Source: an uncultured Bacteroidales bacterium (GTDB taxonomy: Bacteria; Bacteroidota; Bacteroidia; Bacteroidales; FEN-979). From it: 64,000 nucleotides of DNA. The position numbers were made by a program, and so were the translations under genes. The notes beneath the pieces were generated by a model. The model searched no databases and was not told where the DNA came from. It saw only the letters and a list, made by a program, of their open reading frames with translations. Shown piece by piece: positions 1 through 64,000 of this stretch; within the stretch, counting starts at the first letter, position 1, and the number at the start of each line of letters is the position of its first letter. Where the stretch lies: positions 1 to 64,000 of the forward strand of contig CAIMWF010000038.1 in assembly GCA_903845055.1 (NCBI GenBank), written 5' to 3'.

Positions 1-324
1 AAGCAGGACAACGTGCCTGACCCCGGCTGCTTTCAGCCCTTCGGCGATGGAGGTGGCATGCATGACCTGGGATGCGGTATAATCGGGTGCTGCCGCGTCG
101 AACGGGATCATGGCATATACGGCGTCGGCGCCGGTAAAGGCAGCCTTTACGAGATCCGTATCGTAGGTGTCGCCCATAAACAATTCTGCTCCCAGGTCGG
201 TCAGTGCTTTTGCCTTTTCGGCACTGCGGCTGATGATACGGACTTTATGACCCCTGCCGAGCAGGCCGATGGCAATCGGTTTACCGGTATTTCCTGTTGC
301 ACCGGTTATGACATATGTTTTCAT
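1..324 (-). CDS. NmrA-like NAD(P)-binding protein, C-terminus cut by window edge
   Basis: Read by hand on the minus strand from the ATG at 324; the frame stays open for 108 codons to the window edge and is not in the ORF track. The product starts MKTYVITGATGNTGKPIA, which has the GxxGxxG dinucleotide-binding loop of atypical short-chain reductases right at the N-terminus. It continues with an arginine/serine stretch after strand 2 (VRIISRS), expected for an NADP-preferring enzyme. This matches the NmrA / NAD(P)H-quinone oxidoreductase type; the substrate cannot be told from half a protein. It is transcribed in the same direction as the reductase-like gene and MarR regulator upstream, so it may share their redox or electrophile response. 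The 105-bp gap before it holds no copy of the MarR operator. Confidence 0.85.
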   Translation of the reverse strand, partial: MKTYVITGATGNTGKPIAIGLLGRGHKVRIISRSAEKAKALTDLGAELFMGDTYDTDLVKAAFTGADAVYAMIPFDAAAPDYTASQVMHATSIAEGLKAAGVRHVVLL

Positions 325-429
325 TCTGATTGGTTTTAAGTGAATAATTAATAAAAATCGCGGGGGCCCCGCAACAACTCAATGTGCATGGTATTGCATC
401 CCCGCAGGCTTTGAGTATCTGTTTTTCTC

Positions 430-1086
430 TTATTTTTTCAACAGTTTGAACGCATGCATCCACTCATTCCTGGCGAAACCCGGGATGCACCATAACATGC
501 AAAGCGGTTCGATGGCCCTGGCTGCCTCGGCTGCGCCCATATCTTCTGCCTCCCAGCCAAATTGTCCCACGATGGAGGAAACCTGCTTCCTGGCATCTGC
601 GTCATTTCCGCAAATGAACATGGTGGGTTTGACATCCCCGAAACCGGGATCGATCATGAGGGCGCTTCCCACGCTGTTAAAGGCTTTTACAAACCGGGCT
701 TCCGGGAACTCCTTCTGGAGCTGCTCCATCTGCGAAGCATCCAGCCTGCTGAAATACTGAAGGACACCATTTACCGGGGGCAGGTCGGCGATGGGATTGG
801 TCGTATCGATCACCACCTTCCCTGCAAGGTTCACCGCTCCTGCCAGCTCCAGTGCCGAACCTGCCATGGTTCCCTTGACGGCAAGCACGACGATCGAACC
901 GAAGGCGGCGGCTTCGCTGAAGCTGCCCACCAGTCCCCCGCCTGTTTCCTGCCAGTCTGATAATTTTGATGCATCGCGTGTGCCCAGCATCACATCAAAT
1001 CCGTATTTCAGGAAGCCGCTCCCAAGGACGCGTGCAACCTGTCCGGATCCTAATATTCCAATTTTTGTTTTCATGGTTTTCGACAT
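430..1086 (-). CDS. F420H2:NADP oxidoreductase-like dinucleotide-binding protein
   Basis: 218 residues. The N-terminus has a Rossmann loop (GILGSGQVARVLG) followed by LGTRD, the hallmark of the NADPH-dependent F420 reductase-like family (COG2085). A second conserved stretch, VIDTTNPI near the middle, also fits. Members bind NADP(H); many bacterial ones lie in genomes without F420 and their substrate is unknown, so I do not claim F420 chemistry. An internal ATG four codons in (MKTKIG) is an alternative start. The promoter region carries a -7 box (TATATTTG) and an operator identical to the one before the adjacent marR gene, so this is probably the direct target of that regulator. Confidence 0.85.
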   Translation of the reverse strand: MSKTMKTKIGILGSGQVARVLGSGFLKYGFDVMLGTRDASKLSDWQETGGGLVGSFSEAAAFGSIVVLAVKGTMAGSALELAGAVNLAGKVVIDTTNPIADLPPVNGVLQYFSRLDASQMEQLQKEFPEARFVKAFNSVGSALMIDPGFGDVKPTMFICGNDADARKQVSSIVGQFGWEAEDMGAAEAARAIEPLCMLWCIPGFARNEWMHAFKLLKK

Positions 1087-1123
1087 ATTGATAGGATTGA
1101 TTTTAAAAATGGAGGATTAATAA

Positions 1124-1140
1124 TTGTATGTACAAATATA
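1124..1140 (-). promoter_or_regulatory. -7 box plus MarR-type operator of the reductase gene
   Basis: Positions 1124-1135 read TTGTATGTACAA on the plus strand: perfect 5-bp inverted arms TTGTA/TACAA around a 2-bp centre. On the minus strand the -7 element TATATTTG occupies 1140-1133 and shares three bases with the operator. A bound repressor would therefore cover the -7 element. The same 12-mer lies before marR. The operator role is inferred from position, symmetry and repetition. Confidence 0.7.
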
Positions 1141-1153
1141 AGCGCAAAAAAAA

Positions 1154-1585
1154 TTATTTCCCGGCAAGTTGAAGGGCCGCCCGGTAGATGTTTGAGGTGA
1201 GTTTTTCAGCCGTTTCGTTACCGGTTACAGCAACAATCCGGTGGTAAAGCCCCTGCCAGCCCTGCACAATGATATCGTTCAGGTCTACCGAAGATGGGGT
1301 GGGGAATACCAGGATTTTTCTTCCCTCCCTGACCCTTTTGACCAGTTGCTGCTCTTCCAGCTTTTCCAGCAAACGGGTAACGGTTGATGGGGTCAGCATC
1401 ATCATGCGGGCAAGTTCTCCCGAAGGGATCCCTGGATTTTTGTTGACGCTCATCACGATGAATGCGTAACTTGGGCTCAGACCGGCGGGGGCAAAACACT
1501 CTTCCGCCATTTTGGTCATCACCCGCGCAAGGGCGTTGGATGAATAATAAAGACAATGGCAATAAGGACTTTCATTTTCCTTCAT
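1154..1585 (-). CDS. MarR-family transcriptional regulator
   Basis: 143 residues, the usual MarR length. The helix-turn-helix runs through PSGELARMMMLTPSTVTRLLEKLE (about residues 54-77) followed by the wing containing REGRKILVF. MarR proteins are dimeric winged-helix repressors that respond to phenolics, oxidants or other small ligands. A cysteine-containing N-terminal stretch (YCHCLYY) could act as a redox sensor, but that is inference. The start is fixed by the -7 box TATCTTTG ending only four bases before the ATG, so the mRNA would be nearly leaderless. The gene probably regulates itself and the reductase gene next to it through a shared palindrome. Confidence 0.92.
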   Translation of the reverse strand: MKENESPYCHCLYYSSNALARVMTKMAEECFAPAGLSPSYAFIVMSVNKNPGIPSGELARMMMLTPSTVTRLLEKLEEQQLVKRVREGRKILVFPTPSSVDLNDIIVQGWQGLYHRIVAVTGNETAEKLTSNIYRAALQLAGK

Positions 1586-1589
1586 GCCG

Positions 1590-1618
1590 CAAAGATATAA
1601 ATAAATTGTATGTACAAG
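1590..1618 (-). promoter_or_regulatory. marR promoter with overlapping operator
   Basis: On the minus strand: CTTG (1618-1615), 17 bp, then TATCTTTG (1597-1590), close to the Bacteroidetes TTTG / TANNTTTG promoter. The operator TTGTATGTACAA (plus-strand reading) lies at 1606-1617 and overlaps the -33 element and spacer. The predicted transcript starts at or next to the ATG at 1585. Confidence 0.7.
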
Positions 1619-1645
1619 TAAATTTTTTTCTTCTCCGGTCTTTTT

Positions 1646-3472
1646 TCAGGATGCCCTGGTTTTTTTCATGCCTCTTTTCCCCACCTTTTCCCTGAATCTT
1701 CTTACAAGAGAAAGATGGGTAAGGTTGAGCAGTTTGTGGTTCAACAGGTAGGAGACTACAATTTTTTCAATCTCATGATGGAGGGGCAGGAGGATGGCAA
1801 TCAGGAAGATCTTGATGAGCAGTACTTTCCAGGGCTCGCCAGCAGTAAGTTCATGAATTTTATGATCGGCAAGCAGGATGATGAACTCGAAGAGAAAGAT
1901 GAAGGAAAAGAAACCCAGCATCCGGATAATCCACTCGGGCACCTTTAAGCTTCCCAGCATGATCAGGAGTACGAAAACCGAAAGGATCCCAATGGTGATG
2001 GCCGTGTATTGCAGGTAATGCCGTCGCAGGGTTTCCTGTTTTTCCTGTTCGGCCTGGCGCTCCCGCTGCCTGGTTTCATGGTCGATCTCCATCACGAGGA
2101 TCTGGTCCTGTTTCGACAGGTTGTTGATACTGTCCGACAAGGCCTTGTTCAGTACGGAATATCGGAAGGCATTTTTATAATCGCCGGTGGATGCATACAG
2201 CGATGCAAGTTCCCGGGAAGCGATGACCATGTATTCGAAATAGGATGCACGCTCGGCAGCCTGGTAGGAGCTTGTGTATTTGACGACCGCTTTTTCCTTG
2301 TCACCGTGCCGAAGGAGGAATGCCGCATACCTGTTGTAAAATTTCGACCGGAGGATCAGGTTAGGGTCGGATGCCAGGAGTTCATCCGCCTTGCCAAAAT
2401 AAAACAGGGCAGAATCGGGCCGGTGCTCCTCTTCACAAAAATATGCCTTCAGACGGTAGAACATAGAGGGATGACCCAATGCCAGTTTTGCCCATTCGAC
2501 AGGAAACTGCTTAAGGTACAAATCCTTAAGCAGACCGATCTTGTCGGCCTCGACCAGGTGGGTACGGTAAAGGGCAATTTCATAATTCATGAGCCGCTGG
2601 TTCCCGGTCCGCGCTGCGTAATGGAGTACGTTGAGCATGCTCCTTTCATCCGGGTGGTTGTTGTTGGAGTTGATGTCGATGACCTGGAGATCATATTCAA
2701 TCCACATCAGCGCTGCCGAATCAGCGGGATGACCCTTCAGTACCAGGTTGCGCTGCATCAGCTTGTACCGCGTTGCCTTGTTGTACAGTTTGTTGAAATT
2801 GTAAAAGCTGGAAAGCCTGTCGTAGCAATCTTTCAGTAACGCGGGGTTATGCTCCTTTTCGGCGATGTTGCTTGCCGTGATGTAATTCCTGAAGGCCTCA
2901 ATTTTCTGATTTTTGCCCTCGAGACACCTGCCGATCGCCAGGTAACTTTCAGCTTTGTGAACCGCATTTTCGGAGGAACTTGCCAGGGAAAGCGATTTAT
3001 AGATATATTCCAGGGCTTTGTCGTACTGGTAGACTGAAAGGTACACGATTGCCAGGTTTTTACTCGAAAGGTATGCTGCTTCGGGATTCCCCGAGGCGTC
3101 GGCAGCCTGCTCGGCTTCAAGCGCGCAGGCCAGTGCCCGCCGGTAATTTTCGTGAAGCCCGGTCGATTCTGCATAGCGGTTGCAGGCGAGTACCACCAGT
3201 TCAGGCCGGTGGCGCGTGTGCGCGATCGAGAGGGCAACCTCGCTGAGACTGTCTGCGATAGCATGGTCGTCAAGGAAATCGTTGCAGAAAAATGCCAGGT
3301 CGCACAACCTTTCTATCCGCGTACTGTCGTTGTGCTCCGTTTCTATTGCCTGCCTCATGTTCAGGAAACGGGCGGCAGGACCAGCCTGGCCGAAAAGATT
3401 CCCCGGGCGGGGCAGGAGAAAAAGGATGCACACCAGGGCAGCCATTGAAATAATCTTCCAGCAGCGTATCAT
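1646..3472 (-). CDS. TPR protein with C-terminal membrane helices
   Basis: 608 residues. A signal sequence or anchor (about 1-28, ending LFGQ) is followed by many tetratricopeptide-type helical hairpins to about residue 450. Examples are the stretches around YQYDKALEYIYKSL and GDYKNAFRYSVLN. A charged coiled coil (RQRERQAEQEKQE) leads into three hydrophobic helices (about 485-570) and a strongly basic tail. The layout copies Bacteroidetes TPR sensor proteins, in which a histidine kinase or LuxR DNA-binding domain follows the membrane helix. Here no kinase, phosphatase or DNA-binding motif is visible, so the output domain is missing or replaced. It could be a scaffold or a degenerate sensor. 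No clear operon partner. Confidence 0.8.
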   Translation of the reverse strand: MIRCWKIISMAALVCILFLLPRPGNLFGQAGPAARFLNMRQAIETEHNDSTRIERLCDLAFFCNDFLDDHAIADSLSEVALSIAHTRHRPELVVLACNRYAESTGLHENYRRALACALEAEQAADASGNPEAAYLSSKNLAIVYLSVYQYDKALEYIYKSLSLASSSENAVHKAESYLAIGRCLEGKNQKIEAFRNYITASNIAEKEHNPALLKDCYDRLSSFYNFNKLYNKATRYKLMQRNLVLKGHPADSAALMWIEYDLQVIDINSNNNHPDERSMLNVLHYAARTGNQRLMNYEIALYRTHLVEADKIGLLKDLYLKQFPVEWAKLALGHPSMFYRLKAYFCEEEHRPDSALFYFGKADELLASDPNLILRSKFYNRYAAFLLRHGDKEKAVVKYTSSYQAAERASYFEYMVIASRELASLYASTGDYKNAFRYSVLNKALSDSINNLSKQDQILVMEIDHETRQRERQAEQEKQETLRRHYLQYTAITIGILSVFVLLIMLGSLKVPEWIIRMLGFFSFIFLFEFIILLADHKIHELTAGEPWKVLLIKIFLIAILLPLHHEIEKIVVSYLLNHKLLNLTHLSLVRRFREKVGKRGMKKTRAS

Positions 3473-3630
3473 TTTCTGGTTTTTTACTTATTTTTACTGT
3501 TGCTTGTCATTTTATTTGTTAATGTCTCTGCCAGGGAACACAGCAATTAAAGGCAAAACAGCATCAAATGGGGATACCGGTCGCATTTTTCCCCAAGGAT
3601 AAAAAAAATCTCCTGCGAATCATAAATAAT

Positions 3631-3638
3631 TATCTTTG
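3631..3638 (+). promoter_or_regulatory. -7 promoter element
   Basis: TATCTTTG matches TANNTTTG and stands 44 nt before the ATG at 3683. No clear -33 TTTG at the expected distance. Confidence 0.45.
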
Positions 3639-3682
3639 AGCGAAATTAATACTTATTTATTATAATTCTAAATAATCTACTT

Positions 3683-4135
3683 ATGAAAACCAACAAATAT
3701 TTTTTCTCTGCGATGGGTTTCCTTACCGGCACCCTCTTCGGAATTTCAATTATTCTTTTTCTCTCCTTTTCAAATGCGCCGTCAGGAGCGGCACCTGCGG
3801 CTCAGAACGGTGCCATTTCAACAACGGTTGCCCACGATTATTTCAATGGTTACATGTCGGGTGCCGTGCCCTATACCCAGGTAATCAAGGGATTCACAAT
3901 AGACAAGTCCCAGCTGACCGCCATGAACAGCATCCTTGGTGAAAATTCCGCACTGACCGGGTTCAGGATCTATTTCGGGAAGGACAACAGCGGCAACAAG
4001 GTTGGAATTGTTGTAGGGGTCGATAATTCCGGGAGGGACGCTGTAAAAAATTCAATCTATGGTACCAGTGCGGCTAACCTGAGTCCGTGCCCCCCGATTT
4101 GTGATGTCGCGAGCCCCATCACCCTGGGGAATTAA
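3683..4135 (+). CDS. Small exported or membrane-anchored protein of unknown function
   Basis: 150 residues. One hydrophobic segment (about 8-30) could be a signal anchor. The exposed part contains FRIYFGKDNSGNKVGIVVGVD and ends with the cysteine-bearing motif CPPICD followed by SPI. I have the impression that small exported Bacteroidetes proteins with a similar FRIY core and C-terminal CPPxCD motif are common, but I cannot name a characterised member. The two cysteines might form a disulfide or bind metal. It stands alone, with a -7 promoter element upstream and a stem-loop about 90 bp after the stop. Confidence 0.7.
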   Translation: MKTNKYFFSAMGFLTGTLFGISIILFLSFSNAPSGAAPAAQNGAISTTVAHDYFNGYMSGAVPYTQVIKGFTIDKSQLTAMNSILGENSALTGFRIYFGKDNSGNKVGIVVGVDNSGRDAVKNSIYGTSAANLSPCPPICDVASPITLGN

Positions 4136-4226
4136 TTATCAGCCGGACCCCGCTCCCGGTTTTACCAAGTTGCATGCAGCAGTGCAGGGTTGTTTTATTA
4201 CCGGCAGAATTTTCCCTGCCTTTAAA

Positions 4227-4248
4227 CAGCCAATCCTGGCATTGGCTG
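4227..4248. other. Perfect 8-bp stem-loop
   Basis: CAGCCAAT / ATTGGCTG around a 6-nt loop between the small exported protein gene and the DUF59 gene. No T-run follows on either side, so a classical terminator is unlikely; it may be a 3' end stabiliser. Confidence 0.35.
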
Positions 4249-4297
4249 CCTGTTGGCGGTTTGCAACTCTGCCTTCATCCCGTAAAAGGAATAACCT

Positions 4298-4305
4298 TAT
4301 CTTTG
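4298..4305 (+). promoter_or_regulatory. -7 promoter element of the DUF59-dxs operon
   Basis: TATCTTTG 13 nt before the GTG start at 4319, giving a very short leader. Confidence 0.6.
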
Positions 4306-4318
4306 CAAAAAAAATGTT

Positions 4319-4651
4319 GTGGAACCGAATAATTTAAATCATATCAATCCCTTTGAGGCAAAAGTTATTGCTGCCGTCAGGTCGGTTTTTGACCCGGAAA
4401 TCCCGGTAAACATCTATGATCTCGGACTGATTTACAACCTGCAGATCGATGAGGAGACCAAAGATGTTTACATCCTGATGACACTTACATCTCCCAATTG
4501 CCCGGTAGCGGAAGACATGCCCGACCAGGTGCGTGATGCCGTGAGGCTGGTGGAGGGTGTCGGAACCGTTACGGTTGAACTTACCTTTGAACCACCCTGG
4601 GACAAAGACATGCTTTCTGAATCTGCACTATTGGAGCTAGGCTTACTATAA
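4319..4651 (+). CDS. DUF59/MIP18-family Fe-S cluster assembly factor
   Basis: 110 residues, start GTG. The family signature DPEIPVNIYDLGLIY and the reactive-cysteine motif TSPNCPVAE are both present. The ending PPWDKDMLSE is also typical of MIP18/SufT-like proteins, which help mature iron-sulfur proteins in the cytoplasm. It lies 10 nt before dxs and probably shares its mRNA. The pairing is meaningful because the last two enzymes of the MEP pathway that dxs feeds (IspG and IspH) are 4Fe-4S proteins; the link is inference. The next Suf genes are not in this window. Confidence 0.92.
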   Translation: MEPNNLNHINPFEAKVIAAVRSVFDPEIPVNIYDLGLIYNLQIDEETKDVYILMTLTSPNCPVAEDMPDQVRDAVRLVEGVGTVTVELTFEPPWDKDMLSESALLELGLL

Positions 4652-4661
4652 AACAACAAAA

Positions 4662-6563
4662 ATGACTCCTTCTACAGGACCATTGCTGACCACGATTAAC
4701 TTTCCTTCCGATCTCAAAAAACTCAGGCTGGAAGAACTTCCGAAGTTGTGCGGAGAGATCCGCCAGTTTATCATCGAAGTAATGTCGGTCAACCCCGGGC
4801 ATCTCGGTGCCAGCCTCGGGGCGGTTGAACTTGCCGTTGCACTGCAGTATGTTTACGATACGCCGTCCGACAAGATCATCTGGGATGTCGGGCACCAGGC
4901 ATATGCCCACAAGATCCTCACCGGTCGGAAGGACCGGTTTTCAACCATCCGCACCTATAAAGGGATTAGCGGCTTCCCGAAAATGTCGGAAAGCGAATAC
5001 GATGCTTTTGGCGTCGGGCACTCCTCCACCTCGATTTCGGCGGCGCTCGGCATGGCGGTGGCGGCAAAACTGAGCGGGGAAAATGAACGCCACCATGTAG
5101 CAGTGATCGGCGACGGCGCGATGACGGGCGGGATGGCGATGGAGGCGCTCAACAATGCCGGCGTCTCCAATGCCAACCTCATGGTGATCCTCAACGACAA
5201 CCAGATCGCCATCGATAAAAATGTGGGGGCCATCAAGGACTACCTGGCCGACATTGTTACCTCGAGAACTTACAACAAGGTGAGGGACAAGATCTGGCTT
5301 GCCATGGGCGGCGGAACCAAATACGGGAAAAACTCCCGCGCCATTGTAAAACAGCTGGGAAATGCGGTGAAAACAACCCTCCTCAGGAGTGGTAATCTTT
5401 TTGAAGCCTTCAATTTCAGGTATTTCGGCCCGGTGGACGGAAATGATGTGATACGGCTTGTAAAGCTCTTAAAGGACATGAACGACATCAAGGGTCCGAA
5501 GTTGCTCCATATCCATACCATTAAGGGCAAGGGTTTTGAAAAGGCTGAAAAGGACCAGACGGTTTACCATGCACCCGGGGTTTTTGATAAAAATACCGGC
5601 ACGATCAAGGAGGACAAGTGCCAGGGGCTTGCGCCGAAATACCAGACGGTGTTTGGCCGAACGATCATGGAACTGGCAGAGATGAACCCGAAAATTGTCG
5701 GGATTACCCCCGCCATGTCGACCGGGTGCTCCCTCAACCTGATGATGGCCCGGATGCCGGAACGGACTTTTGATGTCGGCATTGCCGAGCAGCATGCGGT
5801 GACCTTCAGCGCCGGGATGGCGGCCTCGGGGTATATGCCTTTCTGCAACATTTATTCAACCTTTATGCAGCGGGGTTACGACCAGGTAATTCATGATGTT
5901 GCCCTGCAGAAGCTCAATGTCGTTTTTTGCCTCGACCGGGGCGGACTGGTTGGCGAAGACGGGGCCACCCATCATGGCGCCTACGATCTCGCATACCTCC
6001 GGTGCATCCCCAACCTTGTTGTTGCATCGCCCATGAACGAAGAGGAATTGCGGAACCTGATGTTTACGGCTCAGATGGAGAACATGGGTCCTTTCGCCAT
6101 ACGGTATCCGAAGGGTCGCGGTGTCATGCAGAAATGGAAAACCGTGTTTGCGCCAGTTGAAGTGGGACGGGGAAGGATGATTCGCGATGGCCGTGATGGC
6201 GCCATCATCACATTGGGTCATGTTGGGAATTACGCGGCCGAAGCCTGCGCCGCGCTTGAAAAGTCGGGCATCTCCATGGCTCATGCCGACCTTCGTTTTC
6301 TGAAACCCCTTGACGAGGATCTGTTGCATGGGATCTTCAGGAAATTCACCACGGTCGTCACCGTTGAAGATGGTTCCATCATGGGAGGTACGGGCTCCGC
6401 AGTCCTGGAATTCATAGCCGATCACGGCTACCACGCCAGGGTACTCCGCCTGGGTATTCCCGACCAGTTTATCGAGCAGGGGTCGGTCGCGGAACTTCAC
6501 CACGCATGCGGTTTTGACGCCGAAGGGATCATCAGGGCCGTTAGCAGCCTGATGTCAGCGTAA
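4662..6563 (+). CDS. dxs: 1-deoxy-D-xylulose-5-phosphate synthase
   Basis: 633 residues, standard length for Dxs. The enzyme condenses pyruvate and glyceraldehyde 3-phosphate, with thiamine diphosphate and Mg2+, in the first step of the MEP isoprenoid pathway in the cytoplasm. Visible marks are the N-terminal WDVGHQAYAHKILTGR and VGHSSTSISAALGMA, the ThDP motif GDGAMTGGMAMEALNNAG ending in the ILNDN region, and the second-half AEQHAVTFSAGMA with the conserved glutamate. DRGGLVGEDGATHHG is also present. It is second in an operon with the Fe-S assembly factor. Nothing appears missing. Confidence 0.97.
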   Translation: MTPSTGPLLTTINFPSDLKKLRLEELPKLCGEIRQFIIEVMSVNPGHLGASLGAVELAVALQYVYDTPSDKIIWDVGHQAYAHKILTGRKDRFSTIRTYKGISGFPKMSESEYDAFGVGHSSTSISAALGMAVAAKLSGENERHHVAVIGDGAMTGGMAMEALNNAGVSNANLMVILNDNQIAIDKNVGAIKDYLADIVTSRTYNKVRDKIWLAMGGGTKYGKNSRAIVKQLGNAVKTTLLRSGNLFEAFNFRYFGPVDGNDVIRLVKLLKDMNDIKGPKLLHIHTIKGKGFEKAEKDQTVYHAPGVFDKNTGTIKEDKCQGLAPKYQTVFGRTIMELAEMNPKIVGITPAMSTGCSLNLMMARMPERTFDVGIAEQHAVTFSAGMAASGYMPFCNIYSTFMQRGYDQVIHDVALQKLNVVFCLDRGGLVGEDGATHHGAYDLAYLRCIPNLVVASPMNEEELRNLMFTAQMENMGPFAIRYPKGRGVMQKWKTVFAPVEVGRGRMIRDGRDGAIITLGHVGNYAAEACAALEKSGISMAHADLRFLKPLDEDLLHGIFRKFTTVVTVEDGSIMGGTGSAVLEFIADHGYHARVLRLGIPDQFIEQGSVAELHHACGFDAEGIIRAVSSLMSA

Positions 6564-6603
6564 AGGTTTATGTGCTCTTTCCGGGATCAGGAATTTCACT
6601 CTT

Positions 6604-7728
6604 TTATAGCGTTGCAGCAGGTGCATCCTTCTTGTTTTCCATTGTTTTCAACCCTACGTAGGTTCCCGAACTGATTCCCATCAGGGCCAGCAGGCTTTCG
6701 TCAAGCTGCGGGATCTGCTGGAACCGGATGACATTGGTGACAAAGATGATCACCATGATCACGGTCCACATGAACATCTGGGCGCGATGAACGCTGTAAC
6801 CGATTTCGTCCTGGAGGATATCTTCCAGGAATGAAATGGAGCGCGCCAGTTGGTTATTCGATCCCGCCCTGATATCAACCAGTTTCGCCCCGGCGGTGGT
6901 GAGGGCACTAACCGACAACAGCACAAGCGTCGACCCTGTGATGGGCGGCAGGGCATCTGTCACAATCCAGATATAAATGAATGAGGATGCGATGACAATC
7001 GACCAGAATGCCAGTTGGGTCAGCGCCAGGCTGAACGGGCTGTTGTCGTCGGCAATCCTGATCAGGTTGGAGGTGGCGGCCAGGATGATGAAAGTGACAA
7101 GGATGGTGATGATGAAAATGATTGAAAATATCATCGATCCCCGGCTGACATATTCGAGGCTGAGCGGCTTGACCCCGGGTTCCACCGGCAGGATCAGGCC
7201 GCTTTTGTACCCAGCTGAGACCGAAACGGGCAGCGTAGACCAAAGGTAGGGGAACTCGGGGAAGAATTTTATCAGGAATTTCGAATTGCGGTCGAGGTGG
7301 AAGAGCAGTTCGTGTTCCTCTTTGTCAAAATTAACCACGGCCATGTCATACATGGCGTTCCCGTTTATATAGAGGATGATTTCGGACAGCGTGTCCCGTT
7401 TCTTCCCGGCGATGGAATCCGTCAATGCAAGGAGCGCAGGGATGCTGTCGATTTTCACAATGAGGTAATCTCCGAATACCGCATGATTCTTGCTTCGGGT
7501 GGTCACAATGGAACCATACCCGACAATTTTTGGCATAACAAGTGCGGCCGCCCGCGGTTTGCACGCGATGGCCGATTGCTGCAGCTTGTTTTTGATCGAG
7601 TCGAGCTGGGCGACTACCTGTTTAACGTTAAGGGTGTCTTTTTTAACGTTCTGCACGGCCCCGGAACCCATCACATGGACCAGCAGGAAAGCTGCGATCA
7701 ACAGCCTGAATTGAAATCCGGTATTCAT
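6604..7728 (-). CDS. Membrane protein with duplicated two-helix repeat
   Basis: 374 residues from the ATG at 7728. The ORF track starts 116 codons earlier, but that part overlaps the real upstream gene in another frame and is not protein-like. A signal peptide (about 1-24) is followed by an exported domain to about residue 200, a transmembrane helix, then two related helical hairpins. The two hairpins share a pattern: small-polar, xxQxxxWxxI, a long hydrophobic stretch, P, SLL or TLVLL, then TxxGxK. This suggests internal duplication. I do not recognise a named function. Start and upstream stop overlap as TGATG, so translation is probably coupled to the DUF7670-like gene. Confidence 0.75.
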   Translation of the reverse strand: MNTGFQFRLLIAAFLLVHVMGSGAVQNVKKDTLNVKQVVAQLDSIKNKLQQSAIACKPRAAALVMPKIVGYGSIVTTRSKNHAVFGDYLIVKIDSIPALLALTDSIAGKKRDTLSEIILYINGNAMYDMAVVNFDKEEHELLFHLDRNSKFLIKFFPEFPYLWSTLPVSVSAGYKSGLILPVEPGVKPLSLEYVSRGSMIFSIIFIITILVTFIILAATSNLIRIADDNSPFSLALTQLAFWSIVIASSFIYIWIVTDALPPITGSTLVLLSVSALTTAGAKLVDIRAGSNNQLARSISFLEDILQDEIGYSVHRAQMFMWTVIMVIIFVTNVIRFQQIPQLDESLLALMGISSGTYVGLKTMENKKDAPAATL

Positions 7729-8120
7729 CAGGATACAGTTTTTGATTTCTTGCTTTTCAGAAAGTGACTCAGTATAAACAGAACTCCGGCAACGATCAGG
7801 GGCATATTGACGACCAGGTTTACCAACAGGCTCAACCCTGCGGAATGGTTCATCTGGTAATTCATCATATAAATGAATGGCAGGAAACCCAGTCCGAGGA
7901 TCACGAAAATTGCCCCTCCCGCAAGCTCCCGTTTCCAGGCGAAGACCAGGAAAAAGATCAGGATGAACGAGGGAATCATATGCAGCATGAAAGTCTTTAC
8001 CTGCTGCCAGCCCGAGAGTCCCGGACCGAAGGAATCTGTTGCAAACAAACTGAGAAAGAGAATCGGGAGGATGCACAGAATCCGTGGGGACCAGTGGATC
8101 AATCGGATAGCAGGTCTCAT
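7728..8120 (-). CDS. DUF7670-like integral membrane protein
   Basis: 130 residues with four hydrophobic segments. Recognisable are RILCILPILFLSLFA, then DSFGPGL, a helix after HMIPSF, AWKREL, and a final helix before a lysine-rich tail. Small Bacteroidetes and Firmicutes proteins of this layout are annotated DUF7670; no function is known to me. The stop overlaps the start of the next gene (TGATG), so the two are coupled. A possible weak -7 (TATCTTGC) lies in the 55-bp gap before it. Confidence 0.75.
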   Translation of the reverse strand: MRPAIRLIHWSPRILCILPILFLSLFATDSFGPGLSGWQQVKTFMLHMIPSFILIFFLVFAWKRELAGGAIFVILGLGFLPFIYMMNYQMNHSAGLSLLVNLVVNMPLIVAGVLFILSHFLKSKKSKTVS

Positions 8121-8175
8121 AAAGAGATATTATTGAAATTTATGATCGCAAGATAGAAAAATATTCCAACTTCGG

Positions 8176-10683
8176 TCATAATTTAATGATCCGGCAGGTT
8201 TTTTCTGCGATGCGGACGATATAAACCCCGCTCTTCCAGCCTTCACCGGAAATCCGGGTCGTTCCCTGCTCCGTCTTTCCCCGTTGTATACATACCCCGT
8301 GAAGGTCGATCACTTCATAAGATTGGCCGGGAACACTGTAGCATATCGTGAACGAACCGGTGAAAGGGCTTGGATAAACCATCAACCCGGGATTGCCGGA
8401 TGGGGTTTCATCAATGGAAGTGGCGTTCATGGAACCCACCTTCAACCCGTTGCCAAAACTGGTGACCCACATTTCATTTGCGTTGAAGGGATTGAAAAAC
8501 ACGCGCTCCGGCTGGCGGAAGGGGTAACTTCCCACGGGGGTCCATGCGGGTGTCGGAGCATGAACATCCTGGGTGACCCAGAGGCCCTGGGTTTCGGTGG
8601 TAAGATAGGCCTGTGCGGGTTTCTGCGGGTTGAAAGTAAGTGAAGTGACCCGGTCAAACTGGGTTCCGGTAAGTTTGACCCACGATTCTCCGCGGTTGGT
8701 CGTCCGGTACAATCCGCCTTTTCCGTTCGGGGCCCCGCCCCAGCCGCTGAAAACGCCTGCATACCAGGTATTTTGCGCGGCATCCGACGGGTCAATGATG
8801 ATGTCGCGGGTCCAGTAATCCATGTTCGCGTCACTTGCATCGGCCCAGGATCCGGCAACCGGGTCGTACAGAAATACCCCTGAGCTGGCAGTGAAGGATC
8901 CCGAGGTGTTGATCCGGCCCGAGAAAGTACAGGCCAGTTTACCGTCATTGAGCACCTCCATGGTGGCGGGATGCCCTTCGGTTCGCGAGGGCGCGGGCAG
9001 GTGAATCCACGTCGAAGCAGCAAGGCTGTTGAGATTATTGGTCATCCAGATTCCACCCTGGCTCGCGGTGCCCCCGCCGCCGTAATGAACCACGCTGGCA
9101 TACATGCGGCTGGGATTGCCGGGGTCTGTTGCGACCCAGTACACGGGGTGACCGAAAGCGTGCAGGAGGGACCAGGTGGCACCCCCGTCGGATGAATAGT
9201 AAATGTTGCCGGTGGCATCGGTGACATCAAGCTGGGCGTCGCGCAGGCGCGTGCTCTCATACATGTCGTGTATGCGGGAAGTGGCTGCGTAAATGGTCCC
9301 GTTTGGGGAGCCGGCAATTCTGTAAACAGAATTGACGGAAAAACCCGAATAGTTGAATCCCCAGGTTTGCCCGCTGTCGGTGCTGCGTGTTCCGCCGTTG
9401 TCGGAAAAGGCCCCGAACATGTTCGCTGCCGAAACCCAGTATACTTGCCACGAGGTCGTGTTTTCAAGGCCGATGCTGTGATAGGGTTGTTTGGTGGGTG
9501 TTGATTGTCCGGGTAAATGATTGTCCGCAGGATCCACGTAAGCCTCATGCCATGAATTCCCCCCGTCGGTGGTCGTATGGATCAGCGCAAAATCCCCGAA
9601 CAGGGCCTTTGAGGAATTGTCGGGTGCCACGGTGATCCCGAAACAGGTTTCGGCCCAGCTCCATGCCTTGTCGCCGCCGTATCCGCACCACCCGGTGGAG
9701 ATGTTCAGGTTGCTGGTGGTTTTGAAGACCTTGTTCCAGGTGATGCCTGCATCGGTTGTTTTATAAACCAGCGGTGCCCCCAGTGTATAATCGTTCCCGG
9801 CCAGGTAAACGGTGCTGATGTCGTTTCGCGCCATGCCTGCATACATTATGAAATCCTTGCTAAAGTCAATGCCGGTCATTTTTGCGGTCCATGTGCCGGA
9901 TGCATTGTCCATGGAATAAACACCTTTGGCCAGGTTGTAATAATCCCATGGCATCACCCCGTTGTAAACGTCGCCGCTGTTACTGGTAATGCAGTAAAAT
10001 CGAAGGGTGTTGCCTGCCCTGGCTCCGGTGAAGTTCCAGATCACCTGCGCCGACGGAATTCCCGTGGAGGTTAACAGGGTGAAGGAGCTCCCGCTGTTTT
10101 GCGAAGAGTAAATGCCTTCGTTCGTACCGATGTAAATGTGCGTTCCGTCAAAAACCACCCCCCCGAAGGTGATGCCGGCACCCATGTTGGCCGCATGTTT
10201 GATCAGGGCGCAGGTGGCGCCGCCGTCGTTTGAGATCACCAGGTCGCCGTAGTATCCTATGATCAGCTGGTTCGGGTTGCTGTAGTTGGCCCTGAGCTGG
10301 TACACCTGGCCAAGGCCGGCGTTGTAGCCCGGGAGCATGGTCCACGTGTTGCCCCCGTCGATGGTTTTGACAGGGTAACCCTGGTTCCCGTCGTTATTTA
10401 CAGAATAGGCGATGGCCGGGTTCTGGGTGAATTCCCAGGTGGAGGTGCTGAACGCCTGCAGTTTTGTAAATGGAACCTCGGTGTAAGTCCGGCCGAAATC
10501 GGACGAATGAAACATTTCGCTCATGTCGCAGCTGATGTAGAATTCATCGCTGTTTGCAGGGTTGATCGTGGGAAAGTAAAGCGCCCCGCCCCCACCAAAA
10601 CCACGGGGTACAAACGATCCGGGCTGGGCAAAACAGCCACCGAACCATGCGGTAAAAATGATAAACAGGTATATTTTTTTCAT
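8176..10683 (-). CDS. T9SS-secreted Asp-box (BNR) beta-propeller protein
   Basis: 835 residues from the ATG at 10683, chosen because a clean signal peptide follows (MKKIYLFIIF...CFAQPG); the track adds 15 unlikely residues. Seven or more Asp-box-type motifs occur along the chain: IDGGNTW, NDGGATC, TDAGITW, TDGGNSW, TDSGQTW, SDGGATW, TNRGESW. They point to one or two seven-bladed propellers like those of sortilin/VPS10 or GH74 xyloglucanases. The last 75 residues (from VYPSPFTGSF to GVYIVRIAE) are a type-A T9SS sorting domain, so the protein is exported and attached outside the cell. Catalysis cannot be claimed: I could not identify GH74 acid residues. It stands alone and diverges from the SDR gene. 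Confidence 0.88.
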   Translation of the reverse strand: MKKIYLFIIFTAWFGGCFAQPGSFVPRGFGGGGALYFPTINPANSDEFYISCDMSEMFHSSDFGRTYTEVPFTKLQAFSTSTWEFTQNPAIAYSVNNDGNQGYPVKTIDGGNTWTMLPGYNAGLGQVYQLRANYSNPNQLIIGYYGDLVISNDGGATCALIKHAANMGAGITFGGVVFDGTHIYIGTNEGIYSSQNSGSSFTLLTSTGIPSAQVIWNFTGARAGNTLRFYCITSNSGDVYNGVMPWDYYNLAKGVYSMDNASGTWTAKMTGIDFSKDFIMYAGMARNDISTVYLAGNDYTLGAPLVYKTTDAGITWNKVFKTTSNLNISTGWCGYGGDKAWSWAETCFGITVAPDNSSKALFGDFALIHTTTDGGNSWHEAYVDPADNHLPGQSTPTKQPYHSIGLENTTSWQVYWVSAANMFGAFSDNGGTRSTDSGQTWGFNYSGFSVNSVYRIAGSPNGTIYAATSRIHDMYESTRLRDAQLDVTDATGNIYYSSDGGATWSLLHAFGHPVYWVATDPGNPSRMYASVVHYGGGGTASQGGIWMTNNLNSLAASTWIHLPAPSRTEGHPATMEVLNDGKLACTFSGRINTSGSFTASSGVFLYDPVAGSWADASDANMDYWTRDIIIDPSDAAQNTWYAGVFSGWGGAPNGKGGLYRTTNRGESWVKLTGTQFDRVTSLTFNPQKPAQAYLTTETQGLWVTQDVHAPTPAWTPVGSYPFRQPERVFFNPFNANEMWVTSFGNGLKVGSMNATSIDETPSGNPGLMVYPSPFTGSFTICYSVPGQSYEVIDLHGVCIQRGKTEQGTTRISGEGWKSGVYIVRIAEKTCRIIKL

Positions 10684-10816
10684 TTTTCGTAAATTTGAAG
10701 TGCTATAGATGAAGATTCGGAAATGCAATAAAGTTGTCCGGAATATGTAAAGTCCTTAAAATTAATATCAAATGTCAAATTTAAAACGCATGAATGAGGA
10801 ATTTTATAACCATGGC

Positions 10817-11608
10817 ATGGATAAAAGAACAGCGATTGTTACGGGGGCATATGGCGCAATCGGGTCGGCTATTGCCGCAGGTATCGCTTCGGCTGGTTAT
10901 CGTGTGATCCTGGTTGGCCGCGACCAAGTCAGACTTGAAAAATTCTGCAGGAACCTGGTTCAACAGACATCAAATCCCGACATTCACGGGGAGGTGGTTG
11001 ATCTTGGTTCGCAGGCGGAGATTCTGGCATTTAGCAGGAACTGGATAGTTCCCCTGCACCTGCTGGTCAACAATGCCGCAACGGCCCCGCGTACCCGGAC
11101 TGAAACGACACTGGGGATGGAGGTTCAGTGGGCCGTGAACGTGATGGGCTATTTCTGGATGATGCACTACTTTCATCCGTTCATGGAGGGACAACCCGGT
11201 GCCCGGATTGTCAATGTTGCCAGTTACTGGGCCGGCGGTCTCGACCTGGGGGATCCCCAGTTCGTCTCCAGGCAGTATGACAATGATGTGGCTTACCGCC
11301 AGGCCAAGCAAGCCAACCGGATGCTGAGCCATGCCTTTGCGGTGCGGTTGAAAACGGCGGGGATTACCGTAAATGCATGCCATCCGGGCGACGTAAATTC
11401 AAAACTCAGCAACGCCTTCGGATTCGGCGGTTCCGAATCACCCGGGGAGGGTGCTGCCACGCCCCTCTATCTTGCATTGTCGGCGGAGCCCGGGGAAATC
11501 ACCGGAAAATATTTTGAACACATGAAACAGGTTTCCTGCCCTTTCATCAAGGAGAGGATGGCGGTGGACACTTTGTTTGAATATTGCAGGAATCTGGGTA
11601 ACCTATAG
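10817..11608 (+). CDS. Short-chain dehydrogenase (retinol-dehydrogenase-like)
   Basis: 263 residues from the ATG at 10817 (MDKRTAIVTG); earlier ATGs at 10772 and 10790 are possible, but the Rossmann strand normally starts within a few residues of the N-terminus. TGAYGAIG is the cofactor loop, LLVNNAA the NNAG-like motif, and YRQAK the catalytic YxxxK. The NACHPGDVNSKLS segment after the active site is typical of retinol dehydrogenase/WWOX-like SDRs. It is an NADP-dependent oxidoreductase of unknown substrate. The 3' end overlaps the convergent DUF169 gene by 6 bp. Confidence 0.88.
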   Translation: MDKRTAIVTGAYGAIGSAIAAGIASAGYRVILVGRDQVRLEKFCRNLVQQTSNPDIHGEVVDLGSQAEILAFSRNWIVPLHLLVNNAATAPRTRTETTLGMEVQWAVNVMGYFWMMHYFHPFMEGQPGARIVNVASYWAGGLDLGDPQFVSRQYDNDVAYRQAKQANRMLSHAFAVRLKTAGITVNACHPGDVNSKLSNAFGFGGSESPGEGAATPLYLALSAEPGEITGKYFEHMKQVSCPFIKERMAVDTLFEYCRNLGNL

Positions 11609-12346
11609 CCGGTTCTTCACCGTCTGCCATGTTTTCGTGATCAGGAAACTCTCATCCATGTTAGCGACCATTTTTTCAAATTTCTTCATAGGGACAGAAA
11701 AAGAAAGGACATCTTTCTGAACGCAGGGTCGGGCAGAGGCATCAAACATACCAAGAACCGCTTTCGGGTTTTCCTGCTCCTGCTGGAACCAGGGATGATA
11801 AACAATCGCCGCGCATCCCGAACCAAAGGGGGAGATGACGCCGTTCCCATCCGGCTGGTCAAAGTTGGCCAGGGTAAACAATCCTGAAAGCACATCCGGC
11901 TTTGCAAAGAAAATCACGGCTGCAGGCTCGTCATCCGGGGTTAGCTGGTCGAAGCGCTTAAAAATGATATACTTCCCCTTTGCCGGGATACATCGCATAC
12001 CCGCCATCATCTCCCTGACCATGCCGGGAGTCTGGATATACCGTTCACCCTCCATTTCACCCGGGATTCCGTGTGACAGGAAATATTCAAAGTTTGGCCT
12101 CATTTTTTCAGTATAGCCCAGGTATCGCCTTGAACCACCGCAGCCGAGCGACTGAACATTCCAGGCCAGGGGGGTGCCTTTGCGCACCAGTGCGAGTTCG
12201 CATACGATGCAACTCTGACCGCCGGGGATATTCGCACGGGGGACCTCGGCCGGGTCCTCAACATAGAAAAAGGTGATAGGCAGTTCACTGTCCCCGAAAT
12301 AGGTCCCCCATTTTTCAAGGAATTTACTTTTAAATTTCTGGTTCAT
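11603..12346 (-). CDS. DUF169 family protein
   Basis: 247 residues. The chain begins with a helical lead and the PITFFYVED strand. CIVCELALVRKG, SLGCGGSRRYLGY and later SPFGSGCAAIVYHP give several conserved cysteines and glycines of the DUF169/COG2043 family. That family has been seen next to redox enzymes and may bind a metal or cofactor; no activity is established. It lies 28 bp after the Rossmann reductase gene in the same direction and probably forms a two-gene operon with it. Confidence 0.85.
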   Translation of the reverse strand: MNQKFKSKFLEKWGTYFGDSELPITFFYVEDPAEVPRANIPGGQSCIVCELALVRKGTPLAWNVQSLGCGGSRRYLGYTEKMRPNFEYFLSHGIPGEMEGERYIQTPGMVREMMAGMRCIPAKGKYIIFKRFDQLTPDDEPAAVIFFAKPDVLSGLFTLANFDQPDGNGVISPFGSGCAAIVYHPWFQQEQENPKAVLGMFDASARPCVQKDVLSFSVPMKKFEKMVANMDESFLITKTWQTVKNRL

Positions 12347-12374
12347 GGTACGGAAACTTTAAATTCGGTCAATA

Positions 12375-12992
12375 TCAGTGTGCCGATATGGCGGGCATTC
12401 CATGGTCGTAACGGGGATCGGTGACAAGTTTTAACATGAAGTCTGCAACATCCGCACGCGGGATGGTCCTCGAGGTGGGAGCGCCGGTATTTATCTTGTA
12501 GGTGCCTGTCTTCGGTGAATCTGTCAGTCCTGAAGGACGAAGGATCACCCAGTCGGCATTGCTGTCCTGTATTACCCTGGCCTGTCTTTTTTTATCTTCA
12601 AAAATATGGTTCAGGAAGAGCGGCATGAAGATCTTTCCGAACCAGAACCCGGCGTCATTCCCAAGAATGCCCGCGGAAGACATGCAGATGAACCTTTTTA
12701 CACCCGAAGCCTCCATCGCGCGGAGAATGTTCCCGGTGCCATCGGAGAGAATGGTATTCGGTTTATTTTTGTCGACGCCCAGGGCGCACAGTATGGCATC
12801 CTGGCCTTCAACGGCCATCCTTACCTTACCGGGGTCGAGAACATCGCCCTCGATGGTTCGCAGGTTTTTATGCTGAATGGTGACTTTCGAAGCCGTACGG
12901 GCGAACGCCGTAACCTCGTGACCCTGGTTGAGGGCCTGGAAGATGATCAGGATCCCTGTTTTTCCGCTGGCACCAAATACTGTTATTTTCAT
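12375..12992 (-). CDS. NAD(P)H-binding atypical SDR (NmrA / flavin-reductase-like)
   Basis: 205 residues. It starts MKITVFGASGKTG, a GxxGxTG-type loop in the first strand, then TAFART and GDVLDP, and later FICMSSAG with a RPSGLTD segment. This is the biliverdin reductase B / YwnB type of NAD(P)H-dependent reductase without a YxxxK active site. First gene of the probable operon with DUF169. A near-match -7 (TACTTTCG on the minus strand, 13014-13007) lies 14 nt before the start. Confidence 0.88.
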   Translation of the reverse strand: MKITVFGASGKTGILIIFQALNQGHEVTAFARTASKVTIQHKNLRTIEGDVLDPGKVRMAVEGQDAILCALGVDKNKPNTILSDGTGNILRAMEASGVKRFICMSSAGILGNDAGFWFGKIFMPLFLNHIFEDKKRQARVIQDSNADWVILRPSGLTDSPKTGTYKINTGAPTSRTIPRADVADFMLKLVTDPRYDHGMPAISAH

Positions 12993-13108
12993 TTCAGATT
13001 TTTTTACGAAAGTACAAAAATTTCAATTTTCCGGAGTGAACTCCTTTGCCCGGCCCAATCCCCGGTGAATCTAAATAAAAAAATTCTAACTTTATCGAAA
13101 AATTCACT

Positions 13109-14893
13109 GTGGCAAACCCCCGCCTCTTCCGCAAGAAATCCATCTCACATATTCTTCAGGATGCCGGGCTCAGGGAAGGCACTTCCACAGAACTGAAAAA
13201 AAGTCTCAACGTTTATGACCTGACCGCGCTGGGCATAGCCGCTGTGATCGGGGCCGGTATTTTCAGCACCATTGGCACCGCCGCTTCCACCGGCGGGCCG
13301 GCAGTTTCCCTGCTTTTCCTCTTCACAGCCATGGCCTGTGCATTTTCGGCACTATGTTATGCGCAGTTTGCGTCGGTGATCCCCATCAGCGGGAGTGCAT
13401 ACACCTATGCCTATGCAACATTCGGTGAACTTATCGCATGGATTATCGGCTGGGACCTGATCATGGAATATGCCATCGGCAATATAGCAGTAGCGATCTC
13501 CTGGTCCGACTACTTTACTGGTTTCCTGGGCGGGATCGGGCTCCATGTTCCCGAGTATCTCTGTGTCGATTACCTCTCGGCAGCCCGTGGTTACCAGCAT
13601 GCCCTCGTTGAACTCGGGCGCGGAATCCCGGTTTCAAAACTTCCCGACATGCTTCATGAGGCCTATGTCGCATGGCAAACGGCGCCGGTGATCGGGGGGA
13701 TTCGCTTCATTGCCGATATTCCTGCCTTTTCCATTGTGGTATTTATTTCGGTGCTGGTCTACATCGGTATTTATGAAACCAAGGTGGCCAGCAACACCAT
13801 GGTCGTCCTCAAGATCGGCATATTGTTCCTCATCATCTCGGTAGGTTCATTTTACATCGATCCGAAAAACTGGCATCCCTTTGCACCCAACGGCGTGACA
13901 GGAGTATTAAAGGGTGTTTCGGGCGTTTTTTTCGCCTATATCGGGTTCGATGCGATCTCCACGACGGCCGAAGAGTGCAGGAACCCCCGGCGCGATCTCC
14001 CCAGGGCCATCATCCTTGCCCTCATCATCACCACGGTCCTGTATATCCTCATCAGCCTCGTCCTTACCGGGATGGTGCATTATACCGACCTTGGGGTCGG
14101 GGACCCGCTGGCCTATGCATTCCAGAAGCTCCACCTGACAAAACTTTCGGGGATCATCGCCATCAGCGCGGTGATCGCCATGGCAAGCGTGCTGCTGGTT
14201 TTCCAGGTCGGGCAGCCGCGTATCTGGATGAGCATGAGCCGCGACGGATTGCTGCCCAAATCGTTCTCGAAAATTCACAAGCGTTACAAGACCCCCTGGT
14301 TTGCTACGGTCATTGCCGGGATACTGGTTGCCTTTCCCTCCCTTTTCATGAATCTTACCGAGGTAACCGATCTGACCAGCATCGGGACGCTTTTTGCCTT
14401 CATCCTGGTATCGGGCGGAGTGCTGGTACTTCAGAGCGGGTGGAAAAAGAATGATATTCCTGTCAGCGAAAAGGGTTTCCAGGTACCCTATCTCAACAGC
14501 AGGTACTTTCTTCCGGTGATCTGGTTGTTTGTCCTTGTCCTGCTCTATTACTGGAACCGGGCCGAAATTACCCTGTGGATTATCGGGAATCCCGTCTCCG
14601 GCGGGCACTTTTTTTCTAACTCAGGGATCGGGCACCTCCTGGCCGGTCAGTTCCCGGTCGTAATTTTCATACTCTCCTCCATCGTCCTTACCTGGTTTGC
14701 CGTCCGGAAACAGTTCTCCCTGGTCCCTGTACTGGGGTTGCTGACAAATTTTTACCTGATGGCGCAACTGGGTGTGACAAACTGGTTGCGCTTCCTCATC
14801 TGGCTTGCCATCGGGCTGGTGATCTATTTCAGCTTCGGACGCAGGCACAGCAAGCTTGACAGGCCCAGGGAAACCAGCAACGAAACGAATTAA
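13109..14893 (+). CDS. APC-superfamily cationic amino acid permease
   Basis: 594 residues, start GTG; a -7-like TAACTTTA stands at 13087-13094. After a 40-residue cytoplasmic lead the first helix contains GAGIFSTIG, the substrate-backbone-binding loop of APC transporters. FAYIGFDAISTTAEE in the middle is the typical CAT/YfnA motif. About 12-14 hydrophobic segments are visible. A roughly 50-residue loop after LGGIGLHVPEYL is longer than in standard members and seems family-typical for Bacteroidetes. Function: inner-membrane amino-acid uptake. It is followed after 6 nt by the TauE/SafE gene. Confidence 0.92.
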   Translation: MANPRLFRKKSISHILQDAGLREGTSTELKKSLNVYDLTALGIAAVIGAGIFSTIGTAASTGGPAVSLLFLFTAMACAFSALCYAQFASVIPISGSAYTYAYATFGELIAWIIGWDLIMEYAIGNIAVAISWSDYFTGFLGGIGLHVPEYLCVDYLSAARGYQHALVELGRGIPVSKLPDMLHEAYVAWQTAPVIGGIRFIADIPAFSIVVFISVLVYIGIYETKVASNTMVVLKIGILFLIISVGSFYIDPKNWHPFAPNGVTGVLKGVSGVFFAYIGFDAISTTAEECRNPRRDLPRAIILALIITTVLYILISLVLTGMVHYTDLGVGDPLAYAFQKLHLTKLSGIIAISAVIAMASVLLVFQVGQPRIWMSMSRDGLLPKSFSKIHKRYKTPWFATVIAGILVAFPSLFMNLTEVTDLTSIGTLFAFILVSGGVLVLQSGWKKNDIPVSEKGFQVPYLNSRYFLPVIWLFVLVLLYYWNRAEITLWIIGNPVSGGHFFSNSGIGHLLAGQFPVVIFILSSIVLTWFAVRKQFSLVPVLGLLTNFYLMAQLGVTNWLRFLIWLAIGLVIYFSFGRRHSKLDRPRETSNETN

Positions 14894-14899
14894 GGTACC

Positions 14900-15682
14900 A
14901 TGAACGCCACAGAGATCATCGTCATCGTTGTTGCAGGGATTTTCGTAGGGTTTATCAACACCCTGTCGGGCGGGGGGTCCGTGATAAGCCTTTCCCTGAT
15001 GTTGCTTCTGGGCCTGCCGGCCGGCATTGCAAACGGGACAAACCGGGTCAGTATTTTTTTTCAGACCCTCTCGTCCGTTGGAAGTTTCACCAGGCAGAAG
15101 ATGTTCAACAACATGCGCCCGGTCTGGCTCTCGATCCCGGCCACTGCCGGGGCGATTCTCGGCGCCTGGCTTGCAGTGGATGTCAGCACCCGGGTCATCG
15201 AAGTAGCCATGGCCATCGCCATGGTCTGCATGCTCTTCTTTCTTTTTTACAAGCCCTCGGAATGGCTCAGGGAAAAACCTTCAATGTTGTCGGAGCCCCT
15301 GAAATGGTGGCAGCTTGCCATTTTTTTTATCGTCGGCTTCTATGGGGGCTTCATCCAGGTCGGGGTTGGCTACTTCCTGCTGATGGCACTTGTGCTTGGC
15401 GTCGGGTACGACCTTGTCAGGGCCAATGCGGTGAAAAACCTCATCGTCTTTTTTTATGCGATCTTTGCCCTGCTTGTTTTTATCATCGATGGAAAGGTAA
15501 ATTACCTGTACGGCTTTATCCTGTCGGGGGGAAGCATGATCGGGGCCCTCATCGCATCTTACCTTGCTGTAAAAAAGGGGGCGGTATTTATCAGGGCGGT
15601 AATTTTACTTTCGGTAGTTTTGACATTGCTGCAGATAACAGGATTGATTAATTTTGCAGCCCTGCTGAAACACTTCTTATAA
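14900..15682 (+). CDS. TauE/SafE family sulfite/anion exporter
   Basis: 260 residues, seven to eight hydrophobic helices. The duplicated family motifs are seen: FINTLSGGGSVISLSLML with GLPAGIANGTNR in the first half, and FYGGFIQVGVGYFLL with VRANAVKNLIV in the second. Members move sulfite, sulfoacetate or other small anions across the inner membrane; the substrate is not predictable. It begins 6 nt after the permease stop, so the two are very likely co-transcribed, perhaps handling a sulfur amino acid and its breakdown product (inference). Confidence 0.92.
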   Translation: MNATEIIVIVVAGIFVGFINTLSGGGSVISLSLMLLLGLPAGIANGTNRVSIFFQTLSSVGSFTRQKMFNNMRPVWLSIPATAGAILGAWLAVDVSTRVIEVAMAIAMVCMLFFLFYKPSEWLREKPSMLSEPLKWWQLAIFFIVGFYGGFIQVGVGYFLLMALVLGVGYDLVRANAVKNLIVFFYAIFALLVFIIDGKVNYLYGFILSGGSMIGALIASYLAVKKGAVFIRAVILLSVVLTLLQITGLINFAALLKHFL

Positions 15683-15756
15683 CATTTCAGAGTGGGGGGA
15701 GCGCAAGGAATCACCGTTTTTGGGCAGGATAATTATATACATAAAATTAATGTGTT

Positions 15757-16824
15757 ATGAAAATATCAAATCGGATTATCATGAAAATATCAACGTTGCA
15801 TCTTATATTCCTGGCTGTTCTTATCTCCGTTTTAATTCTCCCGGGGGCTATTTTTGCCCAGCAGGAAACAGCAGCCTCCATCGCGGTTAACCCGGCTCAG
15901 CAGAAATGGGTCCTCGTGATCCATGGCGGTGCAGGCGGACCGGTAAAGGGCACGATGAGCGCGGCCGAAGAGAAAGCCTACCTGTCGAAGCTTGATGAAG
16001 CCTTAAAGGTTGGCGGTGCAATCCTCTCAGCGGGGGGGACAAGCATGGATGCCGTGGAATCGGCGGTGCGCTTCATGGAGGACTGCCCGTTGTTCAATGC
16101 GGGCAAGGGTGCCGTGCTGAATGAAAACGGTAAAGCCGAACTTGATGCCGCCATCATGGATGGCCGGACCGGGATGGCCGGATCGGTTGCCGGTGTTACA
16201 ACCATAAAAAATCCAGTTACGGCTGCCCGTCGCGTCATGGAAAAGACAAATCATGTCATGCTCGTTGGCGGCGGTGCCGAAAAATTTGCCAAAACGCAGG
16301 GACTTGAAATGGTCGATCCCTCTTATTTTATCACCCCGGCACGGCTCGACGCCTGGAAAAAAAGCAGGGAGGTGCAGCCCAAAACTCCTGTAAAAACCCA
16401 GCCTTCGATGGAGAAACACGGAACGGTGGGGGCTGTTGCACTCGATCAGCAGGGAAATCTTGCCGCCGCCACCTCGACAGGCGGATTGATGGGAAAAATG
16501 GCGGGCAGGGTAGGCGATTCACCGATCATCGGCTCAGGTACATACGCCAATAACAAGACCTGCGCCGTTTCAGCAACCGGGCATGGAGAATTCTTCATGC
16601 GGAATGTCGTAGCCTACGATCTTTCGGCACTGATGGAATACCGCGGAATGCCGCTGGAGGAGGCCGGGAAGATGGAAATCATGGAAAAACTTAAAAACCT
16701 GAAAGCCGACGGCGGTCTTATTGCAGTCGACAGGGAGGGCAACATAACCATGCCTTTTAATACCAATGCGATGTTCAGGGGTTTTATGAGGTCGGGAGGG
16801 GAACAGCAGACCGCGATTTACTGA
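15757..16824 (+). CDS. Exported isoaspartyl peptidase / L-asparaginase (Ntn hydrolase)
   Basis: 355 residues. Signal peptide about 1-35 (start may also be the ATG eight codons later). The mature part opens VLVIHGGAGG and has DAAIMDG. The autoprocessing site is HGTVGAVALD, with Thr223 as the expected nucleophile after cleavage into alpha and beta chains; ATSTGG and GSGTYA follow. This is the plant-type asparaginase / beta-aspartyl peptidase, here sent to the periplasm. It removes isoaspartyl dipeptides or asparagine. Its stop is 2 nt from the convergent dCMP deaminase stop. Confidence 0.94.
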   Translation: MKISNRIIMKISTLHLIFLAVLISVLILPGAIFAQQETAASIAVNPAQQKWVLVIHGGAGGPVKGTMSAAEEKAYLSKLDEALKVGGAILSAGGTSMDAVESAVRFMEDCPLFNAGKGAVLNENGKAELDAAIMDGRTGMAGSVAGVTTIKNPVTAARRVMEKTNHVMLVGGGAEKFAKTQGLEMVDPSYFITPARLDAWKKSREVQPKTPVKTQPSMEKHGTVGAVALDQQGNLAAATSTGGLMGKMAGRVGDSPIIGSGTYANNKTCAVSATGHGEFFMRNVVAYDLSALMEYRGMPLEEAGKMEIMEKLKNLKADGGLIAVDREGNITMPFNTNAMFRGFMRSGGEQQTAIY

Positions 16825-16826
16825 CC

Positions 16827-17324
16827 CTATTGCTTTTCATACTGCTGGATTTCGTTGAATACGTATTCCAGCGTTACGCCGGCAATCCGGAACATCTCTT
16901 CGGATTCTCCACCATCGTGATACTTGCGTTCACACACCACCCGCTCAATACCGCAGTTGATGATCAGCATGGCACAAGTGCGGCAGGGGGTCATCCTGCA
17001 GTACAATGTAGCCTTTTCAAGCGGTATCCCCAGCCGGGCAGCCTGGCAGATGGCATTTTGTTCTGCATGAACGGTCCTCACGCAATGCTGCGTTATACGT
17101 TCATCCTCGTGCAACATCTTTTTCATCAGGTGGCCAACCTCGTCGCAATGGGGCAAACCGCGCAGCGAACCAACATACCCTGTAACCAGTATCTGCCGGT
17201 CACGTGCGATGACACAGCCACTCCTGCCACGATCGCAGGTGGCGCGCTTTGAAACGGTGTGCGCAATCTCCATAAAATACTCATCCCAGGAGGGGCGTAT
17301 ATACTCAGCTGATTCCATGTGCAT
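16827..17324 (-). CDS. dCMP/cytidine deaminase family enzyme (probable deoxycytidylate deaminase)
   Basis: 165 residues. Zinc motifs HAEQNAI (His ligand and catalytic Glu) and PCRTCA (two Cys ligands) are intact, and RGRSGCVIARD in the N-terminal part is typical of dCMP deaminases of the ComEB type. The enzyme turns dCMP to dUMP for thymidylate synthesis in the cytoplasm. A second ATG two codons in is an alternative start. A -7-like TATCTTTA lies at 17349-17342 (minus). Confidence 0.93.
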   Translation of the reverse strand: MHMESAEYIRPSWDEYFMEIAHTVSKRATCDRGRSGCVIARDRQILVTGYVGSLRGLPHCDEVGHLMKKMLHEDERITQHCVRTVHAEQNAICQAARLGIPLEKATLYCRMTPCRTCAMLIINCGIERVVCERKYHDGGESEEMFRIAGVTLEYVFNEIQQYEKQ

Positions 17325-17418
17325 TTCTGTTAACGATGCTGTAAAGATATGAAAAAGGGTTTGATCAATACAACCCGGTTTTGAAGCGGTTCAATGGGAT
17401 GCGGCCGCTGTCACATAT

Positions 17419-17455
17419 AAAAAAAAACCGGCCCTGCAAAATATCGCAGGGCCGG
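17419..17455 (-). terminator. Rho-independent terminator of lipoprotein copy A
   Basis: Perfect 10-bp GC-rich stem CCGGCCCTGC / GCAGGGCCGG, 8-nt loop, followed on the minus strand by nine T. One of the few classical terminators in the window. Confidence 0.9.
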
Positions 17456-17523
17456 ATAACCAGATACTAACCAACCAATTTAATTCAGCATTATGAACAA
17501 GCATTATTATACATGAAAACTTA

Positions 17524-18612
17524 TTTTTAATTCTTGATGCAGCGAACCGAGTAGCCCACAGCCCTGAAATCATCCAGGGTGAATCCTTCACTGGCTGACA
17601 TCCAGAGGACCATTGCCTTTGAAGTGTTTGCGATGGTGCTTGACCAGTAACCTCCCGATGCGCCCGGCCCGTAAATCTGCCCGTCGGGGAAGTCACGGTA
17701 TCCTGCGGTGACCCATTTGAGGGATGACCCGAAAGCTCCTGCCGTATTTTTGGTAGTCCAGGTAGCCACCTCAGCGGTGAACTCGGCATTGGTGGGGATC
17801 CGGTATCCTGCGGGACACGGGTTGTTGATGCCGGCTGCGCCCTGCCAGAGGTTGTTGTTCTGGGGCACTCTCCAGTCGCCGAGGGTCGACAGGGTTTTGA
17901 TGAAGAGGGAATGTCCTGGATTATCCTTTGAAGAGGTTGTGGAGGTGACGCCGTTTACCGGGGTTCCCAGGTATGCGCTGGCCCAGGTGATGCACTGGTG
18001 GTTGTCGGCAATGCGTCCCCACTGGTACTGCGAGCCGTATGCGAGGTAGTCGGTAGCTGCCTGTCCGACCCTGGAAGCGCCCAGGTTGCGGTCGAGCCAT
18101 ACTTTCTGTGTCTTGTGGTTTGCCACTTCATAATAGGTGTAACTGGTGTTGCACGAACTCTGCACGACCGGGGTGTTGCTGACTACGACCACGGTGAAGC
18201 TGGTGGTTGTACCGAAGGTCACGGTAAAGGTGTTGATGCCAGTGGCGACGGGAGTTCCGGCGCCGGGCAGGGTGATGGTCTGTGCCCCGGTGGCGGTGAA
18301 GGAACCGGATTTCGAGAAGTTGTACCCGTTGACCGTGCTGGTGGTGATGTTATAGGTGCCCACAGCCGTGACGGTGAGTTTAAGGGTGAGCGTATTTGCC
18401 GCGGTGAGGGCCACGCCGACTGGGTAATTGCCGTTGACCACGGTGCCGGTTGTGACGATCGAGCCGGTAGCTGCAGCCTTTAATCCGGAGATCACCTGTC
18501 CCTGGCCGGGACCCGTTTGTGTTTTGTCGGAGACTTTTTCACATCCCATAAAACTCATACTGAAAATAACGGCCAGCATCATGCACAGTGAAAGTAAATT
18601 TTTTGTTTTCAT
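17524..18612 (-). repeat. Long direct repeat, unit A
   Basis: Nearly identical at DNA level to 19180-20268 (period 1656 bp), limited to the coding region: similarity begins at the stop codon and fades at the start codon. Confidence 0.9.
17527..18612 (-). CDS. Lipoprotein with Fibrobacter-type paralogous domain, copy A
   Basis: 361 residues. A lipobox ends at MSFMGC (Cys24), so the protein should be lipid-anchored. Residues about 45-150 are Thr/Val/Gly-rich, probably a beta-sandwich (repeated NTLTLKLTV, GTYNITT patterns). The C-terminal 200 residues hold the 'major paralogous domain' seen in Fibrobacter and Bacteroidetes: VWLDRNLGA, QYQWGR, WRVPQNNN, CPAGYRIPT, GGYWSST, GYSVRCI. This domain resembles C-lectin/formylglycine-like folds and is thought to bind ligands at the surface. 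It differs from copy B at only about 11 residues, several of them in the signal peptide. Own terminator just downstream. Confidence 0.9.
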   Translation of the reverse strand: MKTKNLLSLCMMLAVIFSMSFMGCEKVSDKTQTGPGQGQVISGLKAAATGSIVTTGTVVNGNYPVGVALTAANTLTLKLTVTAVGTYNITTSTVNGYNFSKSGSFTATGAQTITLPGAGTPVATGINTFTVTFGTTTSFTVVVVSNTPVVQSSCNTSYTYYEVANHKTQKVWLDRNLGASRVGQAATDYLAYGSQYQWGRIADNHQCITWASAYLGTPVNGVTSTTSSKDNPGHSLFIKTLSTLGDWRVPQNNNLWQGAAGINNPCPAGYRIPTNAEFTAEVATWTTKNTAGAFGSSLKWVTAGYRDFPDGQIYGPGASGGYWSSTIANTSKAMVLWMSASEGFTLDDFRAVGYSVRCIKN

Positions 18613-19076
18613 AACAATGGGTGTTTAATATTGATTTCTGTAAAATAAATCTATCGTTGCGATGTCGGATTAAAATATTATGCAGAACAGGCATATAAAA
18701 TAACTTTACAAAGATGGAGAAAATATTATTCATGCGCAATAGTGATTATAAGTAAAATATAATAGTGGAATACAGGAATAAAATACTAACAATAAAAATG
18801 TAATAAATTAATAAACAAATATATATAAAATAAAAAGGCGTGATAAACGTACGGCATTTATAACGCCATTAAGATGAATTATAATTCAAAACGTATAATA
18901 TAGTTACTTACAAGATAAAAAATATACACAATTATCGATAACAATAGTAAAAAATATATACATTAATGTTTGTAAGACCGGTTGCTTGATATTCCGGTGG
19001 GTGTTATCGGGGAATATGCGGGTATTTGCGCGGATTGCTTGAGTGACCATGGCTGGCCGGGAGTGGCAGGATGAAC
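18613..19076. other. AT-rich gene-free spacer between lipoprotein copies
   Basis: No plausible gene. Strongly AT-rich from about 18,700 to 18,970, unlike its surroundings. A possible -7 of copy A (TAGATTTA on the minus strand, 18653-18646) and a weak inverted repeat GGCGT...ACGCC (18837-18866) are the only features I see. Confidence 0.6.
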
Positions 19077-19107
19077 AAAAACCCCGCCGGAAATGGGGCG
19101 GGGTTTT
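19077..19107 (-). terminator. Terminator of lipoprotein copy B
   Basis: Stem CCCCGCC / GGCGGGG extended by AAAA/TTTT pairs, 8-nt loop, five T on the minus strand. The sequence is unrelated to the terminator of copy A. T-rich on both sides, so it may work in both directions. Confidence 0.8.
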
Positions 19108-19179
19108 CTCTTCACAACGAGTAAAACAAGTATTAACTAACCATATTTATCTATCAATAGTTATTGCAGGAAGTGCTTT

Positions 19180-20268
19180 TATTTAGTTCTTGATGCAGCG
19201 AACCGAGTAACCCACTGCCCTGAAATCATCCAGGGTGAATCCTTCGCTGGCAGACATCCAGAGGACCATTGCCTTTGAAGTGTTTGCGATGGTGCTTGAC
19301 CAGTAACCTCCCGATGCGCCGGGTCCGTAGATCTGCCCGTCGGGGAAGTCGCGGTATCCCGCGGTGACCCATTTGAGGGATGACCCGAAGGCACCTGCCG
19401 TATTTTTGGTGGTCCAGGTAGCCACTTCAGCGGTGAACTCGGCATTGGTGGGGATCCGGTATCCCGCGGGACACGGGTTGTTGATGCCGGCTGCGCCCTG
19501 CCAGAGGTTGTTGTTCTGGGGCACTCTCCAGTCGCCGAGGGTCGACAGGGTTTTGATGAAGAGGGAATGTCCGGGATTATCCTTTGAAGAGGTTGTGGAG
19601 GTGACGCCGTTTACCGGGGTTCCCAGGTATGCGCTGGCCCAGGTGATGCACTGGTGGTTGTCGGCAAGGCGTCCCCACTGGTACTGCGAGCCGTATGCGA
19701 GGAAGTCGGTAGCGGCCTGTCCCACCCTGGAAGCGCCCAGGTTGCGGTCGAGCCATACTTTCTGTGTCTTGTGGTTTGCCACTTCATAATAGGTGTAGTT
19801 GGTGCTGCAGGAGTTCTGCACGACCGGGGTGTTGCTGACCACGACCACGGTGAAACTGGTGGTTGTACCGAAGGTCACGGTAAAGGTGTTGATGCCGGTG
19901 GCGACGGGAGTCCCGGTGCCGGGCAGGGTGATGGTCTGAGCCCCGGTGGTGGTGAAGGAACCGGATTTCGAGAAGTTGTACCCGTTGACCGTGCTGGTGG
20001 TGATGTTATAGGTGCCCACAGCCGTGACAGTGAGTTTCAGGGTAAGCGTATTTGCCGCGGTGAGGGCCACGCCGACCGGGTAATTGCCGTTGACCACGGT
20101 GCCGGTTGTGACGATTGAGCCGGTAGCTGCGGCCTTTAAGCCGGAGATCACCTGTCCCTGGCCGGGACCCGTTTGTGTTTTGTCGGAGACTTTTTCACAT
20201 CCCATAAAACTCATGCTGAAAATAACGGCCAGTATCATGACCAGTGAAAGAATTTTTTTTGTTTTCAT
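19180..20268 (-). repeat. Long direct repeat, unit B
   Basis: Partner of 17524-18612. Substitutions are scattered and sparse, including at third codon positions, while flanks show no similarity. Confidence 0.9.
19183..20268 (-). CDS. Lipoprotein with Fibrobacter-type paralogous domain, copy B
   Basis: 361 residues, the same layout as copy A: lipobox MSFMGC, beta-rich N-terminal domain, then the VWLDRNLGA to GYSVRCI paralogous domain. Compared with A, the signal peptide reads KKILSLVMILAV instead of KNLLSLCMMLAV, and a few conservative changes follow (for example DFLAYG for DYLAYG, GRLADN for GRIADN). Equal length and no frameshift indicate that both are functional. The upstream 500 bp and downstream terminator are unlike those of copy A, so the two copies may be expressed under different conditions. 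Confidence 0.9.
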   Translation of the reverse strand: MKTKKILSLVMILAVIFSMSFMGCEKVSDKTQTGPGQGQVISGLKAAATGSIVTTGTVVNGNYPVGVALTAANTLTLKLTVTAVGTYNITTSTVNGYNFSKSGSFTTTGAQTITLPGTGTPVATGINTFTVTFGTTTSFTVVVVSNTPVVQNSCSTNYTYYEVANHKTQKVWLDRNLGASRVGQAATDFLAYGSQYQWGRLADNHQCITWASAYLGTPVNGVTSTTSSKDNPGHSLFIKTLSTLGDWRVPQNNNLWQGAAGINNPCPAGYRIPTNAEFTAEVATWTTKNTAGAFGSSLKWVTAGYRDFPDGQIYGPGASGGYWSSTIANTSKAMVLWMSASEGFTLDDFRAVGYSVRCIKN

Positions 20269-20787
20269 CTGAATGGATTTAAATGGAGTTCGTTTTCGAA
20301 ATCAGGTATTGACCGTCAGGCCGTAAATAATCACCAGGTGACTAAAATATTTTACAAATATCAATGCATAAAAATTTCAACACAATAGCGGGTATGCGTA
20401 AAGAAAAATTGCGGCAAACCACTATATTTGCTTCTTTAATATAATGCAAATACTATAATATCAGCAATATAAATATTTGAATGCCGTACATCTGATGTAT
20501 AAAAGTGGTCTCGTTAGTGAGTCGCAAACCCGGTATTTTTACTGGCACTATATTTACAGTGCAATAATATATTATACATTCAGGAAAAATGTTAAATTAA
20601 TTTACACTTGTGGGTAAGCCCGGAGGATTACAAGATCACGAAGGAATCGGGAACTGATCCATCGAATGGGGCATTGCAGGAAGCGGGGAAAAGAAAAATG
20701 GAACCCGGCGTGCTGGGCAGAACCGGGAAAAAGTAACGGAAGCCTTTCTCCAGGCGAAAACCAGGAGGAAAAGGAGGTAATATAAAA
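20269..20787. other. Gene-free region upstream of copy B
   Basis: AT-rich up to about 20,600, then moderate GC. No convincing gene: the 65-codon minus-strand ORF here (20628-20825) is proline/phenylalanine-rich and overlaps the kinase gene end. One plus-strand -7-like TATATTTG (20423-20430) has no gene downstream on that strand; a small RNA is conceivable but unsupported. Confidence 0.5.
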
Positions 20788-21351
20788 CTAGGGGGTTTCG
20801 GAAATTTCTCCGAGAACGCGTTCAACCTCCAGGAAGAGGTCGTTCCTTGTCAAATCATTGTTAAATACGAAATCGGCCTCCCGGATGCATGCAGCCAGGT
20901 TCTGCCTGTTAGGGTCGCTGGTCCTCATCTCCCGTGCCTCATTTTCCGTAAAGGTTTCAAACGAGATCTGATCGGTTTCCGATTGCCTGCTGACGATGCG
21001 CTGGTAGCGGAGCCTGGGGTCGGCATCTACGGCAAAGAGGAAAAAGTTTCCCTTTTGGCGCAGGGCGCTGATTTCCCCGGGGGTCCTGATGCTTTCAATG
21101 ATACAATTCCTTCCTTTTGCGGCTGCCAGGAGATACAACTGGTCGGTCACCCAGGAGGGGCTGTGGAGCGCGCGAAGCTCATTGGCCAGGTTGAACATGC
21201 TGTCGCGGTTTTCGGCCATGCCGCGACGCCGGATCTCGTCGAGCAGGTAGGCCCTGACCGAATAGTGATCAAATCCCTTTTCCTGCACCAGGTATTCAAC
21301 TACCGTGCCTTTGCCGGCCCCGAGTGTCCCGGTGATCCCGATGATTAACAT
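20788..21351 (-). CDS. Small P-loop kinase (AAA_17/18, dephospho-CoA-kinase-like)
   Basis: 187 residues. Walker A GTLGAGKGT at the extreme N-terminus, then the NMP-kinase-like sequence YSVRAYLLDEIRRRG. RTPGEISALR and FLFAVDADPRLRYQRI in the middle resemble the lid and base-binding parts of dephospho-CoA or nucleoside kinases. These proteins are often annotated as dCMP-kinase or dephospho-CoA-kinase-like with no proven substrate. The P-loop is GxGKG, as in adenylate kinases. Follows the LOG gene in the same direction after a gap filled with short repeats. Confidence 0.82.
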   Translation of the reverse strand: MLIIGITGTLGAGKGTVVEYLVQEKGFDHYSVRAYLLDEIRRRGMAENRDSMFNLANELRALHSPSWVTDQLYLLAAAKGRNCIIESIRTPGEISALRQKGNFFLFAVDADPRLRYQRIVSRQSETDQISFETFTENEAREMRTSDPNRQNLAACIREADFVFNNDLTRNDLFLEVERVLGEISETP

Positions 21352-21364
21352 GGTCGGTTTCTAA

Positions 21365-21385
21365 TTCAAAGTTCAAAACTCAAAA
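21365..21385. repeat. Degenerate heptamer tandem repeat (TTCAAAG/TTCAAAA/CTCAAAA)
   Basis: Three 7-bp units, 14 bp upstream of the kinase start. The unit is the reverse complement type of the GAGTTTT array at 40819. Confidence 0.7.
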
Positions 21386-21422
21386 GCAGAGAGAATCTTC
21401 CCCCCGTTTAAAAATTCATTAC

Positions 21423-21477
21423 CAGCATTGCTTTCATTGTATGCATTATCTGCATTGTTTGCATTGTTTGCATTCAG
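21423..21477. repeat. Nonamer tandem repeat, unit TGCATTGTT
   Basis: About six 9-bp units of growing regularity, with two perfect TGCATTGTT units in the middle. The array runs into the stop codon of the LOG gene (21474-21476). Confidence 0.8.
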
Positions 21478-22079
21478 ATTTTGCCTTCTTTCAATCCTTC
21501 GATCCACTTTTCCGCCCTGAGCGGCTCGTACCTTTCAAGTTTAGTCCACAGGCGTGGCAGGTCCTCATCGATCTGCAGCATGCCGCGGTGTTCCGGGCGG
21601 AGGAACCGTTCGGCCACGGCGTGATCGAGCATCGCCACCAGGTGGGTGAAGAATCCCGAAATATTCAGGAGCCCGACCGGTTTGTTCACGATGCCCAACT
21701 GGTTCCAGGTAAGCACCTCGAAAAGTTCGTCGAGGGTGCCGAAGGCCCCCGGGAGGGCCAGGAAGGCGTCGGAGAAATCGGCCATCAGAGCTTTCCGCTC
21801 CTGCATGCCACCGACAATATGCATGGCCGTGAGATTGTTGTGAGCCACTTCGCGTTCAACCAGCGACCGGGGCATGACCCCGATCACCTTCCCGCCTCCT
21901 GCCAGCATGGTGTCGGCGAGGATGCCCATCAGTCCGACATTGGCCCCTCCATAGACCAGGGTGACCTGTTTTTCCAGAAGGAATTCTCCAAGCAGGACTG
22001 CCATGGCCGCATATTCCGGCCTGTTTCCGGCGCTGGAACCGCAGAATACGCAAATGGAACTGAGTTTTGGATGTGTCAT
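21474..22079 (-). CDS. LOG-family (TIGR00730) nucleotide phosphoribohydrolase-like protein
   Basis: 201 residues. N-terminal ICVFCGSSAG, VYGGANVGLMG and the phosphate-binding PGAFGTLDELFE are the family marks; the usual motif is PGGxGTxxE, so one Gly is Ala here. LOG proteins release ribose 5-phosphate from nucleoside monophosphates (cytokinin-activating in plants; housekeeping or pyrimidine/purine 5'-nucleotide nucleosidase in bacteria). Cytoplasmic. Its stop lies inside a tandem repeat array. Confidence 0.92.
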   Translation of the reverse strand: MTHPKLSSICVFCGSSAGNRPEYAAMAVLLGEFLLEKQVTLVYGGANVGLMGILADTMLAGGGKVIGVMPRSLVEREVAHNNLTAMHIVGGMQERKALMADFSDAFLALPGAFGTLDELFEVLTWNQLGIVNKPVGLLNISGFFTHLVAMLDHAVAERFLRPEHRGMLQIDEDLPRLWTKLERYEPLRAEKWIEGLKEGKI

Positions 22080-22307
22080 GATCTGGTCAGTCTTGGTAAG
22101 GCCGGACGGGGTTGCGTTTCAAAAAAAACCGGGATGCCGGGATTCTCTGAAAATCTGTACTTTTGTTTTTTTATTGTTTACAAGAATGACGGCCTTTCAC
22201 GCTTTCCGCAAATTGTCAAACATTCCGGGTTAGGATGACCGGCCGCGATTTAAACCCTGGTCAAAAATAACAAGAATCCCGGTTCCTGCACATTTTATTT
22301 AACTGAT

Positions 22308-23282
22308 ATGTTATATCCATTAAAATTCCGGCCGATCTTCAGGGAGAAAATCTGGGGCGGAAAGAAGATCAGCACCAGCCTTGGAATTGATTTTGCGCCG
22401 CTGGCAACCTGCGGTGAAGCCTGGACCCTTTCGGGCGTTCCCGGGTCGCAGACGGTTGTCACGAATGGGTTCCTCGCAGGGAATGACCTGAATGAGATTC
22501 TCGAGATCTACATGGATGAACTGGTGGGGGAGAAGGTTTTTGAAAAATGCAAAGATGAATTCCCGGTACTCGTGAAATTCATCGACGCGAATGACTGGCT
22601 GTCCGTCCAGGTACATCCCGATGATGCCATGGCTGCCAGCCAGGGAATGGGCAACGGGAAAACCGAAATGTGGTACATCCTGGATGCCGATCCGGGTGCA
22701 AAACTTGTAAGCGGTTTCTCCCGGAAACTGGATGAGGAAACATTCAGTGCATTCCTGGAAAAGAAGCAGATCAAGGAGGTCCTGAATTTTGAAAACGTTC
22801 AGAAAGGCGACGTATTTTATATCCCCTCCGGGCGGGTACATGCCCTCGGCCCTGGGATCCTCCTGGCCGAGATACAGCAGACCTCCGATACCACTTACCG
22901 GCTTTTCGACTGGGATCGGGTCGATGCTTCCGGGAAATCCAGGGAACTGCATACCTCCCTTGCCCTCAAATCCATCGATTTCGGTGTGGTTGAATCATAC
23001 CGTACCACTTACAGGGCTGAAATGAACAAGACAGCCAGGCTGGTCGACAGCCCCTTTTTTACCACCAGCCTGCTCGATGCCGACCGGGAAATACAGAAGG
23101 ATTACGGCGGACTGGATTCGTTTGTCATATACATATGTGTGGAGGGCAGGGCCACCCTTGTGGCGGATGAACACAGGGTTTCCCTTACAAAGGGAGAGGT
23201 CCTTCTACTACCTGCCGTGATCAATGAGGTAACCCTGATCCCCGACCCTAACATTCGGATTTTAGAAGTATATATTCCATAA
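22308..23282 (+). CDS. manA: Mannose-6-phosphate isomerase, class I
   Basis: 324 residues. N-terminal KFRPIFREKIWGGKK is typical of bacterial type I enzymes. Zinc ligands are seen in SVQVHPDD (Gln, His), KTEMWYIL (Glu) and PSGRVHALGPG (His), with QQTSDTTYRLFDWDR after them. It interconverts fructose 6-phosphate and mannose 6-phosphate, feeding GDP-mannose and hence surface glycans. The length is that of the short bacterial form. Stands alone; the TlpA gene follows with its own promoter. Confidence 0.95.
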   Translation: MLYPLKFRPIFREKIWGGKKISTSLGIDFAPLATCGEAWTLSGVPGSQTVVTNGFLAGNDLNEILEIYMDELVGEKVFEKCKDEFPVLVKFIDANDWLSVQVHPDDAMAASQGMGNGKTEMWYILDADPGAKLVSGFSRKLDEETFSAFLEKKQIKEVLNFENVQKGDVFYIPSGRVHALGPGILLAEIQQTSDTTYRLFDWDRVDASGKSRELHTSLALKSIDFGVVESYRTTYRAEMNKTARLVDSPFFTTSLLDADREIQKDYGGLDSFVIYICVEGRATLVADEHRVSLTKGEVLLLPAVINEVTLIPDPNIRILEVYIP

Positions 23283-23289
23283 AAATCAT

Positions 23290-23297
23290 TATTTTTG
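23290..23297 (+). promoter_or_regulatory. -7 promoter element of the TlpA operon
   Basis: TATTTTTG 20 nt before the ATG at 23318. It shows that the track start (GTG at 23297, its first base shared with the box) is too early. Confidence 0.6.
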
Positions 23298-23317
23298 TGA
23301 ACCCAAAAACAACTGTC

Positions 23318-23842
23318 ATGAACAAAAAATTCCGGCTGATTTTCTTTATGGTGCTGATCTCCTCCATCACTTTTGCACAGGAGAATGTTTTCAAATACAA
23401 AAAACTGCCCTCGGTCAACATCAAGGATGTGAAAGGCCAGGTTTTCAATACCGGCAGCATCAGCAACGACGGCAAACCCGTCATCATCAGTTTCTGGGCC
23501 ACATGGTGCAAACCCTGCGTCAGGGAACTGACCACCATTGCCGATGTATACGACGACTGGGTGAAGGAGACGGGCGTAAAACTTTATGCCGTTTCTGTTG
23601 ACGATTCACGATCGATGACGCTCGTTGCCCCGATGGTCAATGGCAAAGGGTGGGATTACACTGTATTGCTCGACCCCAACAGCGATTTCAAACGTGCCAT
23701 GAGCGTTGGTCCGATTCCCCACACCTTCCTGCTCAACGGAAAGGGAGAAGTGGTCTGGCAGCATACCTCCTTCGCCGAAGGGGATGAACTGAACCTGATC
23801 GAAATGGTGAAGAAACTCAACAAAGGCGAAGAGATAAAGTAA
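23318..23842 (+). CDS. TlpA/ResA-like thiol-disulfide oxidoreductase
   Basis: 174 residues from the ATG at 23318. Signal peptide MNKKFRLIFF...TFAQ, then a thioredoxin fold with WATWCKPCVREL (WCxxC active site) and a cis-Pro-type VGPIPHTFLL. Periplasmic dithiol reductase. It is the first gene of a probable three-gene unit with a large outer-membrane barrel and Omp28, each of which carries its own cysteine pair. Confidence 0.92.
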   Translation: MNKKFRLIFFMVLISSITFAQENVFKYKKLPSVNIKDVKGQVFNTGSISNDGKPVIISFWATWCKPCVRELTTIADVYDDWVKETGVKLYAVSVDDSRSMTLVAPMVNGKGWDYTVLLDPNSDFKRAMSVGPIPHTFLLNGKGEVVWQHTSFAEGDELNLIEMVKKLNKGEEIK

Positions 23843-23882
23843 CGACCTCCATCCACATTTTTCCACTTTTAATTCTTGTACC

Positions 23883-25595
23883 TTGAATAAACGGATACAT
23901 TATTTACTTGGAGCAGTCATGATGATGTTCCTGTTTTCCATGAAGGCTGAATCGCAGGATATCCTGAAAGGAAGTGAAGTTCATGGCAGCATGCAGCTCG
24001 ATGCAGCCTATTATCTGAAAGATAATAAGATGGGAATTACCGATTCAACCCTTGCCGGGCAGTTGATCAGGATGAACGCCTTCACGGAAGTCAACTATTC
24101 GCTGGGCAATTTTACTGCCGGGATGCGGTTTGAAGCCTACATTCCGCCGCTGACGGGCTACGATGCCCAGTACAACGGAGTGGGGGTTCCATACTGGTAT
24201 GCCAATTACAAAAACAGTTTCATCGACGTTACCGCCGGGAATTTCTACGAGCAGTTCGGCAACGGGATGATCATGCGCACCTACCAGGAATGGACCCTGG
24301 GGGTCGACAATTCGCTGCAGGGAATCAGGGTGAAGATCATGCCCGTCAAAGGGATTACCTTCAAGGGGGTCTACGGTGTGCAGCGTTATTACTGGGAACC
24401 TTTCAAGGATTACAACCGCGGCATTGTCAAGGGCTTTGACGGTGACTTCAACCTGAATGAAATGATCACAGGCTGGGCCGACGCGAAGGTCAAGCTGATC
24501 CTCGGCGGCTCCATTGCAAGCAACTACCAGCATGAAAGCACGAAGGACATCACCTCCAACGGCCAGTTGCTGACCCTTCACATGCCGCAGAATGTCGCCA
24601 ATTATGGCGGCCGCTTCAACCTGAACATCGGGGGTTTCAACTGGCAAACCGAATATGCCCACAAGATCAACGACCCTTCGGCGCGCAACAACTACATTTA
24701 CAAGGACGGCAACGGGCTCTTCACCAACATGTCATGGTCACAGAAGGGTCTGGGTATCCAGGTGATGTCGAAATGGATCGACAACATGAGCTACAAATCC
24801 GACCGTACCATCGTCAACAACATGGTCGACATCAACTACCTGCCGGCAATCACCAAGCAGCACACCTATGCCCTCGCCAGCATGTATCCCTATGCCACCC
24901 AGCCCGACGGGGAGGTCGGAATCTCGGGGACGGTTACGATCCACCTCCCAAAGAATTCCCCGCTCGGAGGCAAATCCGGCCTGTCGATCGCAGCGAATTT
25001 CTCGCAGGTGAACGGACTGAAGCAGACCAAACTCAATGATACGACCGCAATCGGGCAGACCGGGACCCTGGGTTATAAAACGACCTTTTACGGCTTTGGC
25101 AATACCCTTTATTACCAGGACGGCAACATCGAGGTCTCAAAGAAATTCAACAGCAAGTGGAAGGGAATATTTACATACCTCCACCAGGCCTATAACAAGG
25201 ATGTGGTTGAAGGCCACGTGAACCAGTACGGGATTGTCTATTCACACATCGGGGTTGCTGATATTGCCTGGAGCATTACTAAAAAACTCAACCTCAGGTG
25301 GGAAGTCCAGGGCCTTTGGACCAGGCAGGATAAGGGAAACTGGGCAGCGGGCCTTGTCGAATTGACCATTTCACCGGCCTGGTTTTTTTCCGTCATGGAC
25401 CAGTACAACTACGGCAACAACGATTCGTCGCAACGTCTCAACTATTACCTTGTCAGTGCCGGGTACACCAACCATACATCACGCATCTCCCTTTCATGGG
25501 GAAGACAGCGTGAGGGCATCATTTGCGTGGGGGGTGTCTGCCGTTACGTGCCCGCCACGAATGGGGTGACCCTTACCCTGACCAGCAGTTTTTAA
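23883..25595 (+). CDS. DUF6029-like outer-membrane beta-barrel protein
   Basis: 570 residues, start TTG (MNKRIHYLLGAVMMM, signal peptide to about residue 25, AESQ). The mature chain is made of alternating aromatic strands, for example YYLKDNKMGITDS, FYEQFGNGMIMRTYQEW, ending in a terminal strand with final Phe (LTLTSSF), the rule for BamA-assembled barrels. Close to the end is a cysteine pair in ICVGGVCR. Bacteroidetes proteins of this type are named DUF6029. It begins 40 bp after tlpA and is followed by Omp28, a recurrent pairing as I recall, so the three may work together at the outer membrane. Confidence 0.82.
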   Translation: MNKRIHYLLGAVMMMFLFSMKAESQDILKGSEVHGSMQLDAAYYLKDNKMGITDSTLAGQLIRMNAFTEVNYSLGNFTAGMRFEAYIPPLTGYDAQYNGVGVPYWYANYKNSFIDVTAGNFYEQFGNGMIMRTYQEWTLGVDNSLQGIRVKIMPVKGITFKGVYGVQRYYWEPFKDYNRGIVKGFDGDFNLNEMITGWADAKVKLILGGSIASNYQHESTKDITSNGQLLTLHMPQNVANYGGRFNLNIGGFNWQTEYAHKINDPSARNNYIYKDGNGLFTNMSWSQKGLGIQVMSKWIDNMSYKSDRTIVNNMVDINYLPAITKQHTYALASMYPYATQPDGEVGISGTVTIHLPKNSPLGGKSGLSIAANFSQVNGLKQTKLNDTTAIGQTGTLGYKTTFYGFGNTLYYQDGNIEVSKKFNSKWKGIFTYLHQAYNKDVVEGHVNQYGIVYSHIGVADIAWSITKKLNLRWEVQGLWTRQDKGNWAAGLVELTISPAWFFSVMDQYNYGNNDSSQRLNYYLVSAGYTNHTSRISLSWGRQREGIICVGGVCRYVPATNGVTLTLTSSF

Positions 25596-25645
25596 ACATT
25601 CAATAAACTTTGTACAACGGACTGAACAAAAAAATCAAACCCGAA

Positions 25646-26506
25646 ATGAAAAGTTTTTTTCATACAGCCATATTCCTCTTCCTTGGCAGCCTTTTCCTTC
25701 AATCATGCACCAAGGTCAGCGAACCTTTTTATACCGTTAATGAGGTGATTGTAGATACGAATGTACGCACCGTTCTCCTTGAGGATTACACGGGGCACAC
25801 CTGTGTCAACTGTGCTCCTGCCGCAAAGTCGGCAAATGCGCTCCAGGAACTCTACAAGGGACAGGTTTTTGTGATCGGCGTTCATGCCGGCAGTTTTGCA
25901 AAACCCGACCTGGTGCATTATGTCCCTTACCTAACGGCTGATTATACCTGCGCCACCGGGAATGAGTGGTACAGCAGCAGCGGTTTCAACATCGACCAGA
26001 ACCCCAAGGGAATGGTCAACCGGCGGGCTTACAACGGGAAAATTTCCTTTGTTCCCTCCGAATGGGGCGGAGCCATCGAAGCAGCACTTAAACTGCCCAA
26101 GGTGGCTGTCATGTCACTCAACAACAGTTATGAACCGGGGAGCAAGATGCTGACTACCCAGGTGCAGACCAAATTTCTCAGCGCATATGGTTCCGCAGTG
26201 AACCTGTGCGTCTGCATCGTGGAAGACAGCATTTACGGGGGCCAGGAAAACAAGGTTGCCGGCGATTCAATACCCATCATCAAGAACTTCCGGTTCATGC
26301 ACATCCTCAGGGGATCGGTCAACGGTACCTTTGGTGAAGTGGTTTCCGCAGACCCTGTCGTCAATACCCTCGCTTCTAAAAGTTACAACTTCGATTTCAG
26401 TACGAAGAACTGGGTGCCAGGTCATTGCAGCATCATCGCCTTCATCATGGATGCCGGTACCAAAGAGGTGCTGCACGTGATCAAGAGGCCGGTGGTCGTG
26501 CAGTAA
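25646..26506 (+). CDS. Omp28-related outer-membrane lipoprotein
   Basis: 286 residues from the ATG at 25646; the TTG start in the track adds 12 residues before an otherwise clear lipoprotein signal (LGSLFLQSC). The core has LLEDYTGHTCVNCAPAA, the Omp28 family motif, in which CVNC sits where thioredoxins carry CxxC. The remainder forms a beta-sandwich-like domain. Porphyromonas Omp28 is a surface-exposed outer-membrane protein. The last member of the TlpA/DUF6029/Omp28 unit; probably bound to or oxidised with its neighbours (inference). Confidence 0.9.
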   Translation: MKSFFHTAIFLFLGSLFLQSCTKVSEPFYTVNEVIVDTNVRTVLLEDYTGHTCVNCAPAAKSANALQELYKGQVFVIGVHAGSFAKPDLVHYVPYLTADYTCATGNEWYSSSGFNIDQNPKGMVNRRAYNGKISFVPSEWGGAIEAALKLPKVAVMSLNNSYEPGSKMLTTQVQTKFLSAYGSAVNLCVCIVEDSIYGGQENKVAGDSIPIIKNFRFMHILRGSVNGTFGEVVSADPVVNTLASKSYNFDFSTKNWVPGHCSIIAFIMDAGTKEVLHVIKRPVVVQ

Positions 26507-26553
26507 GATGATGAGGGATAATCCGCCCCTTTTAATGTTAAACCCCGCCGGGA

Positions 26554-27438
26554 ATGGACCGTAAGAGTTTCCTCCATGCACTGAGTTCGTTCACTGCATC
26601 CAAAATTTCGGGTAAAATCGATGAACTGAAAAATTTTACCGGGATTCTTCCGGGTTCCGGCCCGATGCCTGTTCTTTTTCTCGGGCATGGCAGCCCCATG
26701 AATGCAATCGGGGAGAACCCATTCGTAAGGGGATGGAAACGGGTAGGGTTGTCAATACCGAAACCAAAAGCGATCCTCTGCATTTCGGCACACTGGGAAA
26801 CCGGCGGGACCTTTGTAACGTCCATTGAAAAGCCCGGGACCATCCACGACTTCGGCAGTTTTCCACAGGAACTTTTTGAAGTTGAATACCCTGCGCCAGG
26901 CAGCCCGGAGCTTGCTGCCGGAATAATATCAATGGTTACCGCGACTCGGGTCGGTTCCGACCTCGGCCGGGGCCTCGACCACGGCTGCTGGAGTTTACTG
27001 AAACAGATGTATCCCGCGGCCGGCATCCCCGTTGTCCAGATGAGCATCGATGCCACCCGGCCTGCCCAGGATCACTACGATCTTGCAAAAGAACTGGCCC
27101 CCCTGCGTGAAAAGGGGGTGCTGATCATTGGCAGCGGAAACCTGGTTCACAACATGAGCCTGGTGGCCTGGGAAAAGATCGAGGAACCGGAATATGGCTT
27201 CGACTGGGCGTTTGAGGCGGATGCCATGATGAAAAAACTGATCCTGGCAGGCGATCACCGGCAGCTTATTGATTACCAGTCACTCGGAAAGTCATTCGGG
27301 CTGGCCGTTCCAACCCCCGAGCATTACCTGCCGCTGCTGTATGTGATGGCACTCCGGGGCGAAGAAGAAAATGTGAGCATTTTCAATGACAAGATCATCA
27401 TGGGGTCCCTGTCGATGACCTCGCTGAAAATCGGTTAG
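26554..27438 (+). CDS. ygiD: 4,5-DOPA-dioxygenase-like extradiol enzyme (LigB/YgiD family)
   Basis: 294 residues. The metal-site sequences of the class III extradiol family are present: FLGHGSPMNAI, CISAHWET, GLDHGCW, and GSGNLVHNM. PEHYLPLLYVMA is typical of the YgiD/DODA branch. In Escherichia coli YgiD cleaves L-DOPA; in other bacteria the natural substrate is unknown. Cytoplasmic. A 25-residue N-terminal extension (from MDRKSFLHALSS) precedes the core and looks like a degraded twin-arginine-free leader seen in Bacteroidetes members. The stop is 3 nt from that of the convergent peptidase. Confidence 0.93.
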   Translation: MDRKSFLHALSSFTASKISGKIDELKNFTGILPGSGPMPVLFLGHGSPMNAIGENPFVRGWKRVGLSIPKPKAILCISAHWETGGTFVTSIEKPGTIHDFGSFPQELFEVEYPAPGSPELAAGIISMVTATRVGSDLGRGLDHGCWSLLKQMYPAAGIPVVQMSIDATRPAQDHYDLAKELAPLREKGVLIIGSGNLVHNMSLVAWEKIEEPEYGFDWAFEADAMMKKLILAGDHRQLIDYQSLGKSFGLAVPTPEHYLPLLYVMALRGEEENVSIFNDKIIMGSLSMTSLKIG

Positions 27439-27441
27439 TAC

Positions 27442-29985
27442 CTACCTGGTTATCAAGATTATGCATTCAACCGTATTCCTGTCTCCTTTGATTTTCAGAA
27501 AGTAAACGCCATCGGGCAGGTGCTCCAGCGACAGGCTTTGCCTTTCGTGCGTATTGCGGATTAACTGGTTCAGGTGGTATACCTTTTTGCCGGACTGGTC
27601 AAAGACACTGATCTCAATCTCACCAGTTCCGGATGTTCCGAAGTCAAGGATGAAACTACCGTTGCCCGGGTTCGGCAGTACCGTACAGGTGAGGACCCCG
27701 GTCCGCTCCCCGGTGGAGGAGGGGTAATCGACGGTAATATACCCGGTTCGTATCAGTGTGTCAGCAAAAAAGCCGTTGCCTGCAACCAGTTGTACATCGT
27801 AGATTCCTTTGTCGTTGTAGGTGACCACGGGATTTTTGCCGGTGGAAAAGGAGGGGGTCCCTCCCTGGAAACTCCATTGCCAGTTGTTGGTGTTCCCCGA
27901 TGAAGTATCCGAAAAATTCACGGTATGACCGGGTGTAACATGAAGGGGGATCCCGGTGAACCCTGCAACGACCGGCGAGGGCGCCGGCATGACGACAAGG
28001 CGGCCCTGGCAGGGAACGCCATTATACGCGGTTATCACCAGGCGAATCGTATCATATGCAGTGGTGAGCGGCGGAAACGCAAGAACCGCCGTATGGTTGG
28101 CCACAAGCATGGTGGCAAGGATCGTACTACCTATTGTCGCGGTGACCCTGGCGCCGTCGGTTGTGCATGAAACGGCCAGGATCGAATCGCCTGCAAACAG
28201 CAGGGTATCGTAAGTTGCAACCAGGGGTTGCGGGGTTGCGGTCCGGACCATGATGGTAGGATCACCGAAAATCGTCCAGGTGTCGGCCATGTTGGCCCCG
28301 TCGGTGCCGTAGGCATCGATCATCTCCATGCAGCCGTTTATGGAGAGCCCTGCGAAGGTCCTTTTTATGTTGGACGAATCTGATTCAACCAGGATATCGG
28401 TCATGGCATCCTGTCCCTCCATCGGTGAGTCCCAACTCTGGTTGATGGTTGAACCCAGGAAGGCGACGGCACCGGTGGGCTGGCCTCCCTGTGACGCACG
28501 CAGCCAGGCCTCGGCGAAGCAGGTGCCGGAGGTAAAATCGCCGTTCACGCAGGCGACCGACCAGATGAATGGCCATTTTCCGGTGTTTGTAAGCTGGTTT
28601 ACATTGCTGTTGCTGAATCCCGACGTTCCCCAGGAAGTCTGGCTTCCGTGGCCGGTATACAGGATAAGGCTTGCCCCGCTGTTGACGGCCGAACTGACCA
28701 TGGCAGGCGTCGGGTTCCCCGGGGCATCATTGCCGCCCTGGCTGCCGTCGAACAGTTCGGGGTTCACCGTATATTTATACGCAAGCAATTTTGTCTGCTG
28801 GTTCCTGACATGCTCATAATCCATCTCGTTGTCATCCCCGGGTCCCTGGTCGGATGCGATGCCGATCACTGTTGAAAACCAGTTGCCTGCCGGGAATTGC
28901 GGATTCTGCTCATATTCAAGCGTGCGCTGAACCTGGGTCTGCACCTGCGCCACTGTTTCAGCCGAAAACCGGCCGACAAAAACATCGGCGTAATGGTCGT
29001 TGCCGGCAATATAGCCATAAGCGTTGTCGGAAGGGCCGCCCAGGTTACCGCCCATGTTGGTCGGGATCTGAGGGGCATCGCCTACCAGCAGGAGATGGGT
29101 CAGGCCTTTTGTATTGTAATAATTCGCGATGAAGGTGGCGATGGCTGCGGCACTGTTTCCGGCCGAATCCTTGCTGACCATCTCGGTGTGATAGCCTTCC
29201 GATCTTTTCCAGTCGACATAAGGCTGCATGGCATTCATGAAGGGACCGTGGCAGATCACCAGCAGGTTCCCGTATTCGGCGAGCGGCGTGTAGCTCAGTG
29301 CCGAAAAGTTGGCAAATTGCCGCTTCAGTACAGGGAGAAATCCCTCCGGGATCTTTTTATCCCCTGCCGCTGCGGGGAGTGGGTTCACTCCCGGTTCCGA
29401 ACTCCTGTAAAGTTCAAGGGTCAGGTCGTAATAGACGCGCAGTGTCCGGGTTACCGGGTTGTACTGAAAGGGATAGATGATCACGGTTTGCCCGCGCACA
29501 TTCCGAATGATGTAAGGATCCCGCATCCCGGTGAGTTCCCCGGGGTAAAACCGGTCGTTCCCGTAAGGAATGCCAAAGAGGTATGGAACATCCCCCGGCC
29601 CGGTTTGGCGCATGATCACCCCTTTCGACGGTGCAACATCCACATCCGCATAGTCTTTGAATCTGGATGAAACCACGTGCACGCTCATACCCGCCTGGCC
29701 CGGTATGACCAGGGATACGGTCATTTTGGGCAGGTCGGGCGCCCCGGCTTCAAGGATCGGGGTAGACTTCATGACCTCCACTGCGTAGGCGCTGCCGCGC
29801 GGGGTTTCGACCGGCCGCAACCGGAAACCATCCAGCGAAAGGTGTATGGTTGAAAGTTCGATGGAGGAAGAAGAGACGCTGATCCTGGCGGGGACGGGAT
29901 TTGAATTGTTGATGCCAATCCAGCCGCCGGCGCTTGCAGCCATTGAAAGAAGAATACAGACGGAGATGATGCAAAGAGGGCGCAT
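27442..29985 (-). CDS. Gingipain-family (C25) cysteine peptidase, T9SS substrate
   Basis: 847 residues. Signal peptide 1-20; a propeptide-like domain to about 230; the C25 catalytic domain from LLVICHGPFM to about 570, with the catalytic His446 in ILYTGHGSQTSW and Cys479 in IWSVACVNGDF. Next come an Ig-like segment, a PKD domain (about 690-760, WSFQGGTPS...VTYNDKGIYDVQL) and a type-A T9SS sorting domain ending in GVYFLKIKG. Secreted, surface-attached endopeptidase; whether Arg- or Lys-specific cannot be told. It follows the LolC/E-like permease gene by 12 nt, an unexpected operon partner. Confidence 0.95.
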   Translation of the reverse strand: MRPLCIISVCILLSMAASAGGWIGINNSNPVPARISVSSSSIELSTIHLSLDGFRLRPVETPRGSAYAVEVMKSTPILEAGAPDLPKMTVSLVIPGQAGMSVHVVSSRFKDYADVDVAPSKGVIMRQTGPGDVPYLFGIPYGNDRFYPGELTGMRDPYIIRNVRGQTVIIYPFQYNPVTRTLRVYYDLTLELYRSSEPGVNPLPAAAGDKKIPEGFLPVLKRQFANFSALSYTPLAEYGNLLVICHGPFMNAMQPYVDWKRSEGYHTEMVSKDSAGNSAAAIATFIANYYNTKGLTHLLLVGDAPQIPTNMGGNLGGPSDNAYGYIAGNDHYADVFVGRFSAETVAQVQTQVQRTLEYEQNPQFPAGNWFSTVIGIASDQGPGDDNEMDYEHVRNQQTKLLAYKYTVNPELFDGSQGGNDAPGNPTPAMVSSAVNSGASLILYTGHGSQTSWGTSGFSNSNVNQLTNTGKWPFIWSVACVNGDFTSGTCFAEAWLRASQGGQPTGAVAFLGSTINQSWDSPMEGQDAMTDILVESDSSNIKRTFAGLSINGCMEMIDAYGTDGANMADTWTIFGDPTIMVRTATPQPLVATYDTLLFAGDSILAVSCTTDGARVTATIGSTILATMLVANHTAVLAFPPLTTAYDTIRLVITAYNGVPCQGRLVVMPAPSPVVAGFTGIPLHVTPGHTVNFSDTSSGNTNNWQWSFQGGTPSFSTGKNPVVTYNDKGIYDVQLVAGNGFFADTLIRTGYITVDYPSSTGERTGVLTCTVLPNPGNGSFILDFGTSGTGEIEISVFDQSGKKVYHLNQLIRNTHERQSLSLEHLPDGVYFLKIKGDRNTVECIILITR

Positions 29986-29997
29986 GGGGATAAGGTT

Positions 29998-31233
29998 TTA
30001 GTCCAGTTTGATCTTGGCGAAATGAATTTTCCGGATGTTATACACCGGGTAGGAGGTTGCAAGGAGGCCGATGGACATCACCGTGACAAATACCACGATA
30101 AAATCGGCAACCTGCATGTGAACGGGGTAGGCGCTTACAACAAAGCTGCTGCCGGCACCCCCGAGCCTTACCAGGCCGAAGCGGATCTGCAGCCAGCAGA
30201 TAACGGCTCCAAGCGCCAGCCCGAGGAGCGCGCCGATAAGCGAAATAAGCACCCCCTCCATCAGGAAGATACGCCTGATCAGGGATTGCGAGGCACCCAT
30301 GCTCTGAAGGACTGCAATGTCCTTTTTTTTGTCGAGGATCAGCATCGAGAGGGTCCCGATTACATTGAAGGTGGCGATCACCAGGATCAGGGTCAGGATC
30401 ATGAAAATGTAGTTCTTCTCGGAGATCATGATTTTGTAAAGGATCTCCTGCTGCTGGAAGCGGTTTTTAACGATGAAATTCTTTCCCAGCATTTTTTCCA
30501 GCTGCGCCTGTACCGGTTTCAGGTCGGCATCCTTTGCCACGCCGATTTCGAGGGCCGTCCGTTCGTTTTCATAGGCCAGGAGTTTTTTAACAAACCGGAG
30601 GGGGAGGATGGCGTATTTGATATCGTACTCATACTGGATCTGGAAGTACCCGGAGGGAAAAATGACCTCTGTGTTGAAGGCGTTGTCGAATCCTCCCGAA
30701 AATGAGGCGTAGCGCCGCGGAACATACACGGCAATCGGGTTCAGGTAATCCTTCAGGTTGGCGTTCAGTGTGCTGGCAAGACCGTAGCCGAGGACGGCAT
30801 AATCCTTTTCCCCGTCCTGGAGGATAAAATTGCCCTCGGACATCATGCTGTCGATACCGCTCATTTTCATGTAATCCCCGCTGACCCCCTTGATGGTCAC
30901 AATGCTCTGGTTGTCCTTGTATTTCATGAGGGCATCCTCTTCGATCACCTCGGTGAGATGCAGGATGCCTGGTATTTGCCGGATGCGGTCGACGGGCAAT
31001 GCAGAAAGGTTGAAGGTTTTGCCATGGCTGGCGGTTACCTGGATGCTCGGGTTGAAGGAACTGAAGAGCGATACCACCAGGCGGTCGAACCCGTTGAAAA
31101 CCGACAGCACGATGATCAGCGCCATGGCCCCGATGGCAACACCCACCAGCGAAATCGCGGAGATGATGTTGATGATGTTGTGCGATTTTTTTGAAACCAG
31201 GTACCGGCGGGCTATGTAAAACGGGAAGTTCAA
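29998..31233 (-). CDS. ABC transporter permease, LolC/LolE (FtsX) family
   Basis: 411 residues, start TTG directly at 31233 (NFPFYIARRYL); the bases immediately upstream are a tandem repeat, so no earlier start exists. One N-terminal and three C-terminal membrane helices flank a large periplasmic domain, the MacB/FtsX layout, and SKKSHNIINIIS at the N-terminus is the LolC/E signature. The complex pulls lipoproteins from the inner membrane for delivery to the outer membrane. The LolD ATPase is not adjacent. Confidence 0.92.
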   Translation of the reverse strand: MNFPFYIARRYLVSKKSHNIINIISAISLVGVAIGAMALIIVLSVFNGFDRLVVSLFSSFNPSIQVTASHGKTFNLSALPVDRIRQIPGILHLTEVIEEDALMKYKDNQSIVTIKGVSGDYMKMSGIDSMMSEGNFILQDGEKDYAVLGYGLASTLNANLKDYLNPIAVYVPRRYASFSGGFDNAFNTEVIFPSGYFQIQYEYDIKYAILPLRFVKKLLAYENERTALEIGVAKDADLKPVQAQLEKMLGKNFIVKNRFQQQEILYKIMISEKNYIFMILTLILVIATFNVIGTLSMLILDKKKDIAVLQSMGASQSLIRRIFLMEGVLISLIGALLGLALGAVICWLQIRFGLVRLGGAGSSFVVSAYPVHMQVADFIVVFVTVMSIGLLATSYPVYNIRKIHFAKIKLD

Positions 31234-31235
31234 GG

Positions 31236-31270
31236 GATTTGCGATTTACGATTTACGATTTACGATTTTA
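31236..31270. repeat. Heptamer tandem repeat, unit GATTTAC
   Basis: Five 7-bp units (GATTTGC, three GATTTAC, GATTTTA) 2 bp before the permease start codon. Its reverse complement unit (AATCGTA by rotation) forms the array at 50295. Confidence 0.88.
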
Positions 31271-31294
31271 ACGTTAAACTATCCATTTCCCTTT

Positions 31295-31318
31295 TCGCTA
31301 CCTCGCTACCTCGCTACC
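31295..31318. repeat. Octamer tandem repeat, unit TCGCTACC
   Basis: Three perfect 8-bp units, 3 bp after the methyltransferase stop codon. The reverse complement unit GGTAGCGA forms the array at 40761. Confidence 0.88.
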
Positions 31319-31321
31319 TTT

Positions 31322-32191
31322 CTACTTCCATGCCTTCACCATCAGCCCGGTGCCGGTTTTATGCTGCATCCCGGTGTCGAGCATGTTGCATATGAAGGCA
31401 ATGGGGTAGGCTACGATGTAATAGAAGGGCAGGAGGATGAAAAGCAACTTCGATTTATTCAGCATGAGGATGGGATACTTCATCGAAAGCCTCCAGCCGG
31501 CGCGGCCGGGGGTGCCGTAGGTAAAACGCGCCTCGGTTTTCCTGAAACCGGCGCGTTTCAGTTTTTCCCGGATGTCATCAATGTTGTAACCGTCGCGGAC
31601 ATGCTCGTCGATAAAGGATTCGCCCTCCTCATGATCGTGCACGTCGGAGCCGCCCTGGTCGGAGGGGGTGGAAACCAGCAGCATGCCATCCTGGGTCAGG
31701 GAATCGTAAAAATTCCGGAAAACCGCTTCATCGTCGGCAATGTGTTCCATCACATCCACCGACAGGATCAGGTCGAATTTGTCGGGCATGCTGAACTTTG
31801 TAAGGTCGGCGATCTCAAAGTTCACATTTTTACGGCCGATTTTCATGAAAAAATTGTTGCAGTCGGCAATCTGCTCCTCCTTTACATCGACCGCCTCAAC
31901 GAACCAGTGGGGGTCAAGTCCCGAAAGGAAATAACTGTACTGGCCGAACCCTGACCCGGCATCGAGGATGTAGCGGCCGGCTCCCTGTGGCGCGACCTGG
32001 TGCGATGCCTGCGTTCTTGCTCCGGCGGGCCGGTTCAGGTCGGGCAGGTTTTTTGCCCAATGCCTGATCTCTTTCCTGACATGCCATGCACGCAACAGCA
32101 ACAGATCCAGTAGCTTGTAAAATAAAATACGTGAAAAAGGGGATGTGTTGAAGACCTTGCCGAGGGATTTTTTAATCGGGTCGTATTGCAT
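31322..32191 (-). CDS. Class I SAM-dependent methyltransferase with C-terminal membrane helix
   Basis: 289 residues from the ATG at 32191 (MQYDPIKKSLGKVF). The longer track start (TTG at 32221) lies inside a tandem repeat and is rejected. SAM-binding motif LDAGSGFGQY, acidic end of strand 2 (VEAVDVKEE), and ILSVDVMEHI before the usual YDSLTQDGMLLVSTPS. A hydrophobic segment near the C-terminus (about 240-265) suggests membrane attachment, as in lipid or quinone methyltransferases, but the substrate is unknown. Confidence 0.87.
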   Translation of the reverse strand: MQYDPIKKSLGKVFNTSPFSRILFYKLLDLLLLRAWHVRKEIRHWAKNLPDLNRPAGARTQASHQVAPQGAGRYILDAGSGFGQYSYFLSGLDPHWFVEAVDVKEEQIADCNNFFMKIGRKNVNFEIADLTKFSMPDKFDLILSVDVMEHIADDEAVFRNFYDSLTQDGMLLVSTPSDQGGSDVHDHEEGESFIDEHVRDGYNIDDIREKLKRAGFRKTEARFTYGTPGRAGWRLSMKYPILMLNKSKLLFILLPFYYIVAYPIAFICNMLDTGMQHKTGTGLMVKAWK

Positions 32192-32208
32192 GGGAGACTC
32201 AGATTTAA

Positions 32209-32236
32209 ACTCAAAAATCAAAACTCAAAATTCATA
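32209..32236. repeat. Heptamer tandem repeat, unit ACTCAAA
   Basis: Four 7-bp units (ACTCAAA, AATCAAA, ACTCAAA, ATTCATA) 17 bp upstream of the methyltransferase start; complement of the GAGTTTT family. Confidence 0.75.
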
Positions 32237-32318
32237 ACCTGCTTTGCACCGGGGAACTCCTGACCAGGATACCGGTTGTTCATTCCTGCTGCGCCTTTCA
32301 GGAAACCATGATCCCGGG

Positions 32319-32654
32319 CTATTTTAACAACTGGTCGATATTCTCAATATAGTCGAGCGAGTCATCCAGGAAGAAATGAAGCTCGGGCATCACCCGCAGC
32401 TGGTTGTGAACCCGCAGGGCCAGGAAATGACGCACCTCGCGGCTGTGGTGCCTGATCTTGTCGAGCAGCACCTGTTTGTCGGTGGTGATGAAGAGGCTCA
32501 GGTAAACTTTCGCAATCGCGAGATCCTTGCTCACCTGAACCTTGGTCACCGTGATCAGGGCTCCATCGAACAGGTTACGGCTTTCCTGCTGGAAAATTGT
32601 GCCCAGGTCCTTCTGGATCAGGCGTGAAATTTTTTGTTGGCGGGTCGATTCCAT
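32319..32654 (-). CDS. rbfA: Ribosome-binding factor A
   Basis: 111 residues. RQQKISRLIQKDLGTIFQQE is the usual RbfA opening; VTKVQVSKDLAIAKVYLSLF and the Arg-rich RHFLALRVHNQLRVMPELHFFLDDS strand follow the KH-like fold. It binds the 30S subunit during late 16S rRNA maturation. A -7 box TACCTTTG ends 4 nt before the start codon, so the mRNA should be nearly leaderless. Confidence 0.95.
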   Translation of the reverse strand: MESTRQQKISRLIQKDLGTIFQQESRNLFDGALITVTKVQVSKDLAIAKVYLSLFITTDKQVLLDKIRHHSREVRHFLALRVHNQLRVMPELHFFLDDSLDYIENIDQLLK

Positions 32655-32658
32655 GCTA

Positions 32659-32666
32659 CAAAGGTA
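32659..32666 (-). promoter_or_regulatory. -7 promoter element of rbfA
   Basis: TACCTTTG on the minus strand, its last base 4 nt before the ATG at 32654. Confidence 0.65.
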
Positions 32667-32727
32667 TTAATTATTTTGGTAAACGATAACATGGCGGGAT
32701 GCAGGCGAAACGGTCAACAGAGCGGAA

Positions 32728-32748
32728 TTAAAAATTAAAAATTAAAAA
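32728..32748. repeat. Heptamer tandem repeat, unit TTAAAAA
   Basis: Three perfect 7-bp units in the gap between the divergent rbfA and Rh-type genes. Confidence 0.75.
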
Positions 32749-32873
32749 TTGCGAAAATTCCGGATCAGGCCGGGGGATCGTTTTTTTATTTCACAGCGGG
32801 TTAATCCCACCGTTATATCAGCATGATAACACATTTTTTTCGATAAGTAAAATACGTATAATCATAAGTATTT

Positions 32874-32905
32874 CTTGCACGGTGAAAAATTTAACAATAC
32901 TTTTG
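32874..32905 (+). promoter_or_regulatory. Promoter of the Rh-type ammonium channel gene
   Basis: CTTG (32874-32877), 20 bp, TACTTTTG (32898-32905): one of the best full-length Bacteroidetes promoter matches here. The start codon follows after 45 nt, and the track start at 32882 lies inside the promoter. Confidence 0.7.
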
Positions 32906-32950
32906 CGCGCAATTAACTGCCATTTTCACGAACCACAACAACCGGACAAC

Positions 32951-34123
32951 ATGAGATTAAACAAGTACTTAAAAATGTCGGCGTTCATGCTGATAGCTAC
33001 AGTATTGCCAATCCTGGCAAAGGCGCAACAGGAGGCGGGGAACACCCTGGCTTCCGGGATCATCGATGACCAGCAATACAACCGGGCCATTCACATCATG
33101 GCCATGCTGCTGATCGGTTTTGGATTTTTAATGGTTTTTGTAAGAAAATACGGTCGTTCAGCGTTGACGGCCACCTTCCTGCTTGTCAGCACCTCGCTGC
33201 CTCTTTATATGCTGATCAACCGGGTGGGCCTTGATGGAACCGACAGCGAGATCAGGCGGCTGATCCTCGCGGAATTCGGTGCCGCCAGCCTGCTGATTGC
33301 CGCGGGTGCCGTGCTTGGCAGACTGAAAATGCAGCAATACGTACTCCTCGGGTTACTGTTTGTCCCTTTTTATGCGTTCAATGAATGGATTGTTCTGAAC
33401 GGCGGACTTGGCCTGATCAAGGCCGGTTCGGTGGTCGATACCGGGGGGTCGGTTGTCATCCATGCTTTTGGTGCGATCTTCGGGCTCGGCGTCGCCCTGA
33501 CCATGACCACAAAGCAGGAATTCGAGACAACCATCGAAACCGATTCTACGAGCGACCGGTACTCGATGCTGGGAAGCATGATGCTTTGGATCTTCTGGCC
33601 CAGTTTTTGCGCTGCCCTTGTCCCGCCTGCCCAGATGCCCCACACCGTGGTGAATGTCATCCTTGCTTTGTGCGGTTCAACCCTGACAACCTACCTCGTT
33701 TCCGTTTCAATCCGTAAGAAGATCAGCATTGCCGACATCGCCAACGCCGCGCTTGCGGGGGGTGTTGCCATCGGCTCAACCTGTGCCGCGGCCAGCCATA
33801 CCATGGCGGTCATCATCGGCATCATGGCGGGCGGTCTTTCCACTTTCGGCTTTGCCGTCATCCAGTCGAAGCAGCAGAAGCTGATGAAGATCATCGATAC
33901 CTGCGGGGTTACCAACCTGCACGGCCTGCCCGGTTTGATGGGCGGACTGGTCGCCCTGCCCGTCATCAGGGGACTTCACATGGAAAACCAGCTTTACGGG
34001 ATCGGCATCACCATCCTGGTTGCACTTCTCACCGGCATGATCACGGGCAAGGTACTTCCCCTGCTTGGTCGCAAACTCGAAGTTTACGACGATGCCGATG
34101 AATTCCTGGATGCCGGAGAATAA
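32951..34123 (+). CDS. Rh-type ammonium channel (Amt/Rh family)
   Basis: 390 residues from the ATG at 32951, chosen because a promoter covers the earlier start and a signal-like segment follows (MRLNKYLKMSAF...AKAQQ). About eleven hydrophobic helices. The twin-histidine pore residues are in DTGGSVVIHAFGAIFGLG (His171) and DTCGVTNLHGLPG (His324). MLWIFWPSFCAAL and the DTCGV-NLHG sequence are typical of Rh glycoproteins rather than AmtB. It conducts NH3/NH4+ (or possibly CO2) through the inner membrane. No GlnK/PII gene is adjacent, in line with Rh proteins. The neighbours are unrelated. Confidence 0.9.
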   Translation: MRLNKYLKMSAFMLIATVLPILAKAQQEAGNTLASGIIDDQQYNRAIHIMAMLLIGFGFLMVFVRKYGRSALTATFLLVSTSLPLYMLINRVGLDGTDSEIRRLILAEFGAASLLIAAGAVLGRLKMQQYVLLGLLFVPFYAFNEWIVLNGGLGLIKAGSVVDTGGSVVIHAFGAIFGLGVALTMTTKQEFETTIETDSTSDRYSMLGSMMLWIFWPSFCAALVPPAQMPHTVVNVILALCGSTLTTYLVSVSIRKKISIADIANAALAGGVAIGSTCAAASHTMAVIIGIMAGGLSTFGFAVIQSKQQKLMKIIDTCGVTNLHGLPGLMGGLVALPVIRGLHMENQLYGIGITILVALLTGMITGKVLPLLGRKLEVYDDADEFLDAGE

Positions 34124-34164
34124 GGGGTGACTGCGGCGGTTGCCGAGCACTATGGACAACTGTT

Positions 34165-35163
34165 TTAATTGATCTTTACAGGTTGCACCCGGGGTGATTT
34201 ACTGCCAAGGTTGAAATCCCTGGTCATGCTGATGGCAAAGGAATATTTCGGCGTCATCTGTTTCCCGTTGTAATATTTGTAAACCGGGAGATCGCATAAA
34301 ACGGTCAGGTTCCATTTGCCGGCGATGCTGTAGCTTAGCTGCGGAGAAACCGTTACCAGGTCATAGCCCGAATCGATCACCTTGTTGCCGCCGTTCTCAT
34401 TCAGGTTGGCCATGTCCTGATCGTTGGTTTTCCACTCGTTGCGGACCTGGATGATCCCGAAGAAATACTTTACGATCTTCTTGGAAACAAAAATGGAGTT
34501 CAGCAGTATATTGCCGTATTTGTAACGGTTCTTGTCCTGGAAATTGTAATCGTACCGGTTGATGGAAAAGAGCCGGAGGGTGATCTGCTGGAATCCTTTG
34601 TTGAAAAAGATGATCTCGGAAATGCCGAAGGCGTTGGTCGAGGGCTGCACATCGCGGTTTAGCTGCACCCCGTCGACCACCTGCGGATTGGTGGTGAACG
34701 GGAACCGGAAACCCAGCCCGGAGGTAATTTCAACCTGTTTTACCGGGTTGATATAGTCGCCATATTTGAAGGTCAGGGTGCCGTTTGATAGTCCATAGCC
34801 GTGGGTCTGGAAATCGATGTGCTTGAAAACCTGGGTCTTGTCGAAATAATAGCCGGCCTCGAGTTCCACTGTCAGCCTCCTGGTGATCCCATAGGCCAGC
34901 GCCATCCCGGCAAAGTTGAAACTTGAACTTGAAAGCTGGACGCTTTCATTCGACCTGTGATCCTCCTGATAATAGGTATCGGAATAACTATGGCGGTAAT
35001 AGGTGATCACCCGCAGGTAGTTCCTGCCAAGCACCCCGACATAGACCGATGCTCCCACCGGGCTCCCGGTTGAACAGCACTGGGCATTGCAGTTAAATGA
35101 TAGGACAAGGCATGCGGCCCCGAAAAGGAAAGATATTGCTGGTTTAATTGTGGGCCCTGACAA
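34165..35163 (-). CDS. Outer-membrane beta-barrel protein with N-terminal Cys-Cys motif
   Basis: 332 residues, start TTG, which overlaps the 3' end of the upstream lipoprotein gene by 20 bp. Signal peptide to about residue 28 (FNCNAQ), and the mature chain opens CCSTGSPVG. The rest alternates aromatic strands (YYRHSYSDTYY, LTVELEAGYYFDKT, YSFAISMTRDFNL), as expected of a 12-14-strand barrel. I know of similar Bacteroidetes transporter-like barrels but no assigned function. Coupled with the lipoprotein gene, so the pair may form one surface complex. Confidence 0.75.
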   Translation of the reverse strand: MSGPTIKPAISFLFGAACLVLSFNCNAQCCSTGSPVGASVYVGVLGRNYLRVITYYRHSYSDTYYQEDHRSNESVQLSSSSFNFAGMALAYGITRRLTVELEAGYYFDKTQVFKHIDFQTHGYGLSNGTLTFKYGDYINPVKQVEITSGLGFRFPFTTNPQVVDGVQLNRDVQPSTNAFGISEIIFFNKGFQQITLRLFSINRYDYNFQDKNRYKYGNILLNSIFVSKKIVKYFFGIIQVRNEWKTNDQDMANLNENGGNKVIDSGYDLVTVSPQLSYSIAGKWNLTVLCDLPVYKYYNGKQMTPKYSFAISMTRDFNLGSKSPRVQPVKIN

Positions 35164-35497
35164 CGATCGTCTTTGTTTCTGAATTGTTGTATTTGTCGGT
35201 CACGGCACATTTGATGGCGAACCTTGCCTGGTGGCATACGGTCCACTGCACCGTGGAGCCACTGCCTACAAATGTTCCATAGTCGGATGACCATTTATAG
35301 CTGAGCCCGTCGCCGGTGGCGATCGCTGAAAGTGTGGTGACGTCGTTGACCTTGATCACCGTGTCGGCTGCAACAAGGGTGCTGAACTTAAAGTTCGACC
35401 CGGTACCCGGGTCTGGGGTGTTGCTGCTTTTTTTGCAGGAAATTGCTGCGAGGCAGGCAAGCATGATGAACAGGAGAAAAATCTTCGGTATTTTCAT
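35144..35497 (-). CDS. Small lipoprotein with PKD/Ig-like domain
   Basis: 117 residues. Lipobox LAAISC (Cys21), a Thr/Pro/Gly linker, then one beta-sandwich with the strands LSAIATGDGLSYKWSSDYG and AVTDKYNNSETKTIVV, the pattern of PKD-like domains. Probably anchored to the outer membrane. It is the first gene of an operon with the barrel gene, behind a well-matching promoter with a 14-bp palindrome upstream. Confidence 0.82.
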   Translation of the reverse strand: MKIPKIFLLFIMLACLAAISCKKSSNTPDPGTGSNFKFSTLVAADTVIKVNDVTTLSAIATGDGLSYKWSSDYGTFVGSGSTVQWTVCHQARFAIKCAVTDKYNNSETKTIVVRAHN

Positions 35498-35559
35498 GAG
35501 TTCGGTCTGAAATTTGAATGAATATTTTTCCGGATGTTAGGGTCCCCGATTGTAAAAGA

Positions 35560-35591
35560 CAAAAGTACATATATATTTATATGTGGTCAAC
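35560..35591 (-). promoter_or_regulatory. Promoter of the lipoprotein-barrel operon
   Basis: On the minus strand GTTG (35591-35588), 20 bp, TACTTTTG (35567-35560). Same spacing as the Rh-gene promoter. A 62-nt leader precedes the ATG at 35497. Confidence 0.7.
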
Positions 35592-35605
35592 GGATTTTTA
35601 GAAAC

Positions 35606-35619
35606 ATGAAATATTTCAT
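35606..35619. promoter_or_regulatory. Perfect 14-bp palindrome upstream of the -33 box
   Basis: ATGAAATATTTCAT, exact inverted repeat, centred near -57 relative to the predicted start of the leftward operon. The position suits an activator site. The regulator is unknown. Confidence 0.5.
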
Positions 35620-35823
35620 ATGTTAATATTTTTTTTTCGGACCATATGGAACAACCATAAATTATCATTCACGGTTTGCATGAACCTTGTCCTGATGTCA
35701 ATTTCATGTTTCTATTCCCGGCTACCCTCACCGAAAGGAGAAATTCCGCCGACCTGACTGGTCAACCGACTGATCTCCCGTTGGGGATTCCCGATATTCC
35801 ATGGTTAATCCGGATGAAAATTT

Positions 35824-35831
35824 TATCTTTG
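35824..35831 (+). promoter_or_regulatory. -7 promoter element of the ABC exporter
   Basis: TATCTTTG ending 5 nt before the ATG at 35837; it makes that ATG, not 35801, the start and predicts a nearly leaderless mRNA. Confidence 0.65.
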
Positions 35832-35836
35832 CAGGG

Positions 35837-37657
35837 ATGAAAAGCTTTTTCAAGATACTTCGTTATGCCGGCCCGTATTGGGTGTATGCGTTTTTGAATG
35901 TGATTTTTAATATCCTGTCGGTTCTTTTTTCACTGGTTTCGTTCGCCCTTTTCATCCCGGTGCTGCAGATGCTGTTTCACCAGATGGCCATTCCGCAGGC
36001 GGCTCCCCCGTTGCATCTTGAAATCAATTCGATCCGCGATAATTTTTATTTTCAAACCGGTCAGATGCTCGGGAAATACGGGAACGAACGGATGCTGATT
36101 TACATCGGCCTGGTCATCGTCATACTCTATTTCCTTAAAAACCTGTTCCGTTACCTGGCCATGTATTTCCTGGCAGTTGTCCGCAACGGTGTGGTAAAGG
36201 ACCTTCGCAACGATCTGTATATCAAGATCCTGATCCTTCCGTTATCCTATTTCAACGAAAAGCGGAAAGGAGATATCATCGCCCGCATGACCACCGATGT
36301 GCAGGAGGTGGAATGGTCGATCATGAGTTCCCTTGAAATGGCCTTCCGCGACCCGATCACCATGATCACCTACCTGATCACCCTTTTTGTCATCAGCCCG
36401 TCCCTGACGGTTTTCGTCCTGGTGCTGCTTCCCATCAGCGGCTTTATCATCGGCCGGATCGGGAAAAGCCTGAAACGCACATCCGACAAGGGCCAGGCCA
36501 GGATGGGGGTACTTCTTTCAATGATCGAAGAGACCATCTCGGGTCTCCGGATCATCAAGGCATTCAACGCGATCGGTTTCGCCGACAGACGTTTCCGGAA
36601 GACAAATGAAGAATATAACCGACTGATGGTCAGGCTATACCGCAAGCGTGACCTGGCATCTCCCCTGAGTGAATTCCTCAGCGCATGCGTGGTAACCATC
36701 GTATTATGGTACGGTGGCAAGCTGGTTTTCACCCCCGGGAATTTCCTGGATGCAGCGGCCTTCCTGGTTTATCTCGGTATTTTCTCGCAACTCATGCCCC
36801 CTGCGAAGGCCATCACCCAGGCCTTTTACAACATCCAGAAGGGTGTTGCATCCGTGGAGCGTATCGAGCAGGTGCTGGCCGAACCGGAAGTGATTGTTGA
36901 AAAACCGGATGCCATTGCCAAAAAGGATTTTCTCAGTGAGATCAGTTACAGGAATGTCAATTTTTCCTACGTGGAAGAACCGGTGCTAAAGGAGGTAAGC
37001 CTGGTCATTCCCAAGGGGCGCACCATTGCCCTGGTAGGCCCTTCGGGAGGAGGAAAATCGACCATGGTTGACCTGCTTCCGCGGTTTTATGACTGCCTCG
37101 GCGGGGGCATATTCATCGACGGGATTGATATCCGCGACCTGGTGATCCGCGACCTGAGGGGGTTGATGGGCATCGTTTCGCAGGAGACGATCCTCTTTAA
37201 CGATACTGTTTTCAACAACATCGCCTTCGGGATGGAAAACGTGAGCGAAGAGGAGGTGATTGCCGCGGCCAGGGTGGCCAACGCCCATGAATTTATCGAA
37301 AAGATGCCGCTTGGTTACAGCACCAACATCGGCGACCGCGGAACCAAGCTTTCGGGCGGGCAGCGCCAGCGCCTAAGCATTGCACGCGCCGTGCTGAAGA
37401 ACCCCCCGATCCTGATTCTCGACGAGGCCACCTCTGCGCTTGATACCGAATCGGAAAGGCTGGTCCAGCAGGCCCTCGAAAACCTGATGCGAAACCGTAC
37501 CTCCGTGGTCATTGCCCACCGGCTTTCAACCATCCAGTTCGCCGACGAGATCATCGTCCTGCAGAACGGCCTGCTCGTGGAACGCGGGACCCATGGCGAC
37601 CTGCTGGAAAAAAACGGGGTGTACCGGAAATTATATGAATTGCAATCCTTCGTCTAG
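35837..37657 (+). CDS. MsbA-like ABC exporter (fused membrane and ATPase domains)
   Basis: 606 residues from the ATG at 35837. Six transmembrane helices to about residue 330, then the nucleotide-binding domain: Walker A VGPSGGGKST, Q-loop SQETILF, signature LSGGQRQRLSIARA, Walker B ILILDEATSALD, switch IAHRLST. Such homodimeric exporters flip lipid A-core or other lipids in Gram-negative bacteria. The substrate is not proven. The gene stands alone and its stop faces that of the S13 peptidase across an octamer repeat. Confidence 0.94.
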   Translation: MKSFFKILRYAGPYWVYAFLNVIFNILSVLFSLVSFALFIPVLQMLFHQMAIPQAAPPLHLEINSIRDNFYFQTGQMLGKYGNERMLIYIGLVIVILYFLKNLFRYLAMYFLAVVRNGVVKDLRNDLYIKILILPLSYFNEKRKGDIIARMTTDVQEVEWSIMSSLEMAFRDPITMITYLITLFVISPSLTVFVLVLLPISGFIIGRIGKSLKRTSDKGQARMGVLLSMIEETISGLRIIKAFNAIGFADRRFRKTNEEYNRLMVRLYRKRDLASPLSEFLSACVVTIVLWYGGKLVFTPGNFLDAAAFLVYLGIFSQLMPPAKAITQAFYNIQKGVASVERIEQVLAEPEVIVEKPDAIAKKDFLSEISYRNVNFSYVEEPVLKEVSLVIPKGRTIALVGPSGGGKSTMVDLLPRFYDCLGGGIFIDGIDIRDLVIRDLRGLMGIVSQETILFNDTVFNNIAFGMENVSEEEVIAAARVANAHEFIEKMPLGYSTNIGDRGTKLSGGQRQRLSIARAVLKNPPILILDEATSALDTESERLVQQALENLMRNRTSVVIAHRLSTIQFADEIIVLQNGLLVERGTHGDLLEKNGVYRKLYELQSFV

Positions 37658-37660
37658 CCT

Positions 37661-37692
37661 TTTCGCTATTTCGCTATTTCGCCATTTCGCTC
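37661..37692. repeat. Octamer tandem repeat, unit TTTCGCTA
   Basis: Four 8-bp units (two TTTCGCTA, TTTCGCCA, TTTCGCTC) filling almost the whole gap between two converging stop codons. Confidence 0.88.
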
Positions 37693-37693
37693 T

Positions 37694-38542
37694 TTAAATC
37701 TCCGCCATCCTGATCATGACCGACTCCATCTTTTTCTTCATCAGCTTGACCTTGCAGTCAAACCCGTTGACGATGAGGGAGAAGACCAGTTTATGGCCCG
37801 ATACGGTCTGAACGTAGCCTGCGAAGCTCTTGACATTGTTGATGGTGCCTGTTTTGGCGCGAATCCGGCCCTGCGCAGCGCTGCCGATCATGGCCTTGTG
37901 CAGGGTGCCGGTCATCCCGGCAAGCGGCAGTGATTCATAAAAAGCCTGGAAATAGGGAGACTGGCGCATGGCGTAAAGCGCATCGACCAGCTGCTTGGGA
38001 GAAATGGCATTGTTTCTTGACAGGCCGTTCCCGTCGTAGAAATACATTCCTTCGGTATCCACCCCCTTGGTCGTCCAGAAATCCATGATGGCCTTCACAC
38101 CCGCGGTTGTGGTGGCCGTATTGTATACCTTGCCGCCTATCTTCCTCAGCAGTTTCGAGGCGCGCCAGTTCACGCTGTTCTGGTTGGTGATGGTGACCTC
38201 GGGGATGATGGGCTTCCCGAAAACCTCGAGTGCGGCGGCGGTAACGAAAATTTTAAGGGTGGAGGCGGGCTTCATGAGCTGCCTGGCGCGATAGTCGGCA
38301 ACCGTAACAGGCTCCTTGGCCGTAACATCGACAATCAGGTACCCGAGGTCGGCATTCTTCAGCAACGGATCCTTTTTGAGCATGTCCAGCGATTCGAGCA
38401 GGGTGTTGTACGAAACGGAGGTCTCCTTTTTGGCGATAACCGGGGGTAAAGGCTTCACCGCTGTTTTGGTACGGTTGTTCTCGCAGGAAAAAATTAATGG
38501 CAACAGGATCAGGAGCGACAGGAGGAATCTTTTGGGCACCAT
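37694..38542 (-). CDS. Compact S13-type D-alanyl-D-alanine carboxypeptidase lipoprotein
   Basis: 282 residues, against about 450-500 for ordinary PBP4/DacB. Lipobox LPLIFSC. The three penicillin-binding motifs are in order: SxxK in MKPASTLKIF (about 92), SxN in YDGNGLSRNN (about 175), KTG in RAKTGTINN (about 230). Only about 80 residues separate the first two, so the large inserted domains of S13 enzymes are absent. No frameshift is seen. Predicted cleavage of the terminal D-Ala or cross-bridge in the periplasm. It could also be a distinct beta-lactamase-fold hydrolase. Confidence 0.85.
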   Translation of the reverse strand: MVPKRFLLSLLILLPLIFSCENNRTKTAVKPLPPVIAKKETSVSYNTLLESLDMLKKDPLLKNADLGYLIVDVTAKEPVTVADYRARQLMKPASTLKIFVTAAALEVFGKPIIPEVTITNQNSVNWRASKLLRKIGGKVYNTATTTAGVKAIMDFWTTKGVDTEGMYFYDGNGLSRNNAISPKQLVDALYAMRQSPYFQAFYESLPLAGMTGTLHKAMIGSAAQGRIRAKTGTINNVKSFAGYVQTVSGHKLVFSLIVNGFDCKVKLMKKKMESVMIRMAEI

Positions 38543-38682
38543 GGTTTTCAGTTGCAGTTATTTTTTTTCAAAGATGAGGAAAATTTGTCAAAGATTAGCC
38601 CATTTGGCTATAAATTAACAAATTCAAATGTTAAATATCCTTAAATATGTGGATGTTTCTCTATGAATAAAGTAATTTTTAA

Positions 38683-38690
38683 TAATTTTG
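38683..38690 (+). promoter_or_regulatory. -7 promoter element of the carboxylase operon
   Basis: TAATTTTG 32 nt before the ATG at 38723, in an AT-rich gap. Confidence 0.5.
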
Positions 38691-38722
38691 TTCTTTAGAA
38701 TCAGATTAAATAGGAAACTTAC

Positions 38723-40231
38723 ATGATAAAAAAGGTACTTGTTGCCAACCGCGGCGAGATTGCCCTGAGGGTAATGCGTTCGTGCCGCGAGCTTGGTCTG
38801 GTAACGGTTGCGGTATTTTCGGAAGCCGACCGCAAAGCAATGCACGTGCGGTATGCTGATGAGGCCTATTGCATCGGCCCGGCCCCGTCGCGCGAGAGTT
38901 ACCTCAACATCGACACCATCCTGGCGGTCGCAAGGCGATCGGGGGCCGATGCCATTCATCCCGGTTACGGGTTTTTGTCGGAGAACGCCGTATTTTCCGA
39001 ACGCTGCAAGGCTGAAGGGATCAAGTTCATCGGTCCCGATGCCTATGCCATCAGGACGATGGGAGATAAGATCACCGCCCGCCAAACCATGATCGCCTCG
39101 GGCGTGCCGGTTGTACCGGGGACCACCGAGAAATTGTCGGACGAGGTGAAGGCGGTGGAGGTGGTGAAGGAGATCGGCCTGCCCGTGATGATCAAGGCTT
39201 CGGCTGGCGGCGGAGGCAAGGGAATGAGACTTGTGAAGTCGATGCGTGAGCTCATCCCTTCACTGAGGATGGCCAAATCGGAGGCCATGAACGCCTTCGG
39301 CGACGATGCCGTTTATATCGAAAAATATATTGAATCACCCCATCACATAGAATTCCAGATCCTTGCCGACCAGCATGGCAACGTGATCCACCTGTTTGAA
39401 CGGGAATGTTCCATCCAGCGCCGTCACCAGAAGGTCATCGAAGAGACGCCCTCGCCGCTGATCACGCCTGAACTGCGTGCCGAAATGGGGGAGAAGGCCG
39501 TGGCCGCTGCGAAAGCAGTGAATTATGAGGGTGCGGGCACCATCGAGTTCATCGTGAGCGATAAGCTCGAATACTATTTTCTCGAAATGAACACCCGGCT
39601 CCAGGTTGAACACCCGGTAACCGAGCGCGTGGTGGGGGTCGACCTGGTCAAGGAACAGATCAACATCGCCAACGGGCTCCCGCTTTCATACCGCCAGGAT
39701 GAACTCCGGCAGCATGGGCACGCGATCCAGTGCCGTATCTATGCCGAAGATCCCGAGAACAACTTCATGCCAAACCCGGGGATCATCAAACACATCACCG
39801 TGCCCCTCGGGCTTGGTGTCAGGTACGACGGCTATGTGTATGAAGGGTATGAGATCCCGATGCATTACGACCCGATGATCTGCAAACTCATCACCTGGGG
39901 CAAATCGCGGACGGAGGCCATCGCCAGGATGCGGCGTGCCCTTTACGAATACAAGATCACCGGGGTTAAAACGTCCATCAAGTTCCTCGAGCGAATCATG
40001 GACACCCCTGAATTCATTGAGGGAAAATACAACACCCATTTCATCGAGGATAATCACGACCGGCTCTTCACCACCAGGCCATGCGGTACCGAGTGCGAGG
40101 ACATGGCCCTCATTGCCGCGTTCATCGATTACCTCGACAAACTGGCCGAAATCCAGCCCCAGCGATTCACCGAGGAACTGGGCAACAACTGGAAAGATTT
40201 TGGCAGGAAACGGAATGTACTCAGACTATAA
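38723..40231 (+). CDS. Biotin carboxylase subunit of an acyl-CoA carboxylase
   Basis: 502 residues. N-terminal KKVLVANRGEIALRVMRSCRELG, HPGYGFLSENA, the glycine-rich ATP loop KASAGGGGKGMR, FLEMNTRLQVEHPVTE and RIYAEDPENNF are all intact. The enzyme carboxylates biotin with ATP and bicarbonate. The roughly 50-residue C-terminal extension beyond AccC length is usual in Bacteroidetes propionyl-CoA-type complexes. First gene of three: carrier protein (8 nt later) and carboxyltransferase follow. Confidence 0.95.
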   Translation: MIKKVLVANRGEIALRVMRSCRELGLVTVAVFSEADRKAMHVRYADEAYCIGPAPSRESYLNIDTILAVARRSGADAIHPGYGFLSENAVFSERCKAEGIKFIGPDAYAIRTMGDKITARQTMIASGVPVVPGTTEKLSDEVKAVEVVKEIGLPVMIKASAGGGGKGMRLVKSMRELIPSLRMAKSEAMNAFGDDAVYIEKYIESPHHIEFQILADQHGNVIHLFERECSIQRRHQKVIEETPSPLITPELRAEMGEKAVAAAKAVNYEGAGTIEFIVSDKLEYYFLEMNTRLQVEHPVTERVVGVDLVKEQINIANGLPLSYRQDELRQHGHAIQCRIYAEDPENNFMPNPGIIKHITVPLGLGVRYDGYVYEGYEIPMHYDPMICKLITWGKSRTEAIARMRRALYEYKITGVKTSIKFLERIMDTPEFIEGKYNTHFIEDNHDRLFTTRPCGTECEDMALIAAFIDYLDKLAEIQPQRFTEELGNNWKDFGRKRNVLRL

Positions 40232-40239
40232 TTATTATC

Positions 40240-40767
40240 ATGGCACACGAAATCAGTATCAAAGACCGCACCGCAAAGATTGACCTGCTCAACCGGGTCG
40301 GGAACAAAGCCCTCATTGCCGTGGACGATCACAAATACGACCTCGACATCGTTGAGGTTGAAAAGGGTGTTTACTCCATCCTGTATAACGGCCAGTCCTA
40401 CAATGTAGAACTGATCCGGGGTGAAACCAGCAAGCGGTACATCGTGAACACCTTCGCCAAGACCTTCAATGTGGAGGTGATCGATGCCGAAACAAAATAC
40501 ATCAACAACCGCAACCAGGGGCTGGAGGTGGAGGGGTCGAACCATATCCTGTCGCCAATGCCCGGCAAGATCGTGAAGATCCCGGTCAGGGTGGGCGACC
40601 TGGTCACCGCCGGTCAAACGCTCGTCGTGGTGGAAGCCATGAAAATGCAGAGTGAATTCAAAGCCTCCGGGGATAAGATCGTCCAGGCGATCCTCGTCAA
40701 GGAGGGCGACACGGTTGATTCGCACCAGTTGATGATTAAACTTGAGAATATAGAAGAAGCGAAGTAG
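40240..40767 (+). CDS. Biotin carboxyl carrier subunit
   Basis: 175 residues from the ATG at 40240; the longer track ORF runs backwards into the carboxylase gene in another frame. The C-terminal 70 residues are a biotinyl domain with LSPMPGKIVKI and the attachment site EAMKMQSE (biotin on the Lys). The N-terminal 100 residues are a small beta-rich domain, probably contacting the other subunits. Its stop codon TAG lies within the first unit of an octamer repeat. Confidence 0.94.
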   Translation: MAHEISIKDRTAKIDLLNRVGNKALIAVDDHKYDLDIVEVEKGVYSILYNGQSYNVELIRGETSKRYIVNTFAKTFNVEVIDAETKYINNRNQGLEVEGSNHILSPMPGKIVKIPVRVGDLVTAGQTLVVVEAMKMQSEFKASGDKIVQAILVKEGDTVDSHQLMIKLENIEEAK

Positions 40768-40792
40768 CAAGGTAGCGAGGTAGCGAGGTAGC
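40761..40792. repeat. Octamer tandem repeat, unit GAGGTAGC
   Basis: Four 8-bp units (GAAGTAGC, AAGGTAGC, two GAGGTAGC); the first contains the stop codon of the carrier gene. Reverse complement of the TCGCTACC array at 31295. Confidence 0.88.
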
Positions 40793-40818
40793 GAAATTTG
40801 GTGTAGCTATCAGGTTAT

Positions 40819-40846
40819 GAGTTTTGAGTTTTGAGTTTTGAGTTTT
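40819..40846. repeat. Heptamer tandem repeat, unit GAGTTTT
   Basis: Four perfect 7-bp units, 16 bp before the carboxyltransferase start. A second, different array within the same operon gap. Related (complement) to arrays at 21365 and 32209. Confidence 0.9.
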
Positions 40847-40862
40847 GAATTAAGACAACCAT

Positions 40863-42401
40863 ATGCAGACGATCGAAGAACGTTTTCAATTTTTTGATGA
40901 GAAAAACCGGAAGGCAGAACTGGGCGGTGGCGCCGAGAAAATTGCCAAAATCCACAAAAACGGACGCCTGACGGCCCGTGAACGTATCCTGACCCTGCTC
41001 GACGGAAACACCTTTGTTGAAATGGACAAGCTGGTCATGCACCGCTGTCACGATTTTGGCATGGGCCACAATAAATACCCCGGCGACGGCATGGTGACCG
41101 GTTACGGAAAGATTGACGGACGGCTTGTGTTTGTTTTTGCCCAGGATTTTACCGTATTTGGCGGCACCATGAGCCGGGCCAATGCCGACAAGGTGGTCAA
41201 GATCATGGACATGGCCATGCGCATGGGCGCCCCGCTGATCGGGCTGAACGATTCGGGTGGCGCGCGCATCCAGGAGGGTGTTGAAAGTCTCGCCGGGTAT
41301 GCCGATATTTTTTACCGTAATGTAATGGCCTCCGGTGTGATCCCCCAGATATCCGCCATCATGGGACCCTGCGCCGGCGGTGCGGTCTATTCCCCGGCGA
41401 TGACCGATTTCATCTTCATGGTCAAGGATTCGAGCTACATGTTCGTGACCGGCCCTGAGGTGATCAAAACCGTTACCCATGAAGAGGTGACGATGGAGGA
41501 ACTCGGCGGGGCCATGTCGCATAACAGCAAGAGCGGCGTAGCTCACTTTGCTGCCGAGAACGATGAGCAGATCGTGCTGATGATCCGCGAACTGATGAGT
41601 TTCCTGCCCTCCAACAACATGGAGGATCCCCCCACACAGCCCTGCACCGACGATATCATGCGTCAGGATGAAAAGCTCCAGACGGTGGTTCCGGCTGATC
41701 CTAACAAGCCATACGACATGAAGGACATCATCACCACGGTGGTCGACAACCATAATTTCTTCGAGGTCATGCCCTATTATGCGCAGAACATCCTCACCGG
41801 GTTTGCCCGCCTCGGCGGAAAACCGGTCGGGATCGTCGCCAACCAGCCTGCCTTCCTGGCCGGGGTGCTCGATATCAACTCATCGGTGAAAGCCGCGCGT
41901 TTCGTGCGTTTTTGTGATTGCTTCAACATTCCCATTATTACCTTTGTGGATGTGCCGGGCTTCCTGCCCGGAACAAACCAGGAATTCGGAGGGATCATCA
42001 AGCATGGTGCAAAGTTGCTGTATGCCTTTTCGGAGGCGACCGTGCCCAAGATCACCCTGATCACCCGCAAAGCATACGGCGGGGCGTACGATGTGATGTC
42101 GAGCAAGCACATCGGGGCCGATGTGAATTATGCCTATCCCACTGCGGAGATCGCCGTAATGGGACCCGAAGGGGCCGTGAACATCATTCACAAGGGCAAA
42201 CTGAATGAAAGCGACCGCGCAGAGGCGGTTGAGAATTACCGCCAGACCTTTGCAAATCCATACAAGGCAGCTGAACTGGGCTACGTGGATGAGATCATCC
42301 TGCCGCGGCAGACCCGGATGAAACTCATCCAGGCACTCGAACTGACCCAGAACAAAAGCAAAACCAACCCGCCCAAAAAGCACGGAAATATTCCCTTATA
42401 G
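40863..42401 (+). CDS. Acyl-CoA carboxylase carboxyltransferase subunit (PccB/MmdA-like)
   Basis: 512 residues, the normal length of the fused alpha-beta carboxyltransferase. Crotonase-like oxyanion sites are seen in [17 protein letters not shown] and the [11 protein letters not shown] segment in the first half, and [29 protein letters not shown] in the second. [17 protein letters not shown] follows. This subtype carries biotin-CO2 to propionyl-CoA, or decarboxylates methylmalonyl-CoA, in propionate and succinate metabolism. With the biotin carboxylase gene upstream, propionyl-CoA carboxylase is the better guess. Confidence 0.94.
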
Positions 42402-42407
42402 GATCTT

Positions 42408-42428
42408 AGATTTCAGATTTCAGATTTA
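42408..42428. repeat. Heptamer tandem repeat, unit AGATTTC
   Basis: Three 7-bp units starting 6 bp after the carboxyltransferase stop. Confidence 0.8.
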
Positions 42429-42479
42429 CAGTCGAATCAGGATCAACTGTTCCACATTCAACGTGTAACACCCCCTGTC

Positions 42480-42836
42480 TTATTCAGGTGAACCGTTTTC
42501 GACCCAGCAGGAAAGGAGGTGTATCTGGGCATCGGGCATTTTAACCCCGCCCTGGGGCATGTTCTTGTATAGCGTCAGGTGCTCGATGGAACCCATGAAA
42601 CTTTTTTTCTTGCTTGCAGCCGAGGTCCCAGCATAATCGCCCAGGCTGATCCCGCTCGCAGCATGGCCACCCCCGTGACAGGCCATGTCGGGCATGGCGC
42701 AGTACGAATCCATAATGGGTTTGACATTCGCGGTGTAGGTTGGGGTTACACCCGTGCAATCATAAATTGAGGCATGCTGACAGCCGCTGATTGCAATAAA
42801 GAGAAATATTACTGAGATTGTGATGAGGATTTTCAT
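42480..42836 (-). CDS. Cytochrome-c-domain-like small lipoprotein
   Basis: 118 residues. Lipobox IAISGC (Cys19). The sequence YTANVKPIMDSYCAMPDMACHGG, followed by SGISLGDYAG and later a KMPDAQ segment, follows the pattern of small Bacteroidetes cytochrome-c-like domains (usually CxxxCH and a distal Met). Here six residues separate the cysteines (CAMPDMACH), an unusual spacing for covalent haem, so haem binding is uncertain. If haem is bound, KMP would give the sixth ligand. No redox neighbour is adjacent. Confidence 0.7.
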   Translation of the reverse strand: MKILITISVIFLFIAISGCQHASIYDCTGVTPTYTANVKPIMDSYCAMPDMACHGGGHAASGISLGDYAGTSAASKKKSFMGSIEHLTLYKNMPQGGVKMPDAQIHLLSCWVENGSPE

Positions 42837-42970
42837 GCCTTTTGATTAATTCACTAATTTTAAGCTGTAAAATTACATAAAAAAATCCATGTGATTGTTG
42901 CAACCCGAATTTTACCGGTCGGGCAGTGACCAAAATCATACCGGGTTATCGTTAATAACGCAATGCAAAT

Positions 42971-45900
42971 ATGAAATTGTATAGTATTGCACTATTTTTT
43001 CTGCTCCTGTCTGCTTCGGGTGCCACCGGACAGGAAACAGCAGTCAGGCCGACCGGCTGGCAAACCCTGGAACTCTCAAGGAGCCGTGATTCGGCAATCG
43101 CGGTTAAACTGCCGTTGCTCTCGCTCCCCGGCAAGTACCGCAACCGGGTGCTTCCCTTCCTTGTTGACAATACCCACCAGGAATGCTGGCCCGGCATCCT
43201 CGACCAGTTCCTTTTTTCAAGTTGCCAGCAATACTGCGGGGTGGCTTATGTTTTCGGTTATGAGATCAACCGCTTGCGCCATAGGAACGGCACTTACTGG
43301 GAAAACGGTTACCCGACCCACTACACCTGGAATTTCATGAACCATGGTTACCAGGGCGCGGGGGTGAACTTCCTGGAAAGCTTCGAGGTGATCAGGCAGC
43401 AGGGGCAGATGACCTCGAACGATTATGGTATTGATACGGCCACGGGCGCAACGGGCTGGATCAGCGGGTACGACAAGTATTACCGCGGCATGTTCAACCA
43501 CCTTAAACAGGTGTCGGCCATCATGACCAACAGCACCACAGGGATCAACACCCTTCGGAACTACCTTTTTGACCATCTCTCAGGCTCCGCTGTGGGCGGA
43601 ATCGCCTGTTTCACCACCGACGCAGCAGCCCTGTGGAACCTGGGCACCGTCCCGGCGGGAACCCCCGAAGCCGGCAAGCACATCATACCCGTGTGGCCCG
43701 ATCTTCCTGATCATGGTCTGACAGTGGTGGGATACAACGATTCCGTCAGGTTTGATGTAAACAATGACGGTAAATTCACAAACAACCTCGACATCAACGG
43801 CGACGGCGTAGTGGATGTGCGCGACTGGGAGATCGGCGCGTTCAAGCTTGCCAATTCTTACGGCGGCTATTGGGAGGACACCGGTTATGTCTATTGCCTC
43901 TACCGGGCCTTTGCAATGAACTATGGGGAAGGTGGAATCTGGAACAACCGGGTTTATACTGTGGAGGCAGATACGGTCTACCGGCCGATGCTGACGGCCA
44001 AGGTGAACCTGGAGTACAACCTGCGCGACAGGATCCGCCTGCTGGCGGGTGTCAGTACCGATACCCTGAACCGGATGCCCGCCCGGGTGATCGACTTCCC
44101 GGTATTTTCGTTCCAGGGCGGCGAATTTAACATGCAGGGCCGAAACAATGATCCGCAGACTGATTCAATCGAATTCGGACTGGATGTGACCCCGCTGCTG
44201 AACATGGTCCCGGCCGGCAAACCCGCCCGTTTTTTCCTGGCGGTGGAGGAACGTGATCCCGATGGAAAAGGGCACGGCCTGATCCGGAAAGTATCCTTTA
44301 TCAGTTACCGGAACGGGGTCACCGAATACCCGGCAGGCGCCGGGGACGTGAACATAGCAAACAACACTGTGACTTTTGTATCGGCAGTGCTACCCATTGA
44401 GAAACCCGACATTCAGATCACCACCGGATCACTTCCCCCGGTCACACCGCCACAACCCCTGCATGTCCAGCTGGCCGCCACGGGAGGCCGCCCGCCTTAC
44501 GAATGGTCATTCACGGAGGGCTACGCCAGGCAGCCTGGCAATGAAACCCTGCCGCAGGTTGCCGGAACATCGCTGGTAAACAGTACAGGGGTGGCGACCT
44601 TTGCCGTGGTGGCGCTTCCGTTCAGTTTTCCATTCTATGGAAAATCATACGATACGATTTACGTAAATTACCAGGGGTTTGTCTCTTTTGAACCGGCGTA
44701 TCTGCCCGGGATTTACACCACCAATGAAATTTCCATGCTGAAACAGGTTCGGGCCATCTCCCCCTCGTTTTCACAGGCCTATGTCTACCCGGCGAACAGT
44801 TCCCGGGGGATCTTCGCCGAAAAAGGGGGCTCCCGTGTGGTCATCCGCTGGAAGGCACAGCGGCAGTATGCCGCCGCCGCGACAACCGACGATTTTGCAC
44901 TGGTGCTCTATCCCGACGGCCGGTTTGAATTCAGGTACGGCAACATGGACCCCAGCCCCGTATACAAAACCTGTTATACGGGCGTCTCGATGGGCGATGA
45001 TTTGAATGCCGATCTTCAAACGGTATGGGATGCTACGGAACTTTCGGGAAAAAGCTACCGGTTTTTCCAGTGCCAGGTACCCCCGGGATTGAACCTGAGC
45101 CACGAAGGCCTGCTTGCCGGGTCGCCTTCCGATTCTGCCATGATCAGCGATCTCTGCATCACGGTGGCTGATGCCGGCAAAATCACCGCTTCGAAGACCT
45201 TTCAGCTAACCGGCGGGCCTGGAATTACCTCCGCAATCGCCGGGCAGGACGATAACCGGATGAAAGCAGGGATGTCCATGAAAATGAAACTGGTTCTTAC
45301 CAACCCCGGCTTGCAGCCTCTTCAGAACCTGGTGCTCCGGCTCAGGTCGGCCGATTCACTGCTCACCATTACCGACAGCATCTGCAGTGTCGCCATGCTG
45401 CAGCCGGGCCAGCCGGTGACCCTGCCCCTTGCATTTTCATTCAGCCTGAAAAAGGCACTGGCGAACGATTTCCCGGTGATGACACGGCTGGAGGTACAAT
45501 CGGGTCAAAGGATGTGGAAACAGGATGCCGTGTTCCGGGTTGCCGCCCCCGATCTCATGATCCTGAAACCTTCCGTTGAAGATGGGCTCAACAACCTGCT
45601 CGATCCCGGGGAGGTGGCCGACCTGGTCGTGCCGGTTGAGAATTCAGGACTCATGCCTGCACGCAACCTCCATCTCCAGCTTTCAACCAGCGATACTTCC
45701 GTGACCATTCTTTCATCCCCGTCGGCGGCCATTGAACGGTTTGAGCCATTGTCACAAAACGATTACCGTTTCACCCTGAAGGCAAGCCGCTGCGTGGTGC
45801 CCGGGCGGGTCGTCCCCATGCACCTCGTGCTCAGCGATTCGCTGGGTGTTGTGCAATCGGCCGACTGCCCTCTCCCGCTGGGGATGAAGCAGCTGGCAGT

Positions 45901-47029
45901 GGTCAGCCTCTCCACATTCGACCTCTCCATGAAGGCCATGGCCGCTGCCCTCGACAGCCTGCGGATGGGATACGACACCCTCCGTGCGATCCCGGCTGAT
46001 CCGAAACTGTATGCAAATATTTTCCTTATCCTCGGAACATCCTCCACCGGGTGGCACACCCTCACACAGGCCGAGGCGGGTCCCTTCGTAACGTTCCTCC
46101 AGAACCACGGACACCTGTATATGGAAGGTTATCTCACCTGGCATTATTCAAACAACACCCCGCTGCATCCCTATTTCAAATATACCACTGCGAATATTCC
46201 TTCATACAATTACGAGGATATCCTGGGGGTTCACGGCGCCTTCACCGATTCGATGGCATGGCACTACAACAACCCGCTCAACCACGCGGTTTTCAGTTTT
46301 GAACCGGTATCTCCAGCCTGGTCCACCATGGTCAATGCCCACAGCCCTGCGAAAAATTTTGAGATTGCATACGATGGCCCCGGTTACAAAACCATCGGTA
46401 CTTTCCTCGGATTTTCATCCCTGGAGGGATCCGGGCCACTTTCAACAAAGACTGCCCTGATGAAACGGTATCTTGAATTTTTCGGGGTCAATATCAACGG
46501 ACCCTGGCCCTTTTTTCACCCTTCGGCCACTGCCGTATGCCTGGGAAAAACCATCACTTTTACCGACGATTCCTACGACCATATTCTCTCCCGGCACTGG
46601 GAATTCCCGGGAGGTTTCCCCCCGGAGAGCAGCCTTGCAAATCCGGAAGTCAGGTACGATACAACCGGCAGGTATGATGTCAGGCTGACCGTTACCGGCA
46701 GCGCCGGAACGAAATCGATCGTGAAACAGCGTTATATCAGTGTCGGCCGGTGTTCAGGGCTCGGAGAGGTTGTCCTGCAGCCATTGATCAGGATATTCCC
46801 GAACCCGGCATCCGAAAAGGTCACGATTGAATTGCGCGGGGGGGAAAGAGGGAAATATTCCATCATGATCAGCGACCTCGCAGGGCGGAGGGTATACACA
46901 AAAACCGAATGCATCGATGGTCCCGACGGGTCGGTTGCCATCAGTATTGCGGGGCTGAAAAAGGGACTTTATGTGTTACAGGTTCGTTCGCGGGGCACGA
47001 TTGTGTCAAAGAAACTGGTGATCGGCTGA
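42971..47029 (+). CDS. Large secreted papain-like (C1) protease with PKD and T9SS sorting domain
   Basis: 1352 residues. Signal peptide 1-20. The catalytic residues of clan CA fit papain spacing: Gln79 and Cys85 (DQFLFSSCQQYC), His248 (LPDHGLTVVGY), Asn295 (KLANSYGGYW). Between His and Asn lie two calcium-loop-like DxNxDG motifs (DVNNDG, DINGDG), reminiscent of a dockerin or EF-hand inserted into the enzyme. After about 330: beta-rich modules (including FSFPFYGKSYDTIYVNYQGFVSF), CARDB-like domains, a region near 1000-1150 resembling a peptidase-associated flavodoxin-like domain, a PKD domain (about 1185-1260), and a T9SS type-A sorting domain ending in GLYVLQVRSRG. Surface proteolysis is expected. 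Confidence 0.88.
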   Translation: MKLYSIALFFLLLSASGATGQETAVRPTGWQTLELSRSRDSAIAVKLPLLSLPGKYRNRVLPFLVDNTHQECWPGILDQFLFSSCQQYCGVAYVFGYEINRLRHRNGTYWENGYPTHYTWNFMNHGYQGAGVNFLESFEVIRQQGQMTSNDYGIDTATGATGWISGYDKYYRGMFNHLKQVSAIMTNSTTGINTLRNYLFDHLSGSAVGGIACFTTDAAALWNLGTVPAGTPEAGKHIIPVWPDLPDHGLTVVGYNDSVRFDVNNDGKFTNNLDINGDGVVDVRDWEIGAFKLANSYGGYWEDTGYVYCLYRAFAMNYGEGGIWNNRVYTVEADTVYRPMLTAKVNLEYNLRDRIRLLAGVSTDTLNRMPARVIDFPVFSFQGGEFNMQGRNNDPQTDSIEFGLDVTPLLNMVPAGKPARFFLAVEERDPDGKGHGLIRKVSFISYRNGVTEYPAGAGDVNIANNTVTFVSAVLPIEKPDIQITTGSLPPVTPPQPLHVQLAATGGRPPYEWSFTEGYARQPGNETLPQVAGTSLVNSTGVATFAVVALPFSFPFYGKSYDTIYVNYQGFVSFEPAYLPGIYTTNEISMLKQVRAISPSFSQAYVYPANSSRGIFAEKGGSRVVIRWKAQRQYAAAATTDDFALVLYPDGRFEFRYGNMDPSPVYKTCYTGVSMGDDLNADLQTVWDATELSGKSYRFFQCQVPPGLNLSHEGLLAGSPSDSAMISDLCITVADAGKITASKTFQLTGGPGITSAIAGQDDNRMKAGMSMKMKLVLTNPGLQPLQNLVLRLRSADSLLTITDSICSVAMLQPGQPVTLPLAFSFSLKKALANDFPVMTRLEVQSGQRMWKQDAVFRVAAPDLMILKPSVEDGLNNLLDPGEVADLVVPVENSGLMPARNLHLQLSTSDTSVTILSSPSAAIERFEPLSQNDYRFTLKASRCVVPGRVVPMHLVLSDSLGVVQSADCPLPLGMKQLAVVSLSTFDLSMKAMAAALDSLRMGYDTLRAIPADPKLYANIFLILGTSSTGWHTLTQAEAGPFVTFLQNHGHLYMEGYLTWHYSNNTPLHPYFKYTTANIPSYNYEDILGVHGAFTDSMAWHYNNPLNHAVFSFEPVSPAWSTMVNAHSPAKNFEIAYDGPGYKTIGTFLGFSSLEGSGPLSTKTALMKRYLEFFGVNINGPWPFFHPSATAVCLGKTITFTDDSYDHILSRHWEFPGGFPPESSLANPEVRYDTTGRYDVRLTVTGSAGTKSIVKQRYISVGRCSGLGEVVLQPLIRIFPNPASEKVTIELRGGERGKYSIMISDLAGRRVYTKTECIDGPDGSVAISIAGLKKGLYVLQVRSRGTIVSKKLVIG

Positions 47030-47070
47030 AGGTCATCCAACCATTTACTGCGGCCGAAACAAAGATTTCC

Positions 47071-47078
47071 TACCTTTG
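47071..47078 (+). promoter_or_regulatory. -7 promoter element of the M20 hydrolase gene
   Basis: TACCTTTG 25 nt before the ATG at 47104. Confidence 0.6.
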
Positions 47079-47103
47079 AATTTTATTTCATTTCAGGAAC
47101 CCG

Positions 47104-48303
47104 ATGGAAAACTTGAAACAACAGGTAGCACAACTGTCTGCGACCTATTTTGAAGAGGTAAGGGCCCTGCGGCGGCATCTTCACCAGAACCCGGAACTGT
47201 CGTGCGAGGAGGTTCAAACAGCCGGGCTGATATGCAGGATGCTGGACGAATACGGGATTCCTTACCAGTCGGGCATTGCCGGCACCGGGGTGGTCGGTCT
47301 TATCGAAGGGAAAAACCCATCGTCCATGTGCATCGCGATCAGGGCCGACATGGATGCCCTGCCTGTCACCGAACGGAATGAAGTGCCTTACAAGTCGCTC
47401 AGACCCGGCGTCATGCATGCCTGCGGTCACGATGTGCACATGGCGTGCCTGCTGGGCGCCGCAAAAATCCTGAATACGCTGAAAGATCAGTTCAGCGGTA
47501 CCATCAAACTGATCTTCCAGCCTTCCGAGGAGACTTACCCGGGCGGGGCCATCCGCATGATTGAAGAGGGGGTATTGGAAAATCCAAGACCTTTGTTCGT
47601 GATCGCACAACATGTCATCAATACCCTTCAGGCAGGCGATGCAGGGCTGAAGGCCGGTGCCTACATGGCCTCCACCGATGAGATTTTTATCACGGTGAAG
47701 GGAAAAGGAGGCCATGCCGCCACTCCCTCACAAAATGTCGACCCGGTTGTGATCGCCGCGCACATCATCCTGGCCCTGCAGCAGATTGTCAGCAGGAATG
47801 CCGACCCCGTCATGCCGACGGTTGTATCCTTCGGCAAGATCACCGGGGAGGGGCGAACCAACATCATCCCCGATACGGTAACCATGGAGGGAACGGTGAG
47901 GACCTACAGCGAGACCTGGCGCAAATCGGTGCATGAGCGGATCGTCCGCATGGCGGGCGGGATCGCCGAAGCCATGGGTGCAACCTGCGAAGTAAGGATC
48001 GCCTACGGTTATCCTTTCCTTTACAACGACCCCGGGCTTACCGGAAAACTTTCGGACCTGGCGTCAGAATACCTGGGTGATGCACATGTTAAAGTACTGG
48101 ACCAGCGGATGACTGCCGAGGACTTTGCCTATTTTGCAGAAAAAGTTCCCGCCTGCATGTACCGGCTGGGAATCGCCAATGAAAGGGAGGGGATCAGCTC
48201 CAACCTGCATTCGGCGACATTCGATGTGGATGAATCCAGCCTTGAGACCGGCATCGGGCTGATGGCATGGATGGCGCTGGGAATTTTAAACAATGAACAT
48301 TGA
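47104..48303 (+). CDS. M20 family amidohydrolase (hippurate/IAA-amide hydrolase-like)
   Basis: 399 residues. Metal-site sequences RADMDALP, MHACGHDVHMA, FQPSEETYPGGA (EE pair) and a C-terminal MTAEDFAYF are those of the M20D aminoacylase subfamily. KGKGGHAATPSQNVDP marks the dimerisation domain. It hydrolyses N-acyl amino acids or similar amides with two metal ions, in the cytoplasm since no signal peptide is present. The stop overlaps the start of the TPR gene by 11 bp. Confidence 0.94.
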   Translation: MENLKQQVAQLSATYFEEVRALRRHLHQNPELSCEEVQTAGLICRMLDEYGIPYQSGIAGTGVVGLIEGKNPSSMCIAIRADMDALPVTERNEVPYKSLRPGVMHACGHDVHMACLLGAAKILNTLKDQFSGTIKLIFQPSEETYPGGAIRMIEEGVLENPRPLFVIAQHVINTLQAGDAGLKAGAYMASTDEIFITVKGKGGHAATPSQNVDPVVIAAHIILALQQIVSRNADPVMPTVVSFGKITGEGRTNIIPDTVTMEGTVRTYSETWRKSVHERIVRMAGGIAEAMGATCEVRIAYGYPFLYNDPGLTGKLSDLASEYLGDAHVKVLDQRMTAEDFAYFAEKVPACMYRLGIANEREGISSNLHSATFDVDESSLETGIGLMAWMALGILNNEH

Positions 48304-50269
48304 TCTGCAGATGATGAACAAGAAGATAAGCGGGTTGGAAATGGTGAAGGTGAACAAGACAGCGGACCCGGTTTATTCGCTGGTGAATTCGTGGCTTATT
48401 GTCCGTTCTTTCCTCGGCGTTTTCCTTATCTTCCTTGTCTCTGCCGGCAACGCCCAGGACCTGAAGCCCGACAAGCCGCCGATCCTCCCTTTTCAGCAGG
48501 ATGCCCTGCAGCAGGGCAACGATGAATCGATCGCCACGCAGTTTTACCAGAACCATGAGTATGAAAAGGCCGCCGAAATCTTTGACCGGCTCTATGATGA
48601 AAAGCCATCGCAGTATTATTTCCAGTACCTGCTGTCATGCCTGGTGGAGATCAAGGAATACGGCAAGGCCGAGCGTCTGATCAAAAAAAACCTGAAGGGC
48701 GATCCCAACGCCCTGCGTTACCAGGTTGACCTGGGATATGTGTACTACCGGGCAGGGAATACCGACAAGGCAAAAAAACTCTACGAGGATGCCCTGAAGA
48801 AACTCCAGCCAAACCAGCAGCAGATCTTCGACCTGTCAAATGCGTTCCTGACCCACGGCGAAAACGAATATGCCCTGCGCACCTACCAGGCGGGACGGCA
48901 GTTGCTGAACAACACCTATCCGTTTGGGTTTGAGATGGCCAGTGTTTATGAACGGATGGGCGATTTTAAAAACGCCATGGAGGAATACCTCAACCTGCTC
49001 GGGGTGAATACATCCTATCTTGTCACGGTACAGGACCGTATCCAGATGGTTCTTGCCAATGATGTCAACAACGAGAAGAATGAAAGTTTGAGGAAAATAC
49101 TGCTTTCGAGGGCACAGAAAAATCCCGATAAAGCCTATTATGCCGAATTGCTATGGTGGTATTCCATCCAGCAGAAGGATTTCGACCTCGCGCTGGTGGA
49201 GGCAAAATCGCTCGACCGGCGCCTGGGCGGGAATGGTGAAAAACTTGCCATGCTGGCCAGCCTTGCCCTGTCGAACGAAAAATATGATGTGGCCATCGAA
49301 TGCCACCAGTACCTGGTGTCGAAGGGGAAGGCATGTCCCTATTATGACTTCAGCCGGAGGGAACTGGTCAATACACGATACATCCAGGCAGTTTCGGAGC
49401 CATCGCCCCCGAAGAAAATGCTTGAGACCATCGAACATGAGTTTCGTGAGTTGCTCAGGGATGGCAGCGACGATCCTGAAAACATATCCGTCATCCGGAA
49501 CCTGGCCCATATCCAGGCTTTTTACCTGGATAAGCCGGCCGAAGCGGTCGACCTGCTCGAAAATGCTGTTAAAATGAACGGGATTTCAACCGCCGAACGT
49601 GCGAAATGCAAAATAGAACTGGCCGACATCCTGCTCTTTACCGATGATGTGTGGCAGGCGACCTTGTTATACCAGCAGGCATACCAGGATTTTAAATACG
49701 ATGTCCTCGGGCAGGAGGCCAAGTTTAAAAATGCAAAGCTCTCCTTTTATATCGGCGAGTTTAAATGGGCGCAGGCGCAGGCCGACGTGCTGAAGGCAGC
49801 CACCTCCAAATTCATTTCGAACGACGCCATTGCCCTTTCGCTGCTGATCAGCGAGAACTTCGACCCCGACAGCAGTACCGTCGCCCTGGGCCTGTATGCG
49901 CACGCCGACCTGCTCGACTACAGGAATGCAGAGGTTCCGGCCCTTCAGACGCTCGATTCGATCCTCGCCATGTTTGCGGTTCACCCGATCCTTCAGCATG
50001 TGCTTTACAAAAAGGCGGAGATCAGGCGCAAACAGGGAAAATTCGCCGAAGCCGATTCATTGTTCGCGCAGGTGGTCAGGGAATACCCGGATGACATCCT
50101 CGCCGACGACGCCGTGATGCAAAGTGCCGCGCTCAATGAAAAACAGCTTGGCAACCCCGAAAAAGCCATGGCACGCTACCTCGAACTGCTTGACAAATAC
50201 CCCGGGAGCATCTATGTCCCCGACGCCCGCAGGAAATACCGCTCCCTGCGCGGCGACAAACCCCAGTAA
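48293..50269 (+). CDS. Periplasmic TPR protein
   Basis: 658 residues, start ATG inside the end of the hydrolase gene; an ATG at 48341 is possible. A hydrophobic stretch (about 38-52, ending SAGNAQ) is a signal peptide with a long n-region. TPR hairpins follow throughout, for example YEKAAEIFDRLYDEKPSQYY, GNTDKAKKLYEDAL, KFAEADSLFAQVVREYPDD and EKAMARYLELLDKYPGS; the last two repeats are of the BamD/YbgF outer-membrane type. Possibly a scaffold for envelope complexes. No enzymatic motif. Confidence 0.85.
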   Translation: MNIDLQMMNKKISGLEMVKVNKTADPVYSLVNSWLIVRSFLGVFLIFLVSAGNAQDLKPDKPPILPFQQDALQQGNDESIATQFYQNHEYEKAAEIFDRLYDEKPSQYYFQYLLSCLVEIKEYGKAERLIKKNLKGDPNALRYQVDLGYVYYRAGNTDKAKKLYEDALKKLQPNQQQIFDLSNAFLTHGENEYALRTYQAGRQLLNNTYPFGFEMASVYERMGDFKNAMEEYLNLLGVNTSYLVTVQDRIQMVLANDVNNEKNESLRKILLSRAQKNPDKAYYAELLWWYSIQQKDFDLALVEAKSLDRRLGGNGEKLAMLASLALSNEKYDVAIECHQYLVSKGKACPYYDFSRRELVNTRYIQAVSEPSPPKKMLETIEHEFRELLRDGSDDPENISVIRNLAHIQAFYLDKPAEAVDLLENAVKMNGISTAERAKCKIELADILLFTDDVWQATLLYQQAYQDFKYDVLGQEAKFKNAKLSFYIGEFKWAQAQADVLKAATSKFISNDAIALSLLISENFDPDSSTVALGLYAHADLLDYRNAEVPALQTLDSILAMFAVHPILQHVLYKKAEIRRKQGKFAEADSLFAQVVREYPDDILADDAVMQSAALNEKQLGNPEKAMARYLELLDKYPGSIYVPDARRKYRSLRGDKPQ

Positions 50270-50294
50270 AAAACCAACTGGTATCTTCCTCCAA

Positions 50295-50329
50295 AATCGT
50301 AAATCGTAAATCGTAAATCCTAAATTGTA
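50295..50329. repeat. Heptamer tandem repeat, unit AATCGTA
   Basis: Five 7-bp units (three AATCGTA, AATCCTA, AATTGTA) between the TPR gene and rsmA. Rotation of the reverse complement of GATTTAC at 31236. Confidence 0.88.
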
Positions 50330-50362
50330 TTCGTCCTTCGTCACCCGTAATTCGTCAGTCTC

Positions 50363-51208
50363 ATGGTTCATCCCAAAAAACACCTTGGCCAGCATTTCCT
50401 CAGGGATGAAAACATCGCCCGGAAGATCGTAAGTTACCTGAACCCTGAAATACCGCTGGTGCTTGAGGTCGGACCGGGGATGGGGGTCCTGTCAAAGTAC
50501 ATCCTGGACCTCATGGAGGAGGCGCAATCCTTTCCTGCCATTGATCCGTGGTTTATGGAGATTGACCGCGAATCGGTCGATTACCTCCGGCACACCTACC
50601 CGCAGATCGCGGGCCGGCTGATCCAGGCCGATTTCCTTTCGTGGGATACCTCCACCTTCCCCCCTGCAGCCGATCCCTCTCAGAAATTTACCGTGATCGG
50701 TAATTTCCCTTACAATATCTCATCGCAGATCCTCTTCAAGGCGCTTGATAACCGGGACCGGATTCCTGAAGTGATCGGCATGTTCCAGAAAGAGGTGGCC
50801 GAACGGATCGCCTCGCCTCCCGGCAACAGGTCGTACGGGATCATTAGTGTGCTGCTGCAGGCTTTTTATGACATTGAATACCTGTTTACCGTGAATGAGA
50901 CGGTTTTTTACCCGCCGCCCAGGGTCAAGTCAGCCGTCATTCGCCTGCGCAGGAACACTACCGAAAAGCTCGCGTGCGATGAGGCGTTTTTTACCAGGGT
51001 GGTTAAAACCGCCTTCAACCAGCGTCGTAAAACACTGCGCAACGCCATCAGGGTCCTTACCGGCAACATCACCCCGGAATCAGTGCCGGCCCCGTCGGCA
51101 TGGCTGCTTCATTGTCTCGATCTCAGGGCCGAGCAACTTTCGGTAGCCGACTTCGTGCAGCTTGCTTCAGAAATTTCTACCTTTGCACAAATTAATGTTT
51201 CAGGATGA
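50363..51208 (+). CDS. rsmA: 16S rRNA dimethyladenosine transferase
   Basis: 281 residues. HLGQHFLRDENIARKI is the typical N-terminus, LEVGPGMGVLS the SAM loop, FTVIGNFPYNISSQILF the NLPY-type catalytic motif (here NFPY, usual in Bacteroidetes), and VFYPPPRVKSAVI is conserved. It dimethylates two adjacent adenosines near the 3' end of 16S rRNA. The end overlaps the next start (ATGA). Confidence 0.96.
   Translation: MVHPKKHLGQHFLRDENIARKIVSYLNPEIPLVLEVGPGMGVLSKYILDLMEEAQSFPAIDPWFMEIDRESVDYLRHTYPQIAGRLIQADFLSWDTSTFPPAADPSQKFTVIGNFPYNISSQILFKALDNRDRIPEVIGMFQKEVAERIASPPGNRSYGIISVLLQAFYDIEYLFTVNETVFYPPPRVKSAVIRLRRNTTEKLACDEAFFTRVVKTAFNQRRKTLRNAIRVLTGNITPESVPAPSAWLLHCLDLRAEQLSVADFVQLASEISTFAQINVSG
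51178..51185 (+). promoter_or_regulatory. -7 promoter element inside the rsmA 3' end
   Basis: TACCTTTG within the last codons of rsmA, 19 nt before the ATG at 51205; allows separate transcription of the downstream gene despite the 4-bp overlap. Confidence 0.55.
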
Positions 51209-53250
51209 AAAAAGGCCAGCTCCCGAAAACCCCCGCTCCCACGCGAAAGCCCGCTGTTCGTAAAAAGGCGGCTCCTGCTGAAAAACCGGTGGTGGTACCT
51301 CGCGGTTCCAAAAAAGCCAACCGCTATTTTGTTTTATTCTTCTTCCTCTTTGCATTCCTGCTTTATGGAAACACAATGCTGAACAAATATGCAGTCGACG
51401 ATAATTATGTCACCAACAACCAGCAGGTTCAAAAAGGGTTCAGGGCCATTCCCGAAATCTTTTCAACCCACTATGTCATCCAGCAGGGGAACATGGGTTC
51501 AACCTCGGCCGATTACCGGCCCATGGCAAAGGCCACCTTTGCCGTTGAGCACCAGTTCTGGGGAACAAAACCCGGTGTGAGCCACGGGATCAACATCCTG
51601 CTGTACTGGGCATTGTCGGTCATGCTGTTCTTTATCCTGAAAAGGCTGCTGAGAAACTACAACATCCTCTTCCCGTTCATGATCACCGTGCTCTTCATGG
51701 CGCACCCCGTGCATACCGAAGTAGTCGCCAGCCTCAAGAACCGCGATGAGATCCTTGCTTTCATCTGCGGACTGGGAAGTCTGCGGCTCATCCTGAAATA
51801 TGTCGACCAGCATCAGTCCAGGTTCCTCTTTTTTGCCATCCTGCTCTTTTTCATCGGGTACCTTTGCAAAACTGCCATCACTCCCTTCCTGGCGCTTTTC
51901 CCGCTTGTGCTATACTTTTTTACGGACCTGTCGCTTAAAAAATCAGGACTGATCCTGCTTGCCCTTCTCGCCGCAATCCTTATTGCGTTGTTTGGACCAC
52001 GGCTGTTCCTCCCCCCGGTACAGCACACCAACCATTTTATTGAGAACCCGCTCTATTTTGAAAAAGGATTCTGGATCAGGATCGGCACCGGCTTTTTAAC
52101 CCTGTTGTTTTACCTTCGCATCCTGCTCTATCCTTACCCGCTGTTGTACTATTACGGTTACAACATGATCCCGGTGACAAGTCTTGCGAGTTTCTGGGCC
52201 CTCCTGTCACTGCTGATCCATGCGGTTTTGTTCCTGTACGCGATCTGGAAACTGAAGGGAAAAAACATCCTTTCCTTTGCCATCCTCTGGTATCTCGCCG
52301 GGATTGCCATGTACTCCAACATTGTTGTTCCCGCGGTGGGTATCGTCGGTGAACGCTTTGTTTTCAATGCTTCCCTCGGATTCTGTATTGCCGTGGTCTG
52401 GTTCATCTTTAAAATATTCAAAACCGATCCGAAAAGCCTTACCATTGAGATGGATTCACGGCTCAAGATCCTGGCGGTGCTCGTGCTCCTGGTGATACCC
52501 TATACCGTTCTTTCGGTATCGCGAAACCGCGACTGGCGCAACCTGTTCGACCTGTACCGGACCGATGTGAAGTCGCTGGGCAATTCCGCCAAGGCCAACA
52601 TCGACTATGCCGGTTTCCTGATGAACACCGTTTACCAGGACGAAAATTTCCTGAGGACCGGCGCCGTCAACCAGTTTAAATACCAGACCATCATCACCCA
52701 TTACCGGAGGGCATTGACCGTTTACCCGAAGGATTATCAAACCTTCAACGACCTGGGCACGGTGTACCTGTTCATGGGAAAGAATTATGATTCCGCCGTC
52801 TATTTCCTAAGCCGGGCGATTGCGCTCGATTCAACCATGCAGCCTGCCTGGGTGAACCTGGGAATGGCCTACCGCGACCAGAAGCTTTACACCAAAGCGC
52901 TAGGATGCTATGAGCACATCCTGGCGGTCAATCCCAACCAGATCAAGGCGGTTTTCGCGATGGCCGACGTATACAACGACATGGGCGATTTTGAGCGTGC
53001 TGTCAGCATGAATGAGGAGATGATGAAACGCTATCCCAACCTTGAAATGCCCTACGTCAATATCGGCAATTATTATATGCTTAAGACCGATACGGCGACC
53101 GCCGTCCATTACTGGGAAAAAGCAGCGGCCATCAACCCGAGTTACGAATTGTGCCTGCAGCTGCAATCGCTCTACGTGCTCAGGGGCGACCAGGAAAAAT
53201 CGGAATACTACTATAAACTGGGTCAGCAGATCGTCAAACAGAGCCAGTAA
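51205..53250 (+). CDS. TMTC-like membrane protein with C-terminal TPRs
   Basis: 681 residues. A basic Lys/Pro/Ala-rich cytoplasmic lead (about 1-40) precedes about ten hydrophobic helices. Motifs match GT-C-type glycosyltransferases of the TMTC/DUF1736 group: VDDNYVTNN in the first extracytoplasmic loop and HPVHTEVVASLKNRDEIL. After about residue 470 there are at least four TPRs (for example YDSAVYFLSRAIALDSTMQPAW). Eukaryotic TMTCs are O-mannosyltransferases. The bacterial relatives are thought to glycosylate exported proteins, consistent with general O-glycosylation in Bacteroidetes, but this is inference. Confidence 0.85.
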   Translation: MKKGQLPKTPAPTRKPAVRKKAAPAEKPVVVPRGSKKANRYFVLFFFLFAFLLYGNTMLNKYAVDDNYVTNNQQVQKGFRAIPEIFSTHYVIQQGNMGSTSADYRPMAKATFAVEHQFWGTKPGVSHGINILLYWALSVMLFFILKRLLRNYNILFPFMITVLFMAHPVHTEVVASLKNRDEILAFICGLGSLRLILKYVDQHQSRFLFFAILLFFIGYLCKTAITPFLALFPLVLYFFTDLSLKKSGLILLALLAAILIALFGPRLFLPPVQHTNHFIENPLYFEKGFWIRIGTGFLTLLFYLRILLYPYPLLYYYGYNMIPVTSLASFWALLSLLIHAVLFLYAIWKLKGKNILSFAILWYLAGIAMYSNIVVPAVGIVGERFVFNASLGFCIAVVWFIFKIFKTDPKSLTIEMDSRLKILAVLVLLVIPYTVLSVSRNRDWRNLFDLYRTDVKSLGNSAKANIDYAGFLMNTVYQDENFLRTGAVNQFKYQTIITHYRRALTVYPKDYQTFNDLGTVYLFMGKNYDSAVYFLSRAIALDSTMQPAWVNLGMAYRDQKLYTKALGCYEHILAVNPNQIKAVFAMADVYNDMGDFERAVSMNEEMMKRYPNLEMPYVNIGNYYMLKTDTATAVHYWEKAAAINPSYELCLQLQSLYVLRGDQEKSEYYYKLGQQIVKQSQ

Positions 53251-53383
53251 TAACAGAATCCTGAAATATCGGGGATGAATTTGACTCCTGCCTGTAATAT
53301 TGTCAGGATGGAATCGTCTGGTATGAAAGTTGTCAAAAATCAGTCTAAATAAGCATCTTGTCTTACCAAAATTTTATCTCCAT

Positions 53384-55792
53384 ATGATTCTCCGTAATTT
53401 TCAGCGAATTACACTGGCTTTCCTGTTTATTTTCCTCGCAGGAACCCTGCCGGCCCAGACCGGTATAATCAGGGGCAGGGTGTCAAACCACAAGAACAAC
53501 GAACCGGTTCCATTTGTGAATATCATTATCGACGGCAAACCCACCCAGGGGGCCACCAGCGATATGGATGGCAAATTTTCGATCGTGAATGTCGCCCCGG
53601 GATATACGCGGCTGATTGCCACCTCCGTGGGTTTTAAAAAGTACACCTCGGCCGATTTCCTGGTAACGAACGCCAAAACGACAGACTTTGATATCGGGCT
53701 GGACGAGCAGGTAACCACCCTTGACCAGGTGGAGATCAAGCCTTCGGTTGTTGAGAGGAATGAAGAGGTGCCGGTTTCGCTCCAGAAACTCTCCATCCAG
53801 GAGATCGAGCGGAGCCCGGGTTCAAACCGCGATATTTCGAAGGTGATCCAGAGCCTGCCCGGTGTGGCTTCCTTCGCCTCTTTCCGCAACGATATCGTCG
53901 TCAGGGGAGGAGGCCCGAGCGAAAACCGTTTTTACCTCGATGGCGTTGAAATCCCTTACCTGAACCATTTTTCGACCCAGGGATCTTCGGGTGGCCCGGT
54001 GGGGATCATCAATGTCGACCTGATCCGCGAAGTACAGCTCTATTCGAGCGCCTTCCCAACCAGCAGGGGCAATGCCCTCAGTTCGGTGATGGACCTGCGC
54101 CAGGTGGACGGCAACAAGGAAAAGTTCGGGGGCAGGGTATCGGTTGGTTCGAGCGATTTCGCCCTGACGCTGAATGGCCCGGTGACCAAAAATTCATCGT
54201 TGATCTTTTCGGTGCGCCGTTCGTACCTGCAACTCCTTTTCAGCGCGCTGAAGCTTCCTTTCCTGCCTACCTACAACGACTACCAGTTAAAATATAAAAT
54301 TGATTTTGACAAGCGGAACCAGCTGTCGGTCATCTCCATCGGTGCGCTTGACAAGAACAAACTCAACACCGGTATTTCAAACCCCGATGCATTCCAGCAC
54401 TATGTGTTGCAGTACCTGCCGGTCAACAACCAGTGGAGTTACGTTTTCGGCCTCGTTTACCGCCATTTCCGTGCAAAGGGATACGATACCTTCGTGCTGA
54501 GCCGGAGCATGCTGAACAATGACCAGATCAAGTATACCAACAACGTGGAGGTGGCCGACAGCCTGTTGTTCAAATACAATTCGCAGGAGACCGAAAACAA
54601 GTTCAGGTACGAAGGGCTTACCGACCTGGTAAAATGGAAGATCAGCTATGGTGCCGGGCTTGAATATGCGAAATACACCAACAATACCTTCCAGAAGATA
54701 TTTGTCGGGAACCAGCTTCGCACGGTCGATTACAACTCCCGGATCGGGTTGTTCAAATGGAGCCTTTTCTCCCAGGTCAACCGGGCCTTTTTCAACGACC
54801 GGCTGAACCTGAACCTGGGCATCAGGATGGATGCCAACAACTATTCGCAGGAGATGAACAACATGCTGAAACAGCTTTCTCCGCGGTTTTCGGCCTCCTA
54901 CGCCTTTGTCCCCGATAAGTTGTTCCTCAACTTCAACATCGGCCGCTATTACCAGCTGCCGGCCTATACTTCGCTCGGATACCGCAGCAACAGCGGCACG
55001 CTTGTCAACGATTCACTCGGGATCAAATATATCTCCGCCGACCATATCGTGCTCGGCATGGAATACCAGCCAAAACCGAATGCCAAGATCTCGCTGGAGG
55101 GATTTTACAAGTTTTACCGGAACTATCCCTTCTCCCTGCGCGATTCGGTGTCGCTGGCCAGCAAAGGATCCGATTTCGGCTCTGTCGGTGATGAACCGCT
55201 GAAACCCATTTCGAAAGGACGCGCCTATGGATTTGAAATCCTTTTAAGGAATGCCGACATCTTCAAATTCAATTTCATCCTCACCTACACCTTCGTGCGC
55301 AGCGAGTTCACCGATTACAACGGCAAATACATCCCTTCGGCCTGGGACAACCGGAACCTGCTCAATGTGACCATCGGCAGGAAATTCAAACACAACTGGG
55401 AAATCGGTGCAAAATGGCGCTACGCGGGCGGACAGCCATATACGCCGTGGGATATGAACAAGTCGAGCCTGGTGACAGCATGGAACGTGCAGGGGAAGGG
55501 ATACCTCGATTATGCTGCGTTCAACACCCTTCGGTTGAATGCCTTCAACCAGCTCGATATCAGGATCGACAAGGGATTTTACTTCAGGAAATGGTCCCTC
55601 ATGTTTTACCTGGATGTGCAGAACGTGCTGAATTTCAAGGCACAGCAGCCGGATTTGCTGGTCAACACCCAGGAAGACGGATCGGTGGTGAAATATGTCG
55701 ATCTGCAGGGACAGGAGCGCTATAAACTGCGCAGCATCCCGAACAAGGCCGGCACCGTGCTGCCGGCCATCGGGATCATGGTTGATTTTTAA
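53384..55792 (+). CDS. TonB-dependent outer-membrane receptor with carboxypeptidase-regulatory domain
   Basis: 802 residues from the ATG at 53384 (MILRNFQRITLAFLF...LPAQTG signal peptide); the TTG start at 53330 adds 18 unlikely residues. Residues about 25-110 form a CarboxypepD_reg-like beta-sandwich (GIIRGRVSNHKNNEPV, GATSDMDGKFSI). A plug domain follows (SVVERNEEVPVS... DIVVRGGGPSENRFYLDGVEIP), then a 22-strand-type barrel. No SusD partner is adjacent, so a substrate other than polysaccharide is possible. The stop codon overlaps the stop of the convergent gene in the TTAA sequence. Confidence 0.94.
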   Translation: MILRNFQRITLAFLFIFLAGTLPAQTGIIRGRVSNHKNNEPVPFVNIIIDGKPTQGATSDMDGKFSIVNVAPGYTRLIATSVGFKKYTSADFLVTNAKTTDFDIGLDEQVTTLDQVEIKPSVVERNEEVPVSLQKLSIQEIERSPGSNRDISKVIQSLPGVASFASFRNDIVVRGGGPSENRFYLDGVEIPYLNHFSTQGSSGGPVGIINVDLIREVQLYSSAFPTSRGNALSSVMDLRQVDGNKEKFGGRVSVGSSDFALTLNGPVTKNSSLIFSVRRSYLQLLFSALKLPFLPTYNDYQLKYKIDFDKRNQLSVISIGALDKNKLNTGISNPDAFQHYVLQYLPVNNQWSYVFGLVYRHFRAKGYDTFVLSRSMLNNDQIKYTNNVEVADSLLFKYNSQETENKFRYEGLTDLVKWKISYGAGLEYAKYTNNTFQKIFVGNQLRTVDYNSRIGLFKWSLFSQVNRAFFNDRLNLNLGIRMDANNYSQEMNNMLKQLSPRFSASYAFVPDKLFLNFNIGRYYQLPAYTSLGYRSNSGTLVNDSLGIKYISADHIVLGMEYQPKPNAKISLEGFYKFYRNYPFSLRDSVSLASKGSDFGSVGDEPLKPISKGRAYGFEILLRNADIFKFNFILTYTFVRSEFTDYNGKYIPSAWDNRNLLNVTIGRKFKHNWEIGAKWRYAGGQPYTPWDMNKSSLVTAWNVQGKGYLDYAAFNTLRLNAFNQLDIRIDKGFYFRKWSLMFYLDVQNVLNFKAQQPDLLVNTQEDGSVVKYVDLQGQERYKLRSIPNKAGTVLPAIGIMVDF

Positions 55793-56193
55793 TGACGCAT
55801 GCGCGGCTGGCGGGCCAGTCTCTCCTGAACCATCTTCTTATACGAAGTTAACTGGTCGGCGGTGAGGATTGGCTTCATTTCAGCCTCCTGCTGTGAGACC
55901 AGGCTTATGAAACTCTTCCGCTGGGCTGCTGTATCGGAGATTTTTTTGAGATCTTCCGTCTTTTTCGCATATTTCAGGTTGACGGCCAACACCTTTGGCT
56001 CCTGGGCAGGGGTAAGTTTGAGCTGATCCTTCATCCGTTCGGTCTGGCGTGCCGCGCGCTGTTCGGGAGTCGCATTCCCGCCCATCCCGCCGCCCTGCTG
56101 GGCAAATAGGGCAGAAGCTGAAAAAATAAGAAGTGCGGCCAGGGAAAGGACCAGGAAAAATTTTCGTGAAGCGATTTTCAATGATGTTTTCAT
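55789..56193 (-). CDS. Small helical periplasmic protein (DUF4890/Spy-like)
   Basis: 134 residues. Signal peptide about 1-31 (ALFAQQ). The mature part is mostly helical, with TPEQRAARQTERMKDQLKLTPAQEPKVLAVN and a second similar helix pair with TADQLTSYKKM, the LTxxQ repeats seen in Spy/CpxP-like envelope proteins. It may bind unfolded proteins or metals. It stands alone at the end of the TonB gene. Confidence 0.8.
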   Translation of the reverse strand: MKTSLKIASRKFFLVLSLAALLIFSASALFAQQGGGMGGNATPEQRAARQTERMKDQLKLTPAQEPKVLAVNLKYAKKTEDLKKISDTAAQRKSFISLVSQQEAEMKPILTADQLTSYKKMVQERLARQPRMRH

Positions 56194-56283
56194 AGTTTGT
56201 GTTTAATTGGTTTTTTGTTTAAAACGGGAAATGACCGGATCTGTTGTGCCGATCCGGCTTCAAAAAGACCCTGTAGTGCAAAA

Positions 56284-57243
56284 TTACTGTTTTTTCCCGA
56301 GCTCCTCTTTTATTTTGGTGCTGATGATCGCCGCCCCGGCAGGGTTCACATGGTCGGCGTTGAAAAAATATCCGGGCTTGCCGTGGAATTCATTGCGGTA
56401 ATCAAAGAGCAGGAAATTGTTGCAATGGTCGCGGGTAAGGGTTACAATCGCGCGGTCGAGCTTCTCCAGGTCGACCATCCTGTGTGCATATTTCAGGTAT
56501 TCATCGCTCATCGGCATCCTGAGCAGGATGAGGCGGATCCTGTATTGTTTGCACAGGCTGAGTATTTTCAGGTAATATTTTGTCTCACCGAGTACCGGAT
56601 TTCGCCCGTAACTCGAAAGGTAAACCGTTGCTATTTCAAATCCCAGGGCTTCGCGGTTGCGCTCCTTTGCAAAGTTGCGGTAATCCCTTGCCGGGATATA
56701 GCCGTTTTTGACCACCTGCATGTCGGCATTGCGGAATTGCAGCGACATCAGCACATACCTGTAATTCCCGGCATAGGAGAAGAAATTGCCCGAAAGCCAG
56801 TTCAGCAGGTACCCGGGATCGTTCGATTCGCGCGCAATCTCAAAATAATCCAGGTATTTCCGCCAGTAGCCATCGAAAGAAAGTTCATTTTCGGCCCTGG
56901 GGCTGAAATTGACGGGGTCGATGGAAAGAAGGATGTTTTGGGGTCTCTTGTTCGTTTTTTCGAGGATGTACTTTAATTTGTAATAGGTTTGCGCGTATAC
57001 CTCCTTGGGCATGATGTATGAAAAACCGGGCCCGAGTATCGCGGGATCCACCCGGTTGTGGGAGTTGCCAAGCATCAGGTACCTGATCGAATCGGGGCAG
57101 GCTTCGAATTGTTCGTCCTGCTGCCTGCTCAGCCTGAAATAATACATCCGTCGGTTGTAAACGATGTTCAGCAGCGCATTCAGGGCGATGACCATGATGA
57201 CAAACACCAGCAGTTTTTTAAAAAATAGAATTTTCCGGTCCAT
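56284..57243 (-). CDS. DltD/AlgJ-like SGNH-fold membrane protein
   Basis: 319 residues from the ATG at 57243; the track start lies inside the MBOAT gene. One N-terminal membrane helix (about 10-30). The SGNH blocks are LMLGNSHNRVDP (Ser plus following His) and NADHVNPAGA (Asp-His pair) near the C-terminus. Such proteins complete acyl transfer started by an MBOAT partner, as DltD with DltB or AlgJ with AlgI. The start is one base after the MBOAT stop (TAAGATG), so the two are translated together. Confidence 0.88.
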   Translation of the reverse strand: MDRKILFFKKLLVFVIMVIALNALLNIVYNRRMYYFRLSRQQDEQFEACPDSIRYLMLGNSHNRVDPAILGPGFSYIMPKEVYAQTYYKLKYILEKTNKRPQNILLSIDPVNFSPRAENELSFDGYWRKYLDYFEIARESNDPGYLLNWLSGNFFSYAGNYRYVLMSLQFRNADMQVVKNGYIPARDYRNFAKERNREALGFEIATVYLSSYGRNPVLGETKYYLKILSLCKQYRIRLILLRMPMSDEYLKYAHRMVDLEKLDRAIVTLTRDHCNNFLLFDYRNEFHGKPGYFFNADHVNPAGAAIISTKIKEELGKKQ

Positions 57244-57244
57244 C

Positions 57245-58699
57245 TTAAAATTGAAAGTAGAAAAATTTCTGACTTGAAAAAACGCCGAAAGCAAGCAGGA
57301 ACATTACCATGAAAAGGTATGCGGCATACCGGATGATGACCGGTTTGCAAAGAAATTTCGAAGCCAGGGATTTCATGGCCACCAGGTATTCGAACCAGAG
57401 CATGAACAAAACGAGAACGATCCCCAGCAGAAGGTCCCCGTTTTTCAGCAGGGGCAGCAGGATCGCGTGGCCGGTCTGGCTGAAATCGGCCAGGTTCAGG
57501 ATCATGTAAAATGAGTCATGGAGCGGGTGCGGACCAAAGAAAAAGGCGGTGGAACATATCAGCAGGAAGGTGGCCGTGATGTTCAGCCCCTGGAGCAGTC
57601 GCGGGGCGGAATCCAGGCCGGTCACCCGGTTGAACCGGGTCATTAGGGGCCTGAAAACATTTGCGATGACCATAAAGGTGCCCTGGAACAAACCAAAAAT
57701 GATGAAATTCCAATAGGGGCCGTGCCAGAAACCAACCAGCACGAAAACAATGACCAGGTTGAGGTTCATCCGCCAGTTTACCTTTCGGCCGCGAAAGGTG
57801 AAGGGGAGGGAGAAATAGACATAATCGCGCAGCCAGGAGGTCAGGGAGATGTGCCAGCGGCTCCAGAATTCGGCAATCGACCGGGCGCTGAAGGGCCGGT
57901 TGAAATTCGGGCTCAGCCTGAACCCCATCAGCCGGGCCGATCCGATGGCAATATCGGTATATCCTGAGAAATCGGCGTAAACCTCCATCATTTTAAGAAC
58001 GATGGCGATGGCGATCTCGGGGCCGTGGAAATATCCTATGTTGCTGAAAACGGGATCCACGAACATGGAAAGCCGGTCGGCGATGGCCACTTTTTTGAAC
58101 ATGCCCCAGAGGATGAGGCGCAGTCCGCTGGTGAACAGTTGGGGATCGAAGCTGTGTTCGGCATGGAATTGCGGGATCAGCCTCCTGCCGCGCTCGATCG
58201 GGCCGGCCAGCACCAGCGGGAAAAAAGAGACGAACAGTGCGTAGATCCCGATGTTCTTCTCCGGTTTGACGACGCCACGGTATACATCGATGGTGTACCC
58301 GATGGTCTGGAAGGTGTAAAACGATATACCTGCCGGAACCAGGATGCCCATCCAGGGGATGACCGGCCTTTTCCCGGCGATCCCGGCAAACTGGTTCACA
58401 AGGTCGGTGAAGAAAACAAGGTACTTGAAGAAAACCAGCATCCCGAGGTTGACCGCCAGGGTGATAAGCAGGTATTTCAGCCGTTGTTTTTTATCCGGGA
58501 TCTTTCCCATCCGCACCGCGGCATAGTACGACACCAGGGTTGCTCCCATCAGCACCAGGACGAATTCGGCCCGCCACAGGAGATAAAAAAAATAGCTGGC
58601 GGCAAGGAGGATCATCCAGCGGAACCGGAAGGGGACCAGGTAGTAAAGCAATACGACGGCAGGGAGGAAAACGAGATATCCGATGGAATTGAAGAGCAT
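57245..58699 (-). CDS. MBOAT-family O-acyltransferase (AlgI-like)
   Basis: 484 residues from the ATG at 58699 (MLFNSIGYLVFLPAVVLLYY), the typical AlgI opening. At least ten hydrophobic helices; GISFYTFQTIGYTIDVYRG, YADFSGYTDIAIG, EFWSRWHISLTSWLRDYVY and the catalytic His in VLVGFWHGPYWNF are all intact. It moves acyl groups (commonly acetyl) across the inner membrane to extracytoplasmic sugars. It is fifth of six genes in the operon. Confidence 0.94.
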   Translation of the reverse strand: MLFNSIGYLVFLPAVVLLYYLVPFRFRWMILLAASYFFYLLWRAEFVLVLMGATLVSYYAAVRMGKIPDKKQRLKYLLITLAVNLGMLVFFKYLVFFTDLVNQFAGIAGKRPVIPWMGILVPAGISFYTFQTIGYTIDVYRGVVKPEKNIGIYALFVSFFPLVLAGPIERGRRLIPQFHAEHSFDPQLFTSGLRLILWGMFKKVAIADRLSMFVDPVFSNIGYFHGPEIAIAIVLKMMEVYADFSGYTDIAIGSARLMGFRLSPNFNRPFSARSIAEFWSRWHISLTSWLRDYVYFSLPFTFRGRKVNWRMNLNLVIVFVLVGFWHGPYWNFIIFGLFQGTFMVIANVFRPLMTRFNRVTGLDSAPRLLQGLNITATFLLICSTAFFFGPHPLHDSFYMILNLADFSQTGHAILLPLLKNGDLLLGIVLVLFMLWFEYLVAMKSLASKFLCKPVIIRYAAYLFMVMFLLAFGVFSSQKFFYFQF

Positions 58700-58713
58700 A
58701 GGTTCCCTGCCTG

Positions 58714-59412
58714 TTATTTCGTGAAAACATCCCCGCCTGTTTCGCGGTACCATACCCCTTCGGGGGATTCCTCCCGGTCAAGGCTGCCGGGATATTCTTT
58801 TAAAAGGGCTTCAAACCGCTGAGCCAGCCCTGTATCATAATCGGCGTTCTCAAACAATACTTTTGCAAGGTGATCTGCGCCGGCCAGGGCCCTCACGGCC
58901 TTCCTGATCTTCCCGCCCCGCTGTTCAAAACGTTCGCGGGTCAGTTCATACTGCTGGTTATCGGCCTCCTCCTGGCTTTCGCAAAGCCGGTACCCGAGTT
59001 GTAAATTGAAGTTGACCGCATTGGCGTTGGTACGCATGATGTGTGCAACCTGCCGTTTCCACCCAAGCAGGAAAAAGGTGGTTTCGATGCCGGCAACCGA
59101 TACCAGGTAAGGTACGAAGGTATTGTAAAACTCGGTCCGGCCGAGGAATATCCCCGATTCGGAGGAGCGGGACTCCCAGTCGATGTTTTTGTCGTTCAGC
59201 AGACCGATCTTTTCTCCCCGGTAGTGGATCATGAGGTAATTGTTCTTCAGGTTGCTGACCGACCTGAACCAATCAAGCTGCTGCACAGGCGAAATGATCT
59301 CCCGGTATTGCATGTTCAGCCTCACAGGGTCGGAGTTTCGCCATTGCCTCACCAGTTCAATATCCCCTTCGGTGAGCCGCTCCAGGATGATCCCGTATTT
59401 AAAGAACTTCAT
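58714..59412 (-). CDS. GNAT-family N-acyltransferase (PseH-like)
   Basis: 232 residues. LERLTEGDIELVRQWRNSDPVR at the N-terminus and VAHIMRTNANAVNFNLQLGYRL near the middle are the usual marks of sugar-nucleotide N-acetyltransferases such as PseH. A 60-residue helical tail follows. The enzyme would acylate an amino group on a nucleotide-activated sugar with an acyl-CoA. The start overlaps the 3' end of the GT2 gene by 14 bp; the MBOAT start is 14 nt after its stop. Confidence 0.82.
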   Translation of the reverse strand: MKFFKYGIILERLTEGDIELVRQWRNSDPVRLNMQYREIISPVQQLDWFRSVSNLKNNYLMIHYRGEKIGLLNDKNIDWESRSSESGIFLGRTEFYNTFVPYLVSVAGIETTFFLLGWKRQVAHIMRTNANAVNFNLQLGYRLCESQEEADNQQYELTRERFEQRGGKIRKAVRALAGADHLAKVLFENADYDTGLAQRFEALLKEYPGSLDREESPEGVWYRETGGDVFTK

Positions 59413-60340
59413 GGTTCAGCATCGTTTTGATGGCAAAGGGGGGCTTTTGGTTCTGCACCATGTAGATCCGGCTCAGGTATTCGCCGATGATGCCCAGCGA
59501 CAGCAGGATGATGCTGGTCGAAAACAGGATGGCCACGATGAGGGCGGTAAACCCCAGCGGAACATCGCGGAAGATCTTCTTGTAAATAAATACCAGGCCG
59601 ATGAAGAAGCTGAACATGGCGGTCATGAAACCTCCGTAAACCATCATCCGCAGGGGAATCGCCGTGTAATAGATCACCAGGTTCGAAAAGAGAGAAAAGA
59701 GACTGTGGCTGGTGTAGGATGACTGCTGGTAGGGCCGTTTCCGGTGGTCGACCAGCACGAAGGCGATGTGGCTGGTATACCAGTTGAAAAGTTCATCAAT
59801 GTAAATGAAGTTGATCTGGTGGTTGAGCAGGTTTTTTGCAAGCGACGATTTCATCAGCCTGAAGGAGGAGCCGTTGCCCTTGGTCTTGAAAATCCTGCGC
59901 GACCAGCCTTTCAGTGCGCCGCTGCCCATGTTGCGGGCCATGGAATGGTGTTTCGTTCCATAGATGCCATACACGAGGTCGGCATCCGAATGTTGCATGG
60001 TATCGATGAGTTTGGCAATTTCCTCGGGTGGATTCTGAAGGTCGTCGTCGATGGTGATGATAAAGTTACCCGATGCCTGTGCGATGCCGCAGATGGTTGC
60101 GTTGTGCTGCCCGAAATTCCGGGCCAGGCGGATGGCGATGATGTTCGCCGGGTTGGCCTTCTGAAGCGTTTCCAGCCTTTCCCAGCTGGCATCCTGGCTT
60201 CCGTCGTCGACAAAAACAACCTCGAATGATTTTTCAATTTTTTCCATGGTCTGCCCGATCCGGAGGAACAACTCCTCCAGCGATTCGCAGCTGTTAAAGA
60301 CCGGGACAACGACGGAATAATCAGGCTTCATCTTGCTCAT
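59399..60340 (-). CDS. GT2 polyprenyl-phosphate glycosyltransferase (GtrB/ArnC-like)
   Basis: 313 residues from the ATG at 60340 (MSKMKPDYSVVVPVFN). GT-A fold: VVVPVFNSCESL, FVDDGSQDAS, and ITIDDDLQNPPEE with the DDD metal site. Two C-terminal helices (about 235-300) place it with dolichyl- or undecaprenyl-phosphate glycosyltransferases, which attach a sugar to the lipid carrier on the cytoplasmic face. It probably supplies the lipid-linked sugar for later acylation. Start is 5 nt after the SDR stop. Confidence 0.93.
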   Translation of the reverse strand: MSKMKPDYSVVVPVFNSCESLEELFLRIGQTMEKIEKSFEVVFVDDGSQDASWERLETLQKANPANIIAIRLARNFGQHNATICGIAQASGNFIITIDDDLQNPPEEIAKLIDTMQHSDADLVYGIYGTKHHSMARNMGSGALKGWSRRIFKTKGNGSSFRLMKSSLAKNLLNHQINFIYIDELFNWYTSHIAFVLVDHRKRPYQQSSYTSHSLFSLFSNLVIYYTAIPLRMMVYGGFMTAMFSFFIGLVFIYKKIFRDVPLGFTALIVAILFSTSIILLSLGIIGEYLSRIYMVQNQKPPFAIKTMLNHEVL

Positions 60341-60345
60341 GACGG

Positions 60346-61080
60346 TTAACCTCCTCCTAATATAAGATTCGTGGCGCTCACCCATTTCGATGCATCCGAC
60401 AGGTAAAAGATGATGGTATTGGCAACATCCACAGGGTCGCCAAGCCCAAGCAGCTGGCGCTCTTCAATTTTATTCACCGCCTCCTGCGAAAAGTTCTCGG
60501 CAGTTTCGTTGAGCATGGGGGTGCGCACGAAAGCGGGGGCGATGCAGTTCACCCGGGTGCCCCTGGATGCCAGTTCAAGTGCCAGGACGCGTGCATAGGC
60601 CTCCAGGGCGGCCTTGGCGCTGATGTACATGGCCCCGCCCACAAAAGGATACCGAGTCGATATGGAGGAAATGAAAACAATGGAGCTGTTGCCCTTTGAA
60701 AGTTTCTTCTTTGCCAGGATCCTGGCGGTGAGCAGCACGGAGGCGTCGAAGCTGATGCGGAAGGTCCTGGAAATGGTCTCAGCCGTGATAAACCTTGCCG
60801 GTGCAAGTTCGGAGATGCCGGTGCTTTGTACCAGCCCGTCCAGCATTGGCAGGGCCTCCACCAGCCGGTCAATGTCGGCCTGGATGGTAAGATCGGCAGG
60901 GATTTGCTGATGGCCTTCACCCTGGAGTGAACCGAACGTCTCCTGCAGCCGTATGGTGTTTCGCCCCGTGACAATGACACGGGCGCCATATTCGCTGGCC
61001 GTGATGGCGGTTTGCCTGCCCAGTCCCGAGGAGGCACCCGTGACAAGAACCGTTTTGCCTTTCAGATCAAATGCGTTCAT
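60346..61080 (-). CDS. SDR reductase (FabG-like)
   Basis: 244 residues. TGASSGLGRQTA cofactor loop, LVQSTG in place of NNAG, FISSIS, and YISAKAALEAYARVLALELA with the catalytic YxxxK; C-terminal LILGGG. Length and pattern match 3-oxoacyl-ACP reductases. It overlaps the ketoacyl synthase gene by 4 bp (ATGA) and most likely reduces the 3-keto product of that enzyme to a 3-hydroxyacyl group. Confidence 0.92.
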   Translation of the reverse strand: MNAFDLKGKTVLVTGASSGLGRQTAITASEYGARVIVTGRNTIRLQETFGSLQGEGHQQIPADLTIQADIDRLVEALPMLDGLVQSTGISELAPARFITAETISRTFRISFDASVLLTARILAKKKLSKGNSSIVFISSISTRYPFVGGAMYISAKAALEAYARVLALELASRGTRVNCIAPAFVRTPMLNETAENFSQEAVNKIEERQLLGLGDPVDVANTIIFYLSDASKWVSATNLILGGG

Positions 61081-62162
61081 CCGTTTTCAGATTGTACCGG
61101 CAGGGCTTCCTGTTCGGTAAATTCAGGGACCACCATGCCATCGGTTTCAACGAGGACGGTGCCCCATGACAGCCCGATCCCGAAAGCCGAGAGCAGGAGT
61201 TTGTGCGGTTTTTCGGCCAGGCTGGTCCGGATCTGGGTAACCATGGTCAGCGGGATCGACGAACAGCTGGTATTTCCGAAGTCGTGGAGCGAATAGGGAA
61301 CCCTCGAAGGATCCACCTTCAGCATCTTGCGCAGGGTCTCGTTGATCAGCCGGTTGGCCTGGTGAAACAGCAGGTAGTCGAACTCATCGAGCTGCCTGTT
61401 GAAATGTTTCAGGGTGGTTTTGATGTTGGGGACCACCTCGCGCAGGGAAAAGTTGAACACTTCGATCCCGTCGAGCGCGATCTGCAGGCGGTTGTGATAG
61501 ATCCCTTCGCCGTATTTTTTGATGGTGAAAGATTTTTTGCTGGCGAGGTTCCGCACGCCGCCGTCGCGGATAATGATGGCTTCGTAGCCGCTGCCGTCGG
61601 TCTGCAGGTTGAACTGCATGGCCGGGTGACCCGGCTTCAGCTCGAGGGCCGTGGCCGTCCCGGCATCGCCGAATAGCGGGAAGGTGCTTTTGTCGCGGTA
61701 GCAGGAGGTAACATTCGACAGGTCGCCGACCAGCAACAGCCCCTTTTGCATGCCGGTGGCCCGGATCAGGCTGCTGATGACCGAGAGGCCGTAAACATAT
61801 CCCGAACAACCGAGGTTGATGTCGATGGCCATGCAGGTTTTGGGCAGTTTCAGCCTGTCCTGGAGAATGGCGGAGGTCGAAGGGATGATGTAATCGCGCG
61901 ACTGGGAAACGAAAACAAGCAGGCTGATGTCATTCCTCGCCCAGACCAGCTGATCCAGCAACTGTTCCGCCGCCTGGAAACAAAGGTCCGAAGTGGTCTG
62001 CCCGGGCACGGCAACGTGCCGGGTTTCCACCCCGATCATGTTGATCAGCTGGTCGCGCTCCTTTTGCGTGATCCAGTCGTAATCGTGATTGGATAAACTT
62101 TTTTTGGGAACACAGGCCGAAAGACCGGCAATCCTGACATCGGGTATCTCAAAAATGGCCAT
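61077..62162 (-). CDS. Ketoacyl-ACP synthase III-like enzyme
   Basis: 361 residues, longer than FabH (about 320) but usual for the Bacteroidetes glycan-cluster branch. Triad Cys119 (INLGCSGYVYGL), His267 (LLFHQANRL) and Asn297 (DFGNTSCSS) is intact. GLSACVPKKSLSN and the IGVETRHVA segment follow the family. Predicted condensation of a short acyl-CoA with malonyl-ACP. First gene of the six-gene operon, preceded by a TACTTTTG -7 box. No acyl carrier protein gene is seen nearby, so it must use the housekeeping one or one outside the window. Confidence 0.92.
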   Translation of the reverse strand: MAIFEIPDVRIAGLSACVPKKSLSNHDYDWITQKERDQLINMIGVETRHVAVPGQTTSDLCFQAAEQLLDQLVWARNDISLLVFVSQSRDYIIPSTSAILQDRLKLPKTCMAIDINLGCSGYVYGLSVISSLIRATGMQKGLLLVGDLSNVTSCYRDKSTFPLFGDAGTATALELKPGHPAMQFNLQTDGSGYEAIIIRDGGVRNLASKKSFTIKKYGEGIYHNRLQIALDGIEVFNFSLREVVPNIKTTLKHFNRQLDEFDYLLFHQANRLINETLRKMLKVDPSRVPYSLHDFGNTSCSSIPLTMVTQIRTSLAEKPHKLLLSAFGIGLSWGTVLVETDGMVVPEFTEQEALPVQSENG

Positions 62163-62203
62163 TTCCTGCTTCGGTTGGTCTCTGCTGTTACAAGCTTACT
62201 ACG

Positions 62204-62211
62204 CAAAAGTA
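62204..62211 (-). promoter_or_regulatory. -7 promoter element of the acyl-modification operon
   Basis: TACTTTTG on the minus strand, 41 nt before the ATG at 62162. No good -33 element. Confidence 0.6.
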
Positions 62212-62280
62212 CTTTTTTTTTCTTTAAAGTCTCCTTTTTTCTAAATTTGCCCGGTTAGGTACGACCATTCTCCGTTTCCT

Positions 62281-62315
62281 TTTGAGTTTTGAACTTTGAT
62301 CTTTAATTTATCATT
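62281..62315. repeat. Degenerate heptamer array (TTTGAGT/TTTGAAC/TTTGATC...)
   Basis: About five 7-bp units sharing TTTGA or TTTA, related to the GAGTTTT family. Confidence 0.55.
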
Positions 62316-62392
62316 TAATTCGTAAAAGGTTTGCGAAGCACAGGACCCGCATGAGGAAATACACGTAAAGAAAATCAAGGAATGAGCGTTAA

Positions 62393-62438
62393 AAACTGCG
62401 GACTGTTTGAGGTGCGCAGCGCCGAGTTTCCGCAGTTT
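62393..62438. repeat. REP-like palindromic element
   Basis: Perfect 10-bp arms AAACTGCGGA / TCCGCAGTTT around 26 nt that contain an inner GGTGC-GCA-GCGCC hairpin. A GC-rich imperfect palindrome in an AT-rich gap. No T-run, so not a simple terminator. Confidence 0.6.
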
Positions 62439-62490
62439 AGAGAATGACGCGGATTTTTAGTGAATCTCCGTAAGCGGTGACTTTTCTTTG

Positions 62491-62523
62491 TTTCTTTCTT
62501 TTGGTGGCAGCATAAGAAAGAAA
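62491..62523. repeat. Hairpin with TTTCTTTCTT / AAGAAAGAAA arms
   Basis: Perfect 10-bp inverted repeat with a 13-nt loop, 52 bp after the REP-like palindrome; the two may form one composite element. Confidence 0.6.
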
Positions 62524-62589
62524 GGCAATAAAATATCGAATATTGATCAATGAAATTTGAAGTTTTTGCCAGAGGAAAAATTAAATGGC

Positions 62590-62613
62590 AAAATGGTAAA
62601 ATGGTAAAATGGT
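62590..62613. repeat. Octamer tandem repeat, unit AAAATGGT
   Basis: Three perfect 8-bp units with degenerate flanks (TTAAATGGC before), about 65 bp before the acyl-AMP ligase start. Confidence 0.85.
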
Positions 62614-62680
62614 AAAATTGGGGCCAGCCGACAGGCTCCCGATCGAACCGTAATTTTAAACTTTGAATTAAAAACACTGC

Positions 62681-64000
62681 ATGCATGACGATATGGATTT
62701 GACCAGCCCGGTGCCGGTTCCCGGCGACCTTCAACTGGAGCCTGGAAGGGCGACCATTGTTGCTGTTCTGCGCAGGCGGGCTGAACTGCTTCCCGCGAAA
62801 AGGGTCTTTACCTTCCTTGCCAACGGGGAGGACGAGACAGGTTCCTTAACGTATGCTTCGCTCGACTTGGGCGCACGGAACATCGCGGTGAAACTGGAAG
62901 CGCTGGGATTGACGGGTAAGAAGGTCCTGATGTTTTACCCCCCCGGTTTCGATTTTATCCTTGCCTTCTTCGGTTGCCTGTATGCAGGGGTGATCCCTGC
63001 AACAGCCTACCCGCCACGCAAAAACCGGTCGCTTCACCGTATCCGCACCATTGCTGCCGATTGCGGCGCCGATTCTATTCTCACCACCGATGCGATCGCC
63101 CGTTCGCTGGAACGGAATTTTGCCGAAGACCCTTTGCTTGCAGGCCTTCCCTGGCATGCAACGGATACCTGGCCGGTTTCCGGTCCATCCCCATCCCCGG
63201 CATTTGAACCAGGATTCGAAGACCTGGCATTCCTTCAATATACTTCAGGTTCAACCGGCGATCCAAAGGGGGTGATGGTCAGCCACCGTAACATCATGTA
63301 CAACCTGCGTTCGCTGCAGCTGATCTTCCGGATCACCCCCGGTGATGTTGCCGTGCACTGGGTGCCCCAGTTTCACGATCTCGGGCTGATCTTCGGAATC
63401 CTCGAAACCGTCTTTTCAGGATCCCTTGCCGTGCTCATCCCGCCGTTTATCTTTATTTCAAACCCTGTCCTCCTGCTTGGGGCGATCACACGCTACCGCG
63501 CAACCGTGAGCGGGCAGCCCGATTTTGCCTTTAACCATTGCGTGGAAAAGACCGATGCGGCCCGGATTGAACACCTTGACCTGTCGTCGCTGCGGGTCAT
63601 GTACAGCGGCGCCGAACCGGTGAGAAAGTCAACCCTCGACCGGTTCTTTTCAACATTTGCCCCGGCCGGACTTAAAGCAGCCTCCCTCATCCCCGCATAC
63701 GGGATGGCTGAATCCACCCTGATCCTGGTCGGTGGGTCGGTGACGGAACCGCCTTTCTTTCTTCCTGTCAGTACCGCAGCGCTCGAAAAAAACCTGGTGG
63801 TCACCGTAAATGAGCCGGATACCAGCACGGACATCCAGTGGATTGCAAGCAACGGAAGGCCGCAAATGGATACCTCCATGCTGGTCATGGACCCCGAAAC
63901 CTGTGAAATACTGCAGCCCGGTAAGGTAGGGGAAATTTGGGCCGGCGGGAGCACGGTGACCATGGGATATTTCGGCAAGCCTCTGCTGACGGAGAGCGTT
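62681..64000 (+). CDS. Fatty acyl-AMP ligase (FAAL), C-terminus cut by window edge
   Basis: Read by hand; open for 440 codons to the edge and absent from the ORF track. The adenylation motifs are FLQYTSGSTGDPKGVMVSH (P-loop-like A3), WVPQFHDLGLIFG, and IPAYGMAEST (A5). VSGQPDFAFNHCVEK and the opening LTYASLDLGARNIA also follow the FAAL group, which makes acyl-adenylates and passes the chain to an acyl carrier protein rather than to CoA. FAALs are often the first module of a larger synthase, so the real protein may be much longer. Divergent from the ketoacyl synthase operon; a common acyl-chain pathway is likely. Confidence 0.93.
   Translation, partial: MHDDMDLTSPVPVPGDLQLEPGRATIVAVLRRRAELLPAKRVFTFLANGEDETGSLTYASLDLGARNIAVKLEALGLTGKKVLMFYPPGFDFILAFFGCLYAGVIPATAYPPRKNRSLHRIRTIAADCGADSILTTDAIARSLERNFAEDPLLAGLPWHATDTWPVSGPSPSPAFEPGFEDLAFLQYTSGSTGDPKGVMVSHRNIMYNLRSLQLIFRITPGDVAVHWVPQFHDLGLIFGILETVFSGSLAVLIPPFIFISNPVLLLGAITRYRATVSGQPDFAFNHCVEKTDAARIEHLDLSSLRVMYSGAEPVRKSTLDRFFSTFAPAGLKAASLIPAYGMAESTLILVGGSVTEPPFFLPVSTAALEKNLVVTVNEPDTSTDIQWIASNGRPQMDTSMLVMDPETCEILQPGKVGEIWAGGSTVTMGYFGKPLLTESV

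Follow-up and report, generated by a model that had tools for sequence, protein, structure and literature searches.

The window, a stretch of 64,000 nucleotides from the genome of a lake Bacteroidales bacterium, carries two neighbouring lipoprotein genes (copies A and B) that are very probably an old duplicate pair, in which the coding bodies have been homogenised by gene conversion and the flanks were left unconverted. Gene conversion had been proposed in a preliminary description of the locus, and three comparisons now argue for it: the paralogues differ far less at synonymous sites (dS 0.14) than the orthologues do (about 2), their flanks have diverged no less than flanks compared across species, and a sister species carries a partial tract.

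The gene pair and its counterparts in related genomes

The genes of the locus, all on the minus strand, are the following.

16827-17324, minus strand: downstream neighbour, a dCMP/cytidine deaminase (PF00383), syntenic in G005 and G014
17527-18612, minus strand: copy A, a lipoprotein ORF of 361 aa with a signal peptide with an SFMGC lipobox-like motif, an Ig-like N-terminal region and a FISUMP-related C-terminal domain
18613-19182, minus strand: spacer from the stop codon of B to the start codon of A, 570 nt, 31% GC (orthologous spacer in G005, 578 nt)
19183-20268, minus strand: copy B, the 361-aa paralogue of A, 95.7% nucleotide identity by ORF comparison
20788-21351, minus strand: upstream neighbour, an AAA_18/AAA_17 nucleotide kinase-like protein, syntenic in G005

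The ORFs of A and B are co-oriented and comprise 1086 nt each (361 codons plus stop). The initial impression of about 11 residue differences with third positions mostly kept was borne out, with 11 differing residues and 47 nucleotide differences, 37 of them at third positions, zero gaps and a dN of 0.015. The copy number of the gene is two, and no copies beyond A and B were found in the assembly (95% complete, 3.95 Mb, 175 contigs).

The same gene order (kinase, B, A, deaminase) in unchanged orientation is found in a sister species of the same genus, G005 (locus L034), with a spacer of 578 nt as compared to 570 nt. The copies are denoted A0 and B0 in the window's genome (G000), A5 and B5 in G005, and A14 in G014. 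Across species the lipoprotein genes are about 70% identical and every comparison gave a dS of about 2, against the 0.14 of A0/B0, and the window's pair grouped together to the exclusion of the orthologues with a tree support of 100/100. Since G005 has the pair at this site too, and the spacing is almost unchanged, the pair most likely predates the split of the two species. If a pair this old had escaped conversion, a dS of 0.14 would be far too low, given the cross-species identity of about 70% for the lipoprotein genes and a pS of 0.58-0.77 for the neighbouring genes.

The full pair is carried by two genomes only, those of the window and G005. G014 was considered as a third case and rejected, because its assembly breaks between the kinase and the lipoprotein gene (L035 1-169 and L157 8373-8712). 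The copy seen there lies next to the deaminase at the start of one contig, the contig with the kinase stops 340 bp past that gene, and the two contig ends do not overlap, an arrangement that would fit one copy as well as two.

The gap between kinase and deaminase (17325-20787 in the window; syntenic sites in G001-G027, L147-L166) is a variable slot. It is empty in about nine genomes, where the kinase adjoins the deaminase, and elsewhere it is filled by T9SS-sorted BACON-domain secreted proteins of 950-1585 aa; lipoprotein genes occupy it only in G000, G005 and G014. Among these congeners the GC3 of the same gene is far apart (0.69-0.73 in the window's genome, 0.54 in G005 and 0.40 in G014).

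Flanks and edges of the similarity

Promoter-like and terminator-like elements were located around both genes.

17428-17455, minus strand: intrinsic terminator downstream of A, 12-bp stem with T tail, from the terminator scan
18709-18742, minus strand: promoter-like element CTATTG-N20-NATNTTTG upstream of A, motif start at -130
19079-19107, minus strand: terminator-like hairpin downstream of B, AACCCCGCC...GGCGGGGTT followed by a T run, recognised from sequence and alignment and missed by the generic scan
20355-20388, minus strand: the same promoter-like element upstream of B, motif start at -120

Outside the ORFs the ungapped identity falls to 22 of 60 bases on either side, and the aligned upstream regions of A0 and B0 are 48% identical, down to 34% adjoining the start codon, so that the described end of similarity at the start and stop codons stands. 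The upstream alignment z score was 1.2 for A0/B0, as compared to 7.4 for A0/A5, 7.2 for B0/B5 and 9.7 for A5/B5, and positional orthology was not clearly favoured over crossed pairing.

On the other hand, the view that the promoter regions are unrelated has to be abandoned. An element of the form CTATTG-N20-NATNTTTR lies about 120-134 nt 5' of the start codons of A and B, with only these two matches in 64 kb (0.01 expected), and it recurs with the same spacing before both G005 copies (the only two matches in L034) and 5' of the G014 copy. Its sequence is similar to TTTG / TAnnTTTG, the consensus of primary promoters in Bacteroidetes (PMC7366714). The two promoters share a single ancestral core element, and the suggestion of differently regulated copies is not supported. 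As the mark of a regulon the motif was not clear (7 sites in the genome versus 3 for a reversed control), and a generic sigma-70 scan is uninformative for Bacteroidetes. A hairpin similar to that downstream of B is present at the matching place 3' of B in G005, as seen in the alignment of the B downstream regions, and the flanks gave zero Rfam matches to structured RNA. The shared element and the 48% upstream identity point to diverged homologous flanks, whose age equals or exceeds that of the species split, and the edge at the start codon is a loss of alignable similarity between these homologues, not a junction with unrelated DNA.

Two clusters of A/B differences stand out.

18577-18600, minus strand: A codons 5-12, difference cluster and presumed 5' edge of the conversion tract; codon 5 is AAT (N) as in A5 and A14
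20233-20256, minus strand: B codons 5-12; codons 5-6 are AAA ATT (K-I) as in the B copy of G005
18142-18159, minus strand: A codons 152-157, linker into the FISUMP-related domain, second and equally dense cluster with 6 changes in 17 nt

The signal peptide region had been singled out as the most diverged part and the possible conversion boundary, and both points gained support. Four of the 11 replacement codons fall in codons 5-12 (P = 0.0003), and codons 5 and 6 track position, not genome: codon 5 encodes N in copy A of all three genomes (the window's, G005 and G014) and K in both B copies, and at codon 6 the B copies both have I, the A copies L or Y. This supports codons 5-6 as the 5' limit of the converted tract in the window's genome. 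The second cluster (B side 19798-19815) had been overlooked; at codons 152 and 157 copy B has states that are absent from G005 and G014. Codons 107 and 118 likewise track position when the window's genome is compared with G005 (A/A versus T/T), which suggests small unconverted patches. Among the quartet sites, 143 group by genome, 7 by position and 4 are crossed; this position-specific signal (7 versus 4) is suggestive overall and strongest at codons 5-6.

A partial tract in the sister species and the alternative explanations

In G005 the two copies are alike over part of their length only. Between A5 and B5, alignment columns 1-240 have a dS of 2.0 and a dN of 0.20, equal to the between-species values, whereas the dN over columns 241-330 is 0.03 as compared to 0.09-0.13 between species. 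A GENECONV-like permutation test picked out columns 233-341 as an A5/B5 fragment (p at most 0.00015), and an A5+B5 clade was recovered from these columns (support 100/99) and not from columns 1-232. The alignments and trees thus support a separate, partial conversion tract in G005 that covers the C-terminal domain only.

Tandem copies often arise independently, and the pairs could be recent duplications of a single gene of the slot, one in each lineage, with no conversion at all. For columns 1-232, A5+B5 monophyly was not favoured by the AU test but neither was it rejected (p 0.30), and since these sites are saturated they are compatible with a separate duplication in G005 soon after the split; the one copy seen in G014, beside its contig break, also agrees with such a history. 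However, a simple tandem duplication was already disfavoured in the preliminary description, and it fares no better here: a dS of 0.14 predicts flanks that are about 85% identical, against the 48% found (34% by the start codon), and the A0/B0 flanks are no more alike than flanks of different species. The same spacing and order arising twice, together with the states of codons 5-6, would have to be coincidence, and the restriction of similarity to columns 233-341 in G005 would be left unexplained. Independent duplications are largely refuted by flank divergence for the window's genome, and we regard them as very unlikely overall.

Equally improbable is that recombination between cells, allelic or ectopic, replaced the whole ORF with DNA taken up horizontally from a related strain. 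Such a replacement predicts the same pattern as conversion within the genome, and the neighbouring slot does vary between species, but the GC3 of A0/B0 (0.69-0.73) is within or near the range of the neighbouring genes (0.59-0.71), and linked repeats convert without any outside donor. It is still less probable that strain variants of one gene were placed twice on a contig: although the genome is a draft of 175 contigs, both copies lie on a single 86.7-kb contig with different flanks, and the same arrangement was independently assembled in G005 with diverged copies, which contradicts an assembly artefact. Finally, the pair is hardly a diversity-generating retroelement (DGR) target family of FISUMP/DUF1566 variable proteins, even though Fib_succ_major is among the DGR variable-protein domains (PMC4159848) and the extreme C-terminus is the part that differs most between species, because such membership requires a reverse transcriptase and a template repeat, and the window's own genome gave zero RVT_1 matches and zero template-repeat-like DNA for the last 274 nt, with all residues after codon 201 identical in A and B.

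Under the favoured reading of gene conversion, a surface lipoprotein gene would have been duplicated in tandem, promoter included, before the species split, and presumably RecA-type homologous recombination between the copies would then have overwritten the coding sequence repeatedly; an equivalent pair of unequal crossovers would yield an identical outcome. The last event or events in the window's genome would span nearly all of the ORF, beginning around codon 7-13 and reaching the stop codon, and an older event in G005 only columns 233-341. The states of A5, B5 and A14 gave mixed signals on the direction of conversion. Purifying selection would keep the ORFs pairable, and the intergenic DNA would have drifted too far to pair, so that tracts begin and end inside the ORF. 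Because the tracts stop where pairing fails, the sharp boundary would reflect the limit of recombinable homology, not the edge of a cassette; in line with this, the earlier alternative of cassette exchange is not sustained, as neither a mobile element nor a site-specific recombination signature was recognised at the pair. The benefit of homogenisation is probably the dosage of one binding protein. A more elaborate version, which we consider unlikely, holds that conversion is tolerated only in the mature protein. Selection would then preserve the differences between the two promoters and between the two signal-peptide starts and maintain a shared ectodomain, a single binding protein would be delivered under two separate controls, and across species the FISUMP domain would be the unit converted preferentially.

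The encoded protein and related systems

The lipoprotein is related to FISUMP (TIGR02145 / PF09603) proteins and is not a member by the curated cut-offs, since the matches of its C-terminal part are sub-threshold both for TIGR02145 (35.6 bits versus a cut-off of 41.65, E 1.4e-8) and for PF09603 (27.6 bits versus 33.9, E 4.2e-6). A sequence search of the PDB with the lipoprotein gave nothing significant. The AlphaFold2 model had a mean pLDDT of 84.7 for the whole protein and of 72.8 for the C-terminal domain alone. The N-terminal part is predicted to be a beta sandwich, and the fold search with the whole protein gave weak Ig-like matches only; the C-terminal domain model matched best, albeit weakly, the C-terminal domain of Legionella Lcl (probability 0.99, E 8.6e-3), followed by weaker matches to several C-type lectins. 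The likeness to Lcl C-terminal (DUF1566) and Fib_succ_major proteins thus consists of sub-threshold sequence matches and a weak fold match; unlike Lcl-type proteins, A and B have an Ig-like N-terminal region and no collagen-like repeats, and their domain scores fall below the curated cut-offs.

Surface lipoproteins of Bacteroidetes carry an export signal after the SPII cysteine, of the X-K-(D/E)2 type defined in C. canimorsus (PMC5080379). The signal peptide of A and B ends SFMG-C and is followed by EKVSDK, and the G005 copies continue with QKETEK and QKDVEK; the resulting CEKVSD (A/B) and CQKETE/CQKDVE (G005) resemble the C. canimorsus signal, although not all of them match it. From these models and motifs, the product is probably a surface-facing, ligand-binding lipoprotein of the outer membrane that combines Ig-like and C-type-lectin-like (FISUMP/Lcl) parts. 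Two or three FISUMP-type stretches lie close together in the distant relatives G073, G087, G068 and G046 (L013-L017), some of them within one long ORF, and these are further candidates for repeat homogenisation.

In the outer-membrane protein paralogues homA/homB and babA/babB of Helicobacter pylori, the 3' segments group by genome (concerted) and the 5' segments by locus (PMC2795765). The G005 pair has the same concerted pattern in its 3' segment, whereas nearly the whole ORF is involved in the window's genome. The H. pylori proteins have another fold than a lipoprotein with a FISUMP-related domain, and the present pair is tandem; homA/homB were compared among strains, the A/B pair between species of one genus and with no evidence of antigenic switching. 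The Salmonella duplicates tufA and tufB are likewise kept alike, by non-reciprocal RecA-dependent transfer, and their mean unrestricted conversion walk of about 1000 nt (PMC5485169) is comparable with the 1086-nt ORF; however, tufA/tufB are distant, inverted housekeeping genes, and A/B are tandem, co-oriented and poorly conserved surface genes. In the prokaryote survey of long-lasting concerted genes by Wang and Chen (2018), as here, paralogues are closer than orthologues at synonymous and non-synonymous sites, with synteny as evidence (PMC6053082). The 26 genes of that survey belong mostly to complexes and pathways, and outer-membrane genes were typical of the short-term kind, the class that the lineage-limited A/B pair fits (PMC6053082).

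The process of gene conversion is well known, and what the pair adds is a case from a protein family that has received little study, with each of two species showing a different stage of the process. It offers a clean natural example in which paralogue similarity would end at the start and stop codons as coding DNA stays recombinable and intergenic DNA does not, and G005 would represent an intermediate stage in which the tract edges are measurable. It is also a warning that such pairs mislead both the dating of duplications and gene trees.

Follow-up and report, generated by a model that had tools for sequence, protein, structure and literature searches.

A Bacteroidales locus predicted to make and export a polyprenyl-phosphate-linked amino sugar with a tailor-made N-acyl group

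Related systems

In the viosamine island of Pseudomonas syringae, for which mutant data are available, genes for an aminotransferase, a KAS III, a reductase, an ACP, an N-acyltransferase and a glycosyltransferase are combined (in pv. tabaci vioA, vioM, vioT, vioS, vioB, vioR and acp), and the product is an N-(3-hydroxyacyl) 4-amino-4,6-dideoxy sugar; the glycosylation island of P. aeruginosa PAK is homologous (PMC3927599). A similar acyl module is described for the O-antigen R-group (wfpC-G) of Flavobacterium psychrophilum, of which a chemical structure is available (PMC6519341). For protein O-glycosylation in Bacteroidota, the transferase, the ligase and one flippase are still undiscovered according to a recent review (PMC12871550).

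The chromosomal Bacteroidales locus described here shares with the viosamine island the clustering of aminotransferase, KAS III, reductase, ACP and N-acyltransferase genes. The island makes Qui4N, whereas the transaminase of the locus is of the WecE type (Fuc4N), and the island serves a flagellin glycan with the 1173-aa VioT, whereas the locus has an ArnC-type membrane GT2 and no large VioT-like transferase; FAAL, radical SAM, sulfotransferase, MBOAT/SGNH and flippase genes are additions to the viosamine set. The F. psychrophilum module, also from Bacteroidota, has in common the ACP, 3-ketoacyl-ACP synthases, a reductase, an acyltransferase and a predicted hydroxyacyl amide on a 4-amino sugar, but it involves UDP-Qui2NAc4N and a PglD-type acyltransferase within a Wzy-dependent O-antigen locus, and the accessible part of the paper mentions no polyprenyl-phosphate GT2 such as that found here (PMC6519341). 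With the Arn (pmr) aminoarabinose pathway the locus shares a logic of 4-amination, N-acylation (formylation in Arn), ArnC-type transfer, flipping and GT-C transfer (PMC10632790). It is not itself an Arn system: ArnA formyltransferase/decarboxylase and ArnD are absent among its genes, the sugar would be a dTDP-6-deoxyhexose instead of a UDP-pentose, and acylation would be catalyzed by a GNAT, probably with acyl-ACP, instead of a formyltransferase. The earlier note on this DNA knew of no described pathway with exactly this set of genes; the acyl-sugar core has already been published, and what appears to be new is the overall combination.

Gene content and organization

Six ORFs reported in the earlier note, with a divergent FAAL, are indeed present and form one operon of overlapping genes (Table 1). 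Adjacent operon ORFs overlap by 4-50 nt, or less for some if internal start codons are used. The right boundary set at 64 kb is merely the end of the window, i.e. the whole stretch of 64,000 nucleotides analysed, and the locus runs on for about 8 kb to contig position ~72181. When the contig was followed, the ACP that had been out of view was found both free and fused to FAAL1, together with a second FAAL, a sulfotransferase, a B12-type radical SAM protein, a Wzx-type flippase and a WecE sugar transaminase (dTDP-Fuc4N).

Table 1 Features of the locus and its neighbour (contig positions)
Feature	Position	Strand	Basis or remark
TMTC-like GT-C glycosyltransferase with TPRs (putative)	51205..53250	+	TPR matches; DD, YRP, ER motifs
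SGNH/DltD-fold membrane-anchored MBOAT partner (predicted)	56284..57294	-	motifs, predicted fold; start probably 57243
MBOAT O-acyltransferase, DltB/AlgI-like	57245..58753	-	PF03062; start possibly 58699
GNAT, predicted sugar 4-amino N-acyltransferase, PseH-like	58714..59412	-	PseH model, PDB relatives
GT2 polyprenyl-phosphate glycosyltransferase, ArnC/GtrB type	59399..60385	-	structure matches, motif
SDR, probable 3-oxoacyl-ACP reductase	60346..61080	-	PF13561/PF00106; FabG-like; 4-nt overlap with KAS III
KAS III (FabH-type) beta-ketoacyl-ACP synthase	61077..62162	-	operon gene 1; PF08541/PF08545
Divergent intergenic region KAS III/FAAL1, 518 bp	62163..62680	.	holds dispersed repeat
FAAL1 (686 aa), ACP domain at its C-terminus	62681..64741 (window part 62681..64000)	+	PF00501, PF00550
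Free ACP	64783-65016	-	
FAAL2	65121-66869	+	
PAPS sulfotransferase	66854-67948	-	
B12 radical SAM protein	68179-69639	+	
Wzx-type flippase	69641-70960	-	
WecE sugar transaminase	71024-72181	+	

Pfam cut-offs are passed by KAS III, SDR, GT2 and MBOAT, and KAS III also matches FabH-like NCBIfam models below their cut-offs. Across loci, the active sites of the acyl-building enzymes are conserved: Cys-His-Asn of KAS III in 58/58, the catalytic Tyr and Lys of the SDR in 57/57 and 55/57, and the ACP Ser in 55/55. The nearest solved structures of FAAL1 are FAALs (E 1e-134 to 1e-55), which with the fused ACP domain identifies it, at the level of sequence, as a FAAL with a partner ACP. The B12 radical SAM proteins weakly resemble lipid enzymes (HpnJ, ladderane-type); an APS kinase for PAPS is also present.

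On the sugar side, WecE scores above the curated cut-offs (505 vs 375 for NF008687; 459.6 vs 434.85 bits for TIGR02379) and its catalytic PLP Lys is kept in 29/29 across loci; RmlB, also above cut-off, is encoded elsewhere in the genome. With 23.1 bits the GNAT narrowly misses the Pfam threshold of 25.4, and its 56 bits with the PseH model stay under the curated cut-off of 93 for that acetyl-CoA dependent enzyme; its PDB relatives are SpeG/PseH/FdhC. Among 76 homologues the glycines of the CoA-binding P-loop are not conserved, which fits a probable ACP-bound acyl donor, this being negative evidence only. Residues 23-322 of the GT2 match ArnC structures over the full length, including the C-terminal membrane part (E 1e-39), the match to solved sll0501 is likewise full length (E 2e-38), and a DxDLQxPP motif occurs in 55/63 homologues. 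This agrees with the lipid-carrier glycosyltransferase proposed earlier and points to a polyprenyl-phosphate enzyme (ArnC/GtrB/DPM1-like) of the same wider family as ArnC, not ArnC itself, whose equivalog cut-off lies far higher (161 vs 529 bits).

The MBOAT (PF03062, 78.6 bits) and the SGNH protein are encoded together, as are the DltB/DltD and AlgI/AlgX-type O-acylation pairs. The MBOAT stays far under the DltB equivalog cut-off (165 vs 375 bits) and neither DltA nor DltC was recognised in the locus; its Trp-His-Gly is kept in 12/12. Profile searches gave no family match for the SGNH protein, of which the predicted fold (mean pLDDT 80) is nearest to DltD and other SGNH hydrolases/esterases, with an invariant GxSH and a near-invariant DxxH-type motif. 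The export-side acylation pair claimed before stands as to its two genes and the DltD-like predicted fold, but in relatives it is only accessory.

Distribution and conservation

The order of the genes recurs in dozens of genomes and contigs, and this argues that the association is not due to chance. KAS III, SDR, GT2 and GNAT are strictly contiguous on one strand in 39 of the 53 loci that hold all four, so that a lack of conserved order, named beforehand as an objection, is not what was found. The widely shared part is ACP-KASIII-SDR-GT2-GNAT together with sulfotransferase, radical SAM and WecE, MBOAT, SGNH and FAAL being accessory: most relatives carry copies of radical SAM and sulfotransferase genes in place of MBOAT-SGNH and FAAL. 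FAAL1 was detected in 20/81 loci, FAAL2 in 21/81, and both are missing from most same-genus relatives. Where FAAL1 does occur, it often lies between ACP and KAS III (L076, L077, L079, L081, L083, L086, L092, L106, L109, L110, L112, L119), the ACP being encoded on the strand of the operon and FAAL1 on the other. Since this order recurs in relatives, FAAL belongs to the cluster, and the suspicion that it is part of an unrelated pathway was rejected.

WecE was found in 30/81 loci and is in many others absent or outside the fetched stretch. In loci without KAS III the GT2-GNAT pair is still there, sometimes with WecE; as some loci have neither KAS III nor SDR, a 3-hydroxyacyl group cannot be a universal feature. 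In relatives the same chromosomal site can be without the entire cassette, which therefore behaves as a unit; the flippase is kept in cassette-free genomes and may for that reason serve something else. A GNAT match at E<=1e-25 was obtained in only 2/395 other evenly drawn genomes, so that the cassette is not general to Bacteroidota and phylum-wide spread was rejected. What we describe is a widespread gene cluster of Bacteroidales with this six-gene core that has apparently escaped description so far.

The TMTC-like neighbour resembles GT-C enzymes of the TMTC/PMT clan in its multi-helix N-terminus, which carries DD, YRP and ER motifs, and in the TPRs that come after it; these conserved motifs resemble those of TMTC and ArnT, on which human TMTCs were modelled, whereas the M4 motif KE(T/Q)xxT is kept only in part (PMC7801869). 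A fold search with its model matched the TPR part alone, and the tentative GT-C assignment is therefore drawn from the motifs. Outside the family the orthologue tracks the cassette (14-15/16 vs 1/90 genomes; Fisher ~1e-14 or smaller), and among the genomes nearest by SerS it is present in 8/8 with and 0/18 without the cassette, all at a threshold of E<1e-100 picked after the data had been seen. Inside the family the gene stays beside KsgA even when the cassette is missing, and the idea that it is an obligate part was not upheld; it is a neighbour and possibly the transferase of the exported sugar.

Proposed pathway and alternatives

We consider it probable (about 0.6) that the product of the locus is a 4-amino-4,6-dideoxy sugar with a tailor-made N-acyl group, linked to polyprenyl phosphate and exported, probably for decoration of the cell surface. 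The earlier reading, in which a dedicated acyl chain decorates a surface sugar, stays the best one and is strengthened by the ACP, WecE, the flippase, the type of GT2, the conserved order and the finding that the FAAL is part of the cluster. The substrates, the acyl structure, export, the acceptor and every reaction are predictions from gene families. RmlB and WecE would supply dTDP-Fuc4N, while KAS III and SDR would build a 3-hydroxyacyl group on the dedicated ACP; in this subtype the FAALs would load free fatty acids onto ACPs, and the radical-SAM/B12 enzymes probably modify the chain or the sugar, e.g. by methylation. The 4-amino group would then be acylated from ACP by the GNAT, and the ArnC-type GT2 would place the N-acyl sugar on polyprenyl phosphate. 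The flippase would bring the product to the periplasm, and there a GT-C enzyme, for which the adjacent TMTC-like protein is a possibility, would hand the sugar to protein or lipopolysaccharide. The exported glycan could be O-acylated by MBOAT and the DltD-like protein, and the sulfotransferase would have added sulfate earlier, in the cytoplasm.

The logic of this best model is that of Arn with a designed acyl group in place of formyl. The model is favoured because WecE and RmlB pass their cut-offs, the GT2 aligns full length to ArnC and sll0501, the GNAT is PseH-like without the P-loop glycines, and the ACP, KAS III and SDR active sites are conserved; further, the order is conserved, GT2-GNAT persists without KAS III, a flippase lies in the locus, the SGNH protein has a DltD-like fold, APS kinase is present and the cassette behaves as a unit. 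Against it count the many loci in which WecE is absent or outside the fetched stretch, the flippase that outlasts the cassette and the loci without KAS III and SDR. Moreover, the monosaccharide carrier of Arn is moved by small ArnE/ArnF-type flippases, unlike the Wzx type encoded here. The acyl-sugar core of the model is supported by the mutant data (PMC3927599) and the chemical structure (PMC6519341) of the published precedents. Only tentatively, and with doubt as to the whole, can one go on to a new class of Bacteroidales surface glycosylation in which polyprenyl-phosphate-linked Fuc4N with a made-to-measure acyl amide would undergo editing by tandem B12 radical SAM enzymes and sulfation, and would then be flipped and moved by a bacterial TMTC-type GT-C onto proteins or lipopolysaccharide, the acyl part being swapped between lineages (FAAL vs radical-SAM type).

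A Wzx-type flippase within the locus would also suit an ordinary module for N-acylation of an O-antigen or capsule sugar, with the GT2 as a chain glycosyltransferase and the acyl sugar as one residue of a Wzx/Wzy polysaccharide, and the same acyl-sugar enzyme set does occur in published clusters (the viosamine island and the F. psychrophilum R-group). This is rather unlikely, as the genes of the locus include no recognisable further glycosyltransferase, polymerase or priming enzyme, the GT2 aligns full length with polyprenyl-phosphate transferases, and the recurrent unmatched flanking ORFs, clustered as possible hidden co-conserved genes, were mostly housekeeping-like proteins as judged by eye. 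It is improbable that FAAL, KAS III, SDR, radical SAM and sulfotransferase build on the ACPs a membrane lipid or specialised metabolite that is sulfated or methylated, the glycosyl genes providing only a head group: the linkage of FAALs, ACPs, weakly HpnJ/ladderane-like B12 radical SAM proteins and sulfotransferases agrees with it, but most loci have no FAALs, and where the acyl genes are missing it is GT2-GNAT, sometimes with WecE, that survives. That the six-gene operon and the FAAL with the right-hand genes are two unrelated neighbours, as divergent transcription, the 518-bp gap with its repeat and the absence of FAALs from most same-genus relatives might suggest, is very improbable and largely refuted by the position of FAAL1 between ACP and KAS III in the 12 loci named above.

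Implications and further observations

If the preferred reading of an exported acyl amino sugar is correct, a large group of uncultured Bacteroidales devotes a conserved locus (~16 kb here) to one such sugar. This would correspond to viosamine-type acyl sugars made on a lipid carrier, in which FAALs and B12 radical SAM enzymes serve as tailoring parts that can be exchanged. The locus would also provide a defined setting in which to study how repeated B12 radical SAM copies act on a substrate bound to ACP or to a sugar. Periplasmic glycosyl transfer in Bacteroidota has a concrete candidate in a TMTC-type GT-C found together with a polyprenyl-phosphate-sugar pathway.

Gene content, family assignments, active-site conservation and gene order are shown by the sequences. 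No riboswitches (B12 or other) were found inside the cassettes scanned. Part of the region between KAS III and FAAL1 recurs at other sites of the genome, for instance at 93% over 207 bp on contig C148, and a separate FabH homologue (31% identity) is encoded on contig C58.

Gene content and conservation

The host contig (86,695 bases, of which the window covers 1-64000) belongs to a 3.95-Mb draft genome whose nearest named relatives are uncultured Bacteroidales, part of them labelled Lentimicrobium or Lentimicrobiaceae. The KAS III, SDR, GT2, GNAT, MBOAT and SGNH genes and the divergent FAAL gene (FAAL1) were confirmed as open reading frames at the positions first proposed, and the proposed families agree with profile matches, except that the SGNH protein, which matched no Pfam or NCBIfam model, was placed by fold. 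Its predicted structure (mean pLDDT 80) comes closest to DltD and SGNH hydrolases; across 14 homologues, neither the GxSH motif nor the C-terminal active-site histidine varies. Since adjacent reading frames overlap by 4 to 50 nt, the six genes form an operon-like unit. Two more MBOAT genes occur in the same genome (34-35% protein identity).

Extension of the contig past 64 kb, as proposed in the earlier note, revealed a free ACP, an ACP domain fused to FAAL1, and a WecE transaminase, among other genes (see table). The predicted WecE assignment is strong, as both curated models were passed and the closest structures are WecE. Further on, beside the VPS10-like protein, lie genes whose products resemble MtnA and SerS in sequence. 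RmlB (score above cut-off) is encoded elsewhere in the genome, and an APS kinase, for PAPS, is present. The genome also holds a separate FabH homologue with 31% identity to the locus KAS III, and thus the latter is consistent with a non-housekeeping enzyme.

Features at the locus and in related genomic positions
Feature	Location	Strand	Remark
TMTC-like protein	51205-53250	+	
Dispersed repeat and short tandem repeats	62300-62640		between KAS III and FAAL1
FAAL1 with fused ACP domain	62681-64741	+	end lies past window
Free ACP	64783-65016	minus	
FAAL2	65121-66869	+	
PAPS-type sulfotransferase	66854-67948	minus	
B12-binding radical SAM protein	68179-69639	+	
Wzx/MOP flippase	69641-70960	minus	
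WecE transaminase	71024-72181	+	
Sortilin/VPS10-like protein			downstream of WecE
Additional MBOAT (L006)	G000:C10:8498-8648		same genome
Additional MBOAT (L007)	G000:C4:22444-22595		same genome
SAM riboswitch	L107:19696-19814		related locus

Among 149 related genomes screened, including the window's own, GNAT was matched in 43 (E<=1e-3) and GT2 in 38 (E<=1e-60). Surroundings were taken from 36 of these genomes and from 80 named loci of public genomes, which are overlapping sets, and locus counts are based on 81 loci. KAS III, SDR, GT2 and GNAT are all held by 53 of them, strictly contiguous on one strand in 39; in the remainder the four genes are rearranged or split by sulfotransferase, radical SAM or small reading frames. 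For the four core proteins, identities between pairs of loci correlate with one another (Spearman 0.54-0.68). GT2-GNAT without KAS III occurs in 14 loci, some with ACP, radical SAM or WecE, and contig ends explain part of these. The ACP usually lies ahead of KAS III, and in a dozen loci FAAL1 stands between the two in reverse orientation. Because core order and FAAL1 position recur, neither of the outcomes named in the earlier note as refuting its proposal, a gene order that is not conserved or a FAAL from an unrelated pathway, was found.

The other genes differ in number and position between loci: one to five radical SAM copies, mostly divergent from the ACP and mostly about 45% identical to that of the window's genome; one to three sulfotransferases after GNAT on the opposite strand; and MBOAT-SGNH after GNAT in the window subtype and, in a few others, at another place in the locus. 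FAAL1 is present in 1 of the 23 loci with at least two radical SAM genes versus 17/30 otherwise (Fisher 8e-5, uncorrected for shared ancestry). Locus L106 carries four FAAL1-like pieces, and L115 and L143 five radical SAM pieces each, some of which may be split genes. At L107, a SAM riboswitch about 4 kb past the cassette's WecE, near a cysteine-synthase-like gene, is probably unrelated to the cassette.

Proposed acyl-sugar pathway

Both ArnC and sll0501, a polyprenyl-phosphate transferase, align to the full length of GT2, and most homologues have a DxDLQxPP motif. GNAT is similar to PseH, SpeG and FdhC; in 76 homologues, no glycines are conserved in the stretch that corresponds to the CoA pyrophosphate-binding loop. 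Acyl-ACP-using enzymes of GNAT fold, such as acyl-homoserine lactone synthases, likewise lack this loop. Together with the dedicated ACP, KAS III and ketoreductase, this suggests, at the level of sequence, that KAS III and the reductase would build a hydroxyacyl group on the ACP, which GNAT would transfer to dTDP-Fuc4N. The steps would run from WecE to GNAT, GT2 and flippase, resembling ArnB, ArnA-formyltransferase, ArnC and flipping in the Arn pathway (PMC10632790). MBOAT and the DltD-fold protein may O-acylate the exported sugar. Judging from family membership, the radical SAM proteins may carry out methylation and the sulfotransferases sulfation.

The earlier statement that no described pathway has this set holds for the full set and fails for the acyl-sugar core. 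The viosamine island of P. syringae, for which mutants were analysed by mass spectrometry, combines an aminotransferase, KAS III, reductase, ACP, acyltransferase and glycosyltransferase (PMC3927599). In F. psychrophilum, a 4-amino sugar carries a dihydroxyhexanoyl amide, built by a predicted ACP/ketosynthase/reductase/acyltransferase set (PMC6519341). The full-text literature covered, outside which most subscription journals fall, yielded no relevant paper linking FAAL, glycosyltransferase, sulfotransferase and radical SAM in Bacteroidetes. Related acyl-sugar clusters are already published, and the full gene set appears to be new.

Chromosomal site and the TMTC-like neighbour

The site also exists in a cassette-free form, KsgA-TMTC-flippase-VPS10-MtnA-SerS, in several genomes from the same family (loci L154-L157; seen partly in L161, L164 and L165), and L168 retains a single leftover sulfotransferase at an otherwise cassette-free site. 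The cassette therefore lies between TMTC and flippase, neither of which is strictly a member, at a site of gain or loss flanked by housekeeping genes.

The TMTC-like protein is a tentative candidate for the ArnT counterpart, a role we consider rather doubtful. Its DD, YRP and ER motifs are kept wherever the sequence is complete, and in human TMTCs these motifs lie in a GT-C fold for which ArnT served as the model (PMC7801869); a structure search did not confirm this fold for the TMTC-like protein. Across families, an orthologue occurs in 14-15 of 16 genomes with the cassette versus 1 of 90 without (E<1e-100, set after the data were seen); inside its own family TMTC is retained also where the cassette is missing. 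TMTC-like proteins are highly multiplied in these genomes; the genome of the window has at least 10 scored matches.

Between KAS III and FAAL1 lies a dispersed repeat, and after it come short tandem 'AAAATGGT' repeats. Other copies of the dispersed repeat are present in the genome, on contigs C148 (93% over 207 bp) and C35 (85%), and a 29-bp end of it is present at about ten further places.
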